Shown here: in pieces, positions 1-31,789 of the stretch | Layout: each line of letters starts with the position of its first letter | Numbering within the stretch: the first letter of the stretch is position 1 | Source of the DNA: a virus | Direction: 5' to 3' (one strand) | Virus record (IMG/VR): IMGVR_UViG_3300045999_009214 | Coordinates: 1-31,789 of that record | DNA: 31,789 nt | Notes under the pieces: generated by a model | Database searches by the model: none | What the model saw: the letters and a program-made list of their open reading frames with translations, nothing else | What the model was told of the DNA's origin: nothing | Made by a program: the position numbers and the translations under genes

Positions 1-1
1 G

Positions 2-190
2 GAAGCTGCATTATCTCAGCGTACATTAGACGAGTATTTAGAAAATGATCGCAGCATAGATATTCGTGATATTCCGTCGATACTTAACAGCGCCGCAAAA
101 ATTGCTGAAGTGGGCAAGAATTTACAATCAGGCGCTTTAGGTGTTGAGCAGCTTTTAGTTGCTTTGGAAGAAGCTGATTTTGATGAATGA
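2..190 (+). CDS. C-terminal part of an unidentified phage protein (gene starts before the window)
   Basis: An open frame enters from the left edge and ends at a TGA at 188-190, leaving 62 residues. The fragment is acidic and helical in character, with segments such as RTLDEYLENDRSIDIRDIPS and GVEQLLVALEEADFDE. It has no membrane segment and no motif I can assign. Its position upstream of the packaging genes and its helical DIPSILNSA-type tail would fit a terminase small subunit, but that is a weak inference because the DNA-binding N-terminus is outside the window. A strong terminator follows about 90 bases downstream, so this is probably the last gene of its transcript. Confidence 0.6.
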   Translation, partial: EAALSQRTLDEYLENDRSIDIRDIPSILNSAAKIAEVGKNLQSGALGVEQLLVALEEADFDE

Positions 191-283
191 ATTTATTTGT
201 TCGCCGATGATTTGTTTTGCGCCTGTCCTGGATTAGCTGCTGAACCGTCTCCCATACCCTATAGGAGAAAATTGACACGCCCC

Positions 284-318
284 TGAGATCCTTTGCGCCG
301 CAAGGGGTCTCATTTTTT
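284..318 (+). terminator. Rho-independent terminator
   Basis: The arms at 284-297 (TGAGATCCTTTGCG) and 299-312 (CGCAAGGGGTCTCA) pair along almost their whole length with two G-U pairs, and a run of six T follows at 313-318. This is a textbook intrinsic terminator. It closes the transcript of the gene ending at 190 and insulates the RepL-like gene. Confidence 0.85.
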
Positions 319-380
319 GAGTCTCAGGTTCTTGAAATGAGAAATTCAGTCCCTGACTAGGTTTCTTATTTCGAGACTCA
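319..380 (+). promoter_or_regulatory. Imperfect long inverted repeat between terminator and RepL-like gene
   Basis: TGAGTCTC at 319-326 is the exact reverse complement of GAGACTCA at 373-380. Inside it, GAAATGAGAAA pairs with TTTCTTATTTC with one G-U pair. The left arm reuses the GTCTCA sequence found in the right arm of the preceding terminator, so alternative pairings are possible. It could be an operator for a dimeric repressor or part of an attenuator. No function is demonstrated. Confidence 0.45.
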
Positions 381-398
381 TTAGATTGTGGTAGAATT

Positions 399-425
399 TT
401 CCACTAGCCACAGTGGGGATTTTCA
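399..425 (+). promoter_or_regulatory. Small hairpin covering the ribosome binding site of the RepL-like gene
   Basis: CCACT at 401-405 pairs with AGTGG at 412-416, extendable by two T-G pairs on the outer side. The right arm overlaps the GGGG (415-418) that serves as Shine-Dalgarno for the ATG at 425, with 6 bases of spacing. A TAGAAT hexamer at 392-397 resembles a -10 element, but I see no convincing -35. The layout suggests that translation start may be masked. Confidence 0.35.
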
Positions 426-907
426 TGAGCAGGAAGAGCTTTCATTCATTACTTCGCGCCGATTTATCAAGTTCAGAGTTGTTGATTTTATTTTACTTAA
501 CAGATATGTGCAATGAATGGGGATTCACAACTCAGTGCGAAAAAACAATTGCAGCGTTTTTTGAAATTGATATTAGTAGCGTTTATAGAAGAATTCGCAA
601 GCTGAAATCATTAGATGTCGTTAAAAAAGTTGAATGCAACGGCAGAATTGGATTCATGATCAACCCAATTTATTGCTACCAAGGCAGCATTAAACTTAAA
701 AGATTCAGGGTAAAGTTATGGAAGGAGGAAGTAATTTATACTAAGTCTCGCCATTCAAGATTTTATGGTCCGCCCATTCATTCAGAGCAGGAATTCAAAA
801 ACAGGGCAATTGCAAAAAACAAAACAGGTAGATTTTCATACATAAAAACCATTCACCCTGACTTTGATTCAATAAAAAGTGAAGACATTTCTGACCTGTG
901 TTCATAA
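425..907 (+). CDS. RepL-like winged-helix replication or regulatory protein
   Basis: The product is 160 residues. I chose the ATG at 425 because GGGG lies 6 bases upstream; an in-frame GTG at 413 has no such site. The N-terminal half reads as a winged helix-turn-helix: a helix LSSSELLILFYLTDMC, then a recognition-type segment IDISSVYRRIRKLKSLDVVKK. A wing strand and the phrase NGRIGFMINPIYCYQG follow, which resembles the G-x-MINP-x-x-x-x-x-G signature of RepL-type plasmid replication initiators. The C-terminus is basic and then acidic and matches nothing I know. RepL proteins start replication at a nearby origin, and a large AT-rich repeat field follows immediately, which supports that role. 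A transcription regulator with the same fold is the main alternative. The reading frame is AT-rich compared with the structural genes. Confidence 0.6.
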   Translation: MSRKSFHSLLRADLSSSELLILFYLTDMCNEWGFTTQCEKTIAAFFEIDISSVYRRIRKLKSLDVVKKVECNGRIGFMINPIYCYQGSIKLKRFRVKLWKEEVIYTKSRHSRFYGPPIHSEQEFKNRAIAKNKTGRFSYIKTIHPDFDSIKSEDISDLCS

Positions 908-1540
908 TTTACATTCATCGCATTCATTCATAATTTGCATTCATTTATCGCATACATTTATCTTCATTCACGCATACATTTATTTATCGCATACATTTAT
1001 TGCATAGATTATTTGCTAACTGTATTTATTTGCACGCATTATTTATTTGCTATTTGCTGCTATTTGCTATTTGCATTTATTTGTTAAGTGCAAAGATTAG
1101 TTATTTGTATTTATTTATTATTTGCGATTATTTATTAATAGTATTTATTTGCAAACTTCAAATATTTATTAATTACAGTTATTTATTAAATGCAATTATT
1201 TATTTACAATCGCTATTTGTTAATTAATGATTGCTGTTTATTTATAACAGATAGCATTTGTTAAATGTAATTATTACTTTGTGAATACTGTTTATTTGTA
1301 ATTGCAGCTATTTGTTAAATATTATTATTTGTTGACGATTGCTAAATGTTAAATAACAAATGCTAGTTATTTGTAATATCCAGGTATTTGTAAAGTATAA
1401 AGTTAATCAGTAAATGCTATTTGTTTGTAATTAACAAGTATTTGCAAAGTAATAGTATTGTTTACCATTTGCTAAGTATTTGTATCTGCATTGAATCGTT
1501 ACTTTATACTTTATGTTTAGTTAAATATAAAAGTGTAGCT
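908..1540 (+). repeat. AT-rich, strand-biased repeat field with no gene; candidate replication origin
   Basis: About 630 bases carry no credible gene; the one open frame (1000-1227) is a low-complexity Leu/Ile/Tyr string. The DNA is made of overlapping variants of TTATTTGCTATTTG, TATTTGTTAA and CATTTAT. From the printed sequence I count about 22 ATTTG on the + strand against 2 CAAAT, so the motif is strongly oriented. The 60-base line starting at 1081 has only 10 G or C. The position directly after a RepL-like gene makes an origin or initiator-loading region plausible. A degenerate simple-sequence spacer is the alternative. Confidence 0.5.
949..1000 (+). repeat. Three exact 13-base direct repeats (iteron-like)
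   Basis: CGCATACATTTAT occurs at 949-961, 971-983 and 988-1000, and a two-mismatch copy (CGCATTCATTCAT) lies at 919-931. Start-to-start spacings are 30, 22 and 17 bases. Clustered direct repeats next to an initiator gene are typical of iteron origins, although the spacing here is not regular. Confidence 0.55.
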
Positions 1541-1590
1541 ATAAAGTATCCTTATCGTTCAAGGCTTGCAAAGTCACCGGATCTCCTGTA

Positions 1591-1619
1591 ACTTGTGAAC
1601 AAGTCAGGCAAGACCTGAC
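1591..1619 (+). promoter_or_regulatory. Two overlapping inverted repeats upstream of the GC-rich gene
   Basis: ACTTGT-GA-ACAAGT spans 1591-1604. GTCAGG-CAAGA-CCTGAC spans 1603-1619, so the two share two bases. They sit 24-52 bases before the ATG at 1643 and could be an operator pair or mutually exclusive hairpins in the mRNA leader. No clear Shine-Dalgarno lies between them and the start. Confidence 0.4.
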
Positions 1620-1642
1620 ACACAACCACAGATCACAGACCG

Positions 1643-2254
1643 ATGACCAACACCCGCACCAAGACCGCCAGCGCCCCCGAGCCCAACAAGCGCAACGCCG
1701 CCCAGGATCCCGCCGCCTTGCTACTGGCCGCCCTCCAGGCCAGCGCCAAGGCCAACCCAACCCGCACCACATCGCGCAGCACCGCAGCACCCGAGAAACT
1801 GGCCCAGGAACTGACCCAGCGCGATCGCGCAGCACTGGAGCAGCTTGGCTGGGCTGGCAAGCTAAGCAGCCCCAAGCCAGCAGAACCCAAGCCAACCGCA
1901 AAGGTCAAAGCTGGCCCGATCATCAACCCCGCCACCTATGGCGATCTCAGCCCCGAACGCCAGGCTTCCAGCCAATTCTGGGCTGGCTTGTGCTCAGTGC
2001 TGGCCCGATCAAACGGTCGAGTCTGGCTCCCAGAGGTTGCAGCAGTGGCGGCGCACTTAAGCGTTGAGATCACCTCGCCCGCTCAGCTTGCCGTCCGCCT
2101 GTCAGCGCTCACCGGCCTGCCAGTCAGCCGACCCGTAGCCGAAGCTGGCTGGCTGATCTGTGACATCCCCGAGCCGATGGCAGCCGCCGACGTATGGGCC
2201 CAACTCTTTAACGCCCACGCGTCAGCCTACGGCGTAGCCATCGCAGCCAGGTAA
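1643..2254 (+). CDS. GC-rich Ala/Pro-rich protein of unknown function, probably acquired
   Basis: The product is 203 residues. The first 90 or so are low-complexity Ala/Pro/Lys/Thr-rich and probably disordered (for example KPAEPKPTAKVKAGP). The rest looks folded: GDLSPERQASSQFWAGLCSV, then a hydrophobic helix-rich stretch with WLPEVAAVAAHL and PAQLAVRLSALTGLPVS, ending in Ala-rich helices. I do not recognise the family. Base composition is the striking feature: the 60-base line at 1681 has 44 G or C, while the region just upstream is below 20 percent in places. Codons end mostly in C or G, unlike the neighbours. This suggests recent transfer from a GC-rich genome, perhaps the host, or a cargo gene. 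Inverted repeats flank both ends. Confidence 0.6.
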   Translation: MTNTRTKTASAPEPNKRNAAQDPAALLLAALQASAKANPTRTTSRSTAAPEKLAQELTQRDRAALEQLGWAGKLSSPKPAEPKPTAKVKAGPIINPATYGDLSPERQASSQFWAGLCSVLARSNGRVWLPEVAAVAAHLSVEITSPAQLAVRLSALTGLPVSRPVAEAGWLICDIPEPMAAADVWAQLFNAHASAYGVAIAAR

Positions 2255-2330
2255 GCCCGGCAGCCGGTAGGGTCAGCCTCACCAGCTGGCCCCCACCGGG
2301 GGTAGCCTCTCCTGCCAGGGGGGCTTACTT
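2251..2330 (+). terminator. Large GC-rich inverted repeat at the end of the GC-rich gene; possible terminator
   Basis: GTAAGCCC at 2251-2258, overlapping the stop codon, is the exact reverse complement of GGGCTTAC at 2321-2328. Inside lies a CCCCC-ACC-GGGGG hairpin. A short T-rich stretch follows, not a full T run, so terminator activity is plausible but unproven. It may also mark the right edge of an inserted segment. Confidence 0.4.
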
Positions 2331-2358
2331 TATCCCCCGCAGCGAATTTTTTTTCCCT

Positions 2359-2398
2359 ATTCCAGCTCAATTTTTTTTTAAAAACGCATTCCAGCTCA
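2359..2398 (+). repeat. 11-base direct repeat ATTCCAGCTCA, two copies
   Basis: ATTCCAGCTCA occurs at 2359-2369 and again at 2388-2398, separated by a T/A-rich stretch. The pair lies between the end of the GC-rich gene and the next promoter. It could be a protein binding site or a short duplication from an insertion event. Confidence 0.35.
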
Positions 2399-2419
2399 CT
2401 ACTTGCAAAGTATTAACAC

Positions 2420-2448
2420 TTGACAGATCGCGCATGACGCAGTAAACT
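2420..2448 (+). promoter_or_regulatory. Sigma70-type promoter candidate
   Basis: A perfect TTGACA at 2420-2425 is followed after 17 bases by TAAACT at 2443-2448, which matches 4 of 6 consensus positions. The expected start of transcription falls about 15 bases before the ATG at 2470, so the mRNA leader would be very short. It would drive the small genes from 2470 and possibly the packaging genes. Confidence 0.5.
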
Positions 2449-2469
2449 TGCTTTGCTATCACGCATGTC

Positions 2470-2670
2470 ATGTCAAAAACAGAACGCATCGAGCATCTTG
2501 AGCAACAAGTGCATGAATTGCAGCAAAAATTAGATGAACAGCTAGACGCAATCAATATGCTGCTGCTTGATATCAAAGATTTACAACAATTCAAGCGCTT
2601 TGTTGAGCTATCGAGCGCATTACGAAAGTCGCAATATGATGTTGTCAATGCAACACGTGAAATGACATGA
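2470..2670 (+). CDS. Small coiled-coil protein
   Basis: The product is 66 residues with a clear heptad pattern from the N-terminus (IEHLEQQVHELQQKLDEQLD and on to about residue 45), predicting a parallel coiled coil. The last 20 residues are polar. No catalytic motif or membrane segment is visible. The stop overlaps the next start in an ATGA (2667-2670), so the two genes are translationally coupled and may act together. A promoter candidate lies directly upstream. Small coiled-coil proteins at this position in phages are often of unknown function, and I cannot assign one. Confidence 0.65.
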   Translation: MSKTERIEHLEQQVHELQQKLDEQLDAINMLLLDIKDLQQFKRFVELSSALRKSQYDVVNATREMT

Positions 2671-2945
2671 AAAATACTTTAGATCGACAAGCTTTCATTG
2701 AACTATTACGTATTTATTTGCGCCCTCAAGACTTTAAGCGCTTTGCAATAGCTAGTAAATTGAATGAAAAATCACGTTTTTTGTTTCGCATGACTCAAAA
2801 ATTGAATAAATTTGAATATGTTTTGATTACTTGCGAAAATCAACAATCTTTTGTTAATTTTATCCCTGATGATGTTGCCACTCGCCCCTTTTCTGAACTG
2901 AAAGATTCTGATCTGATCCCAGATGTTTTATTCTTTACTGACTAG
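2667..2945 (+). CDS. Small hypothetical protein coupled to the coiled-coil gene
   Basis: The product is 92 residues with a mixed charged and aromatic composition. It starts MKNTLDRQAFIELLRIYLRP and ends in an acidic segment ELKDSDLIPDVLFFTD. The middle holds a likely beta-rich part (FEYVLITCENQQSFVNFIPD). I do not recognise the family. The start lies inside the last codons of the previous gene (ATGA), which is good evidence that it is real and co-translated. Confidence 0.6.
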   Translation: MKNTLDRQAFIELLRIYLRPQDFKRFAIASKLNEKSRFLFRMTQKLNKFEYVLITCENQQSFVNFIPDDVATRPFSELKDSDLIPDVLFFTD

Positions 2946-2983
2946 CCCTCGAATAGACTCCTTTTAGCCGCCTATCAATCCTC

Positions 2984-3136
2984 GTGTCACGCAATGTCCC
3001 GACTGATAAAGCTCTCTACGCTCGCGTAAAAGCTGCTGCAAAACGTAAATTTAAAGTTTACCCTAGCGCCTACGCGAATGCTTGGTTAGTGCGTGAATAC
3101 AAGAAGCGCGGTGGGCGTTATCGTGTAGAAAAGTGA
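2984..3136 (+). CDS. Small basic conserved phage protein, 50 residues
   Basis: A GTG at 2984 opens a 50-codon frame ending in TGA at 3134-3136. The sequence includes KFKVYPSAYANAWLVREYKK followed by RGGRYRVEK. The phrase VYPSAYAN-x-W-x-V-x-x-YK-x-RGG is a signature I recognise from small proteins of cyanophages and large algal viruses. These are of unknown function and often encoded near other small basic proteins. It is strongly basic, so nucleic acid binding is a reasonable guess. It is followed after 9 bases by another member of this basic-protein group. Confidence 0.65.
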   Translation: MSRNVPTDKALYARVKAAAKRKFKVYPSAYANAWLVREYKKRGGRYRVEK

Positions 3137-3145
3137 GTCACTGCA

Positions 3146-3400
3146 ATGCCTAGAAAAGCGAAGTCAGGGCTCACTCGTTGGTTTGACGAGGAGTGGGTAG
3201 ATGTGAAGACGGGCAAGCCCTGCGGGCGCTCTGCCGGGGAGAAGCGCCGTAGCTATCCAGCCTGCCGCCCGTCCAAGAGAGTTTCTGCTGACACGCCGAA
3301 GACCTCCAAAGAGCTGACGCCTGCAGAAAAACGTCGCTTCAAACGTGAAAAAACAAGCTCAAAGAAGATAAGCTATCAACACCGTCGCAAGAAGAAATGA
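3146..3400 (+). CDS. Small basic conserved phage protein (GLTRWF / PCGR type)
   Basis: The product is 84 residues. The N-terminal half has the pattern SGLTRWFDEEWVDV, then GKPCGR and RRSYPACRPS. I know this combination from small proteins of phages and algal viruses with no established function. The single Cys in PCGR and the one in YPAC are the conserved cysteines of that pattern. The C-terminal 40 residues are almost all Lys, Arg and Ser, implying binding to DNA or RNA. It lies 69 bases before the large terminase gene in the same direction. Confidence 0.65.
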   Translation: MPRKAKSGLTRWFDEEWVDVKTGKPCGRSAGEKRRSYPACRPSKRVSADTPKTSKELTPAEKRRFKREKTSSKKISYQHRRKKK

Positions 3401-3468
3401 TGCAACGAAGCGATCAGCGAAGCTGTATTGCGTAGTGCTGTAGAGTAAAAACAAGTCGAGAAGTTGTC

Positions 3469-4869
3469 ATGCCCGCCAAGGCTCGTAGTAGTCGTTACGC
3501 AGATCGAGCTGCGTTGCAGTCGCTTGGGCTGTTTGAAGCGGGCTCCGAACTTAAGAAGCTGCGTGGGCGCACGAACTCAAGATTTGACGTAGCTGCAGCA
3601 GAGATCCGAATTCTTTCCGACCTACTCCCGCACCAGCGTGAATTCGTCTGTAACTGGGAGCAAAGATACTTGCTCTATGTGGGTGGCCTGGGATCTGGTA
3701 AATCATATAGTAGCGTTGCAAAAGCAATACTTTTGGCTTTTCGCAGTCAAGGCGAATATCACATTTATCTTGAGCCAACTTACGTGATGCTCAATGACAT
3801 CGCCATGCCGACCTGGACAAAGCTGCTCGATAAGTATGACATTCCATACACCATGCGTATATCTCCTCAGCCCAGCTTTACTTTGCATTTGCCAAAAGGC
3901 GAGACAACTATTCTTTTGCGCCCTTTGATGAATGTTGAGCGTCTTGTGGGCATCAACGCAGCGTCTCTTGTGATTGACGAAGCGGATACCGTTAAACAAG
4001 AGATTGCCGAAGCGGCTCTCGTCAAGCTGCAGGGCCGTGTTCGTGTTGGCAAATGTCCACAGATTTGCTTTGCTTCAACGCCAGAGGGGCGCAAATTTGT
4101 TTGGAACTTTTTTGAGAAAAATAAAACAGAGGACAAAGCTATTTATCGAGCCGACACAAGACAAAATCCATATCTTGACGAAAATTATGTCAAGGATCTA
4201 CTTGCTAACTATCCACAGCACCTCGCCGATGCCTACATCCGAGGCATGTTCGTCAACCTTGAGACGGCGACTGTGTTCTCTGAGTTTGCTCGAGATGCAC
4301 ATGTGACAAGTGTTTTTCACGCTGAACAGAATGAGCCTGTACTTGTTGGGTGCGACTTTAACGTTGGCAAAAGCTCTAGTATTTATGGCGTCATGCGTGA
4401 CTCTTCACAGGGACAGCAGTTGCATATATTTGAGGAGTTTCTATGCAGAGATACTTTTGCTTTGGCGGATCACATCAGGCGTCGTTTTCCAATACAGCTT
4501 GCCAAGGGCATGGTCGTCGTCTATCCAGATAGCTCAGGCTCTCACGCCAGCACTTCTTCAACGATGAGCGATCACGATATTCTCAGGGAAGCGGGATGTA
4601 AAGTAATTGCAGAGCGTCGAAATCCACCAATCTCTGAGACCGTATCACATGTTAACAACTTTCTGCATAGAAATCAAATACTATTCAATCCATCTACTTG
4701 TCATGACATTATTGATGTAATGGAAAATTGGGCGTACGATAATACATTAAAACCTTCCAAGGGATCAGCCAGAGACTTGTCGCACTTTGGTGATGCGATT
4801 CGATATTTAATTTGGCAGAGTTTCCCTCGGCCAGGTTTTTCTACAAATCGCGGGCAAAGATGGCGTTAA
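3469..4869 (+). CDS. terL: Terminase large subunit (packaging ATPase and nuclease)
   Basis: The product is 466 residues, the usual size for TerL. It powers DNA entry into the procapsid and cuts the concatemer. The N-terminal ATPase shows Walker A GGLGSGKS at residues 72-79, Walker B SLVIDEAD at 166-173 with the catalytic Glu in DEAD, and the coupling motif STPEG at 203-207. The C-terminal RNase H-like nuclease shows its acidic residues in GCDFNVG (Asp296), VYPDSSG (Asp354) and the late DLSHFGDAIRYL (Asp437, Asp442). The start ATG is preceded by TTGTC and not by a Shine-Dalgarno, a context shared with several other genes here. The stop overlaps by 3 bases with the stop of a reverse-strand endonuclease gene. 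No terminase small subunit is clear nearby. Confidence 0.95.
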   Translation: MPAKARSSRYADRAALQSLGLFEAGSELKKLRGRTNSRFDVAAAEIRILSDLLPHQREFVCNWEQRYLLYVGGLGSGKSYSSVAKAILLAFRSQGEYHIYLEPTYVMLNDIAMPTWTKLLDKYDIPYTMRISPQPSFTLHLPKGETTILLRPLMNVERLVGINAASLVIDEADTVKQEIAEAALVKLQGRVRVGKCPQICFASTPEGRKFVWNFFEKNKTEDKAIYRADTRQNPYLDENYVKDLLANYPQHLADAYIRGMFVNLETATVFSEFARDAHVTSVFHAEQNEPVLVGCDFNVGKSSSIYGVMRDSSQGQQLHIFEEFLCRDTFALADHIRRRFPIQLAKGMVVVYPDSSGSHASTSSTMSDHDILREAGCKVIAERRNPPISETVSHVNNFLHRNQILFNPSTCHDIIDVMENWAYDNTLKPSKGSARDLSHFGDAIRYLIWQSFPRPGFSTNRGQRWR

Positions 4870-5756
4870 TCGTTACTTGGTCTATCGACTATTTTGCCAA
4901 AGTGTCCAGCTTTAGTCCATCTGCTTAGTGTCGTCGCTCTAGTGCCGTAAAACTTTGCCCAGTCGTTCAAGCATTTAGTCTCGCCATTGTGCAATATCCA
5001 AACATTTGTGCGTTTATTTCTATTTTGAGTTGAAATTGTAGCCCATCTGCAGTTGCTTGGCTCATAGTTTCCATTTGTGTCAATTCTATCGAGAGACATT
5101 CCTGGTGGCCTTTCGCCCATGTCCTCGCAAAAATTTTGAAAATCTTGCCATCTTTCGCACACCGAAATCCCTCGCCCTCCATAGAGCGGGTATTTTTTAA
5201 GATTTGGATTTTGACATCTTTGTCTCATCTGTATCCATGTTGTGTAACTTGGGTGCTCGGTATTGTTGAAAATTTTCTTAGGTTTATTTAATTTATCTTG
5301 AGTGTTTTTAGCTTTTTCTCGTATTGCCCACTTACAGTTTTCCTTGCAGTATTCAATTGACCTATCATTCCTAGCAATCAAATGCGTATTAGATGGCGCT
5401 TTTCCCATTTCTTCATAAAAACATAAAAAACTTTTGCGCCAACTGTCACACATTTTCGCTGTTAATCCACCTTCGCTGTTTTTTGCATTTTTTTCACATC
5501 TTTTTTTTATTTCGCGCCAGACGCTGTATTCTCTTGTATCGGACAGTCCGTGCCTCTCTTTGCTTTTTCCAGAAAGACATCCGCAGGAAAGCGACTCACC
5601 TCTTGCGAGCTTCGACCTTCTAACACTTCTTGTCGCACCGCATTTACATGCACATAGCCAGTAAGACTCCCTCAGGCCATTTTTGCTTGAATCTTTAGAA
5701 AGAACCGTCCAGTAGCCAAATTCCCGACCAGAAAGGTCTAAAGTGCTTCTTGTCAT
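4866..5756 (-). CDS. HNH homing-type endonuclease inserted between terL and portal
   Basis: The product is 296 residues from the ATG at 5756. An upstream start at 5810 would add 18 residues with no family resemblance. The N-terminus holds a Cys cluster (CACKCG at 35-40 and SCGC at 57-60), probably a zinc knuckle. The C-terminal half has SLDRIDTNGNYEPSNCRWAT (residues 221-240), the HNH signature of phage free-standing endonucleases. The end (about 253-285) resembles the DNA-binding repeat of NUMOD-type proteins (LHNGETKCLNDWAKFYG). An earlier segment (about residues 77-152) repeats the same domain in degenerate form: YSVWREIKKRCE matches YTTWIQMRQRCQ, and NCKWAIREKAKNTQ matches NCRWATISTQNRNK. 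It is convergent to terL and divergent from portal. Such genes spread by cutting alleles without the insertion. Confidence 0.85.
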   Translation of the reverse strand: MTRSTLDLSGREFGYWTVLSKDSSKNGLRESYWLCACKCGATRSVRRSKLARGESLSCGCLSGKSKERHGLSDTREYSVWREIKKRCEKNAKNSEGGLTAKMCDSWRKSFLCFYEEMGKAPSNTHLIARNDRSIEYCKENCKWAIREKAKNTQDKLNKPKKIFNNTEHPSYTTWIQMRQRCQNPNLKKYPLYGGRGISVCERWQDFQNFCEDMGERPPGMSLDRIDTNGNYEPSNCRWATISTQNRNKRTNVWILHNGETKCLNDWAKFYGTRATTLSRWTKAGHFGKIVDRPSND

Positions 5757-5788
5757 GCCTATTGACGTTAGGTGTGAACACGATCCGG

Positions 5789-5813
5789 GGGTTGCAGCCC
5801 GCCGGGTCAACCC
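5789..5813. promoter_or_regulatory. GC-rich hairpin between endonuclease and portal genes
   Basis: GGGTTG at 5789-5794 pairs with CAACCC at 5808-5813, and an inner CCC-GCC-GGG adds stability. ATTTTATAG follows on the + strand. It may end or attenuate readthrough into portal, or mark the edge of the endonuclease insertion. The T stretch is too short for a confident terminator. Confidence 0.35.
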
Positions 5814-5853
5814 ATTTTATAGCAGGTAAACTCAGGGAAAGGCTGGACTCGAC

Positions 5854-7581
5854 GTGACGATCATCCCTAACTCGCTCGTTCCGACAAGTGATAATTTGAC
5901 GCTGCCCTTCGAGCGTCGCTTTCCTGAGTACGAGGAAGCATTTGAAGAGGTATCAGGCGTAGATGCGTACTCGATTGAACAAGCAGAGCAGTTTTCACGT
6001 CTCGCCCCTATTCGTTTTTGCACGCTTCCTGAGTTCTATCTCTTTGAAGCATCGGACGAATACTTACCCCAGGACTATCTAGAAGAGCAAAAAAGTTATC
6101 AAGTACGCAAGACACGCGCACAAAGCAGTTTTCAGAACTATTACTCGCATCTAAGAGACCTCGTGGTCGGGACAGCACTTCGCAAAGGAGTATCTGTACC
6201 AGAGAGCGTTCCCTCAGAGTGGAGCAATTTCTTTGAAGATGTTGATCTTGAAGGGCATTCGCTTGCTTCTTTTACAAAAGAAGTGTTTACAGATGCTCTT
6301 GATGGGGGTGTTTCTGCAATTTGGGTCGAATATCCCAAACTGCCCGAGGGCTTGAGCGCCGCTGAGGAGCGTCGTATCAACCCACGCCCGTACTTCGTGC
6401 TGATGCGCATGGATCAAGTGCTTGAATGTCGTTATGACGTGTTCAACGCACAGATTGGGGCGCAGAATATTTTTGGGGCGTTTCCTACTTATTTGCGCAT
6501 CAAGACAGAAGTACGTCGCCAAAGCGAAGAGAACGAGTTTTTTGAAGAAGTTATCCCTGCAGTGCGCGTATATGACATTGTAAATCTTGCAAATAACGAT
6601 GTTTCCGAGCTTTCTGACGAAGTTGAGCCAGTTGTTGAGGGTCAGCGAGTGCGCTGCCGTCTTTATACAAAGCGCAACAAACCCAGCAATGTAGATAAAT
6701 ACACTCTTGAAGAAACTACGTATCTTTCGATTCCTTTTATTCCGTTTGTTCCCGTACTAGGGGGTAAAAAAGAAGCATTTTTCCGCGCCCGCCCTTTGCT
6801 TTTTGACATCGCACGTCTCAACTTGCATCATTGGAGCGTGTCTGCTGACCTTGCGGAAACAATTCACTTGACTTCCTCGCCGATCCTTACGGGTACTGGT
6901 GTGCGTCCTGATGATGAGATCAAGGCGGGTGCTGGGCGTGCCCTGTTCTCGCAGAATCCCGACGCGAAATTCAGCTTGATGAGCGCTTCGATGGAGGGTG
7001 CATCGGTGACGCTTGAGAATCTGAGGCGCGTAGAAGCGGCCATGGAGCGCCTTGCCGCCGTTGCTATGACTACCAGCAAAACCCAAGCAGAGTCGGGCTT
7101 TGCGAAGCTCCTGGACCGCTCCCAGAGCGATTCTCAGCTCGCCGTCCTTGTGCAGAGCCTTGAGGATGCACTGAATCGTGCGCTGCTGTATGCGTCCGCC
7201 TATCGCTCTATTCCTGAAGTGCGCGTGACGATTAGCAAAAACTTCATCCCCGTTAAGCTGCATTCTCAGCAAGTAATGGCGCTCAGTTCTTTGTTCAAAG
7301 ACAGCAACGCAATTACGATTGAAATGTTCTTGCGTATGCTTGAAGCGGGCGAAATGTTTGAAGGACTGTCTGATTTCAGTGTTAAAAATCTGCTTGACGA
7401 CATGGGGCTTGACGGCACAGAAACCGCTCAAGACCTTGGGGTGGGCGCCGCCGGTGGGCGTCAGATTGCAAATCGCGGGCAAATCCCTGTTGATAACAGC
7501 ACCATGCTGAGCGAAGGGCGTGATCTAGAAGTCGCAGAAGCTTCTGCTGAGCTAAACGAAGCGAACAATGCTACTATTTAA
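5854..7581 (+). CDS. Portal protein (DUF4055-like)
   Basis: The product is 575 residues from a GTG start. Portal forms the dodecameric ring at one vertex through which DNA passes, and it binds terminase and the connector. The order of segments fits the DUF4055-type portal-like family: an N-terminal YQVRKTRAQSSFQNYY region, then a VVGTALRKGV segment and DVDLEGHSLASFTKEVFTDA. GGVSAIWVEYP and a PRPYFVLMRMDQVLECRYDV wing region follow. The central part has the helix-rich stretch LHHWSVSADLAETIHLTSSP. The last 60 residues are acidic and probably flexible. Length and the position between terL and scaffold match. The N-terminal 90 residues are acidic and could be a lineage-specific extension. Confidence 0.85.
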   Translation: MTIIPNSLVPTSDNLTLPFERRFPEYEEAFEEVSGVDAYSIEQAEQFSRLAPIRFCTLPEFYLFEASDEYLPQDYLEEQKSYQVRKTRAQSSFQNYYSHLRDLVVGTALRKGVSVPESVPSEWSNFFEDVDLEGHSLASFTKEVFTDALDGGVSAIWVEYPKLPEGLSAAEERRINPRPYFVLMRMDQVLECRYDVFNAQIGAQNIFGAFPTYLRIKTEVRRQSEENEFFEEVIPAVRVYDIVNLANNDVSELSDEVEPVVEGQRVRCRLYTKRNKPSNVDKYTLEETTYLSIPFIPFVPVLGGKKEAFFRARPLLFDIARLNLHHWSVSADLAETIHLTSSPILTGTGVRPDDEIKAGAGRALFSQNPDAKFSLMSASMEGASVTLENLRRVEAAMERLAAVAMTTSKTQAESGFAKLLDRSQSDSQLAVLVQSLEDALNRALLYASAYRSIPEVRVTISKNFIPVKLHSQQVMALSSLFKDSNAITIEMFLRMLEAGEMFEGLSDFSVKNLLDDMGLDGTETAQDLGVGAAGGRQIANRGQIPVDNSTMLSEGRDLEVAEASAELNEANNATI

Positions 7582-7602
7582 CGAGTCAACAGACGACTTT
7601 GC

Positions 7603-8445
7603 GTGACCGAGCACACCCCCGAAACTCTTGAAGACGCTCTTGCGTTGATCCAGGCACTTCAAAAGAAGACTGGTGAGCTGGAAAGTGAGGGCGCGAAGCT
7701 CAAGGCAACAAAAGAAGGGCTGCTGAAGGATCTTAAGAAAAAGAAGACCGTCGATAGCTTTTTGAAAGTTGCTGGCATCGAGCTGAGCGACGATCTTGAC
7801 GAAGAAGCGATTGCTGAGCGCATTGCTGGGCTCGCTCGCAAGACCGACACTGCCACCGCTGAGGCTCAGCAGCAGCAATCGAGCAAGCAGCAGGAGCAGA
7901 CACCTTCTGATGCGATGAACGAGGCTCTGAAAGCCCAGTTCACCTCCCTTCGCAAGGAGCTTGCTGATTTGCGCAAGGTGAATGAGGAACTTGAGCAGCA
8001 GCGCAATCAAGAGCGAGAGCAGCGTCGAGAGAACAAGCTTGAGCGTTATGTGACTGACGAGCTGTCAAAAGTTGAATGTCGTCGTCCGTCGCATCTTTAC
8101 AAGTTGCTGAAGGAGAAGTTCCGTCTTCTCGATGACGAGAACACTGTTGTGTATGGGTCTGAGGATGATCCCGTATCTCTTCGTGACGCCGTTTCTCGTC
8201 TTCGTGACGACGAGGAGTTCTCTGTTTACTTTGCAGGAAGCGGTGCGACTGGATCGGGCATGACCACGAATCGTTCTGCTACGCCGTCCTACTCGAACAA
8301 CCCGTTCAGCAAGGATTCCCTGAATGCCACGAAGGCGGCAGAAATCTTGCAGAAGGATCCAGACAAGGCAAAGCGTTTGATCTCTGAGGCGCGCATTGCA
8401 GGCAAGCTTGATCCCGTGCTGGGCAGGGCGCTGCAAACGATGTAG
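7603..8445 (+). CDS. Capsid scaffolding protein
   Basis: The product is 280 residues from a GTG start, 21 bases after portal. It is highly charged, rich in Glu, Lys, Gln and Ala, with two long coiled-coil stretches (about residues 10-50 and 105-150, for example FTSLRKELADLRKVNEELEQ). A Gln-rich linker separates them. The C-terminal region has NPFSKDSLNATKAAEILQKD followed by a basic helix, which is typical of the capsid-binding tail of phage scaffolds. Scaffolds guide capsid shell assembly and leave before DNA fills the head. Position between portal and capsid genes agrees. There is no protease gene or protease motif, so removal probably happens without the classic clan of prohead proteases, though one encoded elsewhere cannot be excluded. 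Confidence 0.8.
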   Translation: MTEHTPETLEDALALIQALQKKTGELESEGAKLKATKEGLLKDLKKKKTVDSFLKVAGIELSDDLDEEAIAERIAGLARKTDTATAEAQQQQSSKQQEQTPSDAMNEALKAQFTSLRKELADLRKVNEELEQQRNQEREQRRENKLERYVTDELSKVECRRPSHLYKLLKEKFRLLDDENTVVYGSEDDPVSLRDAVSRLRDDEEFSVYFAGSGATGSGMTTNRSATPSYSNNPFSKDSLNATKAAEILQKDPDKAKRLISEARIAGKLDPVLGRALQTM

Positions 8446-8471
8446 ATTCATCTGTGGTAGATGAAGGATTC

Positions 8472-8494
8472 AGCCCCCGCCTGGGGGCTTTTTT
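8472..8494 (+). terminator. Rho-independent terminator after scaffold
   Basis: AGCCCCC (8472-8478), loop GCCT, and GGGGGCT (8483-8489) form a strong stem followed directly by six T (8489-8494). It ends the portal-scaffold transcript or reduces readthrough. Confidence 0.9.
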
Positions 8495-8526
8495 ATCGCT
8501 AGTGTGCGACTAGCCGCTTTTGCAAA

Positions 8527-8799
8527 ATGTCCATTACTTATCGCGGGGAGACTTTTGAAGGTTACAATAAGCCCAAGAGAACGCCTAATCATCCCACCAA
8601 GTCGCACGCTGTTCTTGCAAAAAGTGGCGATGAAGTTAAGTTGATTCGCTTTGGGCAGCAGGGCGTCTCCGGGGCCGGTAGCAATCCTAGAGCAGAGAGA
8701 GAAAAAGCGCGTCAACGCGCTTTCAAGGCAAGACATGCTGATAATATCTCTAAAGGAAAGATGAGTGCAGCTTATTGGGCTGACAAGGTTAAATGGTAG
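8527..8799 (+). CDS. Small basic conserved phage protein (IRFGQQGVSGAG / AYWADKVKW type)
   Basis: The product is 90 residues. It has KLIRFGQQGVSGAGSN, then ARQRAFKARHADNISKGKMS and finally AAYWADKVKW. I recognise this arrangement (FGQ-x-G, a basic FKARHA helix, then S/T-AAYW-A at the C-terminus) from small proteins encoded near capsid and packaging genes of cyanophages and of algal viruses. Their function is unknown. The beta-rich N-terminus followed by a basic helix suggests a small nucleic acid or capsid-associated protein, but that is only an inference. It sits just after the scaffold terminator and needs its own promoter or readthrough. Confidence 0.7.
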   Translation: MSITYRGETFEGYNKPKRTPNHPTKSHAVLAKSGDEVKLIRFGQQGVSGAGSNPRAEREKARQRAFKARHADNISKGKMSAAYWADKVKW

Positions 8800-8808
8800 A
8801 TAAGAGAT

Positions 8809-9051
8809 TCACTCCTGGCTTTTAATCCAATCCTTAAGTTCAACTACATACGCACGCATTTCTCTAGCTTTTTGAAGATGCCATTCGTCGCAGGTTTGAA
8901 AATAAAGTCGATTGTGCGTGTCTACGGCCTTCAGTAGGTGATGAATGATTGGGTTCCAGGGCTCGCGCACAGGCGAGTTCCATGTGCGTCTTTCTGACAC
9001 CGTTCGCCCGCGATGCAAGAAAAGGCTAGGAGGGGCCGGGGTTCTTAGCAT
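8809..9051 (-). CDS. Small hypothetical protein on the reverse strand
   Basis: The product is 80 residues and fills the only space between two + strand genes (8799 and 9078) that has no + strand gene, so it is not a shadow of another frame. The C-terminal 50 residues look like a real folded helical protein: NPIIHHLLKAVDTHNRLYFQ and EMRAYVVELKDWIKS, with conserved-looking His, Trp and Tyr. The pattern resembles small proteins of picocyanobacterial genomes that I cannot name. The first 30 residues look less natural, so an internal start is possible. It is one of only two reverse-strand genes in the window. Confidence 0.5.
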   Translation of the reverse strand: MLRTPAPPSLFLHRGRTVSERRTWNSPVREPWNPIIHHLLKAVDTHNRLYFQTCDEWHLQKAREMRAYVVELKDWIKSQE

Positions 9052-9077
9052 GTGTCAGAGCGCTCACCTCATTTGTC

Positions 9078-9368
9078 ATGCCTTTCAAGACTGATCGCAA
9101 CGTCATTGGCCGCCAGATCACTTCTGCGGTCGAAGAGGTCATTACCTCTCTTCGCATCTCCTACGACGCCGGTATGGCCAGCGGCAGCATCTACGTGATC
9201 CCTGCTGCTTTCACCCGCGCCAACCTGGTGGAACTGTTTGCTGGTCTCCCCACCGTGACCGGCACCCAGACCTTGGACATCAGCGGTACCGCTGGTAATG
9301 CCACTGTGTCCGCCGGTGAGAAAGCTGTTGCCACTGGCAAGGGCTGGACTCTGGACACCACCGCCTGA
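9078..9368 (+). CDS. Small, probably abundant virion protein (capsid decoration candidate)
   Basis: The product is 96 residues. The N-terminus has a beta-helix-beta character (VIGRQITSAVEEVITSLRIS). The C-terminus has NLVELFAGLPTVTGTQTLDI followed by SGTAGNATVSAGEKAVATGKGWTLDTT. That second half matches a widespread motif of phage structural proteins, L-x-x-LF-x-x-LP ... ISG-x-x-G ... A-x-x-KGWT. The codons are strongly biased to C-ending forms, as in the capsid and tail tube genes and unlike the neighbouring small genes. A UUCG terminator follows directly. These points suggest a very abundant product. The location just before the capsid gene makes a head decoration protein the best guess; a head fibre or tail component is possible. 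Confidence 0.6.
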   Translation: MPFKTDRNVIGRQITSAVEEVITSLRISYDAGMASGSIYVIPAAFTRANLVELFAGLPTVTGTQTLDISGTAGNATVSAGEKAVATGKGWTLDTTA

Positions 9369-9390
9369 TCCCCGTCCATTTTTTTAAAGG

Positions 9391-9414
9391 GCCTCACTTC
9401 GGTGGGGCTTTTTT
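9391..9414 (+). terminator. Rho-independent terminator with UUCG loop
   Basis: GCCTCAC (9391-9397), loop TTCG, GTGGGGC (9402-9408, one G-U pair), then six T (9409-9414). It separates the putative decoration gene from the capsid region. Confidence 0.9.
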
Positions 9415-9435
9415 ATTAACTTGCATTTGTTAATC

Positions 9436-9621
9436 ATGAAAAAACCAAGTAAGCAACAAAGTAAATTTGAAAAGGTGATGAGAGAATTTTACGCTGGAAC
9501 ACTTAAGTCATCTTCGGGTGCAAAGGTGACAAGTCGTGCTCAAGCGATGGCAATTGCCGCAAGTGAAAGTGGTATGCCTCCGAAAAAGAAGCGGAAGCCT
9601 GCCGCTAAGAAGAAGCGCTAG
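9436..9621 (+). CDS. Small basic protein, DUF6496-like
   Basis: The product is 61 residues from the ATG at 9436; an in-frame TTG at 9421 also exists. The core reads KFEKVMREFYAGTLKSSSGA followed by KVTSRAQAMAIAASESG. This fits the pattern KVM-x-EF-x-x-G-x-L-x-S...V-x-SR-x-QA-x-AIA-x-SE of a small protein family I associate with DUF6496. The function is unknown. The last 15 residues are nearly all Lys, Arg and Pro, as if to bind nucleic acid. It lies between the UUCG terminator and the capsid gene, so it must be made from readthrough or a local promoter. Confidence 0.65.
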   Translation: MKKPSKQQSKFEKVMREFYAGTLKSSSGAKVTSRAQAMAIAASESGMPPKKKRKPAAKKKR

Positions 9622-9766
9622 TATTTCAGTGTTAGAGGCCGTGCCTCGTGAAGTCGAGCCAAGCGCTCGCGCAGTGCGGTTGTACCGACACAAACTTTTT
9701 CAATCCGCCTGACAGCAGTGCTGTAGGCAGCTCGTTTGTTTTCTTCTCTTCTTTGAGGCAAAGACA
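9622..9766 (+). promoter_or_regulatory. Leader region of the major capsid gene
   Basis: These 145 bases hold no convincing gene. A short GAGGC-CGT-GCCTC hairpin lies at 9635-9647, a pyrimidine-rich stretch at about 9737-9753, and a GAGG Shine-Dalgarno at 9755-9758, 8 bases before the capsid ATG. I could not identify a sigma70-like promoter with confidence, although high capsid expression makes one likely. Confidence 0.35.
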
Positions 9767-10750
9767 ATGCTTCTCGCTGGCATTCCTTTTATTCCTCAGC
9801 TTTTCCTGGAATACCAGCAGGAAGAGCTGCAAAACCGCAACGCTCTGGTCACTTCCGGCCTGATGGTTACGAACTCTGCCATCCAGGCTGAGTTTGCTAA
9901 AGGCGGCAAGACCATCGACCTGCCTTTCTTCGGTGATCTGTCGGGTGACTCCGAGATCCTTGATGACACCACTGGTTTGACCGCCGCCACTCTGGCTGGC
10001 GACGTGCAGACCGGCGTGCGCAACATGCGTGGTAAGGCTTGGAAGGCTTCTGACCTGGCTGGTGAACTGGCTGGCTCTGACCCCATGCAGGCCATTGCTC
10101 GTCGCACTGGTCAGTATTGGGTGCGCGACATGCAGACCTCGCTGATCAACGTGATCAAGGGTCTGTTCGCCACCGGTGGTCCTCTGACCTCCTCTCACGC
10201 TGCTGGCGGTACCAGCACTCAGCTCTCTCAAAGCGTGATGGTTGACGCCATCGCCAAGCTGGGTGATGCGGGTCAAGAGCTGACTGGCGTTCTGATGCAC
10301 TCCCGCATCTACTACGCACTGATGAAGCTGGATCTGATTGTTCCTGCTTCCAGCACCTCTCAGCTCGATACTCGCCTGTCTGCTCAACGCCTTGAGCTGG
10401 GCACCTACCTGGGTCGCCCGGTGTTCGTTGACGACACCCTGCCTGTTGATGCTGGCGCCGGTACTGGCGGTGCTGACGTGCTGCACACCTACTTCTTCGG
10501 CCCTGGTGCATTTGCTTTTGCAACTGCTCCTGCCAAGACCCCGCTCGAGACTGACCGCGATTCCCTGAAGGGCATCGACTACCTGATCAACCGGACGCAC
10601 TATCTGGTGCATCCCAATGGCATCAGTTGGGTTGGCAACGCTGCTGGCAACTCGCCCACCAATGCTGAGCTTGCTACTGGCACCAACTGGGACAAGGTGT
10701 TCACCGACGATCGCAACATTCGGATCACGCAGCTCCGCTGCTACATCTGA
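9767..10750 (+). CDS. Major capsid protein (HK97-fold)
   Basis: The product is 327 residues, the usual size for an HK97-type shell protein. It starts at an ATG with a good GAGG site 8 bases upstream. Features that fit the fold are an N-terminal region leading into a long helix (MQAIARRTGQYWVRDMQTSL) and a surface-type domain with Gly/Ala-rich loops. The late motif LGRPVFVDDTLPV is followed by a hydrophobic FGPGAFAFATAPAK strand, common near the C-terminus of this fold (axial domain). Codons are strongly biased to C-ending forms, consistent with very high expression. A UUCG terminator follows 14 bases after the stop. No N-terminal delta domain of 100 or so residues is present, in keeping with a separate scaffold gene. 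Confidence 0.85.
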   Translation: MLLAGIPFIPQLFLEYQQEELQNRNALVTSGLMVTNSAIQAEFAKGGKTIDLPFFGDLSGDSEILDDTTGLTAATLAGDVQTGVRNMRGKAWKASDLAGELAGSDPMQAIARRTGQYWVRDMQTSLINVIKGLFATGGPLTSSHAAGGTSTQLSQSVMVDAIAKLGDAGQELTGVLMHSRIYYALMKLDLIVPASSTSQLDTRLSAQRLELGTYLGRPVFVDDTLPVDAGAGTGGADVLHTYFFGPGAFAFATAPAKTPLETDRDSLKGIDYLINRTHYLVHPNGISWVGNAAGNSPTNAELATGTNWDKVFTDDRNIRITQLRCYI

Positions 10751-10764
10751 TCGCTGTAGTCACG

Positions 10765-10786
10765 GCCCCTCTTCGGAGGGGCTTTT
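10765..10786 (+). terminator. Rho-independent terminator with UUCG loop after the capsid gene
   Basis: GCCCCTC (10765-10771), loop TTCG, GAGGGGC (10776-10782), then four T. The T tract is short, so partial readthrough into the connector genes is likely, which would set a high capsid-to-connector ratio. Confidence 0.85.
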
Positions 10787-10804
10787 CACTATCAAGTAAC
10801 CGTC

Positions 10805-10978
10805 ATGTCGATTACTACTTTTCGTCTCGCACGCGAGCAAGAAGAGGCCAAGCTGAAGACTGAGGTTGAAGCACCTGCTGAAGCCCCCGTTGAGGAAGCT
10901 CCTGTCGCCTGCCCCGCACCTGCGCCTAAGGCTCCCGTGGCCAGCGCAAAGACCAAGACCACCACTGTCAAGGGCTGA
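10805..10978 (+). CDS. Small Ala/Pro/Glu/Lys-rich protein after the capsid gene
   Basis: An ATG at 10805 opens a 57-residue frame ending at TGA 10976-10978. The N-terminus SITTFRLAREQEEAKLKTEV is helical and charged. The remainder alternates Glu-Ala-Pro and then Lys-Ala-Pro blocks and is disordered. Composition and codon use match the capsid gene. Short Ala/Pro/Glu-rich proteins between the capsid and first connector genes are common in siphoviruses and remain uncharacterised; a minor head component is likely. It ends 19 bases before the next gene. Confidence 0.65.
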   Translation: MSITTFRLAREQEEAKLKTEVEAPAEAPVEEAPVACPAPAPKAPVASAKTKTTTVKG

Positions 10979-10997
10979 GCCCTAGAGAGGCGTCACG

Positions 10998-11657
10998 ATG
11001 GCCTTCGTATCGACCCTGGGAGCTGCTAACGCCAACTCCTTCATCAGTGTTGCGAGGGCCACCACGCTTCTCGGTGAGCTTCCTGTGAGCGCTGGCATTA
11101 CGGCCTGGCTTGCTCTCAACAACACACAAAAAGAGCAGACACTTGTTGCCGCAACGATGACTGTCAACCCCTTGAAGTGGAAGGGGTATGTCGCCGATGC
11201 TTCGCAGTCTCTTTCTTGGCCGCGCCTGATCAAGGTTGATGGGCGCCAATTGCCAACTGATGAGCTGCCAATTGATTTTGAAATTGCTGTCGCTTACATG
11301 GCGGCATTTCTTGGAAGTGGGGGCGGATATACAGCAGTTGCCGCAAACGATGGTGGTGCAACTCTTCGTAGCACAAATCAATACGAGGAAGTTGAATTGG
11401 GCGATGGAGCACTACGCGTCAAGTTTAAGCAAGGTGACATTCCACAAACGGGAATTGATTACATTCCACCGTTTGCAATGGATATTCTGTATCGCTACAT
11501 GATTGACCCAAGCTTCAATCAACCGTATGTGAGCCGTAGCAGCACGGCGCGTATTGACCCCTACTACGGCGGCGCCTCGTTCCGCCCGAGTCGTGTTCGC
11601 TTCGCTGGGAATCAAGTTTTCCCTGCTCGCGGCGGCTGGTACAGCAACCCGCTGTGA
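10998..11657 (+). CDS. Head-tail connector protein (DnaT-like fold, adaptor)
   Basis: The product is 219 residues and starts 7 bases after GAGAGG. The N-terminal half has ANSFISVARATTLLGELPVS, then AWLALNNTQKEQTLVAATM and a SLSWPRLIKVDGRQLP segment. This order (a YVS/FIS helix, W-x-ALNN-x-QKE-x-x-L, a tryptophan-rich WPR) is that of phage connector proteins annotated as DnaT-like, which form the ring between portal and neck. The C-terminal 60 residues, Tyr/Arg/Gly-rich, look lineage-specific. The gene is first in a tightly packed set of four. Confidence 0.8.
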   Translation: MAFVSTLGAANANSFISVARATTLLGELPVSAGITAWLALNNTQKEQTLVAATMTVNPLKWKGYVADASQSLSWPRLIKVDGRQLPTDELPIDFEIAVAYMAAFLGSGGGYTAVAANDGGATLRSTNQYEEVELGDGALRVKFKQGDIPQTGIDYIPPFAMDILYRYMIDPSFNQPYVSRSSTARIDPYYGGASFRPSRVRFAGNQVFPARGGWYSNPL

Positions 11658-11663
11658 TGAACC

Positions 11664-12041
11664 ATGTCTCTCGTTGACGACATTTTTTCTTCAATTCCCG
11701 CCCCGCTGATCAATCAGTTTGGGGTTGACGCGACATATATTAAAGCCAACGCAAATCCGACTTACAATCCAACAACAGGCACGGTTTCGGGAGCTGCAGC
11801 CGAGATTGCGATCAAGATTGTTATCTCTGAATTAAAGCCAGAGGAGATGCAGGGGCTGTATCAGCAAACTGATGTAAAAATTCTCATTGCCGCCGACTCT
11901 CTTTCTGGGTATTTTCCGCAAACAACTGACTCAATTCGCTACTTACAGAATGGGGTGACAAGAACTGCAAAAATTATTGGCATGTTTTCGTATCGAGGCG
12001 ATAGCGCTATTCTGCACTCAGTTGTTGGGAGGTTGAGTTGA
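11664..12041 (+). CDS. Neck protein, head closure candidate
   Basis: The product is 125 residues, starting 6 bases after the previous gene. It is beta-rich with a segment EIAIKIVISELKPEEMQGLY and a C-terminal GVTRTAKIIGMFSYRGDSA, consistent with the small barrel proteins that close the head after packaging. Assignment rests on size, composition and gene order (adaptor, this gene, gp10-like neck, tail terminator), not on a signature motif. Confidence 0.65.
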   Translation: MSLVDDIFSSIPAPLINQFGVDATYIKANANPTYNPTTGTVSGAAAEIAIKIVISELKPEEMQGLYQQTDVKILIAADSLSGYFPQTTDSIRYLQNGVTRTAKIIGMFSYRGDSAILHSVVGRLS

Positions 12042-12042
12042 T

Positions 12043-12615
12043 ATGGCAAAGAAAAGCAATTTGAAGGAACTAACAAAACGCATGAAGAACGAAATTGCTT
12101 ACGGTGTTCAAAGCGCAGCCGTGGAAATCATTAATGGTTTAGTTGATGTTGGCCCGGCCTGGAGTGGTGAATTTTCCGCTTCTTGGGATGTTGTTGGACC
12201 TGGGCAAAGTGCATCTTCGCCAAGAGGTTCAGGCAGAATCTATAAATATGACAAGCGCAATTTTCCTGTCTCGCGCTTTCAGAAAGCAATCGAAAAAGGG
12301 GTAAAGCAATTTCAGATTGTAAATACCGCGCCACATGCTGCAATCGCAATTGATGGCGAGGAAGCAATTTTCACGCATCCAAATGATGCCGATCCGCTAA
12401 AAGATCCTGTTGAGTTTGGCTTTCGCCCGAAAGACGCAGATGGCGAGCAGGAGCCGTCTTTTCGTTATGACATCAGCATGGGCCATGACGACAGTAGCAA
12501 GCCAAACGCAATGATTACGGCAGAGCCTGACTGGCTAACAACTTATGCACTGGGTGGTAAATTGAACAAAAATCTTCGTTACGGTTTTAGCATTGGATTT
12601 GGAGGTATTCGTTAA
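12043..12615 (+). CDS. Neck protein of the HK97 gp10-like type
   Basis: The product is 190 residues with GGGAGG-type sequence about 10 bases upstream. It opens with a basic helix (LKELTKRMKNEIAYGVQSAA) leading to VGPAWSGEFSASWDVV. That is the characteristic start of gp10-like proteins (helix, then G-x-x-SG-x-x-R/A-x-SW), which sit at the neck or tail completion site. A later TAPHAAIAIDGEE corresponds to the N-x-x-PYA-x-x-x-E-G region of the family. The C-terminal third is Gly/Asp-rich. It overlaps the next start by one base (TAATG). Confidence 0.75.
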   Translation: MAKKSNLKELTKRMKNEIAYGVQSAAVEIINGLVDVGPAWSGEFSASWDVVGPGQSASSPRGSGRIYKYDKRNFPVSRFQKAIEKGVKQFQIVNTAPHAAIAIDGEEAIFTHPNDADPLKDPVEFGFRPKDADGEQEPSFRYDISMGHDDSSKPNAMITAEPDWLTTYALGGKLNKNLRYGFSIGFGGIR

Positions 12616-13043
12616 TGAACTATCAGTCCATTCGTGCCAAGATCGAGGCACCATTGCTTACCGTTTACAACACTCAATCTCCGCCTGTTCCTGTTTATTT
12701 TGATAACATCACTGCGGTTCCTCCTGACCCACCGAGTGAATACGTGCGAATCAACGTTACGTTTGGATTGACGACCGAATCGACGCTTGATGGGTCGCTT
12801 GATTACGCGAGAGGTGCATTAATTATTCGCTGCTTTGCTCCCAAAAGCGCAGGACCAGCACGTTGCCAACAGTTAATTCAGCTTGCAAAGCAGACTCTTG
12901 ATGCGCTAAATGCAGCAAATAAAACATCGACTACTACTTATGTAAGAACAGGTGCAATTACTGGGCCGTCTTTTCAGTCGCCAAATGATTCGCCTCATTT
13001 TATTGGGCGTATTGATACCGGTTGGCAGGCGAGCGTCAAGTAA
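12615..13043 (+). CDS. Tail terminator (DUF4128-like)
   Basis: The product is 142 residues. Its start overlaps the stop of the preceding gene, indicating translational coupling. The order is an N-terminal helix (YQSIRAKIEAPLLTVYN), a PVPVYFDN strand, a YVRINVTFGLTTESTLDGS region, then RGALIIRCFAPKSAGPARC. A helix (QLIQLAKQTLDAL) and a final beta hairpin complete the alpha/beta fold known for tail terminators. These proteins form the ring that ends tail tube growth and joins it to the head. Position directly before the tube gene is canonical. Confidence 0.75.
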   Translation: MNYQSIRAKIEAPLLTVYNTQSPPVPVYFDNITAVPPDPPSEYVRINVTFGLTTESTLDGSLDYARGALIIRCFAPKSAGPARCQQLIQLAKQTLDALNAANKTSTTTYVRTGAITGPSFQSPNDSPHFIGRIDTGWQASVK

Positions 13044-13100
13044 TCGCTAACCTGTATCTAGCTGGGCAGTGCCCACACAAGCCACTACCCCCTTCTTGTC

Positions 13101-13868
13101 ATGGCAACCGTTCTGTCCGGCGTTTCTGGCGCCTTCTACTACAAGCCCGCAGGTACCACAGCAACTTTTGGTGAATCCGATATTGTTGTCGGAAGCGACA
13201 CGATCAACGTTGGAGCCAATCTGAATTTCAAGGTTGGCGATCCTGTAAAATTTAACTTCCGCAATACGCAAACTGGCGCTGCTGGTTCTGGCACCCTTCC
13301 TTCCCCTCTCAGTACCGCAACCACCTATTACGTAATTGCTTACAGCAGCTCCACTGGACTTCTGCAAGTTTCCACCACTGCTGGCGGTGCAACTGTTGAC
13401 ATTGCTGATGACGGCACTGTTGCTGCGCCTAACAAGTTTGAAGTGTTCTACGCCAGCTACGCAGTTGTGGCAGAAGTGCGCGACTGGAGCCTTGAAATTT
13501 CACGCGCCGAAATTGATGTTACAACCATCGGTCAGACCCTTGGTCAGTACGTGCCCTTCCGCAAGTACATCTCTGGCTTTGGTGATGCCAATGGCACCGC
13601 CAACGTCTACATGACCGACGAAGATAACGCTCTGGCCAATCGCCTCGTGCAGGACGTGCTGCTGCGCAAACAGGTGGGCGCTGGCATGAAGCTCTACCTG
13701 GAGCGCATTGAGTCTGGTGGCTCTGTGGATGACACTAAATCTCGCTCGATCGAGATGCCTGTCACCCTGACCTCGGCTTCTCTGAACGTGAATCCGGACG
13801 ACGCTCAGTCTGTTGCCATCAACTTCCGTCCTTCGGAAGCTGTGAGCTTTGACTTTGCTACCACCTGA
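13101..13868 (+). CDS. Major tail tube protein with an inserted N-terminal domain
   Basis: The product is 255 residues and should polymerise as stacked hexamers around the tape measure. The tube core is recognisable from residue 123: VAEVRDWSLEISRAEIDVTT, then YISGFGDANGTANVYM and a late IEMPVTLTSASLNVNPDDAQ strand pair. Between the first strand (GAFYYKP) and this core lies an insertion of about 95 residues. It contains VGDPVKFNF, PLSTATTYYVIAYSSSTG and LQVSTTAGGATVDIADDGT, a beta-sandwich type module common in phage surface proteins. It probably protrudes from the tail. The start is preceded by CTTGTC. Codons are biased as in the capsid gene, and a UUCG terminator follows. Confidence 0.85.
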   Translation: MATVLSGVSGAFYYKPAGTTATFGESDIVVGSDTINVGANLNFKVGDPVKFNFRNTQTGAAGSGTLPSPLSTATTYYVIAYSSSTGLLQVSTTAGGATVDIADDGTVAAPNKFEVFYASYAVVAEVRDWSLEISRAEIDVTTIGQTLGQYVPFRKYISGFGDANGTANVYMTDEDNALANRLVQDVLLRKQVGAGMKLYLERIESGGSVDDTKSRSIEMPVTLTSASLNVNPDDAQSVAINFRPSEAVSFDFATT

Positions 13869-13885
13869 TTCAGCCAGGGTTACAC

Positions 13886-13915
13886 AGCCCCGCTTCGGCG
13901 GGGCTTTTCTTTTTT
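13886..13915 (+). terminator. Rho-independent terminator with UUCG loop after the tail tube gene
   Basis: AGCCCCGC (13886-13893), loop TTCG, GCGGGGCT (13898-13905), then TTTTCTTTTTT. This is the strongest of the UUCG hairpins and follows a gene with highly biased codons. Confidence 0.92.
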
Positions 13916-13927
13916 CTGAGTACGATC

Positions 13928-15211
13928 ATGCCTGACGCTGTAGTCCACGGAACACTGCCCACGGGCGCCGCAAGAGAGATTGATGCAACAAATGATGGCA
14001 AGCTTGAAGTAGATTCAAGTTTTTCAGGTGCATCTGTTGATGCTTTTGGGCGTCTAAGGGTTTCTGATCCGTTGACGCTTTTTGATTCGAGTCATCGGTA
14101 CGCGGATAATGGGCTGTGGGCTACGAGCGTATCGAATAGCGGTGCTGCGACATTTTCGGCAAACGAGGGTCTTGTTGATCTTGCTGTTACGACAGCTTCG
14201 GGATCTAAGGTTTACAGAGAAACGACCAAGTGTTTTAGTTATCAGCCAGGTAAGTCGTTACTTGCGTTGAACACTTTCGTGATGAACCCCGCAAAAGCGG
14301 GGCTGAGGCAGCGTGTTGGATATTATGGAGTGGCGAACGGCATCTATTTGGAGCTGGATGGCTCAACGCTCTCTTTCGTTGAGCGCAGCTCAGTTAGTGG
14401 GTCTGTCGTTGAAACAAAAGTTGCTCAAGCTGACTGGAACGGCGACAAGCTTGACGGAACAGGTGAGTCAGGCTTTGCGCTTGATGCGACAAAGGCACAG
14501 ATTATGTGGGTCGATATTGAGTGGCTCGGGCTGGGCACTGTTCGACTTGGCTTTGTGATTAACGGAGTTTTTATCCTGTGCCACTCTTTCCATCACGCCA
14601 ATCTTATTGCTTCAACTTATATTACAACTGCATCATTGCCATTGCGCTATGAAATCGAGAACACGGCAGGAACTGCGAGTGCAAGCACGTTAAAGCAAAT
14701 CTGCTCGACAGTGATTTCTGAAGGCGGCTACGAACTCCGGGGATTACAGCAAGCCGTCTCAATTCCGTTGACCTCTCCTCGCACGCTTGGTACTGCTGGG
14801 ACCTTTTACCCAGTGATTTCACTTCGTCTCAAGTCTGCTCGTCTTGATGGAATTGTCATCCTAACAGCGCTTTCTTTGCTTTCTATTTCTACTGGCAATT
14901 TTAACTGGCAGGTTCGTGCAACTGGTGCAACGACGGGGGGTTCTTGGGTAAGCGCGGGTGCGAATAGCTCTGTTGAGTATAACATTACTGGAACCTCTTA
15001 CGCCGATGGCCGCATCGTTGCTAGTGGCTTTTTTAGCTCAACGAATCAAAGTGGGGCCGGTGTTGACATCCTGAAAGAGGCTTTGTTTAAGTTTCAGCTA
15101 GAACGCGACTCTTTTACCTCTACGCCTTACGAGCTAACCCTTGTCATCGCTTCTGACGGGGCAGACGATCAAGTCGTCGCTTCTATGGATTTTGAAGAGA
15201 TCTCTCGTTGA
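13928..15211 (+). CDS. Virion structural protein of the cyanophage/marine phage type
   Basis: The product is 427 residues. I recognise a run of conserved phrases: DAFGRLRVSDPLTLFDSSHR, FSYQPGKSLLALNTFVMNP, RQRVGYYGVANGIYLELDG, MWVDIEWLGLGTVRLGFVIN and ISEGGYELRGLQQ. They define a beta-rich virion protein widely found in marine phages, including cyanophages. It behaves as a structural protein of unknown exact position, perhaps a head or tail fibre-like surface protein. Between the tail tube and chaperone genes, it is an unusual guest in the usual lambda-like order. Codon use is less biased than in the tube gene. It is followed by a promoter candidate. Confidence 0.75.
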   Translation: MPDAVVHGTLPTGAAREIDATNDGKLEVDSSFSGASVDAFGRLRVSDPLTLFDSSHRYADNGLWATSVSNSGAATFSANEGLVDLAVTTASGSKVYRETTKCFSYQPGKSLLALNTFVMNPAKAGLRQRVGYYGVANGIYLELDGSTLSFVERSSVSGSVVETKVAQADWNGDKLDGTGESGFALDATKAQIMWVDIEWLGLGTVRLGFVINGVFILCHSFHHANLIASTYITTASLPLRYEIENTAGTASASTLKQICSTVISEGGYELRGLQQAVSIPLTSPRTLGTAGTFYPVISLRLKSARLDGIVILTALSLLSISTGNFNWQVRATGATTGGSWVSAGANSSVEYNITGTSYADGRIVASGFFSSTNQSGAGVDILKEALFKFQLERDSFTSTPYELTLVIASDGADDQVVASMDFEEISR

Positions 15212-15240
15212 TTGCGATAAAGACATTTTTGATCTACAAT
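15212..15240 (+). promoter_or_regulatory. Sigma70-type promoter candidate for the tail chaperone and tape measure genes
   Basis: TTGCGA at 15212-15217 (4 of 6 consensus positions) is followed after exactly 17 bases by TACAAT at 15235-15240 (5 of 6). It lies in the 51-base gap before the chaperone start at 15263 and after a terminator further upstream, so a fresh transcription start here makes sense. Confidence 0.5.
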
Positions 15241-15262
15241 CCAAGCTGACCACGGTTTTTCT

Positions 15263-15634
15263 ATGGCCGCCACTCCTACCCCAGCTTCTCCAATGAGGGC
15301 AATTGATCGCTTGCGTAAGGCTTCAAACTTTGAGCCAATCAAACAAGTTGTTGAGCTTGTTGATGGCAGCGAGTTTGTATTTTATGCCACACCTTTGACC
15401 GCATCTGAACGCGAGAAGGCGCAAAAAGATGCAAAGTCTGACAACGCAAACGACTTTGCAATGCAGCTTCTGATCGCCAAAGCCCTCGACGAGAATGGTG
15501 AGCGACTTTTCAAGTCTGGAGACGCCGCTGTTCTGCGCAGGGAGGTTGAAGATGAAGACGTGCAAAAACTAATTCTTTGCGTCCTTCGCCCTCGTGGCTC
15601 GGAGGATGTAGAGCCCGACTCCAAAAGCGATTGA
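15263..15634 (+). CDS. Tail assembly chaperone, short form (gpG-like)
   Basis: The product is 123 residues, acidic at the end (PRGSEDVEPDSKSD). Segments VVELVDGSEFVFYATPLTAS and DAKSDNANDFAMQLLIAKALDE are typical of phage tail chaperones, which coat the tape measure before the tube forms. Position just before the tape measure gene is diagnostic for the G/GT system. A second frame without a good start begins inside its 3-prime end and carries the T-type extension, implying programmed frameshifting near codon 121. Confidence 0.8.
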   Translation: MAATPTPASPMRAIDRLRKASNFEPIKQVVELVDGSEFVFYATPLTASEREKAQKDAKSDNANDFAMQLLIAKALDENGERLFKSGDAAVLRREVEDEDVQKLILCVLRPRGSEDVEPDSKSD

Positions 15635-15824
15635 GCAAGAGCTAGAGTCTGACAACAGACTTTACTTCCAACTTTCTCTCGCGGAAGCCTTGCATTGCAC
15701 TTTGTTTGAACTTAAAAACAAAGTGACAGATGAGGAGCTTGCACTCTGGGCCGCTTACTTTTCTATCAAGAACAGGAGGCAAGAGAAAGAGATGGAGAAG
15801 ATCAAGCGTCAGGCTCGTCGTTAG
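15612..15824 (+). CDS. Tail chaperone extension (T part of G/GT), probably made by +1 frameshift
   Basis: This frame is open from 15612 to the TAG at 15822-15824, 70 codons, in the +1 frame relative to the short chaperone. After the likely crossover it reads AIEQELESDNRLYFQLSLAE, then LHCTLFELKNKVTDEELALW and AAYFSIKNRRQEKEMEKIKR. The phrase LAE-x-L-x-x-T-x-x-EL-x-x-x-x-x-x-EL-x-x-W-x-AY is the usual T-domain pattern. There is no ATG until near the end and no Shine-Dalgarno at its beginning, so independent translation is unlikely. In the longer product it would recruit the tail tube subunits. Confidence 0.75.
   Translation, partial: SPTPKAIEQELESDNRLYFQLSLAEALHCTLFELKNKVTDEELALWAAYFSIKNRRQEKEMEKIKRQARR
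15620..15634 (+). other. Putative +1 ribosomal frameshift site
   Basis: The short-form frame reads TCC AAA AGC GAT TGA. A tRNA-Lys on AAA (15623-15625) can re-pair perfectly on AAA at 15624-15626 after slipping +1, followed by GCG ATT GAG in the T frame. The T frame has a stop at 15609-15611 and the short frame stops at 15632-15634, so any shift must fall in this narrow window. A -2 shift gives the same frame but with poor re-pairing. Confidence 0.5.
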
Positions 15825-15846
15825 CCGCCTCTCGGGGCGGCTTTTT
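15823..15846 (+). terminator. Hairpin terminator between chaperone and tape measure genes
   Basis: AGCCGCC (15823-15829), a six-base loop, GGCGGCT (15836-15842), then TTTTT at 15842-15846. The left arm overlaps the chaperone stop codon. Partial termination would lower tape measure expression relative to the chaperones. Confidence 0.8.
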
Positions 15847-15886
15847 CGTATTTGGCTAGACTCAAGGGACATAGCGACTTGTTGAC

Positions 15887-18800
15887 GTGGCAAGCTACGA
15901 GGCGGTTATCAACCTTGTGGTTCAGGGTGAGGCTGCGCTTAATCGTATTCAGAAGAAAATTGATAATTTATACAAAACCGTAGGGGATCTTGAGACAAAG
16001 AAAAAGTTTCAAGGATCACAGGCTGCTGCTTCTTTTGTTAGAGAGCAGGCAAATGAGCTCGAAAGAGTTGTATCTGTTTCAAAGCAGCAAATCAAGGAGC
16101 AGGAGCGCAGCATTGTCAAGCAGAGCAAGCTCAATGCCGCTGTTGATTTATACGAAAGAAGACAGAGACAGCTCTCTCGCACAAGTGTAGCCAATCAAAA
16201 ACAATTTGCTGATCAAATCAGAGACATAGAGGAAGGATTTAAGTTTTTCAAAGATAGAAAAAGCGCTACAGGTGTTCAGGCAATTGCTACCGAGCTTGGA
16301 AGGATTATTGAATATGACAATGAAATAAATAGAATCTCTGAGCGTAGAACAGCTAATCAGCGTAGGCTTTTTGCTTTTAGCAAAGAGATCGCAAGATATG
16401 AAGCCTTTGGACTTAAGACTGATCGAGCAAGGAAGACTCTTTCTAGTTTTGAGGAAGTAGCCGGCGGTAATCAATTAAAAAAAGCACAGCAGTATGAAGC
16501 CGCACTCAGGAATCAGTTAAAGCTACTCAAAGATCAGCTAGTTGAGCAACAAAGAGTTGCAAAAATTGCACCAAGTTCGCCGATCCTTGGTGGAGTAAAT
16601 TTCCCTGGTAGTCCTAAAGCAGTTGCGGCTCAGCAAAGGGCGCAAGAGATTGCACTTCGCCAAGCCCAACGAGGATTCCCGGCATCGCCAATTGGCGGTG
16701 CTGTAACAATGATTGGGAGTCCAAAATTTCTTGCGGCTCAAGAAAGGGCGAGGTCTGCTGCAGAGCGGGCTCTACGCGCACAAGAAAAATCAGCGAAAGC
16801 CGCTGAGAACGCTGCAAATAAAGAAGCCGACAGAATTCTCAAGGAATCGCAAAAAGGATTTCCTTCTTCGCCGATCATGGGCGCTGTCTCCATGGCGGGC
16901 AGTCCTAGAGCCATTGCGGCTCAGGAGCGAAATCGCGCTGCGGCAGAAAAGCGCGCTGCTGTTCAGCGCAGAGCTGAAGAGCGTGCAGCGAAGGTTCAGC
17001 AGCAAGTTGCTGTCGCAGCAGAAAGAGCGGCAGAAAAAGCTCTAAAAGAAGCGCAGAAGGGATTCCCTTCGTCTCCAATTCTTGGAAGTGCAACAGTAGA
17101 GGGTAGCCCAAGGTGGAGAACCGCGCAGGAATCTGCTAGGCAAAAGCTTGAAAGTGCAGCAAAAGCTGCAGAGCGAGCAGCGGATAGAGCCTTGAAAGAA
17201 GCGCAGAAAGGATTCCCGTCGTCGCCAATTCTTGGCACTGCCACAATGACTGGCAGCCCAAAATGGAAGGCTGCGCAAGAGAAACTTGCAAGAGCTGCTG
17301 CTGGCGGAGGAGTTGCAGGCTCTGGCCTTGAGCAAGCACTTCAAGGGCTGCAAGAGGCTCGCGGGGCGCGTCAGTCTTTCCTTGGTGGTGTGTCTCCCGC
17401 GCAGGCGATTGATCAAATCGTGCGCGAGTTCAGAAAGGGTCAACCAGCAGTAGGTAATGTAGCGCAAAACATTGGAGATACATTTGCAACAAGCCTTAAG
17501 AAAGGTGCATCCGAAGCAGCGACGTCGGCAAGATCTTTTGCGACTGCTGCAGCCCAAGCAATCAAAAATGTGTTTGGCATCGCCAGCCCATCTCGTTTCA
17601 TGATCGAGTTGGTACAGAATCTAGTGAATACATATATCGCAGAAATGCAGAAATCCTATCCAAGGATTCAGGCGGCTACAGATAAAGCTTTTGGCGAGCA
17701 AACTTTGCTCAGAAGCGTAAAAGAGCTTCGTGCGACCGGCAGGGGTTTTGAATTCGCCGAGCGTCCATCGCGTGGATTCCGACCATTCCGCGAAGCTCAG
17801 GGTTTTGGGCGCGGCACCGAGGGCGCCACGCAAGAGTTCAACAACATGATGCTGGACTTCAGAAAGCAAATAGCTGAACTGACAACTCAACCAGAAATTT
17901 TTAGCAATCTCTTGAGAGGTCTTCCCGATGCTCGCATTACGACTGATTTGATTGGTGCGGCGAATCGTCGCGCACTTGCGTCCGAACTTCCGTCCTTTAT
18001 GCCCACGCAAAGGATGATGGGGCCTGGGGAGCTTGAAAAAGCAATTACAAATGCTTTTTCCAAGTTTGTTCGTGAGCTGAGAGTTCCCACTTCTGAGAGG
18101 ATTAGAGCGGAGAGATTTGCTGGGCCAAAGCTATTGACGCCCGCAGTAGAAATTATTACGCCATCACAGCAAGAAAGAATTGCTAGGGCTTACGAGCGTT
18201 CCGCGCAGAGAGCGCTTTCTGTTCTTGCCGAAGATGCTTTTAGGGGTGCTGGACGCCCTGCTATTTCTGCCGCAAACTTTGGGTTTATGGCAGATCCGGC
18301 TCGTATTAGTCGCCTTTCTGGCATTGGGCGTGCATTGCCGCCGGCGATTGACGTTGCATCCAGTGCTGTTGACGGAGAAAGCAGGGACTTGCGTGAATCT
18401 ATTCGCAATCTTTTTGATCGAATAAATCAAGGCATTCAGTCTGCGTTTAGCGGCTTTGGCGGATTCGGTGGTGGCAGTCGCAGTGACGGCGGCGGTGCCG
18501 CTAACGGCGGCGGCGGTCGTGGTGGAGCCCCGAATCAAGTTGCTCAACTGCTTGGTTTTGATGCAATCGGTGACATTTCTCGTGTTTCTACTCGTGAACT
18601 CGAAGCGCTTTCTGCTGCGGCCTCCGAGCTTCGCGCTGTTCTTGATCCAACAATTGAGGGCTTTGATCGTCTTGACAATCAATTGCGCGAAACAATTGGG
18701 CAGATTGGCCGTCAAATTGAGCGTCGCGCCCCTGAGGCTGATTTCCTGACTCGCCGATTTGGCCCTAGGGGCGGTCGGGCAGTCAGCGAAGGCTTGATTG

Positions 18801-21304
18801 GTGGCGCCTTCCCGCTGCTGTTTGGACAAGGCGTTGGAGCTGCTGCTGGCGGTGGCCTGGGTGGCGCTCTGGGCGGCTTTGCTGGTGGCGGACTGGGGTT
18901 TGGCTTGTCGCTGGCTGGCACTGCGCTAGGTACGGCGTTTGACACTCTTAATCAAGCAGCACAGGATACTGGCAAGGCACTCAGGTATCCAATTGAAGGA
19001 TTTGAAAAGCTAAAAGAAGCTGGCTTGCTTGCTGGCCGTGAGCAGGAATATTATATTTCCAAATTAATAGAAGCTGGAAGAGCTACAGAGGCGGCCGGCA
19101 TTATTCAGGCTGAAATTATCAAGAAAATAGGAGTGCGTGGAGTTGAAGATCTCCAGCGCCTTGGTGATTCTTCTTCTCGTCTCAGCAAAGCTTGGGCAGA
19201 ATTTACTCTGCAACTTCAGGCTGCGCTTGCCGGCCCAATGGCTGGCTTGTTGAATTGGCTAGCCAACACTATATCTGTAATCAATAATCGCACAAGGGAA
19301 GTGGCAAGACAGAGCGATATTACTTCCGGCCTTTCGCCAAACGACCTAAAGTCGCTTCAGGCTGAAGAACAAAGAATACTTTCAGGCGCAAATATTTTCA
19401 ATGAAGCTGCAAAGAGGCAGCAGGTATCTCAGCTTTATAGTCAATTTGAATCTAGAGCAAATATTAACGCTTCGACTACGCGACTCACCCCAGAGCAGCT
19501 TGACGCCCAAAAGAAAGCTGAAGGTGCAACAAAAGAACTGCAGGCCCAGGTCGAGCTTCAGTCAAAACAACTCTCGTTGACTGGACTGACACTTGAAAGA
19601 GATGAAGCTCGTTATGTAAATGCGGCAAAAGCTGTTGCAATTCAAGAGTATGACAATAAACTCCTTGAGATTAAAAATAGCTGGATTGGGCAAATTTTCA
19701 ACAAAGAGCAAAATCTTGCTAAAATTCGCAACGCGAATCTTCAGCTTGCAGCACAATTAAAACAGATCAATGAAGAAGTCGCTCGCCGACAAGAAGAAGT
19801 TTATCAAAACAGTCTTCAGGCCGAGATGGCTTTGTATCAAGAAGCTCAAAAGCAGTACGATCTAAATATTAAAATAACAGAATTCAATCAAGGAGAAATT
19901 GCAGCCTTAAAAGAAAGGCTGTCAAGAAATGAGCAAATAACCAATAGCAGGCTGGCTGAGTTTTACGTAGAAGAAGAGCTGGCAATGATTGCTGCTCGTA
20001 AAAATGGAACAGTTGAGCAGACCGCCAAGCTATACAGCCTTCGCCTTAAAACACTTCAGTCTGAGCTTGATCTAGAAAAAGGCGTAGCGCAGCAGAAAAT
20101 TGCTCAGTTGCAACTTGATAAATTAATTGCAATTGAAGAAGCAAAACGTCAGGCCGCCGACCCATTTGCACAATTCCGTCAATCTCAACAGCTTAATGAG
20201 CAGTTTACTAAAACATACTTCAGGCTCCTGAAAGAGGGAATTAAACCAGCGGAAGCTGAACGTCTTGCGAATTTTGAGCGTCTTGTTTCTGAGCAGCTTA
20301 GATCACTTGATATTCAAGTTGCAATAGCTCAATCCGTCTATGACGAAGCCGTTGCGCGTGGCATTCTTGGCAAAGAGCTGCAAAGCTATCTCGATAATCT
20401 TGAGAGAGCAAAAGCGGCTCGTGATTCAGCCGCCAAGGAAGCGGCCGGCGGCCCCGGTCCCGCATCCCAGGAAGTTCCAGGCGCAAAAATCCAAGAATTT
20501 ATTTCTACGGCAGAGGAAGAGCTGAAAGATCTTGAAGCTCTTGCTGTTCGCGTTTCTCAAGGTATTGGTGATGCAGTCGCAAATTCAATGGCCAACGGAA
20601 TCACTGGCTTGATTGAAGGCACAACTACAGCGAAAGAGGTATTTGCTGGATTTCTCAAAGATATGGGCAATATCTTGATTAAAGAAGGTACGCGCATGAT
20701 TGGCATGTACATCGCAATTGGCGTTGCAAAGATGTTTGCAGGATTGCTTAGTGGCGCAGGTGGCGCTAGCAAGCCAGCTCTACCTGGATCAATGGGGCAG
20801 GCAACAAAAACCGGACTTGATACCGGTGCCGGAAATATCTCAGATATGCTTAGTGGATTAGCCGCAAATGGCGCTTACTTCGCAAATGGAGTTTCAGCAT
20901 TTGCCAAAGGTGGAATGTTCACTAATTCAGTCGTTGCTTCGCCGACTCTCTTCAAGTTCGCCGATGGTGGCGTGCAGCGCACTGGGCTGATGGGCGAGGC
21001 CGGCCCGGAGGCAATCATGCCTTTGCGCCGCTCCGCCAATGGTCGCCTTGGGGTGGACGCAAACGGCCTGCGTGAAGCCATGGCGTCCGGTGGCAGCGGC
21101 TCCAGCGGTGCTTCCGTACTCAACATGAGCTTCCAGACCACCAGCATCGGTGGCGTCGAGTACGTGAGCCGCGAGCAACTTGAAGCCGCCATGGCCGCTA
21201 CGCGTCGTGATGCTGCACGTGATGGCGCAAAACGAGGCATGTCGATGACTCTCGATAAACTGCAACAAAGCCCAGGCACTCGTGGCCGCGTTGGACTCCG
21301 CTAA
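15887..21304 (+). CDS. Tail tape measure protein
   Basis: The product is 1805 residues from a GTG start, by far the longest gene. It sets tail length and passes into the host envelope on ejection. The N-terminal 220 residues are coiled coil. Residues about 227-465 hold five copies of a GFPSSPILG...GSP motif within Ala-rich helices. Near residue 563 is FGIASPSRFMIEL, a motif common in tape measures. Residues 969-1018 form a Gly/Ala-rich hydrophobic segment (GAFPLLFGQGVGAAAGGGLG), a probable membrane insert, and another hydrophobic stretch is near 1601-1627. Residues 1250-1550 are again coiled coil. The C-terminal motif FADGGVQRTGLMGEAGPEAI-MPLRR is a classic tape measure ending. At about 3 residues per 4.5 angstrom of helix this size suggests a very long tail. 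Confidence 0.95.
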   Translation: MASYEAVINLVVQGEAALNRIQKKIDNLYKTVGDLETKKKFQGSQAAASFVREQANELERVVSVSKQQIKEQERSIVKQSKLNAAVDLYERRQRQLSRTSVANQKQFADQIRDIEEGFKFFKDRKSATGVQAIATELGRIIEYDNEINRISERRTANQRRLFAFSKEIARYEAFGLKTDRARKTLSSFEEVAGGNQLKKAQQYEAALRNQLKLLKDQLVEQQRVAKIAPSSPILGGVNFPGSPKAVAAQQRAQEIALRQAQRGFPASPIGGAVTMIGSPKFLAAQERARSAAERALRAQEKSAKAAENAANKEADRILKESQKGFPSSPIMGAVSMAGSPRAIAAQERNRAAAEKRAAVQRRAEERAAKVQQQVAVAAERAAEKALKEAQKGFPSSPILGSATVEGSPRWRTAQESARQKLESAAKAAERAADRALKEAQKGFPSSPILGTATMTGSPKWKAAQEKLARAAAGGGVAGSGLEQALQGLQEARGARQSFLGGVSPAQAIDQIVREFRKGQPAVGNVAQNIGDTFATSLKKGASEAATSARSFATAAAQAIKNVFGIASPSRFMIELVQNLVNTYIAEMQKSYPRIQAATDKAFGEQTLLRSVKELRATGRGFEFAERPSRGFRPFREAQGFGRGTEGATQEFNNMMLDFRKQIAELTTQPEIFSNLLRGLPDARITTDLIGAANRRALASELPSFMPTQRMMGPGELEKAITNAFSKFVRELRVPTSERIRAERFAGPKLLTPAVEIITPSQQERIARAYERSAQRALSVLAEDAFRGAGRPAISAANFGFMADPARISRLSGIGRALPPAIDVASSAVDGESRDLRESIRNLFDRINQGIQSAFSGFGGFGGGSRSDGGGAANGGGGRGGAPNQVAQLLGFDAIGDISRVSTRELEALSAAASELRAVLDPTIEGFDRLDNQLRETIGQIGRQIERRAPEADFLTRRFGPRGGRAVSEGLIGGAFPLLFGQGVGAAAGGGLGGALGGFAGGGLGFGLSLAGTALGTAFDTLNQAAQDTGKALRYPIEGFEKLKEAGLLAGREQEYYISKLIEAGRATEAAGIIQAEIIKKIGVRGVEDLQRLGDSSSRLSKAWAEFTLQLQAALAGPMAGLLNWLANTISVINNRTREVARQSDITSGLSPNDLKSLQAEEQRILSGANIFNEAAKRQQVSQLYSQFESRANINASTTRLTPEQLDAQKKAEGATKELQAQVELQSKQLSLTGLTLERDEARYVNAAKAVAIQEYDNKLLEIKNSWIGQIFNKEQNLAKIRNANLQLAAQLKQINEEVARRQEEVYQNSLQAEMALYQEAQKQYDLNIKITEFNQGEIAALKERLSRNEQITNSRLAEFYVEEELAMIAARKNGTVEQTAKLYSLRLKTLQSELDLEKGVAQQKIAQLQLDKLIAIEEAKRQAADPFAQFRQSQQLNEQFTKTYFRLLKEGIKPAEAERLANFERLVSEQLRSLDIQVAIAQSVYDEAVARGILGKELQSYLDNLERAKAARDSAAKEAAGGPGPASQEVPGAKIQEFISTAEEELKDLEALAVRVSQGIGDAVANSMANGITGLIEGTTTAKEVFAGFLKDMGNILIKEGTRMIGMYIAIGVAKMFAGLLSGAGGASKPALPGSMGQATKTGLDTGAGNISDMLSGLAANGAYFANGVSAFAKGGMFTNSVVASPTLFKFADGGVQRTGLMGEAGPEAIMPLRRSANGRLGVDANGLREAMASGGSGSSGASVLNMSFQTTSIGGVEYVSREQLEAAMAATRRDAARDGAKRGMSMTLDKLQQSPGTRGRVGLR
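16565..17281 (+). repeat. Five divergent repeats inside the tape measure gene
   Basis: The encoded motif GFP-S/A-SPI-x-G-x-x-x-x-x-GSP-x-x-x-AAQE occurs at residues 227-250 (first three positions degenerate), 263-286, 324-347, 392-415 and 442-465. Spacings are 36, 61, 68 and 50 residues. Copies 4 and 5 share nearly identical DNA (GCGCAGAA-GGATTCCC...), which points to recent duplication. Confidence 0.8.
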
Positions 21305-21693
21305 TGGCTGCACAATTTCCTAGCATTAAGCCTTCGGAGCGTAGTTTTCGCCCTGGGCAATACCCAACAAAAAGCTACAGAGCATTGTCGGGCGCCATTG
21401 TAAAACGCGCTTTCGGTAATCGCGCCTACGGACATGAGTTGCAGCTTAGTTTTAACAATGTAAAAGATAGCGTAACAATTGCACTAGTCGATCACTACAA
21501 CAGTACTCGGGGAGGTTTTGATCGCTTCACGCTACCCGCCGAACTGTTTGCCGGTATGGACGCAAGCCTGCGAACAAGACTGCAAGCCCCCACTCAGATC
21601 AAGTGGGAGTACTCAGGCCCGCCTGACATCAAATCCGTGTTCAATGGCTTGAGCAGCATTACTATCACTCTTCTGGGGGAGCTTGAATACTGA
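21304..21693 (+). CDS. Minor tail protein (position of lambda gpM)
   Basis: The product is 129 residues and starts in the stop codon of the tape measure gene (TAATG), so it is coupled to it. It is beta-rich with KSYRALSGAIVKRAFGNRAY, GFDRFTLPAELFAG and QIKWEYSGPPDIKSVFNGLS. This ends in strands ITITLLGELEY. Small proteins of this type directly after the tape measure form the distal end of the tail in lambda-like phages (M-like). The pattern of a W-x-Y-x-x-PP step and a C-terminal strand is common to that family. No enzymatic motif is visible. Confidence 0.6.
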   Translation: MAAQFPSIKPSERSFRPGQYPTKSYRALSGAIVKRAFGNRAYGHELQLSFNNVKDSVTIALVDHYNSTRGGFDRFTLPAELFAGMDASLRTRLQAPTQIKWEYSGPPDIKSVFNGLSSITITLLGELEY

Positions 21694-22154
21694 TGTCTGA
21701 AATACGCATAGCTCAGTACTTTAAGCTTGTTGCTGGGGCGCAAACGCTTCGCTACCAAAACTACTTCATTGGGCAGTCAAGCTCTTATTTAAGTGAATCG
21801 TATGACTTTGCGCCCTTCCGAGCAGAGGGTTCACTTGCTTCGCTAAATGGCGACAATGAAACTTTGCGAATTTTGTTTCCTAACATCGAAGTAGCGCTGC
21901 GGTTAGTTGAGCAAGCAAACGGCAACAGGCTTAGTCAACTCACATTTACAACAGCTTGGCTTAACTCATCCGATCAAATTATTACTCCCATGTCGGACTA
22001 CTATTTAGGCATTGGAGCTAGCTACAGTGAAACAACAATTGAGTTGCGCTTTAGATCGGCTATTGATAGTGTCGGTAGCGCGTTTCCAGCTCGCACACTT
22101 ACTAAAGGTCTTGTTGGCCCATTGCCCCTCAACAGCGAACTGTATCTACGATGA
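21693..22154 (+). CDS. Minor tail protein (DUF1833/gpL-like position)
   Basis: The product is 153 residues, coupled by a TGATG overlap to the gene before and by an ATGA overlap to the gene after. It is beta-rich: RIAQYFKLVAGAQTLRYQNY and SYDFAPFRAEGSLASLNGDN. A regular strand-turn pattern then leads to ATTIELRFRSAIDSVG-like strands (actual text SETTIELRFRSAIDSVG) and a short C-terminus PARTLTKGLVGPLP. This matches tail-tip proteins of the DUF1833 or gpL type that bridge the tube and the hub. There are no cysteines for an iron-sulphur site as in lambda gpL. Confidence 0.6.
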   Translation: MSEIRIAQYFKLVAGAQTLRYQNYFIGQSSSYLSESYDFAPFRAEGSLASLNGDNETLRILFPNIEVALRLVEQANGNRLSQLTFTTAWLNSSDQIITPMSDYYLGIGASYSETTIELRFRSAIDSVGSAFPARTLTKGLVGPLPLNSELYLR

Positions 22155-22531
22155 ATGACCTGATCGGGCTGAAGCGTGCATGGGGCGCTCGGCCTGGTGA
22201 TGGTTCTGGAACGGTTGACTGCTGCTTGCTTTTTGCTGAAGTTAGGCGTCGCCTAGGTTACTACGATCATACCCCTGACTTCGCTTGGTACTTTCAACGT
22301 TACACCGACGAAACTTTTCCTCGCCGAATCATGGCTAGGTGGCTGCTGGAGAATGGCACGAGACTGGATGGTCCTGAGCTTCACGCGGTTGTGCTACTAC
22401 CTGGCTCAAGTGGAGGTGCCATGGGTACAGTATTGGATGATGGCAACGTGTTGTTCATCACCGAAAAGTCGGGCGTAGTTCTCGCTCCGATTCCTGAAGG
22501 TACTGGTCACTATTTTCGGTTGCACAAATGA
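22151..22531 (+). CDS. NlpC/P60-like tail protein (gpK-like, cell wall hydrolase or its remnant)
   Basis: The product is 126 residues. The phrase GSGTVDCCLLFAEVRRRLGY holds the Cys (residues 24-25) at the place of the NlpC/P60 nucleophile, with the helix after it. A later segment ELHAVVLLPGSSGGAMGTVL and the strands VLFITEKSGVVLAPI follow the usual core. A clear catalytic His in an H-x-G-I-Y context is missing: the His in ELHAVV and the ending RLHK are the only later candidates. It may therefore be an altered or inactive hydrolase. It sits between the L-like and J-like genes, as gpK does in lambda, with ATGA overlaps on both sides. Confidence 0.6.
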   Translation: MNDLIGLKRAWGARPGDGSGTVDCCLLFAEVRRRLGYYDHTPDFAWYFQRYTDETFPRRIMARWLLENGTRLDGPELHAVVLLPGSSGGAMGTVLDDGNVLFITEKSGVVLAPIPEGTGHYFRLHK

Positions 22532-25500
22532 AGCGTCGTCTGCTGCCTTACGAACATCAGCTCATCCGAGAGTTGGGCATCAGCGAAGCTGAGTATCTGG
22601 AATTTGCTCAGGCGCAGTTTGATCACACTCGCCTACCTGCGGACAAGCTTGCAACTCCACAGAACTGGGAAGCGGTCGCCATCGTAATGACGATCATTGG
22701 TGTTCTGTTTCAAGTTGGCTCCGCACTCTTAGCGCCCAAACCAGAACTCCCCTCACAACAGAACCAGCGCCGGCGGCGCGATCAATCGTTCGCTCCCCGG
22801 TTCGGTTTCAACAGTGCTCAAGAGCTTGCCAAGTATGGCGATCCAGTTAATCTTATATACTGCAACACCGATCAAAATCAAACCGGTGGCGTGCGTGTAG
22901 CCACCTCACTTGTTTGGTCTGCTGTGCAGAGCTTTGGCTCTAGCCAATTCATGCAAATGTTGGCTGTGATTGGCGCGTCAAATATCAGACCCGAGGATGT
23001 TGACGTTGAGCGTATTGCGTTTGGCCAAATTCCACTTAGGCAGTTCAGCGCACAACGAAGCTGGCTTTATTTAAGTCAGAATGGAAATATAAGCTTTAAT
23101 AATTTGCGCCCTCGGGCGAATGTAGGCGTAGATCCCACTCAAACGACTGAGCCAAGCACGGCATTCGTATATCGCGCCAATCTTGCTGGAGCGCAGCGTG
23201 CAGACGGCTTTAGTCAAGCTTTCTCTCCGTCAACGCTCACTAAGTGTGGAGCCTTTGCTCCTATACCAATCAATGTTCGCTATTACGATAGAGATGATAA
23301 AGGTAAAGCCGTTAACGCTGAACTTGGCATCGAACTGACTAAGCGTAATGGCTTGGATCCCATCGGCAGAGTTTTTGATTATTGGCCAGAAAATAAGCTT
23401 GACAACTCACGCGCTGTAGTACCAGTTGGCCATCGTTTTACGATGCGCTTTAGGCCATTGACAAGTAATGGTGCCAGTGATGTGCGTCAGGCCGCATCTG
23501 AACTGCGCCGCACGCTACTTAGCAACATTGACGTTGCCAGCACATACAAGCTGGGCAGCGTGCATCTGCGCGTTGTTGGTCCCATCAATGATCTAGAGCT
23601 AGATAATGATGCAATTGATATTACGTTTGAATGTGTTCAATCAGGTATCTGCCCTGAGGAAGACTACAACACTGTTAATTTCAAACAAAACGAAGAAGAA
23701 GCGCAGAACGAAATTCTTCGGTTAAACGCCGAGATCGCCGAGCTTACGCGACTGCTTACGACAAGTCTTCCGATTCTCAAGCCGGGAATCCAAGACTCTG
23801 CTAGTACTCGACTTACCCAGATCAACGGACTTATCAACCAGATTGAAGATCTGCGCGACAAAAGATGGACTGTTGCCGAGATTGAACAAATCGCTAATGA
23901 CGACGGTAGCTCATTTGATCCTGTTGTTATTAGCTTTGCGCAGAAAGTAGAAAACGCTCGTGCGCGTCGCAAGGACTTGCAGGGTTTCATTGATGACGAA
24001 TTAGATAAAAATAGCAACAATCGAAACAGAGACAAGATAAGGCAATGGCGCAGTGAGATCAATAGCATTAACAGTCGCCTAAAGAATCTTCAAGCGAAAC
24101 TAGACGAAGCAATTAGGCAGTATGGTTTCACTACGCCAACAGGCGGAAATCTGCGTAGTGATCGCAAGTCGCTTTTGCGGCAACAAGCAAGCTTGCAAGA
24201 AGAGATTTCACGTCTATACGGCGATGCAAATAATATCAACGTAGCAGAAACAGAAGCAAGAAATAGCAACTGGCAGAATCAGATCAACACAAAGATAGAG
24301 GAGCGCACGTACTATGAAAGCGTTCTAAAGAATCCCGAATTAGAAAACGACTTTTTCAATACGAAATGTCTGGTCAAGATTGAGGAAGCCGCTTACGAAA
24401 CGATTACTCAATGCCGCGTTGTTGACTTTGCACTTAAGGCACGTGTATTTAAGCGCGTACAAGGTCGACAAAAGCAATATGGCGAAGTGTCCATGGATAA
24501 TTACAAGGACAGCGACAATGGTGTAAAGCTCCGTTCTATGTTCTTCTGGGTGCTGTATCGCCGCACAAATCAAACGTCACCAGCTCCATGGACCCGTGTC
24601 CCCAGAATCTTTGTCATCCGCCGAGGCAGTGACAACGATTCCTATATTTCGCTGAAATTTATCGCAGAAGACAACATAGGTAATTGGCAATTCAAGTTTG
24701 AACCTATTGCTGAAACTGCTGCCGAAATGCGCTATCACGGCCTTGTGGATTTTGCTTACATAGAAAATTCAGGCAATACCAGAACAGTAAATGGACCGGC
24801 GGGCGGTATGTTTGCTTTTCGTGGCAGGCTTAGAAACAGGAATGGCTACCTTGCCCCCCTTAACCGCAACCCATCTGAGCTGGATGAATGGGGCTTGTTT
24901 TCCATGCGTTCTGATACGCAACTGAGTTTCAGTTTTGACAACGGCCCCGAGCTGGAAATTAAGGCTGTTACGGAACAGAGTGTGGAAGCATTTACCAATT
25001 ATCCATCGCTATACAAAGATCTTTCTATGCTTGGCTTTAATATCTACAGCGGCCAAGGCGTGCAAGATTTGCGTTCAATGTCCGTATTCGTCAACAAGGG
25101 CAAGCTGGTGCGCTCGCTTAATAATGATGGTACTTATAGTGCCACGCCCAACGCTCCAACGAGCTATTTACCAGAGGTGTTCTTAGACACAATCATTGAT
25201 CGAGTTGATGGTATTGGTCAATATGCCAACATCGCTGGTATTGATCTTGTGGCGCTAGCGAAAGCAAAGCGTTTCTGCCAGCGGAATTATTTGTTCTTTG
25301 ATGGCGTAATTGCTGAACCTACATCGTGGCGGCAGTTCTGGGCAGAGGTGGCGCCTTACAGCCTGCTCGAGCTTGGGCGTATTGGCGGCAAGGAGACACT
25401 GATTCCCGCAGTGCCCTGTGACAATGCTGGGTTGATCAAGAGAACAGTACCGATTACTGCGATGTTTACGGCAGGCAACATATTAGAGGGTTCATACAGA

Positions 25501-26169
25501 GAAGAATTTATTGATTACGGTAGCAGTGTGCAAGATCTAATCGCTACGGTCATCTATCGAAACACAGAGCGCGATGGCGTGTTTCCACGCAATGCAAGCA
25601 TTGACATCTCACTAAAGGGCGTCACAGAGACTACCGCCATTCGCCAAACATTTGATCTATCGCAATACGTAACCAATCGCAGTCAGGCCATTATGTATGG
25701 CAAATTACTGTGCCAGCAAAGGCGTCATATACGAAGGAACATTGAATTTCAGACTTTCCCTACCGACAGTCCCTTGTATCCTGGCGCCTACATTTACGTC
25801 GATAACGGCCAGCAAAGCTGGCAGAGCATTTACAGCGGACAGGTAGAAGCGGGTGGCGCGCTAAACGTCCCGCTTACTTCAACCGTCCCAAATGGCACTT
25901 ACAATGTGCTGCTTTACAAGAGCGGTCAAGCTGTAATAAGTACTACTGCGTCCGTAACAAATAACACAGCCAGCAGCCTTGCCATTTATGCTGGATGGCT
26001 ATTTGTACTCGGTACAGCGGTCAGGGAAAAGCGTGTATTTCGTGTAATTGAAGTTCAAATGGATGAAGAGGGCGAAATTAGCATTCGCGCGACTGAACAC
26101 CCTTGCGACTCAAGCGGTCAAAGCCTGATAGCTGACTTCAGCGACGGTCTGTTCAACCCGCTAACCTGA
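22528..26169 (+). CDS. Tail tip/hub protein (gpJ-like)
   Basis: The product is 1213 residues. It forms the central hub and tip that contact the receptor. The start shares ATGA with the upstream gene. Near the N-terminus, residues 49-69 form a hydrophobic segment (AVAIVMTIIGVLFQVGSALL), as seen in tip proteins that insert into a membrane or pack in the hub. Residues about 386-607 are an uninterrupted set of coiled coils (for example NEILRLNAEIAELTRLL and LKNLQAKLDEAIRQYG), interrupting the otherwise beta-rich body. The region 610-950 is beta-rich with the VKIEEAAYETITQCRVVDFA start typical of gpJ-like domains. The C-terminal 260 residues resemble the phage tail protein J fold (RVDGIGQYANIAGIDLVALA, then RFCQRNYLFFDGVI). 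Confidence 0.8.
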   Translation: MKRRLLPYEHQLIRELGISEAEYLEFAQAQFDHTRLPADKLATPQNWEAVAIVMTIIGVLFQVGSALLAPKPELPSQQNQRRRRDQSFAPRFGFNSAQELAKYGDPVNLIYCNTDQNQTGGVRVATSLVWSAVQSFGSSQFMQMLAVIGASNIRPEDVDVERIAFGQIPLRQFSAQRSWLYLSQNGNISFNNLRPRANVGVDPTQTTEPSTAFVYRANLAGAQRADGFSQAFSPSTLTKCGAFAPIPINVRYYDRDDKGKAVNAELGIELTKRNGLDPIGRVFDYWPENKLDNSRAVVPVGHRFTMRFRPLTSNGASDVRQAASELRRTLLSNIDVASTYKLGSVHLRVVGPINDLELDNDAIDITFECVQSGICPEEDYNTVNFKQNEEEAQNEILRLNAEIAELTRLLTTSLPILKPGIQDSASTRLTQINGLINQIEDLRDKRWTVAEIEQIANDDGSSFDPVVISFAQKVENARARRKDLQGFIDDELDKNSNNRNRDKIRQWRSEINSINSRLKNLQAKLDEAIRQYGFTTPTGGNLRSDRKSLLRQQASLQEEISRLYGDANNINVAETEARNSNWQNQINTKIEERTYYESVLKNPELENDFFNTKCLVKIEEAAYETITQCRVVDFALKARVFKRVQGRQKQYGEVSMDNYKDSDNGVKLRSMFFWVLYRRTNQTSPAPWTRVPRIFVIRRGSDNDSYISLKFIAEDNIGNWQFKFEPIAETAAEMRYHGLVDFAYIENSGNTRTVNGPAGGMFAFRGRLRNRNGYLAPLNRNPSELDEWGLFSMRSDTQLSFSFDNGPELEIKAVTEQSVEAFTNYPSLYKDLSMLGFNIYSGQGVQDLRSMSVFVNKGKLVRSLNNDGTYSATPNAPTSYLPEVFLDTIIDRVDGIGQYANIAGIDLVALAKAKRFCQRNYLFFDGVIAEPTSWRQFWAEVAPYSLLELGRIGGKETLIPAVPCDNAGLIKRTVPITAMFTAGNILEGSYREEFIDYGSSVQDLIATVIYRNTERDGVFPRNASIDISLKGVTETTAIRQTFDLSQYVTNRSQAIMYGKLLCQQRRHIRRNIEFQTFPTDSPLYPGAYIYVDNGQQSWQSIYSGQVEAGGALNVPLTSTVPNGTYNVLLYKSGQAVISTTASVTNNTASSLAIYAGWLFVLGTAVREKRVFRVIEVQMDEEGEISIRATEHPCDSSGQSLIADFSDGLFNPLT

Positions 26170-26186
26170 GCGCAGCGGGTCTTTCT
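26156..26186 (+). terminator. Weak hairpin across the end of the tip gene
   Basis: ACCCGCT (26156-26162) pairs with AGCGGGT (26174-26180) over an 11-base loop, followed by CTTTCT. It spans the stop codon of the tip gene and ends just before the next ATG at 26190. The tail is only partly T-rich, so this is an attenuator candidate at best. Confidence 0.35.
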
Positions 26187-26189
26187 GTC

Positions 26190-26621
26190 ATGGGCTTTTA
26201 CACCGGGCGTAGCGGTTCTCTGGTTTTCAACGGCAAGCCAGTCGCCAAAATTCGTGACTGGTCACTTGATACGACCGTTGAACTGCTGAGCACCAATGCG
26301 ATTGATAGTGCTGTCAATACATTTACGCCTGGTGCCAAGGGCGCTACTGGCAGCGCAACCCTGATGTACTACCGCCTCGAGAGCGGCGAAAGTGCAACGC
26401 TTACTCAATTCACTGACTTGCTGACCAAGGTGATGCGCACCGGCGCTGTTGCCGAGACTGATCGCGTTCTGCTCGACCTGAATGTAGGCGGCGGCGCTGC
26501 TGATGACATTCGATTCAATGCCTACATTACAAGCGCTCAAGTTAGCGTTAGCACTGGAGAGTTGAGCGTAGTGCCCATCCAGTTCACAATGGATGGAGAC
26601 TTTATCGAAGTCGTTTCCTGA
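26190..26621 (+). CDS. Second tail-tube-like protein (short form)
   Basis: The product is 143 residues. Its core VAKIRDWSLDTTVELLSTNA at residues 18-37 lines up with VAEVRDWSLEISRAEIDVTT of the major tail tube protein. It is followed by GAKGATGSATLMYYR, like the GFGDANGTANVYM turn. The end (DIRFNAYITSAQVSVSTGEL) matches the tube's IEMPVTLTSASLNVNP strand pair. It lacks the inserted domain. The start context CTGTCATG is similar to the tube gene. Placed after the tip gene, it may build a specialised ring at the tail tip or in the tip-proximal tube. The fold is inferred from these matches. Confidence 0.65.
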   Translation: MGFYTGRSGSLVFNGKPVAKIRDWSLDTTVELLSTNAIDSAVNTFTPGAKGATGSATLMYYRLESGESATLTQFTDLLTKVMRTGAVAETDRVLLDLNVGGGAADDIRFNAYITSAQVSVSTGELSVVPIQFTMDGDFIEVVS

Positions 26622-26623
26622 CG

Positions 26624-27499
26624 ATGGCAGTTTTTCTTGGCTATACAGGCAACATTCGTTTGCGCCGTGGCGCCAAGGTGGACTATGGGCAGCTTGCTGA
26701 TCGCATCACTCCTGATGATGTCAACACTTATTTGAACCGCCTTGGTTTTTCTACCGCCTTAGACAACCTGCTCACTGGCGACAGGCTTGAAATTTCAACG
26801 CAAGATCCGCGTGGTCTTGCTTGCTTTCCTGCTTCTGCCTGGGACTCTGCAACAGTTGAAAGCGGAATCAGCGCTTACGTCAATGTCAATGCCGCTGGTG
26901 GCTTGCGTTTCTTTGATTCATTTGAAAATGCCGTCAATAATGCTAGGGCAAGTGAAATTCCACTCTATGCTTTCGTCGGTGAGCCAATAGACATTGAATA
27001 CACAGTGCGTGATTTACGCGCTAATGTATTGGGAAATGTCAAGGGATATACATTTAATTCAGATCGAGAGACACTCGAAGTAACTGCTCTTAGTGATAAA
27101 TTCAAGAAACAGTATAGCGCTGGCCTGATAAGTGGCGGTGGAAGCATTGACTGTCTTTTTGACTATCAGAGCACGGGTATTAAAGAAACGCCCTTGCTCA
27201 TGCTTCAACTTATTCAACGTGTTGACATAGGTAGTGAGTTTGATCTGGTGCTTTATGTCACTGATCGCAGCCTTGACTCTTCGCTTGAATCGGTTTATTA
27301 CGAAATGACAGCGCTTGTCACACGCGCAGGCATCACACTAAATACCGACAACGTTGTTGAATGCAGCATAGACTTTGTTACGACAGGGGAAGTGCGCCTA
27401 CTCATTGGCGAACCTGCTGGGTACATCCTTAAAGAAGACGACGATCGGATTGGCTTGCAGCAATCCGTTGACTTCTTGCTCCAAGAGGTCGAGGATTAG
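26624..27499 (+). CDS. Third tail-tube-like protein, with a different insertion
   Basis: The product is 291 residues, starting 2 bases after the previous stop. The first strand FLGYTGNIRLRRG is followed by an insertion of about 100 residues. It contains NLLTGDRLEISTQDPRGL and NVNAAGGLRFFDSFENAVNN. The core resumes with VKGYTFNSDRETLEVTALSD (139-158) and AGLISGGGSIDCLFDY, aligning with the tube core VRDWSLEISRAEIDVTTIGQ and YISGFGDANGTANVYM. It ends with VYYEMTALVTRAGITLNTDN, matching the last strands. The insertion falls in the same loop as in the major tube protein but differs in sequence. It is probably a tip or fibre-attachment ring. Certainty about the fold is moderate. Confidence 0.6.
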   Translation: MAVFLGYTGNIRLRRGAKVDYGQLADRITPDDVNTYLNRLGFSTALDNLLTGDRLEISTQDPRGLACFPASAWDSATVESGISAYVNVNAAGGLRFFDSFENAVNNARASEIPLYAFVGEPIDIEYTVRDLRANVLGNVKGYTFNSDRETLEVTALSDKFKKQYSAGLISGGGSIDCLFDYQSTGIKETPLLMLQLIQRVDIGSEFDLVLYVTDRSLDSSLESVYYEMTALVTRAGITLNTDNVVECSIDFVTTGEVRLLIGEPAGYILKEDDDRIGLQQSVDFLLQEVED

Positions 27500-27530
27500 A
27501 CTGGCTCATATCCTGTGACGGAGTTACACA

Positions 27531-30500
27531 GTGGCCGACCAGCGTATTACTCAATTAAACGCGCTGTCCAAAGCAGGCGTTTCAGCCACTGACGTACTTC
27601 CTATTGCTGATATATCTGCGAGCGAAACCAAGAAAGTTACCGCAAAGGATCTGGTAGCGGCAGGCATTGACCTAGTTGATAACGGTGAGATTGACCTCGC
27701 CAAGCTTGATCAAACCAGCGTCACAAAACTTGGCTCTGCTGCGCTTGCGGATGGCGCCATTACTGCGACAAAGCTTGCTGCCGACAGCTCTATTGCTGTT
27801 CAAACCACTACTCCGACAACCAATAACTTTGAAGGACGCGGCTACTTTAATACCAGTACCAGCAATCTTCAGATTTTCAATGGTAGCGCCTATCAGCAAG
27901 TTTTAGCCGGCATCGGCGATCTGCAAGTCACCACAGGCAAGCTGGCCGATGGTGCAGTCACTACCGCCAAAGTTACCGCACTCGGTACTGCAGCCTATGC
28001 AGACGGCAGTATCAGCACGGTCAAGATAGCTGATGGTGCGGTTACAACCGCCAAGCTTGCAACTGATAGCGTCACAGCCACCCAAATCGCGCCGAGTGCG
28101 GTAGGCGCTTCCGAGCTTGCCGATAACGCAGTTGATACAGCCGCAATTCAGGCACTTGCTGTCACCGATGCCAAGCTTGCTGGAGGTGCTGTCACAACTG
28201 CAAAACTAGGCGATCTTGCAGTCACTAATGACAAAATTGCAGAAGCAACAATTGCCTATAGCAAGTTAAATCTTGCCAATGGATCTGTACCTGGAGCGAA
28301 GATTGCTACTGATTCTATTACTGCCACGCAGATTGGGGCTTCTGCTGTTGGCACGAGCGAGCTGGCAGATGGTTCTGTTACCACAGACAAGCTTGGCAGT
28401 GGCGCCGTAACCGCTGGCAAGATTGCTACTGATTCGATCACTACGGATCAGATTGCACCTAATGCCGTTGGTGCTTCTGAGCTTGCTGACAATGCTGTTG
28501 ATACTGCAGCCATCCAGGGTCTTGCAGTTACAGAGGCCAAGATTGCCAACGGCGCTATAACAACGACGAAACTTGGCGATCTTTCGGTTACTGATGCCAA
28601 GATCGCCAATGCCTCAATCAGCGCAGGCAAGCTGAACCTAGCAGATGGCTCAGTACCTGGCGCCAAACTCGTTAACGATTCGGTCACGAGCGTACAAATC
28701 GCGGCGGGTGCAGTTCAAGCAAGCGAGCTTGCTGACTCCGCCGTTACTACTACCAAAATCGCTGATGGCGCAGTAACTTCAGCAAAGATTGCGACTGATT
28801 CAATCACCGCATCTCAAGTCGCACCTAATGCTATTGGCGCCTCCGAGCTTGCGGATAACGCTGTTGATTCTGGTGCCATTCTCAATCTTGCTGTCACGAG
28901 CGCGAAGCTCGCAGATGATGCTGTCACTACAGCCAAGCTTGGCGATGGAGCAGTCACTAACGCCAAAATTGCTGATGCAACCATCGCTGCTGGCAAGCTC
29001 AATCTTGCTGACGGTTCAATTCCTGGTGCCAAGATTGCAGCCAACTCGATTACGGCTGGGCAGATCGGCGATGGCGCGGTTAACACCGCCGAATTGGTTG
29101 ATGCAGCCGTCACTGCTGCAAAGCTTGCCACTGGCGCTGTAACGACAGCAAAGCTAGCCTCCGGAGCTGTTGATGCAACCGCTCTCGGGGCAGGCGCTGT
29201 TACCACAGCCAAGCTCGCCTCGAGTGCAGTCACTTACGACAAGCTGCAGAACGTCAGCAGCACTGATCGAGTGCTGGGTCGTTCGTCTGCCGGCGCCGGG
29301 GCAGTCGAAGAGATCACGCTGACTGCGGCGGGCCGTGCGTTGATCGACGATGCTGATGCTGCTGCTCAGCGCAACACCCTGGGCCTGGGCACGCTGGCAA
29401 CCCAAAATGGAACCTTCAGCGGCACGTTTAGCGGCACTAGCTCTGGTACTAATACAGGTGATCAGACGATCACGCTCACCGGTGATGTAACAGGCTCGGG
29501 TACTGGTTCATTTGCTGCAACGATTGGCGATGGCGTTGTAACCAACGCAAAGCTCGCCACCGATTCGGTCACTACAACAAAAATAGTTAATAATGCGGTA
29601 ACTGCAGCAAAGATGGCAGACAACTCTGCCGCGATTGTTGCTGACGCAAACCCATCTGGTTCTGGCGCCTTTATTGGTCAACAATGGATCAATACAGCCA
29701 CAGCGGTTGAATATACCTGGGACGGTATTGCCTGGCTGCGCCAGGCTTCGCTTGCCTCGCTGACATTTGTTGATTCTTCACCACTTACTTTCTCCGTCGC
29801 CTATCCAGACCCTTATAGCGCTGAAATTACAACAACGCTCGACACTCAATCGGCGAATCGCGTATTCGCTGGTCCAACTACGGGAGACGCAGCATCACCA
29901 ACTTTCCGCGCGCTTGTCCCTGCTGACTTGCCTGACGCAACAAGCTCAACCAAGGGTGCCGTTGTTCCCGGCACGGGTTTATCAATTAGCACGGGAACAT
30001 TAAACCACAGCAATAGTGTTACTGCTGGTACAGCCACAAAGATTACATTTGACGCGCAAGGTCATGTAACCGCTGGGGCTTCACTGCTCGCCGCCGACAT
30101 CCCGAGCTTGGATGCGAGCAAGATTGCAACGGGCACCTTCGGCTCATCTGCACTAGCCAATGAAAGCATTACTGCCGCCAAACTTGCTGATTACTCTACG
30201 GCGCAGATCGGTTCTACGGTTCCATCCGCTGATTTTATCGGTCAGTTCTTCTTAAATCCGCTAGAGCGCACCGTCTACATGTGGGACGGTAACGTTTGGC
30301 AGCCGGTTGGTATTACTGCAGGTACTGTTATTTTTGCAGGTACTTACGACGCAAATACAAACCAAATTGCGTCAGTCACAGCAGATGGTTCTTCGCTTGG
30401 CCTTAGCGTCGGCAACCCGCTGCCCGCTGCTAGCGCTACAAACCAAAACTACTTTGTCATTGTAAGCAACGCGGGTACTGGTACGAGTCCGGCACCGACA

Positions 30501-31067
30501 GTTGGACTTCTGCCGCCTGACCTAATTCTTTCTACGGGCACTGCATGGGTGCGGATTGAATCATCTGACGCCTATATCGCTCAGGTCGCTACACAGGTTT
30601 CGTTTACGCCCGCCGGCCAGATTTCTAGCACAAATGTCCAAGCGGCAATTGAAGAAGTAAGTAGCGAATGCCGTATTGCCACGAATATCACCAGCGGCAC
30701 GCTTGCAACAACCGTTGGCGGTACTGGACTTACCAGTTATGTGAAAGGCGATTTGATCGCAGGATCTGGCACCAACGTGCTATCCAAGCTTGCTGTTGGC
30801 ACAAATGGCTTTATCCTTAAAGCTAACAGTGGAACCGCAACAGGTCTTGAGTGGGCTACTTATGACGCCCTCGTGACAAGTGGCGGCACGATGACTGGCA
30901 ACATTGCGCTGTCGTCAACTGCTGCTCTTGTTTTTGAAGGAAGTACCGAGGACGCATATGAAACAACTCTCTCAGCAGTTGATCCAACCGCCGATCACAC
31001 TGTGTCTCTGCCCAACGCCTCCGGTACTTTGGCCTTGACTAGCGATCTAGATGACGGCACTTACTAA
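27531..31067 (+). CDS. Tail fibre with decapeptide super-repeats
   Basis: The product is 1178 residues from a GTG with a GGAG site 7 bases upstream. The N-terminus (DQRITQLNALSKAGVSATDV then LPIADISASETKKVTAKDLV) is an attachment domain I know from cyanophage fibres. Residues about 125-610 are repeats of the type GAVTTAKLAT/DSVTATQIAP, organised as three 122-residue super-repeats. A sequence LGRSSAGAGAVEEITLTAAG then begins the non-repetitive part, with several Gly/Thr/Ser-rich linkers. The C-terminus (TSGGTMTGNIALSSTAALVF, then DHTVSLPNASGTLALTSDL) matches fibre knob-proximal modules. It should be a trimeric receptor-binding fibre. No self-cleaving chaperone domain is visible at the end. Confidence 0.85.
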   Translation: MADQRITQLNALSKAGVSATDVLPIADISASETKKVTAKDLVAAGIDLVDNGEIDLAKLDQTSVTKLGSAALADGAITATKLAADSSIAVQTTTPTTNNFEGRGYFNTSTSNLQIFNGSAYQQVLAGIGDLQVTTGKLADGAVTTAKVTALGTAAYADGSISTVKIADGAVTTAKLATDSVTATQIAPSAVGASELADNAVDTAAIQALAVTDAKLAGGAVTTAKLGDLAVTNDKIAEATIAYSKLNLANGSVPGAKIATDSITATQIGASAVGTSELADGSVTTDKLGSGAVTAGKIATDSITTDQIAPNAVGASELADNAVDTAAIQGLAVTEAKIANGAITTTKLGDLSVTDAKIANASISAGKLNLADGSVPGAKLVNDSVTSVQIAAGAVQASELADSAVTTTKIADGAVTSAKIATDSITASQVAPNAIGASELADNAVDSGAILNLAVTSAKLADDAVTTAKLGDGAVTNAKIADATIAAGKLNLADGSIPGAKIAANSITAGQIGDGAVNTAELVDAAVTAAKLATGAVTTAKLASGAVDATALGAGAVTTAKLASSAVTYDKLQNVSSTDRVLGRSSAGAGAVEEITLTAAGRALIDDADAAAQRNTLGLGTLATQNGTFSGTFSGTSSGTNTGDQTITLTGDVTGSGTGSFAATIGDGVVTNAKLATDSVTTTKIVNNAVTAAKMADNSAAIVADANPSGSGAFIGQQWINTATAVEYTWDGIAWLRQASLASLTFVDSSPLTFSVAYPDPYSAEITTTLDTQSANRVFAGPTTGDAASPTFRALVPADLPDATSSTKGAVVPGTGLSISTGTLNHSNSVTAGTATKITFDAQGHVTAGASLLAADIPSLDASKIATGTFGSSALANESITAAKLADYSTAQIGSTVPSADFIGQFFLNPLERTVYMWDGNVWQPVGITAGTVIFAGTYDANTNQIASVTADGSSLGLSVGNPLPAASATNQNYFVIVSNAGTGTSPAPTVGLLPPDLILSTGTAWVRIESSDAYIAQVATQVSFTPAGQISSTNVQAAIEEVSSECRIATNITSGTLATTVGGTGLTSYVKGDLIAGSGTNVLSKLAVGTNGFILKANSGTATGLEWATYDALVTSGGTMTGNIALSSTAALVFEGSTEDAYETTLSAVDPTADHTVSLPNASGTLALTSDLDDGTY
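28089..29186 (+). repeat. Three tandem 366-base super-repeats in the fibre gene
   Basis: Units begin at 28089, 28455 and 28821, each exactly 366 bases (122 codons). Each encodes eleven decapeptides and one 12-residue unit (the A-T/S-I-x-x-x-KLNLA-x segment). The consensus is [G/D/N][A/S]-[V/I]-T-x-x-[K/Q]-[L/I]-[A/G]-x. The equal phase of the 12-residue unit shows that whole units were duplicated. Partial, more divergent units lie on both sides. Confidence 0.9.
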
Positions 31068-31104
31068 GCTGTAGGGGTAAGTTCCGGCCTGCGGGCGTTA
31101 AGGA

Positions 31105-31789
31105 ATGTCCAGCGTTAATCCCCTGCAACTTCTCCGCAGCAGCACCGCAAACAAGCGCCCCCTTCCTGCGGGACTTGTTGATGGTCGTCCCGCAATCAAT
31201 ACAAATAGTGCAAGCCCTGGTCTGTTCTTCAAGGACAGCACTGGTGGCCTGGTAAAAGTAGGCCCGGTGCATGTTGGCACTACGGCACCCAACGTTTCGC
31301 CTGCTAGCGGCGGTGCAACGGGCAACAGCGTGGGTGAGCAATGGCTCGACACCACCGGCGGTACCTACGTGCTCAAGATCTGGGATGGATCAGCGTGGCG
31401 CAGCGAGAGCGGCACGTTCGTAGACGTGAACGGCGACGTGATGACTGGTGCGCTGGTGATGGACAACCAGCAGCAGGTGCGCTTCCGCGAGACCACTGCA
31501 AATGGTACCAATCACATCGCCCTGCAGGCCCCGGCGTCAGTTGCGTCCGACAAGACGATCACGCTGCCTGATGTGAATGGCACCATTGTCACTACTGGTG
31601 ATAGTGAAACAGTGACCAGTACGATGATTAGAAATGATACCATCGTCAACGCAGATATTAATTCAAGCGCCGCCATTGCTGGCACCAAGATTAGTCCTGA
31701 TTTCGGCAGCCAGACAGTTCAAACCACTGGCATTTTTAGCGCTGCAGGTGGTAGTGCTGCTGCACCTTCCATTGCATTCACTGGCGACA
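31105..31789 (+). CDS. Second tail fibre or fibre-like protein (runs off the window end)
   Basis: An ATG at 31105 opens a frame that stays open to the last base, giving 228 residues so far. AGGA lies immediately upstream but very close to the start. The N-terminus (LQLLRSSTANKRPLPAGLVD, then PGLFFKDSTGGLVKVGPVHV) and the module GNSVGEQWLDTTGGTYVLKI-WDG are those of cyanophage fibre proteins. Later segments VNGDVMTGALVMDNQQQVRF and SDKTITLPDVNGTIVTTGD repeat modules seen near the C-terminus of the preceding fibre. This indicates shared ancestry and possible recombination between the two genes. Codons in the first half are GC-rich. The C-terminal receptor-binding part is outside the window. Confidence 0.75.
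   Translation, partial: MSSVNPLQLLRSSTANKRPLPAGLVDGRPAINTNSASPGLFFKDSTGGLVKVGPVHVGTTAPNVSPASGGATGNSVGEQWLDTTGGTYVLKIWDGSAWRSESGTFVDVNGDVMTGALVMDNQQQVRFRETTANGTNHIALQAPASVASDKTITLPDVNGTIVTTGDSETVTSTMIRNDTIVNADINSSAAIAGTKISPDFGSQTVQTTGIFSAAGGSAAAPSIAFTGD

Follow-up and report, generated by a model that had tools for sequence, protein, structure and literature searches.

The tail assembly chaperone locus described here very likely encodes a G/GT pair whose long form is made by a programmed +1 frameshift at AAA_AGC. Comparison of its relatives furthermore leads us to favour, with distinctly less confidence, a broader reading. AAA_AGY would be a minimal +1 signal that needs neither a stop codon nor RNA structure and that serves a large group of aquatic siphoviruses. 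Within this one chaperone family the shift would have reversed its direction, +1 or -1, five times or more, partly because shift site and T travel as one recombining module, sometimes together with an HNH homing-type endonuclease.

The stretch of DNA that was analysed, hereafter the window, is the IMG/VR virus record IMGVR_UViG_3300045999_009214 (31,789 nucleotides, 31.8 kb). It carries siphovirus genes including those for a terminase, a Gp13-like capsid protein, a tail terminator and a tape measure protein, and is from a virus of bacteria; the sequences nearest to its terminase belong to marine picocyanobacterial siphophages, e.g. KBS-S-2A and S-H1. G has the tail terminator and structural genes on one side and the tape measure gene, the usual partner of a G/GT pair, immediately downstream of G/T on the other. 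The features of the locus are:

15263..15634, + strand: G, short form of the tail assembly chaperone, zero frame, 123 aa, stop TGA at 15632-15634.
15612..15824, + strand: T frame, C-terminal domain of the predicted long form, stop TAG at 15822-15824, decoded from 15627 after the shift.
15612..15634, + strand: G/T overlap to which the frame change is confined, with a T-frame TAG (15609-15611) just 5' and the G-frame TGA at its 3' end.
15623..15628, + strand: proposed shift site AAA_AGC, P-site Lys codon AAA moving to the +1 AAA (15624-15626), next codon GCG (Ala).
15601..15606, + strand: Shine-Dalgarno-like GGAGGA, 16 nt 5' of AAA, not convincing as a stimulator.
15643..15664, + strand: local hairpin 3' of the site (fold of the window genome, z about -2.5), not kept in the clade.
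15823..15847, + strand: terminator-like hairpin and T run between T and the tape measure gene.
15887..21304, + strand: tape measure protein, 1805 aa, matching PHROGs 32885, 1716, 6747 and 339 (tail length tape measure protein).

T lies at +1 relative to G (15263 mod 3 = 2; 15612 mod 3 = 0), and the two share exactly 23 bases, which include TCC AAA AGC GAT TGA in the G frame and AGC CCG ACT CCA AAA GCG in the T frame. A reading-frame check confirmed the coordinates, the 23-base overlap and the junction SK-AIEQ given in the original prediction, which had been made from the DNA letters alone. A hairpin similar to the terminator-like one at 15823-15847 was observed at the same place in the relative L266. 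In the N-terminal part of the tape measure protein a GFPSSPILG-like motif occurs several times (window 16600-17300); Tandem Repeats Finder does not list it.

G matched PHROG 344 (tail assembly chaperone, E 7e-5) and phrog_20784 (E 3e-24), families that were also hit by 18 and 24, respectively, of 24 aligned relatives. The best PDB match in a Foldseek search with its AlphaFold model, which is only moderately confident (pLDDT 69), was the HK97 tail assembly chaperone 2OB9 (E 1.7e-3, probability 1.00), followed by YqbN 3KLU (E 0.14). A match to Pfam Phage_TAC_13 was seen in one relative only (E 0.0044). Judged by family and predicted fold, G is a tail assembly chaperone. T gave weak matches to tail proteins (PHROG 337, E 4e-4; PHROG 14766, E 9e-4) and was conserved in 52 loci when used alone as a query. 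Substitutions in T at codon positions 3, 1 and 2 numbered 279, 101 and 49 across twelve relatives, a pattern indicating that T is under protein-coding (purifying) selection. A short product, a predicted long product and a T in another frame overlapping the end of G together give the locus, as read from its sequence, the organisation of a G/GT pair.

Relatives were collected by IMG/VR scans with G, T and G alignments, and phage records were added. Among the 340 loci with both parts, T lies at +1 in 183, at -1 in 157 and in frame in none. The site of the 145 distinct +1 genes reads AAAAGC in 135, AAAAGT in nine and AAAAGA in one, so that the A-site codon is AGY in 144 of them and AGA in one. As counts per locus are not independent, counts of representatives and counts based on trees are safer; the 45 +1 representatives below 86% identity have AAAAGC in 38, AAAAGT in six and AAAAGA in one. 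The +1 relation and AAAAG[C/T/A] reach relatives of only ~38% G identity, and nowhere else in the clade alignment are five consecutive columns invariant as they are at AAAAG. In nearly all members, whether +1 or -1, the shift-site Lys occupies one and the same alignment position, and the fusion junctions of both kinds stand in the same register (K-A-L/K-x-L). The genome collection contributed a single relative, a Gammaproteobacteria MAG contig with the -1 arrangement.

The invariance of AAA is seen at the level of nucleotides. An AAG codon at the +1 site would alter neither protein, and -1 cousins do tolerate AAG, which argues that the bias towards AAA reflects nucleotide-level selection. Elsewhere in the same +1 genes AAA makes up 63% of Lys codons, a usage at which 45 AAA out of 45 representatives would have p about 8e-10 if they were independent. 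Furthermore, a T-frame stop lies directly 5' of AAA in 110 of 137 +1 genes and the G stop directly 3' of AGY in 66 of the 137, and these abutting stops pin the event to AAA_AGY. The shortest overlap, 8 nt (L090-L092, AG-345-A17), leaves only AAA_AGY. In L061/L063, L043 and L045 the G stop comes 5-8 codons further on and the site is kept, showing that the shift does not depend on a stop codon in or beside the A site.

We propose that the peptidyl-tRNA-Lys would stand on AAA (15623-15625) while the Ser codon AGC waits in the A site. AGY may be decoded slowly, an idea carried over from yeast Ty3 (GCG_AGU). Occasionally the ribosome would move one base forward and the Lys tRNA would re-pair perfectly with AAA (15624-15626); this P-site pairing, AAA to AAA at +1, is offered by every +1 member. 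GCG would then be read as Ala (GCN, or GTN, in relatives) and T read through, giving ...DSK-AIEQEL... and a predicted GT of 186 aa. Most ribosomes would reach TGA and release G of 123 aa. If assembly follows the lambda scheme, the tape measure protein would be coated by G, and GT would bring in the tail tube protein.

Other routes into T fit the comparative data poorly. A -2 slip, as reportedly occurs in phage Mu, would lead to the same final frame with a different peptide, and frame arithmetic alone does not distinguish it from +1. It would, however, place tRNA-Lys on TGA, TAA or CCA, or tRNA-Ser on AAA, and neither pairing is acceptable, be it in the window or in the relatives with overlaps of 8-11 nt. 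As a -2 slip would also leave the invariance of AAA unexplained, we regard it as highly improbable.

It is just as doubtful that T has a translation start of its own, be it at an internal codon or through ribosomes re-initiating past the G stop. The close overlap of G and T does resemble that of coupled genes, and the T frame contains an ATT at 15630. However, T of the window has no ATG, GTG or TTG until a TTG 58 nt past the G stop, inside the conserved core, and in 137 relatives the first possible start is not conserved and mostly lies 10-30 codons inside T. With a T-frame stop immediately before AAA there is no upstream start either, and separate translation gives no reason for AAA_AGY to be invariant.

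If the ribosome slipped only at the following codon, with AGC in the P site and the stop or next codon in the A site, this would suit the 66 of 137 genes in which the G stop directly follows AGY. The other 71 have a sense codon there, tRNA-Ser(GCU) would face a mismatch with the middle base of GCN, and AAA would not need to be invariant, all of which makes such a slip very unlikely too. Least probable of all is a frame change by RNA polymerase slippage or assembly error; an A run is present at the site, but at four bases (at most five) it is too short for transcript slippage, published cases of which are quoted at >7, and well over a hundred independent contigs, along with the single-cell virus AG-345-A17, show the same frame difference.

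The programmed +1 frameshift in the G/GT pair thus remains the preferred reading, and the original prediction of it is supported by the 183 loci, or 145 distinct genes, at +1. Re-pairing of tRNA-Lys had been placed at A-AAA-G, and the comparative data pick the same tetranucleotide plus the next AGY codon; the alignment of relatives that had been suggested as a check has AAAAG in 145 of 145 distinct +1 genes. The +1 position of T, seen in the window as in each of the 183 +1 loci, agrees with the statement that no -1 heptamer gives the right frame, and the choice between +1 and -2, initially left open, falls to +1 as -2 has no workable re-pairing. Three findings had been named that would speak against the prediction. 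An internal T start has no conserved counterpart in relatives, a sequencing error does not account for a frame difference found in well over a hundred independent assemblies, and a junction elsewhere is excluded in relatives with an 8-11 nt overlap around AAA_AGC.

No conserved stimulator was recognised around the +1 site. RNAalifold returned no consensus structure downstream of the site in the clade of the window, and the mean downstream-fold z was -0.34 in 45 +1 representatives vs -1.92 in 18 -1 representatives (Mann-Whitney p 5e-4, relatedness uncorrected). With z near zero across +1 lineages, downstream RNA structure was rejected as a conserved +1 stimulator. An upstream RNA structure as in yeast ABP140 was not found at the +1 site, nor was a phage-carried tRNA gene. 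A Shine-Dalgarno-like element 14-23 nt upstream occurs in some lineages only and was likewise rejected; it is mostly explained by acidic codons, exceeds the synonymous expectation mainly in the AG-345-A17 clade and not in most lineages, and the spacing of GGAGGA is wrong for known +1 stimulation. In the best model AAA_AGY would require neither a nearby stop nor a conserved structure. As a separate observation, L100 and its relatives L182-L261 show synonymous conservation of GAG GCT AAA GCC 7-18 nt upstream of the shift site (GCT in 76 and GCC in 76 of 82), a possible clade-specific upstream element.

In the other genes of the window neither avoidance nor toxicity of AAA_AGY was found, with eight in-frame copies where about 5.8 are expected. 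The hexamer alone can thus not be strongly shifty. The slip is probably rare, which would suit the G/GT ratio of about 30:1 in lambda (PMC5009743). The efficiency may be at the few-percent level that G/GT pairs usually show; otherwise the shift must depend on a context element that has escaped recognition.

The -1 relatives have C_CCA_AAA, C_CCA_AAG, A_AAA_AAC or A_AAA_AAA in 118 of 131 distinct genes, and many have strong downstream stems. Twelve distinct -1 genes (L262, L288, L289, L292-L294 and others) lack a canonical heptamer under the scan used, and those inspected read GAC CCC AAG AAC. In KBS-S-2A (L097), S-H1 (L263), MED4-184 (L099), HTVC202P (L101) and HTVC026P (L264) T lies at -1 relative to the annotated G; no joined G-T feature is annotated in any of these five, and in KBS-S-2A T is wholly unannotated.

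On the G tree, which was built without the divergent HTVC202P and MED4-184 rows (these gave long-branch artefacts), well-supported branches force at least five changes of direction, and parsimony counts seven. A single origin of +1 on this tree was rejected (AU p 0.0007, AG-345-A17 clade left out). Three changes suffice on the T tree, which is what joint travel of T and the shift site would predict. Placement of the T of L265 within the -1 T group was weakly rejected (p 0.018), and joint placement of the T of L265 and L284 there was not rejected (p 0.18).

One pair of relatives appears to record such an exchange. L265 and L266 share 95.5% identity across the 799 nt that end just short of the site; there L266 reads GAC CCA AAG CCC TAG (-1) and L265 reads ATG AAA AGT (+1). 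L265 continues with a T of higher AT content and, in antisense orientation, an HNH endonuclease gene (PHROG 374, E 8e-61), followed by 43 nt that are identical to L266 and comprise the last original T codons and the terminator. The segment that would have been replaced is:

L265:1828-2736, compare L266:800-1033: -1 site and T apparently replaced by a +1 site, another T and the antisense HNH gene.

L265 is a single contig, seen twice (L151, L265), and L284 is arranged similarly. The same type of endonuclease directly follows T in six of 134 +1 loci vs none of 125 -1 loci, with L008, L014, L019, L138 and L284 among the relatives concerned. These counts are only suggestive; one way to switch direction may be co-conversion alongside a homing-type endonuclease.

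Frameshifts of +1 are already known from phage tail genes. Lambda G/GT resembles the window in its position before the tape measure gene, its short G and long GT, and a frameshift near the end of G, whereas it shifts -1 at G_GGA_AAG and the window +1 at a single P-site Lys codon followed by AGY, without a heptamer. KBS-S-2A and other close homologues share with the window homologous G and T, the Lys at the shift site and the junction register, but shift in the opposite direction, -1 at A_AAA_AAC or C_CCA_AAR. Strong stems downstream of the site (z about -5 to -6 in the KBS-S-2A group) occur in several -1 homologues but not in the +1 members. The chaperone of the haloarchaeal myovirus HSTV-2 is described as very likely using +1 (PMC5009743); it too would be a +1 case in a tail assembly chaperone gene, although with an archaeal host. 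In their tail tube genes, Listeria PSA and Bacillus SPP1 shift +1 at a CCC that precedes a stop (PMC5009743, PMC6316719). These are phage +1 slips with P-site re-pairing as well, but in other genes, on a Pro codon and with a stop in the A site, where the window has a Lys codon and a sense codon.

Yeast Ty3 (GCG_AGU_U) and Ty1 (CUU_AGG_C) have an A-site sense codon starting with AG, thought slow to decode (PMC5009743). The window shares this feature with these eukaryotic elements, and its re-pairing is perfect whereas Ty3 shifts without P-site re-pairing. PRFect includes a motif 'four' for forward frameshifts, with 350 forward cases in SEA-PHAGES (PMC10885494). There too a run of four identical bases is the proposed +1 slip site of chaperone genes, but as a generic motif; the accessible part of that paper does not describe the AAA_AGY signature, its conservation or switches of direction. 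Our literature search, outside of which lay many subscription papers including Xu et al. 2004, found no earlier report of a chaperone shift at AAA_AGC, nor of repeated switches of direction within one chaperone family.

Signals for +1 frameshifting in bacteria and phages are few and varied. Tools for annotation and prediction that expect -1 heptamers will overlook the T domain, as exemplified by KBS-S-2A. A conserved, structure-free site in more than 100 natural variants would offer a clean system for studying forward movement of the ribosome, and the homologous +1/-1 gene pairs, some of which are near-identical up to the site (L265/L266), represent natural swap experiments.
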